Shown piece by piece: positions 1-41,528 of a DNA stretch of 41,528 bases. The position numbers and the translations under genes were made by a program. Origin of the DNA: Marmoricola sp. (GTDB lineage: Bacteria; Actinomycetota; Actinomycetes; Propionibacteriales; Nocardioidaceae); the NCBI GenBank assembly GCA_025965315.1, contig JAOPXD010000174.1, forward strand, positions 1-41,528, read 5' to 3'. The notes under the pieces are model-generated. The model did no database searches, was not told the DNA's origin, and saw nothing but the letters and a program-made list of their open reading frames with translations. The stretch's first letter is position 1. Each line of letters opens with the position of its first letter.

Positions 1-1034
1 GGGTGGAACCGGTCGGAGACCTCGTGGATCTCGTCGACGAAGGTGAACGCCCGGACCCGGTTGAACTGCTCGCGCAGGGCGAAGACCAGCATCAGCGTGA
101 AGTTCGCGAAGTTCGCCACCGAACCGCTGACGTCGCAGAGCACCACCAGGTCGCTACGGCTCGGCCGGCGCGGCTTGTGGTGCGTCTCCAGGGGGACCCC
201 TCCCGACGACACCGAGGCCCGGACCGTACGACGGAAGTCCAGCGGCCCGCGCTGCTTGGACGCCTTGTGCTTGTTGAGCCGGGTGGCGAGCCGGCGGGCC
301 AGCGGGCCGATCTCGCGACGCATCTCCTCCAGGTCGCTCTTCCGGGCGGAGGTGAAGTCGATCTGCTCGATGCTCTTGCGGACCGTGTACTTGGCGACGT
401 GCTCGGGGCCGCGCACCTCGGCAGCGCGACGGCGTACCTCGGCGTCGACCATCGCCTCGAACGAAGCCACCTGCGCCTCGACCAGCCGGCGCATCGTCGG
501 GTCGGAGTCCAGGTCGGCCAGCAGGCCCTGCAGCACCCGCTCGACCAGGTCACCCGGCGAGACCCGGTTCATCACGTTGTACGACGACCAGCGCTGCTCG
601 CCGGGCCCGCGCCCGCGGATCAGGCCGAACCGCTGCACGGCCTCGCGGGCCAGCATCGTCAGGGCATCGGGATCGCCCATCGCCAGGGCCATCTCGAGCT
701 TCTCCCGGAACTCGGCGAGGTCCGCCGGACCGTCGCCCAACGGGGCGTTCGGATCGACGTCGGGGTCGTCCGAGGCGGCGTCCTCGTCGGTCGCGGGACG
801 GGTCGGGTCCCCCATCAGCGCCGGGAAGTAGAGGTCGAAGACGTGGTCGAACCCGGCTCGGTGCGGGTGCCGCTTGACCAGGGTGGCGGCGTACGCGGCG
901 CGGACGATCTCGCGGTCGTCCAGACCGAGGTCCAGGATCGCATCGGCCGCGTCGAGACCCTCGGACAGCGAGACCGGGAGGCCTGCGGTCCGCAGCGCCT
1001 CGATGAACGCGATGTGCCGGTCCAGGAGCGACAT
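1..1034 (-). CDS. VWA domain protein, CoxE-like (partial)
   Basis: The frame opens at ATG 1034 and runs off the left edge of the window without a stop, giving about 344 visible codons. It reads as a CoxE/YehP-type protein: a mixed alpha-helical N-terminal half, then a von Willebrand A domain whose MIDAS motif (DxSxS, seen as CDVSGSV) lies near the window edge. Such proteins pair with MoxR-type AAA+ ATPases as metal-dependent adaptor or chaperone partners. Here the MoxR gene ends only 3 nt upstream, so the two are almost certainly co-transcribed. The target of the pair cannot be told from the sequence. The C-terminus is missing from the window. Confidence 0.88.
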   Translation of the reverse strand, partial: MSLLDRHIAFIEALRTAGLPVSLSEGLDAADAILDLGLDDREIVRAAYAATLVKRHPHRAGFDHVFDLYFPALMGDPTRPATDEDAASDDPDVDPNAPLGDGPADLAEFREKLEMALAMGDPDALTMLAREAVQRFGLIRGRGPGEQRWSSYNVMNRVSPGDLVERVLQGLLADLDSDPTMRRLVEAQVASFEAMVDAEVRRRAAEVRGPEHVAKYTVRKSIEQIDFTSARKSDLEEMRREIGPLARRLATRLNKHKASKQRGPLDFRRTVRASVSSGGVPLETHHKPRRPSRSDLVVLCDVSGSVANFANFTLMLVFALREQFNRVRAFTFVDEIHEVSDRFH

Positions 1035-1037
1035 CGA

Positions 1038-1907
1038 TCAGGCCTGTCGGAGCCGCAGCTCGCGCACCGCACGGTCGACGTCGGTGCTGTGCTTGAGCAC
1101 GACGCCCAGGGTGGCGTCGATCGTGGCCGCGTCCAGGGTCCCGGTGCCCAGAGCGACCAGGGTCCGCGCCCAGTCGACCGACTCCGCGATCGAGGGAGCC
1201 TTGCGCAGCTCGAGCGCCCGGAGCCGGGTGACGGTCTCGACGATCTGGAGCGCCAGCTTGTCCTCGATGCCCGGCACCTGGCCGACGAGGATCTGGTGCT
1301 CACGCGCAGCGTCCGGGTAGTCGATGTGCAGGTACAGGCAGCGACGGCGGACCGCCTCGGAGAGCTCCCTGGTCGCGTTCGAGGTGAGCAGCACCAGCGG
1401 CCGGCGTACGGCCTCGATCGTGCCCAGCTCGGGGATCGTCACCTGGAAGTCGCTGAGCACCTCGAGCAGCAGCCCCTCGACCTCGACGTCGGTCTTGTCG
1501 ACCTCGTCGATCAGCAGCACCGTCGGCTGCTCGCGCCGGATCGCGGTGAGCAGCGGACGGCTGAGCAGGAACTCCTCGGTTAAGATGTCGTCGTGGGTCT
1601 CCGACCAGGTCTGGTCGTCGCCCTGGGAGGCCTGGATCCGGAGCAGCTGCTTCTTGTAGTTCCACTCGTACAGCGCGCGCGCCTCGTCGAGGCCCTCGTA
1701 GCACTGCAGCCTGATCAGCTCGGCGCCGGTCGCCCGGGCGATCGCCTTGGCGAGCTCGGTCTTGCCCACGCCGGCCGGGCCCTCGACGAGCAGCGGCTTC
1801 TCGAGCGCTCCCGCCAGGTAGGTCGTGGTCGCCGTGGCGGGGTCGGCGAGGTAGCCGGCATCAGCCAGGCGTTTGTCGGCGTCCGCCGCGGAGTCGAACC
1901 AGGTCAC
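1038..1907 (-). CDS. MoxR-family AAA+ ATPase
   Basis: A 289-aa AAA+ ATPase of the MoxR/RavA class, with Walker A GPAGVGKT near the N-terminus, Walker B LLIDEVD in the middle, and a sensor-1 region LLTSNATRELS. MoxR ATPases act with VWA proteins in assembling or activating other complexes; the VWA gene follows after 3 nt. I chose GTG 1907 (VTWFDS...). An upstream in-frame ATG at 1961 would add 18 residues of low-complexity sequence unlike the family. A nearer ATG pair is out of frame. The MerR gene lies 64 nt upstream on the same strand, so this may be the distal part of the esterase-monooxygenase cluster or may have its own promoter. Confidence 0.9.
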   Translation of the reverse strand: MTWFDSAADADKRLADAGYLADPATATTTYLAGALEKPLLVEGPAGVGKTELAKAIARATGAELIRLQCYEGLDEARALYEWNYKKQLLRIQASQGDDQTWSETHDDILTEEFLLSRPLLTAIRREQPTVLLIDEVDKTDVEVEGLLLEVLSDFQVTIPELGTIEAVRRPLVLLTSNATRELSEAVRRRCLYLHIDYPDAAREHQILVGQVPGIEDKLALQIVETVTRLRALELRKAPSIAESVDWARTLVALGTGTLDAATIDATLGVVLKHSTDVDRAVRELRLRQA

Positions 1908-1971
1908 GGGGTCATCATGCCCTGCACCGCTCCGCGATTCAGGCGACGTGGTGAGCCTCACGCGTCCGCGG

Positions 1972-2883
1972 TCAGCCGGCGTCCTCGGACGAGCCCGGCA
2001 GGGACAGCGCGAGATAGTCGGCGAGCAGGTCCTCGATGGTGCGCTCCATCGATTCCGACAGCGTCCCGATCACGGTGCTCATCGCGAGCTCGCGGAAGCG
2101 CGTCAAGGTGCCGACGAGCTCGCCCACCTCGGCGCTGGTCGGCTCGGCCGCGGCTGGTCCCGGCGTCGTCAGGAACCGGTCCCCGACCTGGCGGACCGCT
2201 TCGTTGACGAGCGCGCGCGAGATGTCGTCAACGGCCATCGAGACCTCGCTGTGCAGCTTGACCAGCGCGTCGGTCGGCATCCCGAAGCCACGCATCTCGC
2301 CGAACGCCCGGAGGAGCTCGGGGCGCTTCACCCGGGCCTTGGCACCCTTGATCTCGACCAGCCCGACGTCGATGTACCGCTGCAGCGCTTCCTTGTCGAC
2401 CGCCAGGGCCCGTACCTCGGCCAGCGTCATCGTCACCGGGGCGTCCTCGAGCCGCGGCTGCACCAGGGCCTTCTCCAGGCCGAGCACGTCGGCCAGGTCG
2501 CTGCCGCCCTCCCAGGCGGTGAGCATCTCGGTGATGTGCCCGCTGGTGTAGCCGCGTTCGAGCATCGAGGTGATGATCTTCAGGCGCGACAGGTGGCTGT
2601 CGTCGAAGATCGCGACCCGGCCCTCCCGGCGCGGGGGGTGCAGCAGGCCGCGCTCCTGGTACGCCCGGATGTTGCGCACGGTGACGTTGCTGGCCCGGGC
2701 CAGGTCATCGATCCGGTAGGTCTGCTGCGGCGTCCGGGTGTCCTTGCCGCGGCCCAGGGAGAGCAGCTGCCGGACGGCGGCGTCGACCGCGCCCTTCGGG
2801 TCGCGCGCGAGCTGGCGCTGGCCGCGACGGAGCGACTCGAGCACCGACTCGACGGCACGGACGTTCAGGGAGGGCGCGGCCAC
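1972..2883 (-). CDS. MerR-family transcriptional regulator
   Basis: A 303-aa regulator. After about 55 residues of N-terminal helix comes a MerR winged-helix domain (YRIDDLARASNVTVRNIRAYQERGLL), followed by a long alpha-helical C-terminal half. It lacks the cysteine cluster of metal-sensing MerR proteins, so the effector is probably organic. The gene starts 3 nt after the monooxygenase stop, so it is the last member of the esterase-SDR-di-iron-monooxygenase operon and plausibly controls it. The N-terminal extension before the HTH is unusual for classical MerR proteins but occurs in actinobacterial relatives. Confidence 0.88.
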   Translation of the reverse strand: MAAPSLNVRAVESVLESLRRGQRQLARDPKGAVDAAVRQLLSLGRGKDTRTPQQTYRIDDLARASNVTVRNIRAYQERGLLHPPRREGRVAIFDDSHLSRLKIITSMLERGYTSGHITEMLTAWEGGSDLADVLGLEKALVQPRLEDAPVTMTLAEVRALAVDKEALQRYIDVGLVEIKGAKARVKRPELLRAFGEMRGFGMPTDALVKLHSEVSMAVDDISRALVNEAVRQVGDRFLTTPGPAAAEPTSAEVGELVGTLTRFRELAMSTVIGTLSESMERTIEDLLADYLALSLPGSSEDAG

Positions 2884-2886
2884 GGC

Positions 2887-4434
2887 TCAGACCGCAGCCA
2901 GATCGCGCGGGATGTTCCACAGGCGTGTCGCGGCGTTCGAGGCGACCTCGTAGTCGCGGATCCTGAAGTCCTGCATCTGACGAAGATACTGGGTCGCGAA
3001 GCCCGGATACATCGAGGCGTTGAAGCCGTCCTCGGTCAGGTACCAGCTGCTGCACCCGGACATCCAGGTCGTGCTCCGCAACCGCTTCTGCATCGAGACG
3101 TTGTAGGAGTCCTGGACGTCCTTCTTCACGTCGATCCAGCGCAGGTCCTGCTCGACGATCGCGCGGATGCCGGACACGGCGTACTCGATCTGGCCCTGGG
3201 CGTAGACGAGCAGCGAGTTGTGCCCGGGGCCCGAGTTCGGACCGCAGGTGAAGAACAGGTTCGGGTAGCCGTGCGCGCTGGCGCTCTTGTACGCCTCCGG
3301 GTGCCCGGACCACTCCTCCTGCAGGAGCTGGCCGTCCAGACCGGTGATCGGGTACGGCGGGCCCCCGAGGTGGACGTCGTACCCGGTGGCGAAGACGATC
3401 GCGTCGACCTCGTGCTGCAGGGCGTCACAGGTCTGCAGGCCCTTGGGCGTGATCTTGGCGATCGGCCAGGTGATCAGCTTGCAGTTGTCGGCCTGCAGCG
3501 CCGGGTAGTAGTCGCTCGACATCAGCATCCGCTTGCAGCCGGCGCGGAACTCCGGGGTGAGCTGCCGCCGCAGCCACTTGTCCTTCACCGTCATCCGGAT
3601 GTGCAGCTTGCCGATCTGCTGGATGAGCGAGGTGATCGGCGTGTTCCAGACCAGGCCGGTGGCCGCGGCCTCGTGCGCGAGGAAGAGCGCGCTCCTCGTC
3701 ACCTGTTGTGCGACCGGCAGCTTCTCGAAGACCGCCTTCGCGATCTCGGGGGTCTCCACATCGAGTCTGGGCATCACCCAACCGGGGGTGCGCTGGAAGA
3801 CCTTCACCGAGCCGGCGACCTTGACCAGCTCCGGGATGATCTGGATCGCGCTGGCGCCGGTCCCGATGACGGCAATGCTCTTGCCGGCGAAGTCGTAGTC
3901 GTTGTCCCAGCGCGCGCTGAGCACCTTCGCGCCCTCGAAGTCCTCGATCCCGGTGATGTTCGGCAGGCTCGCGTCCGACAGCGGACCGGAGGCGACGACG
4001 ACCGTGCGGGCGTAGAACTTCTTGCGGCCCGCAGTCACCTCCCACCGGGCCTCGCGCTTGTCGAACTCGAGCTTCGTGACCGCGGTGTTGAACTGGATGT
4101 CCTTGACCAGGTCGAACCGCTCGGCCAGCTCCTCGATGTGCTCGAGGATCTCCGCGCTCGGCGAGTACGCCCGCGACCAGCCGGGGTTCTTCGCGAACGA
4201 GAACGAGTACAGCTGGGACGGGATGTCGCACGCAGCACCCGGGTACGACGCATCCCGCCAGGTACCGCCGACGCGATCGGCACGCTCGAGGATGACGAGG
4301 TCGTCGATGCCGGCCTCGCGGAGCTTGATCGCCGTACCGAGGCCGATGAAGCCGGCCCCGATCACGAGCGTCGTGTGCACCTTGACCGGCTTCTTCGTGC
4401 GCGCCTTCTTGACGGGCAGCTCGGTGACGGTCAT
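2887..4434 (-). CDS. FAD-dependent monooxygenase, Baeyer-Villiger/FMO type
   Basis: A 515-aa flavoprotein monooxygenase. The first Rossmann motif GAGFIG lies at residues 26-31 and the second, GTGASA, at about 191-196. Between them is the segment F166-E-G-A-K-V-L-S-A-R-W176-D, which aligns with the Baeyer-Villiger fingerprint FxGxxxHxxxW, but Leu172 replaces the signature His. The enzyme should use NADPH and O2 to oxygenate a lipophilic substrate; whether it does Baeyer-Villiger or heteroatom oxidation is open. Closest in character to mycobacterial MymA/EthA-like enzymes. ATG 4434 overlaps the upstream di-iron gene stop by ATGA, so translation is coupled. Much longer readings upstream in this frame are artefacts. 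Confidence 0.93.
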   Translation of the reverse strand: MTVTELPVKKARTKKPVKVHTTLVIGAGFIGLGTAIKLREAGIDDLVILERADRVGGTWRDASYPGAACDIPSQLYSFSFAKNPGWSRAYSPSAEILEHIEELAERFDLVKDIQFNTAVTKLEFDKREARWEVTAGRKKFYARTVVVASGPLSDASLPNITGIEDFEGAKVLSARWDNDYDFAGKSIAVIGTGASAIQIIPELVKVAGSVKVFQRTPGWVMPRLDVETPEIAKAVFEKLPVAQQVTRSALFLAHEAAATGLVWNTPITSLIQQIGKLHIRMTVKDKWLRRQLTPEFRAGCKRMLMSSDYYPALQADNCKLITWPIAKITPKGLQTCDALQHEVDAIVFATGYDVHLGGPPYPITGLDGQLLQEEWSGHPEAYKSASAHGYPNLFFTCGPNSGPGHNSLLVYAQGQIEYAVSGIRAIVEQDLRWIDVKKDVQDSYNVSMQKRLRSTTWMSGCSSWYLTEDGFNASMYPGFATQYLRQMQDFRIRDYEVASNAATRLWNIPRDLAAV

Positions 4435-5381
4435 GCGGCGTTCATCCCGTTCTTGACGCCCTTGGTCACGGGCTCGTGGGTGAGCTCCTTGAACCAGGTG
4501 GGGATCGGGCGGAACAGCGCCCTGGGGTAGAACTCGCTCGCCCACACCAGCGAGTTCGCGAGCAGGTGGTACGGGTGCTCGGAGTCGACGACCATCTTCG
4601 AGTGCACCCGGAGCACCTGGAAGAGCGGCACCCGGTGGGTGAACTCCCCACGGCGACCGAGCTTCTCGAAACGGTTCATCGCCGCGTAGAGCTTCTCCGG
4701 CTGCAGGCCCATGTCGACGATGTTGTTGCGCATCCGGTTGAGCAGCGGCAGGTACATCAGACCGCCGATGATCAAGCCGGGCGAGGCCAGGTTGGAGACG
4801 AAGTCGATCGCCAGCTTGCGCGCCTTGGCGTGCCCGATCATGTCGAGCACCTCGAAGTCGACGGCGATGTGCCGGGACTCGTCGTTGTTGATCTTCTCGA
4901 AGACCTGGTGGCAGACCGGGTCGTGCACCTCCTCGAGCAGGAACTTCAACAGCGCGCCGTCCAGGGCGACCTCGAGCATCGGGATCACGGTGCCGAGCAC
5001 CGAGAGCGGCATGTCGTCGGCGTAGGTGTCGAGCCACTCGATCGCCATCCGGATGTTCACGTTCGGCTCCGGGATCTCACCCTCCTCGAGCATCCCCCAG
5101 CGCTTGAGCAGGGCGAGCTCGGCGTTCGCGTGCCGCTGCTCCTCGGCGTGGAAGTACCGGTAGATCTCCGCGATCGTCGGGTTCGGCGCCTTCTTGGCCA
5201 TCGCGGCGAACCCGCGCGCACCGACGTTCTCGATCCAGCACAGGTCGGCCATGAAGGCCTTCAGCTTGGGCTTGAAGTCCTCGGAGATGAGCTCGACGCC
5301 CGGGGCGTCCCAGTCGATGTCTGCCAAGGCCCACTGGCGGTCCTTGATCTTGGCGAGCATCTCTTCCATGTCCATGGTCAT
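4431..5381 (-). CDS. Ferritin-like di-iron protein (putative metal-dependent hydrolase/oxygenase)
   Basis: A 316-aa all-helical protein with two E-x2/3-H motifs, EEQRH at about residues 80-84 and ESRH at 168-171, spaced as in ferritin-like di-iron carboxylate proteins. Related actinobacterial genes are often annotated as metal-dependent hydrolases, but the fold points to redox chemistry. The start is decided by the RBS: AAGGA lies 7 nt before ATG 5381. A GTG 15 nt upstream is in frame but would overlap the SDR by 14 nt and use up the SD. The gene sits between an SDR and an FAD monooxygenase, so it probably oxidises the same substrate class. Exact reaction unknown. Confidence 0.85.
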   Translation of the reverse strand: MTMDMEEMLAKIKDRQWALADIDWDAPGVELISEDFKPKLKAFMADLCWIENVGARGFAAMAKKAPNPTIAEIYRYFHAEEQRHANAELALLKRWGMLEEGEIPEPNVNIRMAIEWLDTYADDMPLSVLGTVIPMLEVALDGALLKFLLEEVHDPVCHQVFEKINNDESRHIAVDFEVLDMIGHAKARKLAIDFVSNLASPGLIIGGLMYLPLLNRMRNNIVDMGLQPEKLYAAMNRFEKLGRRGEFTHRVPLFQVLRVHSKMVVDSEHPYHLLANSLVWASEFYPRALFRPIPTWFKELTHEPVTKGVKNGMNAA

Positions 5382-5382
5382 G

Positions 5383-6303
5383 TCAGATTCCTTCACTGTG
5401 TCGGATGGTCGAGCGGGTGAGGTCCAGGTCGATCAGGTCGGGGTTCTCGGCAGCGTTCGGCGACGCGTCGTCCTTGAGCGGCCCGACCCGCTGCAGCAGG
5501 CCGACCGCGCGCGTGTAGATCCCCGGGACGGTGCGCTTGATCTGCCAGCCGATCTTCGCGTCGAGCTGCGGCATCACGTAGAGGCCGCCGCGGTCGTGGG
5601 TGTCCAGGCAGACGCGGGCCACCTTCGCCGGCGACATCCCGGTCCAGCGCATCAAGGTGGTGGCCGCGCTGCTGGAGCGCTCGTTGATCCGGCCGTTGCT
5701 GACGATGTTGGTCTTGACGAACGTCGGGCAGAGCACGCTGACCTTGACGCCGCTGCCGGCCATCTCGGCGGCCAGGGTCTCGGACAGCGAGAGCACCCCC
5801 GCCTTGCTGACGTTGTACGCCGCCATCCTCGGTGCGGCGCCGAAGCTCGCGGCCGAGGCGACGTTGATGATCCCGCAGCTGTTCCCGTTCTTCGCCGACT
5901 CGCGCAGGATCGGCGCGAACACGTGGCTGCCGTGGATCGGGCCCCAGAGGTTGATGCCCAAGGTCCAGCGCCAGTCGTCGATCGGGGCATCCCCGATCAG
6001 CGGGCCGCCCGCGCCGACCCCGGCGTTGTTGATCACCAGCGTCGGGTCGTCACCGAAGAAGCTGCGGGCGTCCTCGGCGAGCTGGCGGACTTCGTCGAGC
6101 TGCGAGACGTCGCAGCGAACCGCGGTCGCCGTGCCGCCCTGGTCGGTGATCGCATCCACCGTCCGCTTCGCGCCGATCATGTCGATGTCGCTGACGACGA
6201 CGCTGCCGCCGCGCGCACCGAGCTCGACCGCGAAGGCCTGGCCGATGCCGCTCCCGGCTCCGGTGATGACGGCGCGGGCGCCCCTGCTGACCTTGCTCGT
6301 CAT
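5383..6303 (-). CDS. Short-chain dehydrogenase/reductase (SadH-like)
   Basis: A 306-aa classical SDR. Cofactor motif TGAGSGIG is at residues 14-21, NNAG at 92-95, and the catalytic set is Ser150, Tyr163, Lys167 (YNVSK). Asp39 at the end of beta-2 (VVSDID) suggests preference for NAD(H). It is about 50 residues longer than minimal SDRs because of a C-terminal extension, as in mycobacterial SadH-type enzymes of the mymA operon. It overlaps the upstream esterase by 4 nt (ATGA) and the di-iron gene begins 2 nt beyond its stop. It likely interconverts an alcohol and a ketone or aldehyde in the operon's pathway. Confidence 0.93.
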   Translation of the reverse strand: MTSKVSRGARAVITGAGSGIGQAFAVELGARGGSVVVSDIDMIGAKRTVDAITDQGGTATAVRCDVSQLDEVRQLAEDARSFFGDDPTLVINNAGVGAGGPLIGDAPIDDWRWTLGINLWGPIHGSHVFAPILRESAKNGNSCGIINVASAASFGAAPRMAAYNVSKAGVLSLSETLAAEMAGSGVKVSVLCPTFVKTNIVSNGRINERSSSAATTLMRWTGMSPAKVARVCLDTHDRGGLYVMPQLDAKIGWQIKRTVPGIYTRAVGLLQRVGPLKDDASPNAAENPDLIDLDLTRSTIRHSEGI

Positions 6304-7316
6304 GCGGTGACCTCCGTAGTGATCGCCCCGGACGCGGCCGCCCGCGCCTCCAGGGCGTTGACGATGAACCTGGTCGCACGCCGGAGCGCCTTGTCCGCCT
6401 CCGGAACCGCCCGGGGCGCCGCCTGGAAGACGTGCATCTGGCCCGGCCAGACCTCGAGGGTCACCTCGGTCCCGGTCGCGGCGAGCATGTCGTGGATGTG
6501 ACGCGCGTCGGACGCGAGGAACTCGGCCCCGCCCGCCTGGATCAAGGTCGGCGGCAGCACCTCGCCGTCGGCGAGGACGTGGGTCAGACGCGGATGCTGG
6601 GGGTCGGTACCAGCGAGGTAGTGCGCGAACATCCTGCGTACGCCGGCTGCGGTGATCATCGCATCGGGAATCAGCCGTTCGCGCTGCTCCATCAGGTCGC
6701 AGGACAGGTCGGCCAAAGGCGACATCATCAGCAGTCCGGCCGGAAGCTCACGACCCGCGCGCAGCAGCACCAGGGCGAGGTCGAGGGTGAGGTGCCCGCC
6801 GGCCGAGTCGCCGGCGACGATCACCTGGTCAGGTCGCCAGCCCTGGTCGAGCAACCAGTCGTAGGCACGCTCGACGTCCTCGGCAGCGGCCGGGAAGACG
6901 TGCTTGGGTGCGAGCCGGTACTCGGTGCTGAACACCGCGAGGTTCGTCTGAGCGGCGACCCGGCTGACCAGCGGCCGGTGGGTGCCCACCGAGCAGAGGT
7001 TGTAGCCGCTGCCGTGGATGTAGAGGACCACGCCGTCGGTGCGAGCGCCCGCGGGGCGGTTCCACTCCCCCTTGATGCGCCCGTGGCGCAGGGTTTCGGA
7101 GTCGACCGGCGATACCTCGATGCCGGCGGCGGTGCTGCCGGACCCGGCCATCAGGCTGGCCAGCACCCGGCGGGTGATCAGGACGCCGAACACGTTGCCC
7201 GGGATCACGTTCTCGAGCGGCCGCAGGGTCAGGCTGGTCGCGGTCCGCGCGAAGCGCGCCCGGCGGGACGGCGGGCGCGGTGTGAACGTCCGGCTGGGTG
7301 TCGTGAGTGTCTGCAC
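6300..7316 (-). CDS. Alpha/beta hydrolase, hormone-sensitive-lipase family esterase
   Basis: A 338-aa HSL (family IV) esterase like mycobacterial LipR. The oxyanion-hole motif is HGSG (101-104) instead of HGGG; the nucleophile elbow GDSAGG has Ser171; Asp270 (in EFLASDA) and His295 (in GQMHVF) complete the triad. It is the promoter-proximal gene of the operon: esterase, SDR, di-iron protein, monooxygenase, MerR. The start is GTG 7316; the first 30 residues are Arg-rich and unlike the domain, so a later start is possible. A small inverted repeat, GATGA-CA-TCATC, at 7322-7333 lies just upstream and could be an operator, though its short arms make this weak. Confidence 0.92.
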   Translation of the reverse strand: MQTLTTPSRTFTPRPPSRRARFARTATSLTLRPLENVIPGNVFGVLITRRVLASLMAGSGSTAAGIEVSPVDSETLRHGRIKGEWNRPAGARTDGVVLYIHGSGYNLCSVGTHRPLVSRVAAQTNLAVFSTEYRLAPKHVFPAAAEDVERAYDWLLDQGWRPDQVIVAGDSAGGHLTLDLALVLLRAGRELPAGLLMMSPLADLSCDLMEQRERLIPDAMITAAGVRRMFAHYLAGTDPQHPRLTHVLADGEVLPPTLIQAGGAEFLASDARHIHDMLAATGTEVTLEVWPGQMHVFQAAPRAVPEADKALRRATRFIVNALEARAAASGAITTEVTA

Positions 7317-7392
7317 CTGTCGATGACATCATCAACTGTGCCATCGGTCAATGGTTAGATCGACTTTTCTGTTACCCGGTGTCACAGGTTCT

Positions 7393-8727
7393 TCAGGCCG
7401 GTGTCCCGGCCATCAGCGCAGCCGCCGCCGGACCGAGCTCGCCGGCATCGGCCGCGTTCCGGATCTTCGTCCGGTTCGCCTTGGACAACCGGTCGAACCG
7501 CGCGAACAGACGCTTCTGGGCGGTGCTGCTGAGACGTTCGAAGGCACCCTTGGCGGCCTCCCAGTCGGTGCCGTTCGCGATCTCCGCGAACAACCCGTCC
7601 AGGGTCGCGTCGGGAAGCGTGTCGACCACGCCGTCGACGGCCGGGCTCCACTCCAGCAACGGCACGATGGCCAGCAGGTCGCGTGCCGAGGCGACCCCCA
7701 GGGCAGCGTGCAGCATCGGCTCGGTGGCCACGTCCACGAAGGCCGCCGTCCCGGCGTACTCGCCACGCTCGAAGAGCACCTGCGCGATCTCGCCGACGGT
7801 GTCGACCGGCACGTGCGCCACGATCGACCCGAGGGCCGTCGGCTCGAGCTTCAGGGCGAGCTCGGCGAGCTCGGTCGGATCCAGCTCGGCCACCATCGCC
7901 CGCACGTCCTCGGCGGGCAGGTCCACGATCACGGCGTGCACCATCTCGGGGGTCACCACGCCCACGAACCTGGCCATCCCGGCGTACTCACCACGCTCGA
8001 AGAGTGCAGCCGCGATCCCGGCCACCGTCTCCACCGGCACCGCGCTGACGATCGGGCCCATCCGGCTCGGGTCGAGCGCGAGCGCGAGCTCGGCGAGCTC
8101 CTCGGCCGTCAGCGCGGTCGCGATCTGGGTGACCTGGGCCGCTGGGAGCTCGGCGATCACCTTGTCGAGGTTCTCGTTCCACTCCAGCAGCGGTACGACG
8201 GCCAGCAGGTCGTGCGGCGAGGCAGCGTGCAGCGCCGCGAAGAGCGCCTCCACGGTGACGGTGCCGACGAACTCGGCCATCGTCGCGTACTCCTTGCGAC
8301 CGAAGAGCTCCTTGGCGACCTTGCCGATCGGTTCCGGCGGCAGCTTCTGGACGACCGGACGGGACCGGACCGGATCGAGCGCGAGCGCGATCTCGGCGAG
8401 GTACTTGACCGAGACCCGGCCGATCAGGTCACGGGCCTTGGCCGGGTCCAGCATCTCCGCGGTGCGTGCGGCCATCACCGGCGGCAGGAACTTCTCGGCG
8501 AGGATCCCCGCGAGCGGGCCAGGAATGGTCTTGGACAGCCCGGCGATCCGGGCGAACCGCTGCTGGGCATCGGCGAACAGCGTCCTGCTGATCTGGTCGT
8601 GGAAGATCCGCAGATCTGCGTCGTCGACGCCCTCAAGGCCCTGGACCTCGGTCGGGTCGAGGCGGAGGAGCCGCGCGATCCGGCCGACCTGCGGGCTCAG
8701 CCCCGGCGTCGTTCGAACGGTGCTCAT
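7393..8727 (-). CDS. Alpha-helical tandem-repeat protein, MgtE-N/HEAT-like
   Basis: A 444-aa protein of unknown function, built from three clear internal repeats at about residues 110-165, 211-266 and 287-342. Each repeat runs LAE(I/L)AL.L(D/E)P....(I/V)V...P...(V/I)..(I/V)A..LF.R.EYA..A.FV. Copies 2 and 3 share LFERGEYAG; copies 1 and 3 are also followed by matching blocks DLLA(V/I)VPLLEW. The LDP...LP pattern resembles the superhelical N-domain of MgtE transporters and HEAT-type scaffolds, but no transporter or CBS domain follows. No signal peptide or membrane segment is evident, so it is probably a cytoplasmic scaffold. It is translationally coupled (ATGA, 8724-8727) to the 78-aa gene before it. 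Confidence 0.85.
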   Translation of the reverse strand: MSTVRTTPGLSPQVGRIARLLRLDPTEVQGLEGVDDADLRIFHDQISRTLFADAQQRFARIAGLSKTIPGPLAGILAEKFLPPVMAARTAEMLDPAKARDLIGRVSVKYLAEIALALDPVRSRPVVQKLPPEPIGKVAKELFGRKEYATMAEFVGTVTVEALFAALHAASPHDLLAVVPLLEWNENLDKVIAELPAAQVTQIATALTAEELAELALALDPSRMGPIVSAVPVETVAGIAAALFERGEYAGMARFVGVVTPEMVHAVIVDLPAEDVRAMVAELDPTELAELALKLEPTALGSIVAHVPVDTVGEIAQVLFERGEYAGTAAFVDVATEPMLHAALGVASARDLLAIVPLLEWSPAVDGVVDTLPDATLDGLFAEIANGTDWEAAKGAFERLSSTAQKRLFARFDRLSKANRTKIRNAADAGELGPAAAALMAGTPA

Positions 8728-8960
8728 CCGAGAAGGGCCTTCCGGACGATGCCGCGGACGGCGAACGGGACCCCGGCGATCGCCTTCTGCACCGAGGCGT
8801 CCATCTCGCCGTGCACGTGTTCCTTCGCGGCGCTGATCTGCTCGGTCAGCCGGGCCAGGGTCTCGGCCGGCAGTGCCCCGATCGCCGCCGGCGGCGCAGC
8901 CCCCAGCACAGCGGTCAGATCGGCATCAGACGTCACGCGGGTCCCCTTAGAACGTGCCAT
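8724..8960 (-). CDS. Small helical protein, partner of the repeat protein
   Basis: A 78-aa hypothetical protein, first gene of a two-gene operon with the repeat protein (4-nt ATGA overlap). It is Ala-rich, has no membrane segment, and contains one amphipathic stretch (LARLTEQISAAKEHVHGEM) that could form a helix for a protein contact. I recognise no family. Tight coupling suggests it binds or regulates the repeat protein. Confidence 0.7.
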   Translation of the reverse strand: MARSKGTRVTSDADLTAVLGAAPPAAIGALPAETLARLTEQISAAKEHVHGEMDASVQKAIAGVPFAVRGIVRKALLG

Positions 8961-9029
8961 TGGCTGATGGCAGCGTCGCGGAGACCGCGGTCGACGTCAA
9001 GCAGCGCGTCCGGCGGCGGTGGACGCCGA

Positions 9030-9061
9030 AGCGCCCCGGGATGGGGGGATCCCGGGGCGCT
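9030..9061 (-). terminator. Hairpin terminator downstream of the cysteine dioxygenase gene
   Basis: A perfect 13-bp GC-rich stem (9030-9042 with 9049-9061) closes a 6-nt G-only loop. It lies 48 nt past the cysteine dioxygenase stop and before the 78-aa gene. The U-tract is poor, as is usual for actinobacterial terminators. Confidence 0.75.
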
Positions 9062-9109
9062 GAGCCGGTGACGCGTTGCTGGGAGCGGGCGTCGCCGACG
9101 GTCGAGGGG

Positions 9110-9625
9110 TCAGTCCAGAGGCCTGAGCTCGTCGGCGTACGAGAGCGACTGGCGCCGCAGGACGCCGGCGTCGTTGACGGCGTACTGGCCCATCCGCCAC
9201 AGCGGCGGCGAGTAGGCGTGCACCGAGACCGACCCGTGAACGGCACCGTTGAGCCGGTGGATGTGGTCCGGCCCGAACGAGAACACCGTTCCTGCCCCGA
9301 CCCGGATCTCGCGTGCTCCGTGCTCGAGGGTCAGGTTGCTCTCCACCAGCTCGCCGGAGACCACCGCGACCGCACCTGCGGAGACGTCGTGGTCGTGCCA
9401 GCCGGTGTCGTTCTCCGGCGTCCAGCAGAGCAGCCAGACGTCGACGTGGGCGTCGCGGTGCAGCGACACGTAGACCCGGTCCTCGGAGTCGAAGGCGACC
9501 AGGTGCGCCCACTCCTCGGACCGGCCGGCCAGGTCGGCGACCAGCCGCTCGAGCTCGTCGGTGGACAGGTCGCGGCCCGGCAGGTCGGCCGGGGACAGGT
9601 CGGCGATCAGCTCGCGATTTCCCAT
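9110..9625 (-). CDS. Cysteine dioxygenase family protein
   Basis: A 171-aa cupin of the type I cysteine dioxygenase family, which oxidises L-cysteine (or a related thiol) to the sulfinate using Fe(II) and O2. The HxH iron ligands are in GWHDHD, and the third His is in GPDHIH. Length is that of short bacterial CDOs. The gene overlaps the end of the amidohydrolase gene by 19 nt, so translation is probably coupled and the two enzymes may share a pathway. A strong hairpin follows. The true thiol substrate (cysteine, 3-mercaptopropionate or other) cannot be read from the sequence. Confidence 0.88.
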   Translation of the reverse strand: MGNRELIADLSPADLPGRDLSTDELERLVADLAGRSEEWAHLVAFDSEDRVYVSLHRDAHVDVWLLCWTPENDTGWHDHDVSAGAVAVVSGELVESNLTLEHGAREIRVGAGTVFSFGPDHIHRLNGAVHGSVSVHAYSPPLWRMGQYAVNDAGVLRRQSLSYADELRPLD

Positions 9626-10575
9626 GCCAGCTCACCTCCTCGCAGCGGGGTCGGCTCGAGCAGACGGGCCGGGTTCGCGGTCCGGACAGCCTTGGTCGCG
9701 GCCGCGCCGAGGAACTCGGTCAACGGCTCGGCGTACGGGCGGTCGCTGCCCAGCACCAGCGCGTCGATGCCCAGCACCCGGACGACGGCGTCCAGGGCGC
9801 GCGGACCGTAGCCGGAGGTGTCGACGTACAGGTTCGGGTCGATCCGGCTGTCGGTCCCGCCGCGGAGCAGCTGCCGCTCCTGGTGCAGCGGGGCGAGCCC
9901 GGCTGCGGCGGCGAACACGATCCGCAGGTCCGGGAACAGGTCGCGGCCACCGAACGCGTGCCATCCCCACCAGGCTGCCGTCAGCTGGGCGGTGTAACCG
10001 ACGACCGGGTGCCACCACTCGGGCACCGAGCGCTGCTGGGGTCGGTGCGCCTCGAGCCCGGGGTGGACCAGGACCGGCTTGCCCGCGATCTCGGCGGCGA
10101 CCAGCAGACCCGCGACGCGCTCCCAGGCGTACGGCGAGAGGACCTCGCTCGCCGGCAGCTGCAGCCCGACGAACTTCTCCTCGGCGAGCAGCGTGTGCAG
10201 GCCGGCGAGGTCCGGGTCGATCGTGGGCACCGAGGCCCAGGCGCGGAAGTGCGCGGGCAGTGCGCGCGCACCGGAGTGCCACGCCTCGATCAGGAGGCTG
10301 GCCTGGGGCCGCGGCAGCGACTCGATGCCCAGCGGTGCGGAGAGGCTGAGGCACGCCGTACCGACCCCCGCATCGTGGTCCGCGGCGATGCGCCGCTCGA
10401 CGTCATGGGCCTGCGGGTCGATCTCGTACGGCGGTTCCGCTGCGGTGTGCAGCGTCCAGCCGCGGAGGTACGGGACCTGGGTGCGTGCGCGCAGCCGGTC
10501 GACGAACTCGTCGGTCCAGAGGTGTTGGTGCACGTCGATCGCGATGGGTTCCTGCAGGGTCGGTTCCTGGGGCAT
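9607..10575 (-). CDS. Amidohydrolase-family (TIM-barrel) hydrolase
   Basis: A 322-aa amidohydrolase-2 type protein. The N-terminal metal motif DVHQHLW is at about residues 14-20, a second His cluster (VLVHPGLEAH) sits mid-protein, and the conserved late Asp is in LGSDRP. Such enzymes hydrolyse or decarboxylate small acids with one divalent metal. A strong RBS (GAGGAGG, 9 nt before ATG 10575) supports the start. The 54-nt AT-rich gap upstream (10576-10629), far lower in GC than its surroundings, probably holds the promoter of the amidohydrolase-CDO operon. No substrate can be assigned. Confidence 0.86.
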   Translation of the reverse strand: MPQEPTLQEPIAIDVHQHLWTDEFVDRLRARTQVPYLRGWTLHTAAEPPYEIDPQAHDVERRIAADHDAGVGTACLSLSAPLGIESLPRPQASLLIEAWHSGARALPAHFRAWASVPTIDPDLAGLHTLLAEEKFVGLQLPASEVLSPYAWERVAGLLVAAEIAGKPVLVHPGLEAHRPQQRSVPEWWHPVVGYTAQLTAAWWGWHAFGGRDLFPDLRIVFAAAAGLAPLHQERQLLRGGTDSRIDPNLYVDTSGYGPRALDAVVRVLGIDALVLGSDRPYAEPLTEFLGAAATKAVRTANPARLLEPTPLRGGELAWEIAS

Positions 10576-10629
10576 CTGACTCAGCCTCCTCTCTAATCTC
10601 TAGTAAGTGAGTAGACTTTATCATATTGA

Positions 10630-11250
10630 TCAGGTCTTGTCGTGCATCTGGTCCGCGACCGCCCGGGAGCCCGGGTCGTCGCTCGCGCGCAGGCCTGCGA
10701 CGACACCGTCCCGGTCCGCCTCCGACCGGTTCTGGCTGAGCTTCGCCTTCCCCTCGACCCGCAGCACGGTGAGCTCGAGGCCGACGATCGCGCGCAGGTT
10801 GCCCTCCAGGTAGGCCTCCGGCGCGTCCGTCACCGCCCAGGGCTGCTCGCGCGGGGACTCGTGGCGCTCGGTCAGCCGGGTCACGGCATCGCGGACCCAG
10901 ACCGGGTCGTCGTGGATCCGCGCGGTCCCGGACAGGTGCACCGAGGAGTAGTTCCAGGTCGGTACGACGCGTCCGTGCTCGGCCTTGGCGGCGTACCAGG
11001 ACGGCGAGACGTAAGCCTGCGGACCCGTGCAGATGAGCAGCGCGGGGGCGCCGTCGGAGATCTCCCGCCAGTGGTCGTTGGCCCGGGCGAAGTGCGCGAT
11101 CACGGTGCCTCCGTCCCAGAGGACCGGCAGCAGGGTCGCCCGCGGGAACCCGTCGGCACCGGTCGTGACGACCTCGGCCGAGCCGATTCCGGCCACCATC
11201 GCGCGGATCTCGGTCTCGTCCGCGACAGCGTTGAAGTGCGGTACGTACAT
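10630..11250 (-). CDS. PaiB-like FMN-binding split-barrel protein
   Basis: A 206-aa protein beginning MYVPHF, the hallmark start of the PaiB family (annotated as FMN-binding negative transcriptional regulators). It continues with a flavin split barrel (FARANDHW, SPSWYA) and the family's C-terminal KLSQNR motif. PaiB was named in Bacillus for repression of sporulation and degradative enzymes, but many homologues are probably flavin-binding enzymes. It lies upstream of the amidohydrolase on the same strand, separated by 54 nt. The upstream side is divergent from the PASTA-like lipoprotein gene. Confidence 0.88.
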   Translation of the reverse strand: MYVPHFNAVADETEIRAMVAGIGSAEVVTTGADGFPRATLLPVLWDGGTVIAHFARANDHWREISDGAPALLICTGPQAYVSPSWYAAKAEHGRVVPTWNYSSVHLSGTARIHDDPVWVRDAVTRLTERHESPREQPWAVTDAPEAYLEGNLRAIVGLELTVLRVEGKAKLSQNRSEADRDGVVAGLRASDDPGSRAVADQMHDKT

Positions 11251-11319
11251 CGCCTCAGGCTAGTGCGGACACCGCCATCAATTTCCCGTTCCGGGCGCGC
11301 CTGCCCCGATACTGGGCCG

Positions 11320-12162
11320 ATGACCGCGACCCAGCACCGGCGCCTGATCGCCCTTGTCGCCGTCGTCGCGTGTGCACTGGGCCTGACCGCCTGCGGCTCC
11401 ACCAAGGCACCGGTGGCCCTGCGCGCGATGCCCAACCTGGTCGGGATGACCGTCGGGGACGGCGAGCAGCACGTGTACGACGTCCTGCACACGTCCCTGC
11501 TCTACTACGACCAGGCACCGGTCAACCGTCTCGGCGTCGACAACACCTGGGTGATCGTGGCCACCTACCCGGCGGCCGGCGTGAGGACGGCGAAGTACAA
11601 GCTGGTCTACGCCTGGGCACTGCGGAAGTCCGAGTACGACTGGTTCACCGCGCACCCCACGATGCCGCGGATCGCGGCGCGGACGCCGGTCGCCAAGCTG
11701 ATCGGACCGGGAGGCGTGCTGGCCCCGGTCAAGGAGCTGGTCAAGGTCCGCTACCGGCCCGGAGCGGCACCGAGCTCGGCCAAGGCAGATCCGGCCGACG
11801 CGGCCGCGTTCAAGCCGAACCGGGTGGACGTGCCCGATCCGTCGACCCAACCGCTCGCCGAGTGGGCGCTGTACAAGGGACTGCTGGTCGCTCCGGTCGC
11901 CCGGACGCTCACCGTGGCTGTCCGACCCGGTGCCGGAACCGCCCTGCGGGTGGGCCAGTTCCTGGTGCTCCTGGCGATCAGGGCACCGGTATCGCGATCG
12001 TCCACCGGGGGCTCATCGGGGGGCGTCAGCTACACCCCGCCGAGCGGCAGCAGCGGCTCCGGAACCAGCGGCGGAACCAGCGGCGGGAGCGGCAGCGGCC
12101 TGCCCTCCGGACTGGGTGGGGTCAAGATCCCGCACCTGCACTGCCCCAACAACCTCTGCTGA
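11320..12162 (+). CDS. PASTA-like secreted lipoprotein
   Basis: A 280-aa predicted lipoprotein: signal peptide with lipobox LTAC at about residues 22-25, then a PASTA-like segment (MPNLVGMTVGDGEQHV), a mixed domain of about 130 residues, a hydrophobic stretch near residues 205-220, and a Ser/Gly-rich linker ending in CPNNLC. PASTA modules bind cell-wall fragments or beta-lactam-like ligands, which fits the neighbouring penicillin-acylase family gene 39 nt downstream on the same strand. The start is ATG 11320; a possible -10 (GATACT) only 6 nt before it suggests a leaderless transcript. A longer upstream reading is antisense to the PaiB gene and was rejected. Confidence 0.8.
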   Translation: MTATQHRRLIALVAVVACALGLTACGSTKAPVALRAMPNLVGMTVGDGEQHVYDVLHTSLLYYDQAPVNRLGVDNTWVIVATYPAAGVRTAKYKLVYAWALRKSEYDWFTAHPTMPRIAARTPVAKLIGPGGVLAPVKELVKVRYRPGAAPSSAKADPADAAAFKPNRVDVPDPSTQPLAEWALYKGLLVAPVARTLTVAVRPGAGTALRVGQFLVLLAIRAPVSRSSTGGSSGGVSYTPPSGSSGSGTSGGTSGGSGSGLPSGLGGVKIPHLHCPNNLC

Positions 12163-12201
12163 CGCCCGTCACCCGAGGCCGCTCCGCTCGTTGGCACTGA
12201 C

Positions 12202-15036
12202 ATGCGCTCACCGCGATTGATCGTGGCTGCCCTCGGACTGGGCACCGCCGCGACGCTTCTGCTGACCTCGACCCTTCCCGCAGCCCTGGCGACCGGCAGT
12301 GCCGCGCCCGGCTACCGCATCAACGACTACGCCGACGGGCAGGCGATGAGTATCCTGCCGCCCGGCGAGAACGGCCTGGTCAACGCGACCGGACTGCTCC
12401 AGTTCGAGCTCACCAAGACCCGGCCCGCGAGCAGCCAGGACCAGCTGCCGAAGTACGCCAACCTGCTCTACGGCTACCCGGGGCTGACCGACGCCAACCT
12501 CGGCAACTACTTCGACGACGAGTCCTTCGGGATCGCGCCCGGCGACGTCACCCGCACCGAGAGCCCCGAGGCCGGGGTGACCGTCTACCGCGACACCCAC
12601 GACGTCCCGCACATCTACGGCAAGACCGACGCCTCTGCTGCGTTCGGTGCCGGCTACGCGCAGGCCGAGGACCGGCTGTTCCTGATGGACGTGCTCCGCC
12701 ACTACGGCGAGGGCACCCTGGCCTCGTTCCTGGGAAGCAGCTGCACCTTCGAGCAGATGGACCACGACCAGCTGCTGCTCGCGCCGTACACGAAGGCCCG
12801 CGCGGACGCCCAGGTCGCGGCGATGGGCCAGCACAACGGTGCCACCGGCAAGCGCGCTGTGACGATGCTCGACAGCTACGTCGCCGGCGTGAACGCCTAC
12901 GTCCAGAAGGCGAGGTCCAACGTCTCGCTGCTGCCGGCGGACTACGCGGCAGCGCTGAGCGGTCCCGCGAAGTGGAGCACGTCCGACGTGGTCGCGATCG
13001 CCGGCCTGATCGGCGGCATCTTCGGCCGCGGCGGCGGCTACGAGGACTCCGACGCCAACCTGCTGCAGTACCTCCAGCACCAGTACGGCGCCAAGGCCGG
13101 CCTGGCGGCGTACCGCAAGGTGAACCACCAGGACGACCGGTCCGCACCGTCGACCGTCGTCGACAAGATCTTCCCGTACGACGTCCCCACCAAGAAGATC
13201 GACAAGTCCCTGACCGCGCTGCCGGACTATCGCAAGCCGCTCACCGGTGGACCGGTCGACACCTCGGCGTCGTGCAACAAGGGTGACGCGACCGCGCCGG
13301 CACTGAAGTCGACCTCGACCCAGAAGCAGAGGACCACGGTCCTGGTCGACAACATCATCGGTTCGCTGAAGGCGCTGCCGCGGCAGATGAGCAACGCGCT
13401 CGTCGTGAACGGCAGCCACACCAAGTCGGGTCACCCGATCGCCGTGTTCGGGCCGCAGGTCTCCTACTTCGCACCGCAGATCCTCTCGCTCGAGGAGATC
13501 CAGTCGCCGCACTACTCCGCCGAGGGGGCATCCTTCGCCGGCACCGGCCTGGTGGAGCTCGGCCGTGGCCGTGACTACGCCTGGTCGGCGACCTCGGCCA
13601 GCAGCGACCTGATCGACCAGCGCGTCGAGAAGATCTGCAACCCCTCCGGTGGGGCCCCGGCGGCCCAGGGGACGTCGTACGTCTTCCAGGGCAAGTGCGT
13701 CCCGATGGTCCACGAGACCTACTCCGAGACCGCCATCCCCAAGCCGGGCGGGACCGGCTCACCGGTCAAGCTGGTGCACCAGATCTACCGCACCCGCCAC
13801 GGCGTCGTGCAGGGCTGGACGACGGTGCACGGCAAGCCGGTCGCCGAGGTGACCCAGCGCTCGACGTACAACCACGACATCGACTCGGTCGTCGGCTTCC
13901 TGCAGTTCGCCGACCCGACGTACGTGCACGACGTGACGTCGTGGATGCACGCGGCGAGCCACGTGAACTACACCTTCAACTGGCTGTACGCCGACAACCG
14001 CGACACCGGCTACTACGTCAGCGGCCTGGACCCGGTCCGGAACCCCGCCGAGGACACCAGCCTGCCCACCTGGGGCACCGGCAAGGCCGAGTGGCGCGGG
14101 TACCTCGGCTACAACCAGCACGTCCACGAGTCCGACCCGAAGCAGGGCTTCTTCGTCAGCTGGAACAACAAGCCGGCGCAGGGCTTCGCCACCGACGGTG
14201 ACTACAACTACGGCCAGACCTACCGCTCGACGTTGCTCGTCACCCAGCTGAAGAACCAGCTCAAGTCGCACGGCAAGGTCACCCGGGCGAACGTGGTCCA
14301 GGCGATGGAGACCGCGGCGAGCCAGGACCTCGACGGCGTCGACGTGATGCCGTTGCTGCTGAAGTACGAGCACGGCAGGAAGCACTCGGCCGGCGTCACC
14401 ACGATGCTGAACACCTTGGCGGCCTGGGTCGCCAAGGGCTCGCACCGCCGCAAGGCCGCGACCACCGACACCGAGTACGTCTCGCACTCGGCGGTCGCGA
14501 TCTCGGACGAGGTGATGCCGCGGCTGGTCCAGGCCCTCTACGACCGGGTCCTCGGCGGCCAGGGCATCAGCGGCGTCGGCTCCACCGGCGGCGCATCCGT
14601 GCCCGGGTTCAGCGCGGTGCCGATGCAGTGGGTTAACACGCCGAACTCGGGTGGCGCGCACCTCGGATCGGCGTACGACGGCGGCTACGAGGGCTACCTG
14701 ATGTCGACACTGCAGCAGCTGCTCGGCAAGCACCCGGGCGACGGCTTCGGCACGGTGCTGACCAGCCACGAGTGCAACGGCGGCCCGTCGACCTGCTCGT
14801 CGGCGATCGCCAAGGCGCTCAATGACGCGTACGCCGCGCTGGTCACCGCGAACGGCACCAGCAACGTGAGCACCTGGGTGGCGTCGTCGGAGTCGGCCGC
14901 AGCCAAGGAGACGATGCCGGAGTACGACTCGATCGGCTTCCAGGCTCTGGGCATCGTCGGCCAGCCGAACCTCGACTGGCAGAACCGGCCCACGTTCCAG
15001 CAGGTCATCGAGTTCCCGGGGCACCGCGCGCGCTGA
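12202..15036 (+). CDS. Secreted penicillin acylase family (Ntn hydrolase) protein
   Basis: A 944-aa precursor of the penicillin/AHL acylase Ntn-hydrolase family. It has an N-terminal signal peptide (hydrophobic 7-25, cleavage probably near ALA) and an alpha-subunit region with VYRDTHDVPHIYG and AGYAQAEDRLFLMD. The autoprocessing site is before Ser397 (QM-SNALVV), whose freed amino group would be the nucleophile. TKSGHPIAVFGP follows, as in the family, though the usual Asn-Asp-Pro-His block is altered to FGPQVS. Substrate could be a beta-lactam, an acyl-homoserine lactone or a lipopeptide. It sits between the lipoprotein and an XRE-TPR regulator, so it may be a target of that regulator. Confidence 0.92.
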   Translation: MRSPRLIVAALGLGTAATLLLTSTLPAALATGSAAPGYRINDYADGQAMSILPPGENGLVNATGLLQFELTKTRPASSQDQLPKYANLLYGYPGLTDANLGNYFDDESFGIAPGDVTRTESPEAGVTVYRDTHDVPHIYGKTDASAAFGAGYAQAEDRLFLMDVLRHYGEGTLASFLGSSCTFEQMDHDQLLLAPYTKARADAQVAAMGQHNGATGKRAVTMLDSYVAGVNAYVQKARSNVSLLPADYAAALSGPAKWSTSDVVAIAGLIGGIFGRGGGYEDSDANLLQYLQHQYGAKAGLAAYRKVNHQDDRSAPSTVVDKIFPYDVPTKKIDKSLTALPDYRKPLTGGPVDTSASCNKGDATAPALKSTSTQKQRTTVLVDNIIGSLKALPRQMSNALVVNGSHTKSGHPIAVFGPQVSYFAPQILSLEEIQSPHYSAEGASFAGTGLVELGRGRDYAWSATSASSDLIDQRVEKICNPSGGAPAAQGTSYVFQGKCVPMVHETYSETAIPKPGGTGSPVKLVHQIYRTRHGVVQGWTTVHGKPVAEVTQRSTYNHDIDSVVGFLQFADPTYVHDVTSWMHAASHVNYTFNWLYADNRDTGYYVSGLDPVRNPAEDTSLPTWGTGKAEWRGYLGYNQHVHESDPKQGFFVSWNNKPAQGFATDGDYNYGQTYRSTLLVTQLKNQLKSHGKVTRANVVQAMETAASQDLDGVDVMPLLLKYEHGRKHSAGVTTMLNTLAAWVAKGSHRRKAATTDTEYVSHSAVAISDEVMPRLVQALYDRVLGGQGISGVGSTGGASVPGFSAVPMQWVNTPNSGGAHLGSAYDGGYEGYLMSTLQQLLGKHPGDGFGTVLTSHECNGGPSTCSSAIAKALNDAYAALVTANGTSNVSTWVASSESAAAKETMPEYDSIGFQALGIVGQPNLDWQNRPTFQQVIEFPGHRAR

Positions 15037-15122
15037 CCCAGCCTGTCCGTACCTGCCTTCCCGACCGCCGAGGATTACTCGCCGTGCCAGAAATCCAGGC
15101 ACGTACGTGCCACCAAGGCAGA

Positions 15123-16493
15123 ATGACGTCCATGGACGCACATCTCGCGGAGCTGAGTCGGACGATCGACGCGTCCGAGCTCGGGCGCCGCATCCGCAAC
15201 GCGCGGATCGCCGCGGGCCTCACCCAGGCCGAGCTGGCCGCCGACGACGTGACGCCCGCCTACGTCTCCCGCATCGAGGACGGCCAGCGGCGTCCGGAGT
15301 TCGGGCTGCTGAACCGGATGGCCGGTCGGATGAGCTCGACCCTGGAGGCCCTGCTCCAGGACCCCACGACCGAGCGCGGACTCGAGCTGCAGCTCGCCCT
15401 CGACTACGCGGAGCTGTCGCTGAGAAGTGGTGAGCCGGCAGACGCTCTTGCCGGGGCCGACGCAGCCTGCGCCGAGCTGACGAAGAACCCGTACGGCGAC
15501 CTGTTGCGGCGGGCACGTCTGCTGCGAGCCTCGGCGCTGGAGGCGACGGGAGACCTGAGCGGCGCGATCATCGAGCTGGAGGACCTCGTTGCCGCACCCA
15601 CGCCGAGCGTCGACTGGGTCCGCGCGCTCATCGCTCTCAGCCGGTGCTACCGCGACACCGGCGAGCTGGCCAGCGCCATCTCCGTCGGCGAGCGGGCCAC
15701 CGCGACGATCGAGGACCTGGAGCTGGCGGGCCTGACCGAGTCGATCCAGCTCACCGTGACGGTGGCCGGCGCCTACATGATGCGCGGCGACCTCGAGCAG
15801 GCCATGCGGTTGTGCCTACGCGCCATCACGGCCGCCGAGGCCGCCGACTCGCCACTGGCGAAAGCGTCGGCGTACTGGAACGCCAGCTCCATCGAATCGC
15901 GCCGCGGCGAGCGGGTCCGGGCGCTGGAGCTAGCCCGCAAGGCCCTGACCTACTTCGAGATCGGCGACGACGCCCGCAACCTCGCACGGCTGCGAGGTCA
16001 TGTCGCCGACATGCAGCTCGACAGCGACCCGCCCGACGCCCTGGGGGCCATCGAGACCCTGACCCAAGCCGCGCGCGAGCTCGACTCGTCGCCCGGCAGC
16101 ACGGTCGACCGGGCCAGCCAGCTGCAGACCCGCGCCAAGGCCTTCCTCATCCTCGGGCAGATCGACGAGGCTGCCGCCGACGTACGGGCGAGTCTCGAGC
16201 TCGCACCCGAGAGCGCTGCCTTCCTGCGCGCCTGCGGACACTCGCTCGAAGGCCAGCTCGCGATGGACGCCGGCAACACGTCCGAGGCTCGGGCCGCGTT
16301 CCTGACCGCCGTACACCTGCTGTCCGGCATCGGCGCTGACCGGGAAGCCGCCCAGCTCTGGTTCGAGCTCGCAGGTCTTCTGCGTGATGTGGGCGAGTCC
16401 GAGGCTGCCATGGACGCGTTCCAGCGAGCTGCCGCTTCGACGGGCCTCCAGACGTCCTCCCTGCGGCACCGCGTCGTACGCGCGAGGTCCTGA
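15123..16493 (+). CDS. XRE-family HTH regulator with TPR sensor domain
   Basis: A 456-aa regulator. The XRE helix-turn-helix covers about residues 20-75 (IRNARIAAGLTQAELA...YVSRIEDGQRRP), and the rest is a continuous run of about nine TPR-like helical pairs. This is the architecture of the RRNPP regulators (PlcR, NprR, Rgg), whose TPR groove binds a short secreted peptide. ATG 15123 is preceded by AAGG at 6 nt; ATG 15132 is an alternative. An in-frame GTG at 15084 would add a poor N-terminus. Downstream, on the opposite strand, is a 40-aa secreted-peptide ORF, which may encode its ligand. A hairpin terminator follows the gene. Confidence 0.9.
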   Translation: MTSMDAHLAELSRTIDASELGRRIRNARIAAGLTQAELAADDVTPAYVSRIEDGQRRPEFGLLNRMAGRMSSTLEALLQDPTTERGLELQLALDYAELSLRSGEPADALAGADAACAELTKNPYGDLLRRARLLRASALEATGDLSGAIIELEDLVAAPTPSVDWVRALIALSRCYRDTGELASAISVGERATATIEDLELAGLTESIQLTVTVAGAYMMRGDLEQAMRLCLRAITAAEAADSPLAKASAYWNASSIESRRGERVRALELARKALTYFEIGDDARNLARLRGHVADMQLDSDPPDALGAIETLTQAARELDSSPGSTVDRASQLQTRAKAFLILGQIDEAAADVRASLELAPESAAFLRACGHSLEGQLAMDAGNTSEARAAFLTAVHLLSGIGADREAAQLWFELAGLLRDVGESEAAMDAFQRAAASTGLQTSSLRHRVVRARS

Positions 16494-16532
16494 CCCGCCC
16501 GGCCTGATCCTCCCGGCCGGCAGGAGCACGAA

Positions 16533-16558
16533 GTGGGCCCGGCGAACGCCGGACCCAC
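16533..16558. terminator. Hairpin between convergent XRE-TPR and peptide genes
   Basis: An 11-bp stem (16533-16543 with 16548-16558, one C-A mismatch) and a 4-nt loop lie between the regulator stop (16493) and the peptide-gene stop (16575). Near-palindromic, so it can terminate transcription from either side. Confidence 0.65.
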
Positions 16559-16574
16559 CCCTGATCGCCCGCGC

Positions 16575-16697
16575 CTAGCAACACACCTTGGTGTCCGCCG
16601 AGGCTCTCCCGGCAGCGCCGATCTCAGTGACCGAAGCACCGCCGATCGTGACCAGGACGAGTACTGCGACGACCGCGACCTTCGTGAACGTGCCCAT
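16575..16697 (-). CDS. 40-aa secreted peptide, candidate pheromone precursor
   Basis: A small ORF found by reading the minus strand. It has a textbook RBS (AGAAGGG, 7 nt before ATG 16697). The product has a short N-terminus with one Lys (MGTFTK), a hydrophobic core of about 17 residues, a Gly/Ala stretch, then a signal-peptidase-like Ala-Ser-Ala (32-34) followed by the C-terminal hexapeptide DTKVCC. Cleavage there would release exactly that hexapeptide. Size, export signal and position beside an XRE-TPR regulator match Phr/PapR/NprX-type pheromone precursors of Firmicutes, but here in an actinobacterium and with a Cys-Cys end. It could instead be a small membrane peptide. No homologue is recalled; the function is inference. 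Confidence 0.6.
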   Translation of the reverse strand: MGTFTKVAVVAVLVLVTIGGASVTEIGAAGRASADTKVCC

Positions 16698-16755
16698 CGA
16701 AATGCCCTTCTGCCGACGCGCCGGATGCGCGTGCCTGACAGAAGAAGTAACATCG

Positions 16756-16774
16756 AGTCATATTCGGAATGACT
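16756..16774. promoter_or_regulatory. Inverted repeat, candidate operator of the peptide gene
   Basis: AGTCAT-N7-ATGACT, perfect 6-bp arms in an unusually AT-rich stretch, 59-77 nt upstream of the peptide start codon. Spacing suits an operator for a dimeric HTH regulator such as the adjacent XRE-TPR protein. I cannot place a convincing -10/-35 around it. Confidence 0.45.
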
Positions 16775-16837
16775 TATCCACAGGTCGTATGTCTTTATCT
16801 GCCTGGGTTGGCGAGAAGACCTGACACGGGAATGCCA

Positions 16838-16891
16838 AAGACCCGAACCCACGTCCGTGGGTTCGGGTCTTGTCGATGTCCTGAGACATCA
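16838..16891 (+). mobile_element. Remnant right end of a second IS481-like element
   Basis: A 16-bp perfect hairpin (16838-16853 with 16856-16871) is followed at once by CGATGTCCTGAGACATCA (16874-16891). The intact element's right end has the same order: a hairpin with the same CCCAC..TCCGTGGG core, then the same 18 bases. No transposase remains in front of it. Read as a solo end left by deletion or by a tandem insertion. The hairpin probably still works as a terminator. Confidence 0.6.
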
Positions 16892-16967
16892 TGGCGGTGG
16901 CGGTGGTGTTCTGGTTCAGGACATCGGAATGGGATGTCTCAAGACATCGGAATAGTTGGCTTGGCCG

Positions 16968-18149
16968 GTGTCGAAACGTCGCCTGGTCATCACCGCAGTC
17001 CTCGCCGGAGCAACCCAGTCAGAAACGGCCCGTCGCTACAGCGTGAGCCAAGGCTGGATCAGCCGACTCATGGCCCGCTACGCGACCGAGGGCGAAGCTG
17101 CGTTCGAACCCCGATCACGAAGACCGAACAGAACACCCAACGCGCTTGCGACCAAGACCGTGGAACTAATCCTTCGACTCCGCAATGAACTGACCGCAGC
17201 CGGTCTCGACGCCGGCCCCGAGACCATCGCCTGGCACCTCGAACACCACCACGGCGCGGCTGTCTCGAGGTCAACGATCAGCCGCCACCTGGCCAAGGCC
17301 GGCCTGGTCACCCCCGAGCCCCGCAAACGACCCAGGTCCTCCTACATCCGCTTCGAAGCCCGGATGCCGAACGAGACCTGGCAATCCGACTTCACCCACT
17401 ACCGACTCACCCACCCCGACGGCCGCCCCGGACCCGACACCGAGATCATCAGCTGGCTCGATGACTGCACCCGCTACGCCCTGCACGTCACCCCACACAG
17501 GCGGATCACCGGATCGATCGTGACCACCACGTTCCGTCAAACCGCAGCCCGGCAAGGGATCCCCGCCTCGACGCTGACCGACAACGGCATGGTCTACACA
17601 ACCCGCCTAGCCGGTCTCGGACGCCAAGGAGGACGCAACAGCTTCGAGGTCCAGCTCCGCACCTGGAACGTGATCCAGAAGAACTCACGACCCAGCCACC
17701 CCACCACCTGCGGCAAGGTCGAACGCTTCCAACAAACCCTGAAGAAGTGGCTCCGAGCCCAACCGAACCAGCCGACCACGCTCGCTGAACTCCAGACCCT
17801 GATCGACCTGTTCGTCGATGAGTACAACCACCGCAGGCCGCACCGCTCGCTGCCGCACCGAGCAACACCCGCAACCCTCTACAACACGATGCCGAAAGCC
17901 GTCCCGACCGGCAGCCGAGACCCCGACACCCACGACCGGATCCGCCACGACATCGTCAACGACAACGGCTCCGTGACCCTCCGAGTCGCCGGGAAACTGC
18001 GCCACATCGGCATCGGACGAACCCACGCTCGAACCCACGTCATCCTGCTCATCAGCGACCTCGACGTCCGCATCGTCAACGCCATCACCGGCGAACTCCT
18101 CCGCGACCTCACCATCGACCCGAGCAAGGACTACCAACCCCAGAAATGA
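16968..18149 (+). CDS. IS481-family transposase (DDE)
   Basis: A 393-aa intact transposase: N-terminal HTH region (VSQGWISRLMARY), then an rve-type integrase core with the DDE triad in WQSDFTH, LTDNG and GKVERFQ. The closing HRRPHRSL motif and a beta-rich C-terminal tail are present. No frameshift or stop interrupts it, so the element may still be active. GTG 16968 (VSKRRLVITAVL) matches the usual family start; a TTG at 16956 would overlap the end of the left inverted repeat. Codon use is visibly less GC-extreme than in the neighbours, consistent with recent arrival. Confidence 0.93.
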   Translation: MSKRRLVITAVLAGATQSETARRYSVSQGWISRLMARYATEGEAAFEPRSRRPNRTPNALATKTVELILRLRNELTAAGLDAGPETIAWHLEHHHGAAVSRSTISRHLAKAGLVTPEPRKRPRSSYIRFEARMPNETWQSDFTHYRLTHPDGRPGPDTEIISWLDDCTRYALHVTPHRRITGSIVTTTFRQTAARQGIPASTLTDNGMVYTTRLAGLGRQGGRNSFEVQLRTWNVIQKNSRPSHPTTCGKVERFQQTLKKWLRAQPNQPTTLAELQTLIDLFVDEYNHRRPHRSLPHRATPATLYNTMPKAVPTGSRDPDTHDRIRHDIVNDNGSVTLRVAGKLRHIGIGRTHARTHVILLISDLDVRIVNAITGELLRDLTIDPSKDYQPQK

Positions 18150-18152
18150 ACC

Positions 18153-18182
18153 AGCCCGGACCCACATCCGTGGGTCCGGGCT
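18153..18182 (+). terminator. Terminator hairpin in the IS right end
   Basis: A perfect 13-bp stem (18153-18165 with 18170-18182) and 4-nt loop, 3 nt after the transposase stop. It lies between transposase and tRNA-Pro and may stop transcription from both sides. Confidence 0.7.
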
Positions 18183-18209
18183 ATTCCGATGTCCTGAGAC
18201 ATCACACTG

Positions 18210-18283
18210 TCGGGCTGACAGGATTTGAACCTGCGGCCTCGTCGTCCCGAACGACGCGCGCTACCAAACTGCGCCACAGCCCG
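18210..18283 (-). tRNA. tRNA-Pro (anticodon CGG)
   Basis: A full cloverleaf on the minus strand: acceptor arms CGGGCTG and CAGCCCG pair over 7 bp; the anticodon stem CGTCG/CGACG encloses loop TTCGGGA with anticodon CGG; the T arm GCAGG-TTCAAAT-CCTGT is intact. The discriminator is A and CCA is not encoded. The 3' end lies 3 nt from the IS481 element, so its native downstream sequence has been replaced by the IS. Confidence 0.93.
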
Positions 18284-18332
18284 CTGCAGCCTGCGGAAGT
18301 CTAGCCGGACCTCCGGGTCAGGAGAAATCGGG

Positions 18333-19271
18333 TCAGGACCCCATCGGTTCGAGCGTGAGCAGGGTCGCCTCAGGGCGGCAGCAGAACCGGACCTGGGCGT
18401 ACGGCGAGGTCCCGGCGCCGGCCGAGACGTGCAGCCAGGAGGAGCCGGGATCGCCCGGCCGCGAGTCGGCAGGGTGTCGGTGCAGGCCCTTCGCGCGGGC
18501 GGTGTCGAGGTCGCAGTTGGTCACGATCGCGCCCTTGAACGGTAGGCACAGCTGGCCGCCGTGGGTGTGCCCCGCGAAGGTGATGTCGTACCCGTCGGCG
18601 GCGTACTGGTCCAGCACCCGCAGGTACGGCGCGTGCGCGACCCCGATCCTCAGGTCGGCATCGGCCGGTGCCGGTCCGGCGACCGCGGCCAGGTCGTCGT
18701 ACTCGAGGTGCGGGTCGTCGACGCCGACGAAGGCGAGGGTGCTGCCGTTGACCTCGAGCCGCCCCGAGGTGTTGGTCAGATCGGTCCAGCCCTGGGAGAG
18801 CTCCGCCTTGAGGTCCTTCCAGGGCAGCTGCTGGGTGACGGTGTTGCGCTCACCGTCGTCCGGTCGGAGGTACCAGATCGGGTTGCGCAGCTTCGGCGCG
18901 AAGTAGTCGTTGGACCCGAGCACGTAGACGCCGGGGACGTCGCGCAGCCGTCCGAAGGCCTCCAGCAGCGGCCCGACCGCCTCCATGTGCGCGAGGTTGT
19001 CACCGGTGTTGATCACCAGGTCCGGCTCCAGATCGGCGAGCGAGGCGATCCAGCGGCGCTTGCGCCCCTGGGTCGGGGTCAGGTGCAGATCGCTCATGTG
19101 CAGCACCCGGATCGGCTTGCTCCCCGGCGGCAGCGCCGGAACCGAAACCTTGCGGACCGTGAAGTTGCGGACCTCGATCCCGGCGGCGTACCCGATCCCG
19201 GCGACGCCGGCGAGCGCACCCAGCCCGACGACGCGTGCGAGGGACGAGCGGGTCGGGACGGGGAAAGCCAT
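18333..19271 (-). CDS. Membrane-anchored metallophosphoesterase
   Basis: A 312-aa calcineurin-like phosphoesterase. After an N-terminal hydrophobic segment (about residues 12-32, probable membrane anchor) come the metal-binding motifs SDLHL, GDN, GSND (a variant of GNHD) and the closing GHTHGG. It belongs to the YkuE-like group and corresponds to Rv3683, which neighbours ponA2 in M. tuberculosis. ATG 19271 is preferred; an ATG at 19289 would add six residues and run into the divergent gene's start region. The domain probably lies outside the membrane, perhaps acting on a cell-envelope phosphate ester. Confidence 0.9.
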   Translation of the reverse strand: MAFPVPTRSSLARVVGLGALAGVAGIGYAAGIEVRNFTVRKVSVPALPPGSKPIRVLHMSDLHLTPTQGRKRRWIASLADLEPDLVINTGDNLAHMEAVGPLLEAFGRLRDVPGVYVLGSNDYFAPKLRNPIWYLRPDDGERNTVTQQLPWKDLKAELSQGWTDLTNTSGRLEVNGSTLAFVGVDDPHLEYDDLAAVAGPAPADADLRIGVAHAPYLRVLDQYAADGYDITFAGHTHGGQLCLPFKGAIVTNCDLDTARAKGLHRHPADSRPGDPGSSWLHVSAGAGTSPYAQVRFCCRPEATLLTLEPMGS

Positions 19272-19297
19272 AGGACAAGGCTGCCACAATGGGTCGC

Positions 19298-19756
19298 ATG
19301 AGTGAGCTCAAGGACCGTTTGCGTGCCGATCTGACCACCGCGATCAAGGCACGCGACGAGGTGGCGTCCTCGACCCTGAGGATGGTGCTGACCGCGATCA
19401 CCAACGCCGAGGTCGCCGGCAAGGAAGCACGCGAGCTCACCGACGAGGACGTTCTCGGCGTCCTGACCAGCGAGGGCAAGAAGCGTCGTGAGGCTGCGGA
19501 GGCCTTCGACAGCGCCGGTCGGCAGTCGCAGGCCGATAAGGAGCGGGCGGAGTCGGCCGTGATCGCCGGCTACCTGCCCGAGCAGCTCTCCATCGAGGAG
19601 ATCGCCGTCCTGGTGGCCGACGCGATCGCCTCGACCGGCGCTGCCGAGCAGGGCATGCGGGGCATCGGTCCGGTGATGGGCGTGCTCAACGCGAAGATCA
19701 AGGGACGTGCCGACGGCGGCGTGGTCGCAGCAGAGGTACGTCGCCAGCTCGGCTAG
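19298..19756 (+). CDS. GatB/YqeY domain protein
   Basis: A 152-aa YqeY-family protein (SELKDRLRADLTTAIKARD..., with the late GxVMGxLxxKxKGRADG block). The domain is related to the C-terminal tRNA-binding tail of GatB amidotransferase, and free-standing YqeY proteins are of uncertain role. ATG 19298 gives the usual family start; ATG 19289 (MGR) is in frame and may be used if the message is leaderless. Divergent from the phosphoesterase by fewer than 30 nt, and its stop overlaps the stop of the convergent PBP gene through a shared CTAG. Confidence 0.88.
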   Translation: MSELKDRLRADLTTAIKARDEVASSTLRMVLTAITNAEVAGKEARELTDEDVLGVLTSEGKKRREAAEAFDSAGRQSQADKERAESAVIAGYLPEQLSIEEIAVLVADAIASTGAAEQGMRGIGPVMGVLNAKIKGRADGGVVAAEVRRQLG

Positions 19757-22170
19757 AAGCCGTTCCCGAACCCGTTCCCGTTACCGAACCCGTTCCCGTT
19801 CCCGTTCCCGTTACCGAAGCCGTTCCCGAGGTTGCCGAGGCCACCGAAGCCGCCGTTCCCGTTCCCGTTACCGGCGGGCGGGGTGAAGCCGGCGGCCGGT
19901 GCGTGCCCGCGTGAGGGGTGGATGGTGACGGTCGAGCCGGTGGTCAGCTCGGCGCCGGTACCCGGGCTGACCGCGGCGATGGTCCCGCTGGGGAACGCCG
20001 AGTTCACGGTGCGACCGACGTTCACGGCGAAGCCGAGGCTCTCCAGGGTCTGGGTCGCCTCGGAGATGGTCAGGCCGATCAGGTTGGGCACGATCGCGAC
20101 CGAGCTCGTGGTGGCCGTTCGCGCGGGCTTGACGAAGTCCATGTAGGGCAGCAGGTTCTCGATGCTCCGCATGGCGGCGGCCCACATCGGCCCTGCGGTG
20201 GTCGACCCGTGCGCGCTGGCGACGAACTGGCCCGCGATGGTCTGGCCGTTCAGCGTGATCGGCTGGCCCTCCTGGTTGGCGCCGGCGATCATCGAGATCG
20301 TCGCGATCGCCGGCGTGTAGCCGTCGAACCAGACCGCCTTGTTGTCCTGGATGGTGCCTGTCTTGCCGGCCGAGGGCTTGTCGAGCACGAGGTCCTGGCC
20401 GAAGCCACCGGGCATCATCACGCCGCGCAGGATGTCGTTGATGGTGTCAGCGGTGTTGGTCTGCATCACCTGCTGGCAGTCCTTCGGGTAGGACTTGAAC
20501 AGCCGCCCCGCACTGTTGAGGATCGAGTTCACCGGCCGGTTCTCGCAGTGCACGCCGCGGGCGGCGACGGTCGCGTAGGCGCCCGCCATCTCCAGCGGGC
20601 TGACGTCGGCGACGCCCAGGGTGAAGGTGGGAACGCGCTCGTGCGCCGGGTCGGTCAGCTCGACGCCCATCGACCTGGCCATCGCGTACGGCTTGCAGAG
20701 TCCGGTCTTCTTCTCGAGCTGGGCGTAGAACGTGTTCACCGACAGCTGGGTGCCGGTGTACATGTTCATGGTGCCGCTCGAGGTGGAGTTGCTGACGTTC
20801 CACGGCGCGAAGTTCGGGTACGGCCCGTTGCAGTCGGCGTACTCGTTCTGCGGGATGTGCAGCGTCGGCGGCGAGTTGAAGCTGGTGCTCGTCGGCAGGC
20901 CCTGCTCCAGCGCCGTGGCGAGGACGAAGAGCTTGAAGGTGGAGCCCGCCTGGAAGCCGGCGGAGTCGCCGTACTTGCTGTCGACGACGTAGTTGAGGAA
21001 GGTCTGGCCCTTCTTCTTGCTGCGGCCCATCGGGCGCGACTGGCTGATCGCGAACACGGCACCGGTCCCCGGCTGGACCTCGGCGATGGCGCCGATCGCC
21101 GAGTCGGTGGGGTGCACGTGCGCCGCGACCGCGCGGTCCGCGGCACGCTGGTACTTGAGGTTCAGGGTGGTCCTGATCGTCAGGCCGCCCGAGTTCAGCA
21201 GCGTCTGCCGGTCCTGGACGGTGGCTCCCAGGGACGGGTCGGCGAGCAGGTAGCGGCGTACGTAGTCGCAGAAGAACGCAGCCTTCGAGCCCAGGCAGCC
21301 GTTGCGGGTCGGGCTGACCTTCAGGCCCAGCGGCGTCCCGACCATCTGGTCTGCCTGCGACTGCGGGATGATCTTGAGCTGGGCCATCCGGCGCAGCACC
21401 GTGTCGCGGCGGTCGATCGCCTTGGTCGGGAAGGTCGTCGGGTCGTAGCCGACCGGGTTCTTCACCAGGCCTGCGAGCAGGGCCGCCTGGTGCAGCGTCA
21501 GGTCGGCCGCGCTGACGCCGAAGTAGTGCCGGGCTGCGGACTGGATGCCGTAGGCGCCGTCACCGAAGTACGCGATGTTGAGGTAGCGGTTGAGGATCCA
21601 GTCCTTCGAGTAGCGCTTCTCGAAGCCGATCGCGTAGCGCATCTCCTGGATCTTGCGCTGGTACGTGTCGGCGATCGCGGCCTTGCGCTGCGCGGCCGTC
21701 GTCGCCTGGTCGAGCTGGGTCATCTTCACCATCTGCTGGGTGATCGACGAGCCACCCTGGGTGATGCCGCTGTTGGCCTTGTTGGTCAGGAACGCGCGCA
21801 GCGTGCCCTTGGGGTCGATCGCGCCGTGCTGGTAGAAGCGGTAGTCCTCGATCGCAACGATCGCCTTGCGCATGATCGGGGCGACCTTCGACAACGGCAC
21901 GTTGACCCGGTTCTGGTCGTAGAAGGTCGCGATCACCCGACCCTTCGAGTCCAGCACCCGGGTCCGCTGGGCGAGCGGGGCCGCCTTGAGATCCTCGGGA
22001 AGGTCCTTGACCGAGTGCGAGAGCGACTTCGCGCCGAGCCCCAGCGCTCCGGCGAACGGGATCACCAGGCCTGCGATCAGCAGTCCCATCAGCGCGGACA
22101 GCGCGACGATGACCGCGAGGTGCGAGGTCACGTCGCGGAACGTCAGCGGGGAGGGAGGGCGGCTCGACAT
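19753..22170 (-). CDS. Bifunctional class A penicillin-binding protein with PASTA domain (PonA2-like)
   Basis: An 805-aa membrane enzyme that polymerises and cross-links peptidoglycan. A TM segment (about 17-45) is followed by a GT51 transglycosylase domain (EDYRFYQHGAID at 108-119, QGGSSITQQ at 138-146). The transpeptidase domain has Ser410 in STFK, SVN (477-479) and KTG (603-605). One PASTA domain lies at about 692-752. The tail from 767 to 805 is almost only Gly, Asn and Phe. ATG 22170 fits the family; in-frame starts further upstream are implausible. Ortholog position of ponA2 (Rv3682), next to whiB4, as in mycobacteria. Confidence 0.93.
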   Translation of the reverse strand: MSSRPPSPLTFRDVTSHLAVIVALSALMGLLIAGLVIPFAGALGLGAKSLSHSVKDLPEDLKAAPLAQRTRVLDSKGRVIATFYDQNRVNVPLSKVAPIMRKAIVAIEDYRFYQHGAIDPKGTLRAFLTNKANSGITQGGSSITQQMVKMTQLDQATTAAQRKAAIADTYQRKIQEMRYAIGFEKRYSKDWILNRYLNIAYFGDGAYGIQSAARHYFGVSAADLTLHQAALLAGLVKNPVGYDPTTFPTKAIDRRDTVLRRMAQLKIIPQSQADQMVGTPLGLKVSPTRNGCLGSKAAFFCDYVRRYLLADPSLGATVQDRQTLLNSGGLTIRTTLNLKYQRAADRAVAAHVHPTDSAIGAIAEVQPGTGAVFAISQSRPMGRSKKKGQTFLNYVVDSKYGDSAGFQAGSTFKLFVLATALEQGLPTSTSFNSPPTLHIPQNEYADCNGPYPNFAPWNVSNSTSSGTMNMYTGTQLSVNTFYAQLEKKTGLCKPYAMARSMGVELTDPAHERVPTFTLGVADVSPLEMAGAYATVAARGVHCENRPVNSILNSAGRLFKSYPKDCQQVMQTNTADTINDILRGVMMPGGFGQDLVLDKPSAGKTGTIQDNKAVWFDGYTPAIATISMIAGANQEGQPITLNGQTIAGQFVASAHGSTTAGPMWAAAMRSIENLLPYMDFVKPARTATTSSVAIVPNLIGLTISEATQTLESLGFAVNVGRTVNSAFPSGTIAAVSPGTGAELTTGSTVTIHPSRGHAPAAGFTPPAGNGNGNGGFGGLGNLGNGFGNGNGNGNGFGNGNGFGNGF
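19756..19875 (-). repeat. Gly-Asn repeat tract in the PBP tail
   Basis: About 115 nt of degenerate 6-nt units (GGGAAC-like, seen on the plus strand as CGTTCC and CGTTAC) encode the Gly/Asn/Phe-rich C-terminus. The tract is prone to slippage and ends at the stop codon. Confidence 0.75.
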
Positions 22171-22426
22171 GTCGGCCAGTCTAGAGCGAGTGCCCACATC
22201 GCTCTGACTACCCGCCGGGGGCGTCATCGGGTGACGTCTGGAAGCCGCCCCGATCCCCGCTGACCCTCGACACACGCCACAATGACTAGTGGGAGTAGTC
22301 CATTTGGGTCAGTGCGATTCGGCACGTTCGGACCTGTTCCGAGACGATCGAGGACCTTAAGTTTCGTTATGTGGGGGGACTGGTCATCGACCAGAGACCA
22401 CGCTGCATCACCAATGGGGGTTCTTG

Positions 22427-22726
22427 ATGAGCTGGAACGATGAATGGGCGGCAGCCGCAACCTGCCAGCAGTCCCGACCGGACGAGCTGTTCGTCCGTGG
22501 CGCCGAGCAGCACAAGGCGAAGGTCGTGTGCTCCTCGTGCCCGGTCCGCGCCGAATGCCTTGCCGAGGCGCTGGACAACCGGATCGAGTGGGGCGTCTGG
22601 GGCGGGATGACCGAGCGTGAGCGCCGGGCAGTCCTGCGCAAGCGTCCGAACGTCACGTCCTGGCGTGCGCTCCTGTCCACGGCCAAGGAAGCACACATCG
22701 AGGCAACGCAGGCCGCTTCGGCCTGA
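22427..22726 (+). CDS. WhiB-family iron-sulfur regulator, WhiB4/WblA-like
   Basis: A 99-aa Wbl protein. The [4Fe-4S] ligands are Cys13, Cys35, Cys38 and Cys44, followed by the turn GVWGG and a basic C-terminal helix. The block DELFVRGAEQHKA...DNRIEWGVWGGMTERERR matches the WhiB4/WblA group, whose members sense oxidative stress or NO and control redox and antibiotic genes. It lacks the roughly 30-residue N-terminal extension of mycobacterial WhiB4. A G-rich RBS lies 6 nt before ATG 22427; a TTG one codon earlier is possible. The 256-nt gap to the divergent PBP (22171-22426) must hold both promoters; I find no confident -10/-35 there. Confidence 0.9.
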   Translation: MSWNDEWAAAATCQQSRPDELFVRGAEQHKAKVVCSSCPVRAECLAEALDNRIEWGVWGGMTERERRAVLRKRPNVTSWRALLSTAKEAHIEATQAASA

Positions 22727-22754
22727 GGTCGTCAGGGCCTGCTTCGCGGGTCCG

Positions 22755-23969
22755 TCAGCTCTCGGCAGCGTGGCCGAGCAGCTGACCGATCCTGCGCAGG
22801 CCGTCGAGGTCGTGCACGTCGCTGGGCAACGCCGGCAGCACGACCGTCGCCACGTCCGGGTGCGCCACCGCGAACCGGCTGCGCAACCGTGCCTCACGGT
22901 CCACGATCCGCTTGCGGTCGGCGTGCAGGCGCAACAGGCCTGCCGTCATCCGTGACGTCTCGTCGGTCTCGTCGCGGAGTCGCTCGTAGCCCGACATCGC
23001 CGCTGCTGCGGTCAGCGGTCCGCCCGGGTCGCTGCTCGCCCGGTTGACGACGAGTCCGGCCAGCGGCATCCGCTCGGCGCTGAGCCGTTCCACGAAGTAC
23101 GCCGCCTCGCGTAACGCGTCCGGTTCGGGCGCGGCGACGACGAGGAACGCCGTACCGGGTGCCTGGAGCAGCTCGAAGGTGCGTTGGGCGCGCTGACGGA
23201 AGCCGCCGAAGAGGGTGTCGAAGGCCGAGACGAAGGCCTGCATGTCGGTGAGCACCTGACCGCCGACGATCGCGGTGACCGCCTTCGTGACCAACCCGAA
23301 ACCGGCCGTCATCAGCTTGGCCGGGCCGCGCGCCGGCGCGAGCAGCAGCTTCATGAACTTGCCGTCCAGGAAGCTCGAGAGCCGCTCCGGTGCGTCCAGG
23401 AAGTCCAGGGCGCTGCGCGACGGCGGGGTGTCCACGACGATCAGGTCCCAGCGCCCCGAGGCCCGGGCGTCCTTGTCGAGCTGCCCGAGCTTCTCCATCG
23501 CCATGTACTCCTGGGTGCCCGCGAACGAGCTGGAGACGGCGATGTAGAACGGGTTGTTGAGGATCTGCTGCGCCTTCTCCGGGCTGGCCTGGGACTCGAC
23601 CACCTCGTCGAAGGTGCGCTTCATGTCGAGCATCATCGCGTCCAGCGATCCCCCCGACGTCTCGGTGCCGCGCACGTCCGGGACCGGTCGCGGCACGTTG
23701 TCCAGCGCCTCGATCCCCATCGACTGCGCCAACCGCCGGGCCGGGTCGATGGTCAGCACCACGACCTTGCGACCGCGCTCGGCAGCCCGTAGCGCGATCG
23801 CCGCTGACGTGGTGGTCTTGCCGACGCCACCCGATCCGCAGCAGACGATGATCCGCTGCTTCGGGTCGTCGAGCATCGCGTCGATGTCCAGCTCGGGAAC
23901 CGGCCGCGAACCGGCAGTCATCGGGCCGACCCGCGGCGTGGTCCGCGGGCTGCTGCGCGTCGTACTCAT
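22755..23969 (-). CDS. ArsA-like ATPase (Rv3680-type)
   Basis: A 404-aa ArsA/GET3-related ATPase. P-loop GSGGVGKTTT lies near residue 45, without the signature Lys of the deviant Walker A (KGGVGKT): Ser replaces it. Switch motifs VLTIDPARRL and VVDTPPS follow. Its partner upstream retains the Lys, so the two probably form a heterodimer as do mycobacterial Rv3679 and Rv3680. Those are linked to handling of toxic metabolites such as glycerol derivatives and are not true arsenite pumps. ATGA overlap (23966-23969) couples the genes. Convergent with the whiB4-like gene. Confidence 0.9.
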   Translation of the reverse strand: MSTTRSSPRTTPRVGPMTAGSRPVPELDIDAMLDDPKQRIIVCCGSGGVGKTTTSAAIALRAAERGRKVVVLTIDPARRLAQSMGIEALDNVPRPVPDVRGTETSGGSLDAMMLDMKRTFDEVVESQASPEKAQQILNNPFYIAVSSSFAGTQEYMAMEKLGQLDKDARASGRWDLIVVDTPPSRSALDFLDAPERLSSFLDGKFMKLLLAPARGPAKLMTAGFGLVTKAVTAIVGGQVLTDMQAFVSAFDTLFGGFRQRAQRTFELLQAPGTAFLVVAAPEPDALREAAYFVERLSAERMPLAGLVVNRASSDPGGPLTAAAAMSGYERLRDETDETSRMTAGLLRLHADRKRIVDREARLRSRFAVAHPDVATVVLPALPSDVHDLDGLRRIGQLLGHAAES

Positions 23970-24979
23970 GCCAGCCCCTGCTCGACCAGGGCCGAGGCGA
24001 GCTCGTAGAGGCCGGCGATGTCGGCCCCGCCCGCCAGCTGGGGCAGTTCGTACGTCGGCACTCCGATCTCCTCGACGAGCGCGCGTTGGGAGTCCTCGAG
24101 CCGGCGGCGCTCCGCGTGGTCGCGACCTTCGGAGAGCAGCGTCGGGACCAGGCTCATCGGCGCCTTGATCCCGGTGGCACCGAGGACCTTGCCGATCGCC
24201 TTATCGTCGACCGTCCCGGCCAGCAGTGCCTCGCGAGCAGAGACGTCGAGGTCCTGGGGACGCACCAGGTTGACCACCACCCCGCCGACCGGCATCCGTG
24301 CGGCACGCAGCTCGGCGACACCGTCGGCAGTCTCCTGGACCGGCATCTCCTCGAGCACGGTGACCAGGTGCACCGCCGTACGAGGGGACCGCAGCAGGGT
24401 GGTGACCGTGTCTGCCTGGGACTTGATCGGCCCGACCCTGGCGAGGCCGGCGAGCTCGTTGTTCACGTTGAGGAACTGGGCGATCCGCCCGGTCGGGGGA
24501 GCGTCGAGCACGATCGCGTCGTACGTCCGGGCGTTCTTGTTCCGGGAGTTGCGCTGGGCCGCTTCGTAGACCTTGCCGGTCAGCAGCACGTCCCGGACAC
24601 CAGGGGCGATGGTGGTGGCGAAGTCGATCACGCCGAACCGGTCCAGGGCCTTGCCGGCGCGGCCGAGACGGTAGTACATCGCGAGGTACTCCAGCAGCGC
24701 CGACTCCGCGTCGATCGCGAGCGCGTAGACGTTGCCGTGACCGGCCTCGGTGGCCCGGGCCAGCAGGCGCTCCTCGTAGGGCAGCGGCGGTACGTCGAAG
24801 AGCTGGGCGATCCCCTGGCGTCCCTCGACCTCGCACAGCAGCACGGTCTTGCCCCGGGAGGCGAGCGCCAGTGCCAGCGCGGCGGCGACGGTGGACTTCC
24901 CGGTGCCGCCCTTGCCGGTGACGACGTGCAGCTGGACCTTGGGGAAGGCCGAGGTTGCGGCGGGTGCTGGCTCTGACAT
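23966..24979 (-). CDS. ArsA-like ATPase (Rv3679-type)
   Basis: A 337-aa ArsA-family ATPase with the full deviant Walker A TGKGGTGKST (signature Lys present) and VLDAPPTGRIAQFL as switch II. It is the first gene of the two-ATPase operon and pairs with the Rv3680-like protein. ATG 24979 gives the family start; a reading from 25051 adds an unlikely Arg/Pro-rich stretch. The promoter must lie in 24980-25118, shared with the divergent scoA gene, where an inverted repeat is found. Confidence 0.9.
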   Translation of the reverse strand: MSEPAPAATSAFPKVQLHVVTGKGGTGKSTVAAALALALASRGKTVLLCEVEGRQGIAQLFDVPPLPYEERLLARATEAGHGNVYALAIDAESALLEYLAMYYRLGRAGKALDRFGVIDFATTIAPGVRDVLLTGKVYEAAQRNSRNKNARTYDAIVLDAPPTGRIAQFLNVNNELAGLARVGPIKSQADTVTTLLRSPRTAVHLVTVLEEMPVQETADGVAELRAARMPVGGVVVNLVRPQDLDVSAREALLAGTVDDKAIGKVLGATGIKAPMSLVPTLLSEGRDHAERRRLEDSQRALVEEIGVPTYELPQLAGGADIAGLYELASALVEQGLA

Positions 24980-25072
24980 GCCCCGGAGCCTATTGCGTCG
25001 GCAAGGGGTTGCGCCCGGGTTCGGCGACGTGGACGGTGGACCCGGGCGCACGTGACCTGGACAAGGGTGCCA

Positions 25073-25090
25073 GGTTAGTGAACATTAACC
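25073..25090. promoter_or_regulatory. Inverted repeat upstream of scoA
   Basis: GGTTA-N8-TAACC in an AT-rich patch 28 nt before the scoA start codon and between divergent promoters. Size and place suit an operator for a dimeric repressor of scoAB. No regulator gene lies next to it. Confidence 0.45.
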
Positions 25091-25118
25091 ACGAGTCGGA
25101 CGGGTCGGAAGGCGGAAC

Positions 25119-25877
25119 ATGGACAAGGTCGTGGCCAGCGCTGCAGCAGCAGTCGCGGACATCCCGAGCGGGTCCCGGATCGCGGTCGGGGGTTTCGGTC
25201 TCTGCGGTGTTCCCGCGGTCCTGATCGACGCTCTGCTGGCGGCCGGCGTCGATGATCTCGAGGCGGTGTCGAACAACTGCGGCGTCGACGAGTGGGGCCT
25301 GGGCAAGCTGTTGATGGCCCGGCGCCTGCGCCGGATGGTGTCGTCGTACGTCGGGGAGAACAAGGAGTTCGCGCGGCAGTTCCTCTCCGGCGAGCTCGAG
25401 GTCGAGCTGAACCCGCAGGGCACCCTGGCCGAGCGGATGCGGGCCGGCGGGTCCGGCATCGCTGCGTTCTTCACCGCGACCGGGGGCGGCACCCAGGTCG
25501 CCGAGGGCGGGCTGCCGTGGCGCTACCACTCCGACGGTTCGGTCGCGGTGGCCTCGCCCCCGAAGGAGACCAGAGTGTTCGACGGGCGCGAGTACGTGCT
25601 GGAGGCGGCGATCACCGCGGACTTCGGGCTGGTCCGGGCCTGGAAGGGCGACCGGCACGGCAACCTCGTCTACCGGGACTCGGCGCAGAACTTCAACCCG
25701 TTGGCGGCGATGTGCGGCCGGGTGACGATCGCCGAGGTGGAGCACCTGGTCGAGCCGGGCGAGATCGACCCCAACCAGGTGCACACCCCGGGCGTGTTCG
25801 TGCAACGCGTGGTCGCGCTGACCCCCGAGCAGGCCGCGGACAAGCAGATCGAGAAGCGAACGGTGCGGTCGCGATGA
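25119..25877 (+). CDS. scoA: 3-oxoacid CoA-transferase subunit A
   Basis: A 252-aa alpha subunit of a succinyl-CoA:3-ketoacid (acetoacetate) CoA-transferase. The family-I signature [15 protein letters not shown] is at about residues 18-32, and the [12 protein letters not shown] segment typical of ScoA follows. With ScoB it transfers CoA from succinyl-CoA to a 3-oxoacid, so ketone-type acids can enter central metabolism. An RBS (GGAAGG) precedes ATG 25119. Overlaps scoB by ATGA. It may be the same as pcaI-type adipate transferases, but no protocatechuate genes are nearby. Confidence 0.93.
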
Positions 25878-26512
25878 GCTGGACGCGCGAGCAGATGGCG
25901 GCCCGGGCAGCCTCCGAGCTCACCGACGGCAGCTACGTGAACCTGGGGATCGGGTTGCCGACCCTGGTCCCGAACTACGTGGCCGACGACGTGGAGCTGG
26001 TGCTGCAGAGCGAGAACGGCATTCTCGGTGTCGGCGCCTACCCGTACGACGGTGACGAGGACGCTGACCTGATCAACGCCGGCAAGGAGACCGTCACCGT
26101 GCGGCGCGGTGCGAGCTTCTTCGACTCCGCGACCAGCTTCGCGATGATCCGCGGCGGCAAGGTCGACGCCGCCATCCTCGGCGCGATGCAGGTCTCCGCG
26201 GCCGGTGACATCGCGAACTGGATGATCCCCGGCAAGATGGTCAAGGGGATGGGTGGCGCGATGGATCTGGTCCACGGCGCCCAGCGGGTGATCGTGCTGA
26301 TGGAGCACGTCAGCAAGGACGGCGAGTTCAAGATCGTCCACGAGTGCTCGCTGCCCTACACCGGGCGCAGGGTGGTCCAGCGGATCATCACCGACCTCTG
26401 CGTCCTCGACATCACCCCCGCCGGCCTCGTCCTGGTCGAGCTCGCCGCCGGCGTCACCGAGGACGAGGTCCGCTCCAAGACGCAGCCCACGTTGGCAGGG
26501 GTCGAGCTCTAG
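25874..26512 (+). CDS. scoB: 3-oxoacid CoA-transferase subunit B
   Basis: A 212-aa beta subunit carrying the catalytic glutamate in SENGILG, after [13 protein letters not shown]. It forms the heterotetramer with ScoA, and translation is coupled through the 4-nt overlap. Its TAG stop shares CTAG with the TAG stop of the convergent MFS gene. The neighbouring transporter may bring in the acid that this enzyme activates. Confidence 0.93.
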
Positions 26513-28443
26513 GCCGGAGGGGCACCCCCGGACAGCTTCGCCATCTCGGCGGCGACCAGCGCCTCGTGCTCCTCCTCACGGCGGCGGGCCTCCTTCGGGC
26601 TCCAGGCGCCGGTGAGCAGGAAGATCAGCGGGATGAAGGCGATCTCCCCCCCGACCGCGATCCAGTAGTAGTTGCGCCACTGCTTCGGGGACCTCGCGGC
26701 GGCCGACTGCACGTGGGTCAGCAGCTTCGTGTCAGCCGCGGGGATGGCGCCCAGGGCCTTCAGGGATGCCTCCGCCGCGACGATCTTGGTCCCGTCGGAC
26801 TGCAGGAGCAGCAGGCTGGCCGCCGGGATCGAGGCCAGCGCCTGCAGGCGGGATGTCGCATCGGCGACCGAAATACCGAGCTTGCCGGAGATCTCCCCGA
26901 CCGCCTTCGCCGCGGCTGCGGTGTTGGTCTTGTCGGTGAGCAGCGTGGTGATCGTCGCCTGGTCGATCACCTGGGCGGCCTGGATGGCCGGACCCTGGGT
27001 CGCGTTGAGCGTGGCGACCGTGGTGACGTCCGCGGCCGGGATACCGGTGATCTCGCTGATCGCCTTGATGCCGGCGACCTGGTCGGCCGGGTCCTTGGTG
27101 AGAGCCGCTGCCGTCGCCGGGTTGAGCTTGGCGGCGGTCGCGAGCTGCGGGGCGTACGTCGCGGCGAGACCCTGGGCGACCGGACCCTGCTCGACCAGCG
27201 TGGAGACGGTGTTCACGACGTGCGGGACGATGAAGACCGAGACCGCGATGACGATCCGGATCACCAGGCCCCACACGGCCAGGCCGGTCGCGGCGAGCGC
27301 GGGGTTCCGCTTCTCGACGGTCTCGGTGAAGCTCGCCATCCACGGCGCGTAGGCCACACCGAGGAAGACGGCGAGCAGGCTGAGGATGATCACGAACGAG
27401 GAGTACGACGTACCGGGATGCGTCGCACGGGTCGCGAAGATGACCGTCATGACGATGGCGCCGATCGCACCGACGACCATGAACGGCTTGCGGACCCGGA
27501 TCTTGTCGGAGAGGTAGCCGATGATGATCAGCGCGGCGGCGTCGAAGGCCCAGACGTAGTTGCCCAGGGAGTTCGCCTTGCTCTGGGAGTAGCCGAAGAT
27601 CGTCTGGAAGTACACCGGGAAGAACCCGACGGCGACGTAGTAGATGATCAGGAAGACGCTGATCGAGAACGCCGAGAGCACGATGTCGGGCTTGAGCATC
27701 TGGCTGAACGGGTTCTTCAGCGAGGCCTCGACGTCGATGCCCTTGGCCCTGGCCTCGACCAGGACGCGGTCCTTGCTGCTGACCATGACCTGGTCACGCA
27801 GCGACGGGGACAGCTCGCGCAGGAACGCGGCGGACAGGGCGGCGACCACGAGACCGACGATGCCGGCCGCGACGTACTGGTGGTGCCACGGCGTGGTGAC
27901 CGAGGTGCTGCTGAGCTGGACGCTGACGATCAGCGAGCCGAGCACGGGTCCGAGGGTCCAGAAGCCCATCGCCGACGCGCGGCCGAGCTGCGGGCTGAAG
28001 TCGCGGATCAGGGCCGGCGTGGCAACGAGGATCATGCCCTCGACCAGACCGATCGCGCCGAAGACGATCGCGAAGCCGACCTTGCTGTCCGCGACCGGGA
28101 TGCCGACCAGGCACAGCAGGGCGACGATCACCAGCCCGGCGGTGATGATGTTGACCCGCCCGACCTTGTCGGCGACGCCGGTCAGGAACGAGGCCACCGC
28201 GCCGAGGATGTAGCCGACCACCGCGATGTTGACGTAGTACACGAACGACATGTGGTAATCCACCAGGATGCCGTTCTTGCCGTTGGTGCCGGCGGCCACC
28301 GAACCCGCCAGGTAGAACTGGTAGTAGAGGACGATCGTCGCGATGACGACGATCCCGAGGCACAGGAACCGCTGCTGGGTCCCGGGGTACTTGTCCAGCT
28401 GGGTGCGTGGCGTTCGTGGTGGGGTGAGGGTTGCTGTGGACAC
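26509..28443 (-). CDS. MFS transporter with large extracytoplasmic insert
   Basis: A 644-aa major facilitator transporter. The 12-TM frame is clear (TM1 about 27-47, the RxGR-like ADKVGRVN loop after TM2, and a central cytoplasmic loop near 210-250). Between TM11 and TM12 lies an Ala/Thr-rich helical insert of about 178 residues (411-588). The insert contains repeated IPAAD/IPAAS motifs and seems to be two or more degenerate repeats. GTG 28443 follows GAGGAA; the long upstream reading is not credible. Convergent with scoB, so an acetoacetate-like or other organic acid substrate is a guess. A sequence of this design may couple transport to an extracellular partner. Confidence 0.88.
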
Positions 28444-28574
28444 GTGTTCCTCATTTCCGAGTGAGTTGGCCCCGTGGAACTGGGGCGTGACCTGCGCCAC
28501 AATCTGTATAGACCCAATCCGGTGGAGGGCGCAACGACGGGCCGGTACAGGGCTCGTACGGAGTCGTGGCGACG

Positions 28575-29285
28575 TCAGCCGAGCGCTCGCACCACGGCGA
28601 TCCACGCCGGTGACCGCGAGTCGAGGAACTCGAAGTGACCGGTGCGGCCGAGCTCGATCAGGCTTGCCCAGCGGTGCGTCGCAACGAACCTGCGACTGAG
28701 CTCGACGGGGACAGCCTCGTCATCGGTCCCGTGCACCAGCACCACGCTAGCTTCCGGAGCAGCCTCGAGCAGGGTCATCGGGTCCGCGTCGATCAACGGA
28801 GCACCGTCGAGCAGCGCCTGGACCGCGCCACCACCGAGGCTCAGCTGGTCGGCGTACGCCAGGTCGCAGACGGGCGCGATCCCGACCACCACCTCGAACT
28901 GGATCGGCAGCGGTCGGCTGAGCAGCCAGAGCGCGAGGTGTCCGCCGGCCGAGTGCCCGGTCATCACGGCCCGGTCCCAGCCCACCCCGAGCGCGTCGGC
29001 CAGGCCGGGCAGGGCGCTCACCGCGATCTGCAGGTCGTACGCCGTGGTCGGCCAGCCGCCACCACCACCGACACGGCGGTACTCGGGCGTGGCCACCAGG
29101 AAGCCGGCCTCGGCCAGCGCACGGGCCTGGTGACGGGTGTGCGTGCGGTCGTACTGCTCCTTCCAGAACCCGCCGTGCACCAGCACCACCAGGGTGCCGT
29201 TCGGTACGGCGGGAAGGTGCAGGTCGATCACCGCGTCGTCGTGCTCGGCGTACCGGACGACGGCATCGGGCAGCAGGTCGGCCAT
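28575..29285 (-). CDS. Alpha/beta hydrolase, kynurenine-formamidase-like
   Basis: A 236-aa alpha/beta hydrolase. HGGFW near residue 38 gives the oxyanion hole, GHSAGG the nucleophile Ser, HGTDDEAVP the acid, and the closing GHFEF the His. The HGG(F/W)W...EYRR pattern resembles bacterial arylformamidases, but no tryptophan-catabolism genes are nearby, so only the hydrolase assignment is firm. Divergent from DUF4177; it and the MFS/sco genes appear inserted into the otherwise conserved block. Confidence 0.88.
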   Translation of the reverse strand: MADLLPDAVVRYAEHDDAVIDLHLPAVPNGTLVVLVHGGFWKEQYDRTHTRHQARALAEAGFLVATPEYRRVGGGGGWPTTAYDLQIAVSALPGLADALGVGWDRAVMTGHSAGGHLALWLLSRPLPIQFEVVVGIAPVCDLAYADQLSLGGGAVQALLDGAPLIDADPMTLLEAAPEASVVLVHGTDDEAVPVELSRRFVATHRWASLIELGRTGHFEFLDSRSPAWIAVVRALG

Positions 29286-29295
29286 TGGTCCAGAC

Positions 29296-29301
29296 TAGAG
29301 T
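29296..29301 (+). promoter_or_regulatory. Putative -10 of a leaderless promoter
   Basis: TAGAGT (TANNNT type) ends 7 nt before the ATG of the DUF4177 gene, so transcription would begin at or next to the start codon. No Shine-Dalgarno lies in the gap, which supports a leaderless message. Confidence 0.45.
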
Positions 29302-29308
29302 CACGGGC

Positions 29309-29464
29309 ATGAACAAATGGGAGTACCAGGTAGCGCCGATCCCGCTCCACAACGAGACGTTGATGCTGAACAACTTCGGCCAGGACGGCTGGGAGCTCGT
29401 GCACATCGAGAAGAACGAGCAGGGTGGCCTGATCGCGTTCCTCAAGCGCCCGCAGGCTGCCTGA
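29309..29464 (+). CDS. DUF4177-like small protein (Rv3678A-type)
   Basis: A 51-aa protein with the core WEYQVAPIPLHN...FGQDGWELVHI...FLKRP, a small alpha/beta fold of the DUF4177 type. It matches the small gene beside the RidA gene in the mycobacterial synteny block. No function is known. It is probably the leaderless first gene of an operon: its TGA overlaps the RidA ATG by one base (TGATG), and NUDIX and MBL genes follow. Confidence 0.85.
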   Translation: MNKWEYQVAPIPLHNETLMLNNFGQDGWELVHIEKNEQGGLIAFLKRPQAA

Positions 29465-29922
29465 TGTCCACCCCCACCGAACGGCTGGCGGCGCTCGGGC
29501 TGAGCATCCCGGCGGTGGCGAAGCCGGTGGCGGCGTACGTCCCGGCCGTGCGCACGGGCAGCTACATCTTCACCTCGGGCCAGCTGCCGATGCGCGACGG
29601 GCAGCTGATGAACACCGGCAAGGTCGGCGGCGAGGTCACCCAGGACGAGGCGGTGGCCTGCGCGCAGCAGTGCGGTCTGAACGCCCTGGCCGCGATCCAC
29701 GCCGAGCTCGGCTCGCTGGAGGCGATCAAGCGCGTCGTGAAGGTAGTCGTGTTCGTCGCCTCGACGCCCGACTTCACCGGTCAGCCGCTGGTCGCCAACG
29801 GCGTCTCCGAGCTCCTCGGTGAGGTGTTCGGCGACCTCGGGCGGCACGCGCGATCAGCGGTCGGGGTCCCGGTGCTTCCGCTCGACGCCCCGGTCGAGGT
29901 CGAGATGATCGTGGAGGTCTGA
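29464..29922 (+). CDS. RidA-family protein (Rv3678c-type)
   Basis: A 152-aa member of the RidA/YjgF superfamily, which removes reactive enamine/imine intermediates or binds small metabolites. The family motifs SGQLPMRDG and (V)VFVASTPDF are present. Its C-terminal region (RSAVGVPVLPLDAPVEVEMIVEV) is typical, but the residue at the canonical catalytic Arg position should be checked by alignment. Second gene of the DUF4177-RidA-NUDIX-MBL operon. Confidence 0.9.
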   Translation: MSTPTERLAALGLSIPAVAKPVAAYVPAVRTGSYIFTSGQLPMRDGQLMNTGKVGGEVTQDEAVACAQQCGLNALAAIHAELGSLEAIKRVVKVVVFVASTPDFTGQPLVANGVSELLGEVFGDLGRHARSAVGVPVLPLDAPVEVEMIVEV

Positions 29923-29925
29923 GTC

Positions 29926-30804
29926 GTGGGTCTGGTTCAGCTTCCGGAATCCTTCGCCGAGCAGGCGCGTGCGTTCACCGACGGCACCAAGACCCCGGTC
30001 GAGCCCCGCGACGCGGCCACGGTCGTGCTGCTGCGCGCCGGAGCCGACGGTCCTGAGCTCTACCTGCTGCGCCGGCAGGTCTCGATGGAGTTCGCTGGCG
30101 GGATGTGCGTCTTCCCCGGCGGCGGCGTCGATCCGCGCGACTTCGACTCCGCGGTCGCCTGGGCCGGTCCCTCGCCTGCCGAGTGGGCCGAGCGGCTCGG
30201 CACCGACGAGGCGAAAGCGCGCGCGCTCGTGTGCGCTGCGGTCCGCGAGACCTTCGAGGAGTCGGGGGTGCTGCTGGCCGGCGAGTCCGCCGACTCGGTG
30301 GTGGCCGACACCACCGGCGACGACTGGGAGGCGGACCGGATCGCGCTGGAGAACCGCGAGCTCCCGATGACCGAGTTCCTGTCGCGGCGCGGCCTGGTGC
30401 TCCGTACCGACCTGCTCGGTGCCTGGTCGGGCTGGCTGACTCCGGTCTTCGAACCGAAGCGCTACCGGACCTGGTTCTTCGTCGCCGAGCTCCCCGAGGG
30501 CCAGCGCACCCGGGACGTGTCCACCGAGTCCGACCACGTCGTCTGGGAACGGGCGCTCGATGCTGCGACCCAGGCCGAGGAACGGACCATCCTGATGCTG
30601 CCGCCGACCTACCTGACCTGCATCGATGTCGGTCAGCACGCCTCGCCGGAGGCCGTCATCGCCGAGGCCTCGACGCGAACCGTCGACATGTTCACGCCGG
30701 AGCTCGTTCCCTCGGGCGATGCCTTCACCCTCACCACCCCGCCGGTCGCCGATGCGCTGCTGGCGACCCGCACGATCCAGTACGGCGCCCAGGGCCTGCG
30801 ATGA
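29926..30804 (+). CDS. NUDIX hydrolase (NUDT19-like)
   Basis: A 292-aa NUDIX protein. The box has GGGVDPRDFD...AAVRETFEESGVLL, with an insertion of about 30 residues inside the usual 23-residue motif, as in mammalian NUDT19 and its actinobacterial relatives. It probably cleaves CoA-like or other nucleotide diphosphate derivatives. GTG start, 3 nt after the RidA stop; its end overlaps the MBL gene by ATGA. Confidence 0.88.
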   Translation: MGLVQLPESFAEQARAFTDGTKTPVEPRDAATVVLLRAGADGPELYLLRRQVSMEFAGGMCVFPGGGVDPRDFDSAVAWAGPSPAEWAERLGTDEAKARALVCAAVRETFEESGVLLAGESADSVVADTTGDDWEADRIALENRELPMTEFLSRRGLVLRTDLLGAWSGWLTPVFEPKRYRTWFFVAELPEGQRTRDVSTESDHVVWERALDAATQAEERTILMLPPTYLTCIDVGQHASPEAVIAEASTRTVDMFTPELVPSGDAFTLTTPPVADALLATRTIQYGAQGLR

Positions 30805-31613
30805 GCTCGCCCGGGTGGACCGGCGGCGCGTTCGGTGAGCGCGCGCAGTGCGTGCTCGCGCCGAACGCGAACATGATGACGCTGGACGGCACGAACACCT
30901 GGGTGCTGCGCGAGCCGGGTGCCCGACGCTCGGTCGTGATCGACCCGGGACCGCCCGACCCGGCGCACCTGGCCGCGATCGAGGCCGTCGCCGGCGAGGT
31001 GGGGACGGTCCTGCTGACCCACCACCACGTCGACCACTCCGAGGCCGCCAAGGACTTCGCGTCCCGGTGGGGCTGCGGCGTACGGGCTCTGGACCCGGCG
31101 TACCGGCTCGGCTCCGAAGGGCTGGGTGACGGGGACGTCGTCGAGCTCGACGGCCTCGAGATCCGGGTCGTCGGAACCCCCGGCCACACCGCCGACTCGC
31201 TGTCGTTCCTGGTCCCCGCCGAGCAGGCAGTGCTCACCGGTGACACCGTGCTGGGTCGCGGCACCACCGTGGTGGCGCACCCGGACGGCGTCCTGGGGGC
31301 GTACCTGGACTCGCTCGACCGGCTGCACGCGCTCGCCGAGGCCCACGAGGTCGCGGCGATCTGGCCCGGTCACGGCCCGGTGATCACCGATGCGCTGGCC
31401 GCCCTCGACTACTACATCGCGCACCGCGGCCAACGGCTCGACCAGGTCCGCGAGGCCCTCCGGACCGTGGAGGCGGTGCCGCATCCCGAGGGCATCGCCG
31501 TCGACGACCTGCCGCGCCAGATCGTCGAGATCGTCTACCAGGACGTGGACCCGATCCTCTGGGGCGCCGCCGAGCTGTCCGTGCGCGCCCAGCTGGCCTA
31601 CCTGCGCGCGTAG
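30801..31613 (+). CDS. Metallo-beta-lactamase-fold hydrolase (Rv3677c-type)
   Basis: A 270-aa MBL-fold hydrolase. The zinc motif is THHHVDH (His74, His76, Asp78, His79), with GTPGHT and the later WPGHGP supplying further ligands. A C-terminal winged-helix-like extension (about 200-270) resembles the LACTB2 group, members of which are RNases or thioester hydrolases. Last gene of the operon; it converges on crp. No hairpin is evident in the 72-nt gap. Confidence 0.9.
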   Translation: MSSPGWTGGAFGERAQCVLAPNANMMTLDGTNTWVLREPGARRSVVIDPGPPDPAHLAAIEAVAGEVGTVLLTHHHVDHSEAAKDFASRWGCGVRALDPAYRLGSEGLGDGDVVELDGLEIRVVGTPGHTADSLSFLVPAEQAVLTGDTVLGRGTTVVAHPDGVLGAYLDSLDRLHALAEAHEVAAIWPGHGPVITDALAALDYYIAHRGQRLDQVREALRTVEAVPHPEGIAVDDLPRQIVEIVYQDVDPILWGAAELSVRAQLAYLRA

Positions 31614-31685
31614 CAACAGGAACAAGCCCCGTGCCGGTCCGCAACGACGGCGATCACGGAGGTTGTGCCTGTTCGTCGAGCAGGG

Positions 31686-32363
31686 CTAGCGGGCGCGGCG
31701 CTTCATCCGCTCGACGTCCATGATGACGACCGAACGCGGCTCGAGGCGGAGCCAGCCTCGCGAGGCGAAGTCGGCGAGCGCCTTGTTCACGGTCTCGCGG
31801 GACGCGCCGACCAGCTGGGCCAGCTCTTCCTGGGTGAGGTCGTGGTGCACGTGGACGCCGTCGTCGGCGGTCCGGCCGAAACGGTCGGCCAGGTCGAGCA
31901 GCGCCTTGGCAACGCGACCGGGGACGTCGGAGAACACCAGGTCGGCGTTGACATCGTTGGCCTTGCGCAGCCGGCTGGCGATCTGGGTGAGCATGCCGAG
32001 GGCAACCGTCGGCCGGCCCTCGAGCCAGCGGATCAGCTCGTCGTGGGACAGCGTCAGCAGGCTGGTCTCGGTGACGGCGGTGACCGTCGCCGACCGCGGG
32101 CCCGGGTCGAAGAGCGACAGCTCGCCGAACATCTGGCCGGGACCGAGGATCGCGAGCAGGTTCTCGCGGCCGTCCGAGGACGTGCGGCCGAGCTTCACCT
32201 TGCCGTCGGTGACCAGGTAGAGCTTGTCGCCCGAGTCGCCTTCGTGGAAGAGCACCTCCCCGCGTCGCAGCCGGGCCTCGGTCATCGACGAGCGCAGCGC
32301 GAGGGCCGCCTCGTCGTCCAGTGCGCCGAAGAGCGGTGCTTGACGGAGTACGTCGTTGTCCAC
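31686..32363 (-). CDS. crp: Crp/Fnr-family cAMP receptor protein
   Basis: A 225-aa Crp with an N-terminal cyclic-nucleotide domain (GELSLFDPGPRSATVTA phosphate-binding cassette) and a C-terminal HTH (LTQEELAQLVGASRETVNKALADF), very close to mycobacterial Crp (Rv3676). The start is decided by the RBS: GGAAGGA sits 0-1 nt before ATG 32369 but 6 nt before GTG 32363, and VDNDVLRQAPLF aligns with the mycobacterial start. Divergent from nth; a Crp-like palindrome lies in the shared promoter region, so it may control its own gene. Confidence 0.93.
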   Translation of the reverse strand: MDNDVLRQAPLFGALDDEAALALRSSMTEARLRRGEVLFHEGDSGDKLYLVTDGKVKLGRTSSDGRENLLAILGPGQMFGELSLFDPGPRSATVTAVTETSLLTLSHDELIRWLEGRPTVALGMLTQIASRLRKANDVNADLVFSDVPGRVAKALLDLADRFGRTADDGVHVHHDLTQEELAQLVGASRETVNKALADFASRGWLRLEPRSVVIMDVERMKRRAR

Positions 32364-32408
32364 GGACATTCCTTCCAGGATCGGGAGCGGCCTTCCGGGC
32401 CACCCCCC

Positions 32409-32424
32409 AGTGTTGCAGGTCACA
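32409..32424. promoter_or_regulatory. Candidate Crp-binding site
   Basis: AGTGTTGCAGGTCACA matches TGTGA-N6-TCACA at 8 of 10 conserved positions, with a perfect right half (TCACA) and GTG-N8-CAC symmetry. It lies 46-61 nt upstream of the crp start and 111 nt before nth. Suggests Crp autoregulation. Confidence 0.4.
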
Positions 32425-32534
32425 GTCTGTCGCATGACGTGGCATCCCGTCACCACGTCCGCTTTCGGTGGACCTGTCCAGGCGGGAAGGAGCCCTGATC
32501 CGGGCCTGTCGGCACGGCTGCGTACTCTGTTCGC

Positions 32535-33257
32535 GTGCCTCGACCTGCGCCCGCAGCACCCCCTGCCCCCGACGCCGCGCTGGTACGCCGCGCGCGCAGG
32601 ATCGACCGTGTTCTCGGCGAGACCTACCCGGATGCTCGCTGCGAGCTCGACTTCGACAACGCGTTCCAGCTGCTGGTCGTCACGGTGCTGAGCGCGCAGA
32701 CCACCGACCGCCGGGTCAACGCCGTCCGTCCGACCTTGTTCGCGGCGTACCCGGACCCGCCGTCGATGGCTGCGGCCCGCCGCGAGGACCTCGAGGGCAT
32801 CGTCGGGCCGCTCGGGTTCTTCCGGGCCAAGACCGAGTCGCTGCTCAAGCTGTCGGCTGCGCTGGTCGAGCGGTACGACGGTGAGGTCCCCGGTCGTCTC
32901 GAGGACCTGGTGACGCTTCCGGGCGTGGGCCGCAAGACCGCGAACGTCGTGCTCGGCAACGCCTTCGACGTCCCGGGGATCACCGTGGACACCCACTTCG
33001 GCCGGCTGATCAGGCGCTTCGGCTGGACCGAGGAGACGGATCCGGTCAAGGCGGAGCTCGCGATCGCAGCGATCTTCCCGAAGAAGGACTGGACGATGCT
33101 CAGCCACCACCTGATCTGGCACGGCCGCCGGGTCTGCCACGCGAAGAAGCCCGCCTGCGGGGCCTGCACGGTCTCGCAGTGGTGCCCGTCGTACGGCGAG
33201 GGCCCGACCGATCCCGAGGCTGCGGCGAAGCTGGTCAAGACCCAGGGTCCTGCGTGA
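32535..33257 (+). CDS. nth: Endonuclease III
   Basis: A 240-aa base-excision DNA glycosylase/AP lyase for oxidised pyrimidines. The helix-hairpin-helix has LPGVGRKTAN with catalytic Lys134, and Asp152 lies in VDTHFGRL. The [4Fe-4S] cluster Cys are 201, 208, 211 and 217 (C-x6-C-x2-C-x5-C). GTG start at 32535; an N-terminal Pro/Ala stretch of about 12 residues is the only deviation. The stop overlaps the thioredoxin-like gene (GTGA). First gene of a run that continues to marP. Confidence 0.95.
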   Translation: MPRPAPAAPPAPDAALVRRARRIDRVLGETYPDARCELDFDNAFQLLVVTVLSAQTTDRRVNAVRPTLFAAYPDPPSMAAARREDLEGIVGPLGFFRAKTESLLKLSAALVERYDGEVPGRLEDLVTLPGVGRKTANVVLGNAFDVPGITVDTHFGRLIRRFGWTEETDPVKAELAIAAIFPKKDWTMLSHHLIWHGRRVCHAKKPACGACTVSQWCPSYGEGPTDPEAAAKLVKTQGPA

Positions 33258-33754
33258 AGCCGTTCGCCCTGGTGGCCGCCGTGGTGCTGGTCGCCGGGCT
33301 CACCGGCTGCAGCAGTGATCTGCACAAGCCGGGCCACGCCGCCAGCGACCGTCTGCCCCAGGTCACCCTGAAGGGCATCGACGGCAATCCTGCGGTCGAC
33401 CTGAGCACGATCAAGGGCCCGGCGGTGGTCAACCTCTGGGCGTCGTGGTGCGGTCCGTGCAAGCGCGAGCTGCCGATCTACGGTGCCTTCGCCCGCCGGT
33501 ACGCCGGCAAGGTCGACGTCCTCGGGGTCGACTTCCAGGAGACCAGCAGCAAGCGCGCCGACGCGCTGCTGACGACGTCGCACGTCGGCTACCCGGTGGT
33601 GGCCGACCCGGACGGCGTCACCCGGGCGATCGGGCTCCCGAAGCTGATCCTGATCGGTGCCGACGGCAAGATCGCCTACCAGGAGTACGTCGAGATCAAG
33701 TCCGCGAAGCAGCTCGACGACCTGGTCGCCACTCATCTCGGTGTGCACGGATGA
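33254..33754 (+). CDS. TlpA-like thioredoxin lipoprotein
   Basis: A 166-aa membrane-linked thiol-disulfide protein (Rv3673c-type). A signal peptide with lipobox LTGC puts the lipidated Cys at 19. The thioredoxin fold follows with active site WCGPC (Cys66, Cys69), and Pro of the cis loop lies in GLPKLILI. It acts outside the membrane, perhaps to reduce or isomerise cysteines in envelope proteins such as MarP. GTG start overlaps nth by GTGA, and its stop overlaps the NUDIX gene by ATGA. Confidence 0.92.
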   Translation: MKPFALVAAVVLVAGLTGCSSDLHKPGHAASDRLPQVTLKGIDGNPAVDLSTIKGPAVVNLWASWCGPCKRELPIYGAFARRYAGKVDVLGVDFQETSSKRADALLTTSHVGYPVVADPDGVTRAIGLPKLILIGADGKIAYQEYVEIKSAKQLDDLVATHLGVHG

Positions 33755-34413
33755 CAGCCATCCCGGACTGGTTGGTGCCGATCCGCGACGGCGCGCTGAC
33801 GATCACCGGGGCCGACCTGACCAAGTGGCTGCCGCCCGAGGACGGCGACGCTCGTCCGGGTGCCGTGCTGATGCTCTTCGGCGAGGGCGACCGGGGTCCG
33901 GACCTGTTGCTGACCGAGCGGGCGCACACGATGCGCTCGCACCCGGGGCAGGTGTCGTTCCCCGGCGGCTCGATCGACCCTGACGATGCGTCGCCGACGG
34001 CCGCGGCCCTGCGCGAGGCGCAGGAGGAGGTCGGTCTCGACCCGGCGTCCGTCGACGTGCTGGCCACCCTGCCCGAGCTGTGGTTGCCGCCGAGCAACTT
34101 CGCGATCACCCCGGTGCTGGCCTGGTGGCGCGAGAACGGTCCGGTCGGTGTCGTCGATGCGGCCGAGGTGCACGCCGTCTTCCGGACCCCGGTGGCAGAG
34201 CTGCTCGATCCGACCCACCGCGTGACGGTCGTCCACCCCGCCGGTTTCTCCAGCCCGGGGTTCCTGATCGGCGACGACAAGGACGTCCTGCTCTGGGGCT
34301 TCACCGCCGGCGTGATCACCAAGCTGTTCGACTTCGTCGGCCTGACCCGGCCCTGGGACGCATCCATCACCCGGGAGTTGCCCGCTTACATGCTTCCGGT
34401 GCGTCAGGATTGA
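33751..34413 (+). CDS. NUDIX CoA pyrophosphatase-like protein
   Basis: A 220-aa NUDIX protein of the NUDT7/CoAse type. The UPF0035 signature LLTERA...HPGQVSFPGG (about 53-73) leads into the NUDIX box with REAQEEVG, although the first Glu of the consensus is an Asp here. Probable CoA diphosphatase; ortholog of Rv3672c. Between the TlpA-like gene (ATGA overlap) and marP, as in mycobacteria. A 15-nt tandem duplication covers its stop codon. Confidence 0.9.
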   Translation: MTAIPDWLVPIRDGALTITGADLTKWLPPEDGDARPGAVLMLFGEGDRGPDLLLTERAHTMRSHPGQVSFPGGSIDPDDASPTAAALREAQEEVGLDPASVDVLATLPELWLPPSNFAITPVLAWWRENGPVGVVDAAEVHAVFRTPVAELLDPTHRVTVVHPAGFSSPGFLIGDDKDVLLWGFTAGVITKLFDFVGLTRPWDASITRELPAYMLPVRQD

Positions 34414-34430
34414 CCTGCGTCAGGATTGAC
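34400..34430 (+). repeat. Tandem 15-nt duplication at the NUDIX stop
   Basis: TGCGTCAGGATTGAC occurs twice with one base between (34400-34414 and 34416-34430). The first copy holds the NUDIX stop codon; the second lies in the gap before marP. Looks like a recent slippage event. Confidence 0.8.
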
Positions 34431-34459
34431 GCGCCCCCTGCCCTGCTGACCCGAAGGCG

Positions 34460-35635
34460 ATGATGAACCTCCTCGACTGGTGCCTCGTTCTCGTCGCGGT
34501 CGCCTACGCCCTCTCGGGGTACTGGCAGGGCTTCATCACCGGCGCCTTCGCCACCGTCGGCCTGGTCCTGGGCGGCCTGCTCGGGATCTGGCTCGCCCCG
34601 CACCTGCTCGGCAAGGCCAACCCGTCGCTGCTGATCTCCCTGGCCGCGCTGTTCGTCGTGCTGGTGTGCGCGTCCTTCGGGCAGGCGATCCTCCAGTACG
34701 GCGGCACGAGGGTGCGCGCCAAGATCACCTGGCAGCCGGTCCGGGCACTGGACGCCGTCGGTGGTTCGGTCCTCAGCGTCGTCGCCGTGCTCACCGTCAC
34801 CTGGATGCTCGGGGTCGCCGTGAGCGGTTCGCAGATCCCGGGGATCGGCCCGATGGTGCGCAACTCCAAGGTGCTCACCGCGGTCAACGGGGTGATGCCC
34901 TCCCAGGCCCAGGGTCTGCTGCGCGGGTTCAACAACGTCGTCGGCACCGGGTTCTTCCCGCGCTACCTGGAGCCGTTCGCCCCGGAGCGGATCGTCACGG
35001 TGGCCCCGCCACCGGGCAACGTCGTGCACATCGCCAAGGTCGAGCACGCCGAGCTCAGCGTCTTCAAGATCCGTGGCAACAACCACTGCGGCGACGGCAT
35101 CGAGGGCAGCGGGTTCCTGTACTCCCCGCACCGGATGATGACCAACGCGCACGTGGTCGCGGGGGTGACCGACCCGAAGGTCCGGGTCGGGACCCGGAAC
35201 GTCTCGGCCCGGGTCGTCTACTACAACTCCTCGATCGACGTCGCGATCCTCGACGTCGACATCGCCGGACCGGTGATCCACTTCGACACCACCGCCGGGG
35301 CGGCGAAACAGCCGGCGGTCGTCCTCGGGTACCCGAACGACGGCCCGTTCGACGCCGAGCCGGCCCGGATCAGGGCGGTCCAGCGGCTGCGCTCACCGGA
35401 CATCTACGGCCGCGGCACCGTCACCCGTGAGGTGTTCTCGTTGCGCAGCAAGGTCCGTCCGGGCAACTCCGGCGGCCCGCTGGTCTCCCGCGAGGGCAAG
35501 GTGCTCGGCGTGATCTTCGCGGCGTCGGTCAGCGACAAGCAGACCGGCTACGCACTCACGACCCACCAGGTCGCCGACGCAGCGGCCCGGGGCCTGAACG
35601 CCGACACCACGGTGTCCAGCGGCAGCTGCGCCTGA
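34460..35635 (+). CDS. marP: MarP-like periplasmic serine protease
   Basis: A 391-aa protease: a CvpA-like N-terminal domain with four TM helices (about 5-125), then a chymotrypsin-fold domain with His231 (TNAHVV), Asp260 (SIDVAIL) and Ser337 (GNSGGP). Cys210 and Cys390 correspond to the pair that forms the activity-controlling disulfide in mycobacterial MarP (Rv3671c). MarP protects against acid and oxidative stress by processing envelope hydrolases. Start ATG 34460; a second ATG follows directly. The extracytoplasmic thioredoxin upstream could act on that disulfide. Confidence 0.93.
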   Translation: MMNLLDWCLVLVAVAYALSGYWQGFITGAFATVGLVLGGLLGIWLAPHLLGKANPSLLISLAALFVVLVCASFGQAILQYGGTRVRAKITWQPVRALDAVGGSVLSVVAVLTVTWMLGVAVSGSQIPGIGPMVRNSKVLTAVNGVMPSQAQGLLRGFNNVVGTGFFPRYLEPFAPERIVTVAPPPGNVVHIAKVEHAELSVFKIRGNNHCGDGIEGSGFLYSPHRMMTNAHVVAGVTDPKVRVGTRNVSARVVYYNSSIDVAILDVDIAGPVIHFDTTAGAAKQPAVVLGYPNDGPFDAEPARIRAVQRLRSPDIYGRGTVTREVFSLRSKVRPGNSGGPLVSREGKVLGVIFAASVSDKQTGYALTTHQVADAAARGLNADTTVSSGSCA

Positions 35636-35657
35636 CCAGGGACGCGCCAGCAGGTTC

Positions 35658-36059
35658 TCAGCCGTCGTGCCCGGTGAGCGCCCGCGGCATCTCCTGCGCC
35701 TGGGCGATGGTGCGCTCGGGGGCACGGACCTTGCGCACCTTCAGGTAGCCGAGCAGGCCCAGCAGGGCCGCGAGGAGCACGTAACCGCCGAAGACGATCA
35801 GGAAGCTCCAGGCCACCTCGATGCCCGCCATCGCGATGAAGAGCGCGATCGCGATCGAGGCCATGATGATCGCCAGCAGCGAGATGAACCCGGCGAGTGC
35901 GAAGAAGACGATGCCGAGGCCGCCGGCCTTGAAGCTGACCTTGAGCTCGGACTTGGCCAGCTCGATGATCCCGCGCAGCAGGACGCCCAGGTCGTCGAAC
36001 GCATCGACCACGAGCTTGCCGATCGTCGGGTCTTCTGCGGCGGGCTCTCGCTCTGCCAT
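35658..36059 (-). CDS. Phage-holin-like small membrane protein (Rv3669-type)
   Basis: A 133-aa protein with two closely spaced TM helices (about 46-70 and 75-100) of the Actinobacteria Holin_X/phage holin superfamily III type. Such proteins are chromosomal, not phage-derived, and unstudied. RBS AAGGGA lies 7 nt before ATG 36059; a longer reading from 36161 would overlap nhaA. Downstream of nhaA on the same strand, convergent with marP. In mycobacteria the matching gene is Rv3669. Confidence 0.82.
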   Translation of the reverse strand: MAEREPAAEDPTIGKLVVDAFDDLGVLLRGIIELAKSELKVSFKAGGLGIVFFALAGFISLLAIIMASIAIALFIAMAGIEVAWSFLIVFGGYVLLAALLGLLGYLKVRKVRAPERTIAQAQEMPRALTGHDG

Positions 36060-36108
36060 GGGCCATTCCCTTCGTCGTACCGGCCTTGGTGGTGCTGCCG
36101 GTGGCACC

Positions 36109-37299
36109 TTACCGCTCGCGCGTGCCGTGGTACCGGTTGCGTCTGCCGAGCAGCAGCGCACCGAGCAGGGCTGCGCCGACCGAGCCGATCAGCACCGCGG
36201 TCTTGGCCTGCTCCGCCCGGGCGTCGCCGAACGACAGGTCGGAGACCAGCAGCGAGACGGTGAAGCCGACGCCGCCCAGGACGGCGAGGCCGGTGAGGTC
36301 CCACCAGCTGACCGCAGGGTCGAGCTCGGCCCGGGTGAAGCGGGTGACCAGGGCCGCGCCGGCGAGGATGCCGACCGGCTTGCCGAGGACCAGACCGAGG
36401 ACGACGCCGATCACGATCGGGTCCCGGACCAGGTCGACGCCGCCACCGAACCTGACCCCGGCGCTCATCAGTGCGAAGAACGGCACCGCGACGCCGGCGC
36501 TGATCGGCGAGATCCGGTGCTCGAGGCGCTCGGCAGGCGAACGGTTCTCGTCGGCATCAGGAAGCACCCGGGTCAGCAGGCCGAGGGTGACCCCGGCGAC
36601 GGTCGCATGGATCCCGCTCTCGTGGACCAGCCACCAGGCGCCCACGGCCAGCGGCAGGTAGACGAGCGCCGTCCGGACCCGGAGCCGCTGCAGCACGCCG
36701 TACGCGATGAAGACGCCGATCGCTCCGAGGAGCGCGCCGAGGTGCACGGTGTCGGTGTAGAACACCGCGATGATCGCGATCACGATCAGGTCGTCGACCA
36801 CCGCGAGGGTGAGCAGGAAGGCCCGCAGCTGGGTGGGCAGCGCCGATCCGACGACGGCGAGGACGGCGAGCGCGAAGGCGATGTCGGTGGCAGCGGGGAT
36901 CGCCCAGCCCTCGAGGTTGCCGGTACCGCGATCGGCCACGACGTAGACGAGGGCAGGGACCGCCACTCCGCAGATCGCCGCCACCACCGGCACGGCTGCG
37001 TCGGCCGGGCGACGCAGCGACCCGACCAGGAACTCGCGCTTGAGCTCCAGCCCGGCGACGAAGAAGAACACCGTCAGCGCTCCGTCGGCCGCCCAGTGCT
37101 CCAGGTCGAGCGGGCCGAGGTCGTGGTGCCGCAACGAGGTGTACGACGACGGGTCCAGGTTCATCCAGCAGACCGCCACGGCAGCGGCCACCAGCGCCAG
37201 CACCCCGCCGACGGTCTCGGAGCGGAAGAGGTCGCCCAGGAACAGGCTCTCGCCCTTGTCGGGGTCCGGCAGGAAACGGGGGCGGCGGACGTCCATCAT
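36109..37299 (-). CDS. nhaA: Na+/H+ antiporter NhaA
   Basis: A 396-aa NhaA antiporter with about 12 TM segments. The essential aspartate pair lies in AVVDDLIVI (TM5), with the TM4 motif AATDIAFALAVL before it and the beta-hairpin HDLGPLDLEHW near residue 60. It exports Na+ (or Li+) for H+ at alkaline pH. ATG 37299 is followed by a second ATG; either may be used. Divergent from terC; their shared 213-nt gap is mainly the terC riboswitch. Confidence 0.93.
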   Translation of the reverse strand: MMDVRRPRFLPDPDKGESLFLGDLFRSETVGGVLALVAAAVAVCWMNLDPSSYTSLRHHDLGPLDLEHWAADGALTVFFFVAGLELKREFLVGSLRRPADAAVPVVAAICGVAVPALVYVVADRGTGNLEGWAIPAATDIAFALAVLAVVGSALPTQLRAFLLTLAVVDDLIVIAIIAVFYTDTVHLGALLGAIGVFIAYGVLQRLRVRTALVYLPLAVGAWWLVHESGIHATVAGVTLGLLTRVLPDADENRSPAERLEHRISPISAGVAVPFFALMSAGVRFGGGVDLVRDPIVIGVVLGLVLGKPVGILAGAALVTRFTRAELDPAVSWWDLTGLAVLGGVGFTVSLLVSDLSFGDARAEQAKTAVLIGSVGAALLGALLLGRRNRYHGTRER

Positions 37300-37364
37300 C
37301 AGGCGCTGATCGTATCTGCCGGTGGCTTTGCCACCGCTGATCCGAGATGGGAGGATGGAGCCAG

Positions 37365-37478
37365 TTGGAGGGGAGTATTCCTTCGCGGCGGTCTCGTCAT
37401 CACGGCCGGTGCCAGTGCACCGACCCGGGGCCGTCGGTTCGCCCGGCAGTACCGCGGGCGGGCGGAAGAGACCTCCGG
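37365..37478 (+). promoter_or_regulatory. yybP-ykoY (Mn2+) riboswitch upstream of terC
   Basis: The conserved halves of the yybP-ykoY aptamer can be seen: TTGGAGGGGAGTA at the 5' side and GGAAGAGACCTCC at the 3' side, joined by P1 (GGAGG 37367-37371 with CCTCC 37472-37476). Inside is a hairpin CGGTGC-CAGT-GCACCG (37407-37422) and the TCGTCATCAC segment typical of actinobacterial examples. It lies in front of a TerC gene, its classical partner. The rest of the nhaA-terC gap (37300-37364) shows only a small 7-bp hairpin at 37320-37336. Confidence 0.85.
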
Positions 37479-37503
37479 ACCGTCATCGACGCATGTCCGG
37501 AGG
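37472..37503 (+). promoter_or_regulatory. SD-sequestering hairpin of the terC riboswitch
   Basis: CCTCCGGAC (37472-37480) is perfectly complementary to GTCCGGAGG (37495-37503), which holds the terC Shine-Dalgarno; loop 14 nt. CCTCC is also the 3' arm of aptamer P1, so the two helices exclude each other. Metal binding should stabilise P1 and free the SD: an ON switch at translation. Confidence 0.75.
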
Positions 37504-37512
37504 ATTGACCTG

Positions 37513-38502
37513 ATGCACGTTTCCCCGCTGGTCTGGTGTCTCACCATCGGCCTCACCACAGCCCTGCTGGTCTTCGACGTCGTGGTGATCGGACGTCGTC
37601 CGCACGAGCCGACCCGGCGCGAGGTCACTCTCGCCCTCGCCGGCTTCCTCGGTCTCGCCGTCGCCTTCGGGATCTGCGTGTGGCTGATCTCCGGGCACCG
37701 GTACGGGACCGAGTTCTTCGCCGGCTGGCTGACCGAGTACTCGCTCTCGGTCGACAACCTCTTCATCTTCCTGATCATCATGACCCGGTTCGGGGTACCG
37801 CGTGCCTACCAGCAGACCGCGCTGCTGATCGGCATCGTGATCGCCCTGCTGATGCGCGGGGTGTTCATCGCCCTCGGAGCGGCAGCGATCAACAACGTGA
37901 GCTGGGTCTTCTACCTCTTCGGTCTCTTCCTGATCTGGACCGCGGTCAAACTCGCGAAGGACAGCTCCGACGAAGGAGAGTACGAGCAGTCCGCGCTGAT
38001 CAGCTGGGTCGAACGACGGCTGCCGGCGACGTCGGAGTGGCACGGTACGAAGGTCTTCGTCCGGGTGGCCGGCAAGCGGCTGGTGACACCGATGTTCATC
38101 GTGGTCGTCGCTCTCGGCACCACCGACCTGCTGTTCGCGCTCGACTCGATCCCGGCGATCTACGGCCTGACCAAGGAGCCGTACCTGGTGATGACGGCGA
38201 ACATCTTCGCGCTGATGGGTCTGCGCCAGCTGTACTTCCTGATCGGTGGTCTGCTGGAACGGCTCGTGTACCTGTCCTACGGACTGGCCGTCCTGCTCGC
38301 CTTCATCGGCGTCAAGCTGGTCCTGCACGCGCTGCACGAGAACGAGCTGCCGTTCGTGAACGGTGGGCACCACGTGGGCTGGGCGCCGGACATCTCGATC
38401 TGGGTCTCCCTGGCCGTGATCATCGGCACGCTGGGCGTCACCACCGTGCTCAGCCTGATCGTCTCGAACCGGGCACAACCGGCAGGTCCGAGCGGAATGT
38501 GA
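37513..38502 (+). CDS. TerC-family membrane protein, putative Mn2+ exporter
   Basis: A 329-aa TerC/Alx-type integral membrane protein with about eight TM helices. The acidic motifs of the family are EYSLSVDNLFIF (75-86 region) and LLFALDSIPAI, whose Asp and Glu are thought to bind Mn2+. The upstream yybP-ykoY riboswitch points to manganese efflux or metal loading of exported proteins rather than tellurite resistance. ATG 37513 lies 9 nt after GGAGG. The frame stays open far upstream but that part is antisense to nhaA. Confidence 0.93.
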   Translation: MHVSPLVWCLTIGLTTALLVFDVVVIGRRPHEPTRREVTLALAGFLGLAVAFGICVWLISGHRYGTEFFAGWLTEYSLSVDNLFIFLIIMTRFGVPRAYQQTALLIGIVIALLMRGVFIALGAAAINNVSWVFYLFGLFLIWTAVKLAKDSSDEGEYEQSALISWVERRLPATSEWHGTKVFVRVAGKRLVTPMFIVVVALGTTDLLFALDSIPAIYGLTKEPYLVMTANIFALMGLRQLYFLIGGLLERLVYLSYGLAVLLAFIGVKLVLHALHENELPFVNGGHHVGWAPDISIWVSLAVIIGTLGVTTVLSLIVSNRAQPAGPSGM

Positions 38503-38535
38503 CGCTGGACTCGGGCCGATTCGGACTAATCGCCC

Positions 38536-38541
38536 TAACCT
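38536..38541 (+). promoter_or_regulatory. Putative -10 of a leaderless promoter
   Basis: TAACCT (TANNNT type) ends 6 nt before the ATG of the MmpS-like gene; no RBS is present between. Suggests a leaderless mRNA. Confidence 0.4.
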
Positions 38542-38547
38542 TGAACC

Positions 38548-39189
38548 ATGTCGCTCGTTGAGTCGTCCATGGAATGGATCCGTCATCGCCCCAAGGTCGC
38601 CGCCGGCCTCGCAGCCGTCGCAGGCGTCCTTGTCGTCGCCCTGGTGTGGCTGCTCGTACGCCCGACGAACACCCCGACCGATCCCGGATCCGAGTCCCTC
38701 GGCGCCCCGCTCCCGACCGCGCCGACCCGCAGCGCTCTCCAGGACCTGCCCACGATCAGCCCCTCGGCCAGCCCGACGACCGTCAGCGGTGTCACCAGCG
38801 AGTTCAACAAGGCGCTGGCCCAGTACGGCAAGGGTCTGAGCGGCGGATCCTCCTCAGGCACGCTGAACATGCCGGGACTCCAGGGTGGCAGCATCTACAA
38901 GTACCTGCCCAAGCACCACGTCGTCATGACGGTCACCTCGCAGGCCCCGATCGGGACCATCGGGTACGTCGTCCCGACCAGCCTGGACCACGCGTCCGGG
39001 ATCGTGAAGAACGTGCAGAACCGCTGGAGCCTGGGCACCACGGCGTACGGCCAGCCCGACTACGCCCAGCTCTTCCTGCAGGCCGGTGCGCGCGGGTACC
39101 CGGTGACCTGCGTGATCACGGTCGACGGCCACGTCACCGAGCGCCGCTCGACCGAAGGGCCCTACGGCCAGCTTCTCTGCCAGGGCTGA
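38548..39189 (+). CDS. Membrane-anchored exported protein, MmpS-like
   Basis: A 213-aa protein with one N-terminal TM helix (about 17-38), a Pro/Ser/Thr-rich linker (about 40-80), and a beta-rich C-terminal domain. The pattern of the last domain (TCVITVDGHVTERR...GPYGQLLCQ, with two Cys) resembles the soluble domain of mycobacterial MmpS accessory proteins. No MmpL gene is nearby, so the partner is unknown; an independent envelope role is as likely. Convergent with acs, 9 nt between stops. Confidence 0.7.
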   Translation: MSLVESSMEWIRHRPKVAAGLAAVAGVLVVALVWLLVRPTNTPTDPGSESLGAPLPTAPTRSALQDLPTISPSASPTTVSGVTSEFNKALAQYGKGLSGGSSSGTLNMPGLQGGSIYKYLPKHHVVMTVTSQAPIGTIGYVVPTSLDHASGIVKNVQNRWSLGTTAYGQPDYAQLFLQAGARGYPVTCVITVDGHVTERRSTEGPYGQLLCQG

Positions 39190-39198
39190 CGTCGCCCG

Positions 39199-41172
39199 TC
39201 AGTCCTCGGTGCTGGTCGCTGCGCCTTCGGCGATCAGCCGCATCACACTGTCGTCGGCGAGGGTGGTGACGTCGCCGACCTCGCGCTTCTCGGCGACGTC
39301 GCGGAGCAGGCGGCGCATGATCTTGCCCGAGCGGGTCTTGGGGAGCTCGGCGACGATCATGATCTGGCGGGGTTTGGCGATCGCGCCGATCTCCTTGGCG
39401 ACGTGGTCGCGGAGCTCCTTGACGATGTCGGGCCCGCCGTCGCCCGCGGTGTCGCGCAGGATCACGTAGGCGCACACGGCCTGGCCGGTCATCTCGTCGG
39501 TGGCGCCGACCACGGCTGCTTCGGCGACCTTGGGGTGGCTGACCAGCGCGGACTCGATCTCGGTGGTCGAAAGCCGGTGGCCCGAGACGTTCATGACGTC
39601 ATCGACCCGACCCAGGACCCAGACGTCACCGTCGGAGTCCTTCTTCGCGCCGTCGCCGGCGAAGTACATCCCGGGGAACCGCGACCAGTAGGTCTCCTTG
39701 AACCGCTCGTCATCGCCCCACAAGGTCCGCAGCATCGACGGCCACGGCTCCCGGATCACCAGGTAGCCGCCGGACCCGTCGGGCACCGACTCGCCCTCGT
39801 CGTTGACGACGTCGGCCACGATCCCGGGGATCGCCTTCATCGCCGACCCGGGCTTGGCCGAGGTCACCCCGGGCAGCGGTGAGATCAGGATCGAGCCGGT
39901 CTCGGTCTGCCACCAGGTATCGACCACGGGGGTCTTCCCGGACCCGATGGTCTCCCGGTACCAGATGTACGCCTCCGGGTTGATCGGCTCGCCCACGCTG
40001 CCCAGCAACCGCAGGCTGGACAGGTCGAACTTCGCAGGGATGTCATCGCCCCACTTCATGAAGGTCCGGATCGCGGTCGGGGCGGTGTAGAAGATCGACA
40101 CCTTGTACTTCTCCACGATCTCCCACCAACGACCCTTGTGCGGGGCGTCAGGGACGCCTTCGTACATCACGCTGGTGGCCTGGTTCGCCAGCGGTCCGTA
40201 GACCATGTAGGAGTGCCCGGTGACCCAGCCGATGTCCGCGGTGCACCAGTACACGTCGGTCTCGGCCTTGAGGTCGAAGATCCCCCAGTGCGTGTACGCC
40301 GCCCCGACCAGGTACCCACCCGTGGTGTGCAGGATCCCCTTCGGCTTGCCCGTCGTACCCGAGGTGTACATGACGTAGAGCGGGTGCTCGGCATCGAAGA
40401 ACTCCGGCTCGTGGATCGTCGAGGACTCCTCGACCAGGTCGTGCCACCAGATGTCGATGTCGCCGTTCCAGGCCACGTCCTGCCCGGTACGCCGTACGAC
40501 CAGGACGTTCTCGACCAGACCGGGCTGCTCGGCCTCGACCTTCGCGACCGCCTCGTCCACGGCCGGCTTCAACGCCGACGCCGCACCGCGCCGGTAGCCG
40601 CCGTCCGCGGTGATGATCAGCTTCGCGCCGCAATCGAGCACCCGCGAGGAGAGCGCCTCGGCGGAGAAACCACCGAAGACCACCGTGTGCGGGGCCCCGA
40701 TCCGCGCGCACGCCAGCATCGCGATCACCGCTTCGGGGATCATCGGCAGGTAGATCGCCACCCGGTCACCCTTCTCGATGCCGAGCTCGGTGATCGCGTT
40801 CGCGGCCTTGCAGACCTCGTCCTTCAGCTCCGCGTAGGTGATGTCACGGGAATCGTCCTCGGGCTCGCCGACCCAGTGGAACGCGACCTTGTCCCCGGCA
40901 CCAGCCTCGACGTGCCGGTCCACGCAGTTGTACGCCGCGTTCAGCTTCCCGCCCACGAACCACTTCGCGAACGGCGGGTTCGACCAGTCCAGCACCTCGT
41001 CCCACCGGGTCTCCCAGGTCAGCCGGTCAGCCTGCTTGGCCCAGAACCCCAGCTGATCCGACTCCGCCTCCGCATAGGCAGCAGCCGTCAGGTTCGCGCT
41101 GGCCGCGAGCTCCGCCGGCGGATCGAACCTGCGCGACTCGTGACTCAGGTTGGACAGCGCTTCGTTGCTCAT
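39199..41172 (-). CDS. acs: Acetyl-CoA synthetase
   Basis: A 657-aa AMP-forming acetate:CoA ligase. The adenylation motifs are YTSGTTGKPKG and the WWQTETG block, and TRSGKIMRR carries the Lys whose acetylation inactivates the family. Its size is normal. The RBS GAGGAG lies 6 nt before ATG 41172. Downstream of an acetate transporter gene on the same strand, so acetate uptake and activation are linked. Ortholog position of Rv3667. Confidence 0.96.
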   Translation of the reverse strand: MSNEALSNLSHESRRFDPPAELAASANLTAAAYAEAESDQLGFWAKQADRLTWETRWDEVLDWSNPPFAKWFVGGKLNAAYNCVDRHVEAGAGDKVAFHWVGEPEDDSRDITYAELKDEVCKAANAITELGIEKGDRVAIYLPMIPEAVIAMLACARIGAPHTVVFGGFSAEALSSRVLDCGAKLIITADGGYRRGAASALKPAVDEAVAKVEAEQPGLVENVLVVRRTGQDVAWNGDIDIWWHDLVEESSTIHEPEFFDAEHPLYVMYTSGTTGKPKGILHTTGGYLVGAAYTHWGIFDLKAETDVYWCTADIGWVTGHSYMVYGPLANQATSVMYEGVPDAPHKGRWWEIVEKYKVSIFYTAPTAIRTFMKWGDDIPAKFDLSSLRLLGSVGEPINPEAYIWYRETIGSGKTPVVDTWWQTETGSILISPLPGVTSAKPGSAMKAIPGIVADVVNDEGESVPDGSGGYLVIREPWPSMLRTLWGDDERFKETYWSRFPGMYFAGDGAKKDSDGDVWVLGRVDDVMNVSGHRLSTTEIESALVSHPKVAEAAVVGATDEMTGQAVCAYVILRDTAGDGGPDIVKELRDHVAKEIGAIAKPRQIMIVAELPKTRSGKIMRRLLRDVAEKREVGDVTTLADDSVMRLIAEGAATSTED

Positions 41173-41264
41173 CGAGGACTCCTCGGACGTGTGGGTGTGC
41201 GACCGGTGTTGTGCCGGCTCAGGCCAGCCTAGGGGGACCACTTCGCGCGGCCGAGGGGACGTCC

Positions 41265-41528
41265 TCAGCGGGTGCCGGTGGGGACCAGCGACTTGCCGTG
41301 CGTGAACGCCGTGACGCCGCCGAACGAGGCGTACCAGGCGGCTGCGGCGGTGGCGAGACCTGTCCATCCGCCGATGTGGGTCGGCGTCTTCGAGACCGCG
41401 AAGTCACCCCAGGCGAGCAGGATGAACGTGATCGTCAGCAGGACGAAGACCGCGAGCACCGCCGTGCTCACCCGGGAGGCCGGGATCACCATGTAGGCGG
41501 TGAAGATCGCCCAGCCGAGCAGGAAGAG
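41265..41528 (-). CDS. Acetate uptake transporter, GPR1/FUN34/YaaH family (partial)
   Basis: The C-terminal 87 codons of a membrane protein whose start lies beyond the right window edge. LFLLGWAIFTAYMVIPA, a second hydrophobic helix and then GGWTGLATAAAAWYASFGG match the last TM segments of SatP/YaaH acetate channels. It lies 92 nt upstream of acs in the same direction, which supports acetate as substrate. No terminator is visible between them. Confidence 0.85.
   Translation of the reverse strand, partial: LFLLGWAIFTAYMVIPASRVSTAVLAVFVLLTITFILLAWGDFAVSKTPTHIGGWTGLATAAAAWYASFGGVTAFTHGKSLVPTGTR

Follow-up and report, generated by a model that had tools for sequence, protein, structure and literature searches.

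A candidate RRNPP-type peptide-receptor pair with a Cys-Cys tail in Marmoricola and other Actinomycetota

Described TPR-receptor systems and the Marmoricola locus

PMC10075063 treats signalling by peptides via cytoplasmic TPR receptors as a Firmicutes trait; the largest published scan is confined to Firmicutes and viruses, and the paper gives actinobacterial signals as typically small molecules. It also lists five RRNPP criteria: a propeptide of 10-100 aa, SEC secretion, a receptor of ~250-500 aa, TPRs in the receptor, and receptor and propeptide genes that are direct neighbours. The PlcR-PapR system of the Bacillus cereus group resembles the locus described here in that its HTH+TPR receptor is encoded next to a small exported pro-peptide carrying the signal at its C-terminus. 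PlcR has ~285 residues, and PapR is not known to carry Cys-Cys. The AimR-AimP arbitrium system is similar in pairing an HTH/TPR receptor with a hexapeptide signal, but is a phage system.

The window analysed here, 41,528 nt of a Marmoricola sp. contig (JAOPXD010000174.1), carries an XRE-HTH/TPR regulator gene, the candidate pheromone receptor, at 15123..16493 on the + strand (456 aa). Pfam and an AlphaFold2 model place an XRE-type HTH at ~aa 19-67 and a TPR superhelix at ~aa 84-439; HTH_31, HTH_3 and several TPR families (TPR_2, TPR_8, TPR_14, TPR_16 and others) beat the Pfam cut-offs, and the HTH gave a weak Y4mF-antitoxin match in Pfam/NCBIfam (34.7 bits, cut-off 71.65). The start typical of the homologues is matched better by an in-frame ATG at 15132 than by 15123. 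The model is an all-helical repeat with a mean pLDDT of 89.9; its structure matches include PlcR, Rap and NprR and, equally, generic eukaryotic TPR proteins.

Convergent to the regulator, with the two stop codons 81 nt apart, lies the candidate pro-pheromone ORF (16575..16697, - strand). It encodes the 40-aa peptide MGTFTKVAVVAVLVLVTIGGASVTEIGAAGRASADTKVCC, with a leader that is hydrophobic by Kyte-Doolittle and the C-terminus DTKVCC, and was the sole ORF above the hydrophobicity limit among 43 small ORF/start combinations between positions 15001 and 17000. The codons of DTKVCC (16578..16595, - strand), a possible mature signal, follow those of Ala-Ser-Ala, a putative cut site, and an RBS-like AGAAGG (16706..16711, - strand) stands 8 nt before the ATG. 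Both ORFs are as a preliminary description of this DNA had placed them. That description took them for an RRNPP-type candidate pair with a Cys-Cys tail, occurring outside Firmicutes. The comparisons below support this reading, under which the function is putative.

Set against the five criteria listed above, the peptide (40 aa) and the receptor (456 aa) fall within the two size ranges, the receptor has TPRs and the genes, 81 nt apart, are direct neighbours; judged from the sequence, four of the five features appear outright, and for secretion the hydrophobic leader is a partial indication. By analogy, the system may be filed as working like RRNPP. Among natural proteins in the PDB, PlcR gives the best sequence-profile match (2qfc, E 2.1e-11, profile 15-197), which spans the HTH and the first TPRs, and PlcR 3u3w is a Foldseek match to the receptor model (E 5.6e-7). 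Set beside these and the Rap and NprR fold matches, generic TPR proteins do as well or better; the receptor may share descent with the Rap, Rgg, NprR, PlcR and PrgX receptors or may be an independent HTH-TPR fusion. PlcR-PapR differs from the window pair in its phylum and in receptor size (456 residues here). NprR has 12% identity with the window receptor, its gene order relative to NprX is different, and the NprX peptide differs in sequence from the window peptide. The window receptor differs from the Rap proteins of Rap-Phr in its DNA-binding HTH, which Rap proteins are not known to have. A search of open-access papers returned no report of this system.

Recurrence and constraint of the peptide gene

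The preliminary description had proposed searching related genomes by tblastn with the 40-aa peptide. This gave a match in only one of the 341 genomes of the family, the peptide's own, because the peptide diverges too fast, or the query is too short, for that test. Conservation across the peptides lies in position, leader and tail. In the host genome itself (assembly 90.5% complete) no second full-length peptide was found, other profile matches being partial and weak, and P0001 and ten other peptides gave nothing above cut-off in NCBIfam or Pfam.

Comparison by layout was based on 193 fetched loci (L002, L004, L015-L205), a non-random sample of the better-scoring ones, which held 210 family genes, 138 of them distinct and 126 with intact HTH and TPR parts. 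A peptide was called when an ORF of 25-75 aa had a hydrophobic stretch and Cys-Cys within its last three residues. Such an ORF lay within 1.3 kb of 99 of the 126 intact homologues, convergent downstream of 90 and divergent upstream of 9, so that the layout is kept beside relatives of the regulator, as the earlier proposal demanded. Two of the 27 with neither had <250 nt of downstream sequence; in 25 of the 27, no hydrophobic small ORF of any other kind with an RBS was present. The 12 non-intact genes were left out of the 126 (CC ORF convergent in three, divergent in one, none in eight). When hydrophobic ORFs of 25-70 aa were collected without selecting for CC, CC ends were seen in 102/125 of the downstream antisense and 8/23 of the upstream antisense ORFs, and in none of the 29 downstream or 19 upstream ORFs on the sense strand. 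When an RBS-like site was required as well, the CC ends were 92/93 downstream antisense, 5/7 upstream antisense and 0/2 upstream sense, no downstream sense ORF of this kind being found. Dinucleotide-shuffled downstream flanks gave CC ORFs beside 0 of the 126 in each of five shuffles, and one such ORF turned up in 330,626 nt of other DNA drawn from the same sources. The regulator-peptide layout exceeds chance. In the 80 named loci, a CC ORF was present somewhere in the fetched stretch of 64.

The 117 peptide genes encode 109 distinct peptides of 34-66 aa (median 41); 114 start with ATG and 102 are preceded by an RBS-like site. Two or three tandem peptide genes stand beside some receptors. In a set selected for CC within the three end residues, 107 of the 109 peptides have CC as their very last residues; W precedes it in 73 of these 107, and 102 have no further Cys. 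Thirty disjoint close pairs (1-25% nucleotide difference) gave pS = 0.193 and pN = 0.079, that is pN/pS = 0.41, with 111 differences at first, 81 at second and 206 at third codon positions. From the third-position bias and the low pN/pS we conclude that the peptide reading frame is translated and subject to purifying selection. Stronger constraint was not evident in the last six residues, amino-acid and silent changes being 19 and 14, vs 81 and 74 in the first 20 residues and 108 and 85 in between.

Ends of the form A-D-x(2-4)-CC occur in 14 of the 109 peptides. In 35 of the 109 there is an A-x-A-type site 4-8 residues short of the C-terminus, fewer than the 64.7 obtained in shuffled Ala-rich controls; a cleavage signature of this type close to the tail is therefore not above chance and was rejected. 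Of the earlier claim, DTKVCC after Ala-Ser-Ala, the sequence stands, whilst a cut at that point becomes one possibility among others.

The tails also track the receptors. In 99 pairs, tails (residues -8 to -3) differ more the further apart the TPR domains are (rho 0.40, equalled in 0/499 permutations), and the correlation with HTH distance is weaker (rho 0.28); rho is 0.20 among diverged pairs and 0.17 for the first 20 peptide residues (0/199 permutations each). Shared descent alone could produce the tail-receptor correlation. On a FastTree of 172 receptors, with states assigned by hand, at least four loci present twice under different ids and seven loci with a non-terminal or non-CC tail counted as divergent (L274-L277, L293, L295, L297), peptide orientation needs 4 changes over 132 tips, vs at least 28 in 200 shuffles, and peptide presence or absence needs 24, vs at least 32.

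Control regions, proposed mechanism and alternatives

Of 80 non-redundant regions preceding peptide genes, 42 contain the motif TTG[AC]CA, where shuffling gives 7.0. Counted on either strand, it occurs upstream of the peptide in 50/79 and of the regulator in 38/79, and in 4/127 other pieces of higher G+C content. The last 105 nt upstream of the window peptide gene contain no TTG[AC]CA. When six regions were set side by side, an ATGTTAC box (16747..16753, - strand, 50-56 nt before the window peptide start) was common to the peptide upstream regions of L015, L025, L135 and L103, with GTGTTAC in L021. An imperfect palindrome, AGTCATATTCGGAATGACT (16756..16774), is by its sequence a possible operator. 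A shared operator before both genes would fit feedback.

We consider it probable, at about 80%, that the pair consists of a pheromone of RRNPP type, exported and taken up again, and its receptor, together forming a self-contained signalling cassette, and the best reading is that such pairs are widespread in Actinomycetota. The observed basis is the genes themselves, their linkage in either orientation, the coding constraint and the near-fixed CC end, together with the tail/receptor divergence correlation, the receptor architecture and predicted fold, and the common upstream motif; from these we infer export, a cleavage point, re-import, binding and a regulatory output. The short gene would give a pre-peptide whose basic and hydrophobic N-terminus directs export through Sec, and signal peptidase, perhaps with extra trimming, would free the C-terminal part, with its Cys-Cys end, as the signal. 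This would build up outside and be taken back up by an oligopeptide-binding transporter; the host genome encodes four SBP_bac_5 proteins, so an importer is available to it. Once imported, the signal may bind the concave groove of the TPR superhelix in the neighbouring HTH protein and so alter its action at operators before the peptide gene and its own gene, giving feedback, and at further targets. A tentative extension, which we think doubtful, makes the Cys-Cys end a chemical switch: it might be oxidised or carry a metal outside the cell, and the TPRs might recognise it only once the thiol pool has reduced it following import. In that event, Actinomycetota would have a phylum-wide pheromone family whose signal reports both kin and redox state.

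If the peptide were an effector instead of a ligand, that is a secreted thiol peptide (bacteriocin, metal or redox) whose gene is merely controlled by the regulator, the chemically reactive paired Cys-Cys end would make sense, the regulator could bind the motif before the peptide gene, and the CysN/CysD-like and other sulfur-type neighbours (named from sequence) in one clade of the named loci, 10-11 of 80, would fit. We regard this as unlikely: besides the regulator, no neighbour family (ORFs of at least 110 aa) occurs in more than 19 of the 80 loci, so there is no constant immunity or export gene, the tail is tracked by the TPR part of the receptor and not by the HTH alone, and the modelled receptor fold would be that of peptide receptors. 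A polar tail with a fixed CC after the hydrophobic part (107/109 in the CC-selected set), peptide genes repeated in tandem beside a single regulator, a TPR domain of 360 residues, superfluous in a simple antitoxin, and regulators without any peptide all speak against a toxin-antitoxin-like pair, in which the XRE regulator would silence a small hydrophobic membrane toxin. We hold that arrangement to be very improbable, even with a small hydrophobic peptide adjoining an XRE protein and the weak Y4mF-antitoxin model among the HTH matches. The idea that the ORF is a chance open frame in GC-rich DNA draws on the tblastn result, in which the 40 aa match their own genome only. For the family it is refuted, by the 90/126 convergent CC ORFs, the 92/93 CC ends with an RBS and 0/126 in shuffles, and by the third-position bias and pN/pS of 0.41 in the 30 close pairs, and we give it next to no weight.

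On the preferred reading, an exported pheromone with its receptor, the recurring pair suggests a so far unrecognised language of peptide signals in Actinobacteria, which are thought to be mainly small-molecule signallers. The pair spans Nocardioides, Marmoricola-like bacteria, Jiangella, Haloactinopolyspora, Frankiales-type MAGs, Nonomuraea and Streptomyces plasmids. It would, if true, be a second, genetically programmable language for a phylum of major antibiotic producers, and since signal and receptor lie side by side, synthetic tails could be assayed straight away for the induction of silent functions.

Distribution and genomic surroundings

At E <= 1e-30, regulator homologues were present in 6/24 genomes of the genus and in 119/341 of the family, the latter count scoring at most four candidates per genome. 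A contig search with the single regulator protein gave no matches and was redone with alignment A1. Profile A1 at E <= 1e-40 found the regulator in 64/391 genomes (4/40 genera) of the order sample, 67/394 genomes (31/137 genera) of the class sample and 5/296 genomes of the phylum sample. By these counts, the regulator is missing from most sampled genomes.

Divergent pairs were found in Jiangella, Haloactinopolyspora, Nonomuraea and other families. The 22 class-level loci (L239-L260), at least four of which duplicate family-set loci (identical peptides in L178, L189, L203 and L205), gave a CC peptide in 18, convergent in 2 and divergent in 16. Twenty further loci (L279-L298) had a terminal CC ORF in nine, that of L286 on the receptor's own strand, and in L295 and L297 the CC lies a few residues inside the C-terminus. 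In other classes of the phylum (L274-L277), a divergent ORF of 28-30 aa ends in FPWGGT, FPGP, FPWPK or YPWPK; these peptides are perhaps a sister dialect with the same layout.

A plasmid collection gave 11 matching records (Streptomyces 10, Nonomuraea 1), and five plasmid or phage stretches were read (L269-L273). One Streptomyces plasmid (L270) has an annotated hypothetical protein ending in IPLCC just downstream on the same strand, another (L269) an ORF ending in DLPLCC ~2 kb off, and the Nonomuraea record (L272) a divergent ORF ending in DAGCC; the stretches read of L271 and of the phage record L273 showed no CC peptide. Viral contigs had no full-length regulator relative, with HTH-region matches only, in eight contigs, and there was one partial phage match (45%) in an unverified phage record.

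The secreted acylase next to the window pair (12202-15036) had been proposed as a target of the system; among the 304 fetched loci only the window's own copy matched it, and this proposal is unsupported. Upstream of the peptide gene is an IS481-type element (16930-18206) with 26-nt inverted ends, whose transposase (16956-18149) scores 218.5 bits in NCBIfam, just below the cut-off of 224. Positions 16842-16891 copy its right end at 84% and are probably left over from a previous insertion, and a tRNA-Pro (cgg) gene (18209-18283) adjoins the element. The ATGTTAC box and the palindrome lie outside it.

The host has a second receptor, 50% identical (G000:C191:74034-75359; L004:5038-6375), with no CC peptide nearby and flanked on both sides by ORFs that, from their sequence, resemble secreted lipases. 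Short regulator forms of ~293-298 aa, comprising the HTH and first TPRs, occur at L023:543-1427, L126:2029-2910, L046 and L020, adjoining a full-length regulator in L023, L046 and L126. Tandem TPR paralogues without HTH, which may be Rap-like or decoy receptors, occur in L021 (G011 contig 11) and L079 (G223 contig 3), three of them next to one CC peptide gene in L021. In one Nocardioides clade (L147, L150, L154, L156, L158 and similar loci), the cassette has surroundings that are curious for a Cys-Cys peptide, with CysD/CysN-like genes on one side and rhodanese-like and histidine-kinase-like genes on the other, in 10-19 of the 80 loci, the names being judged from sequence.
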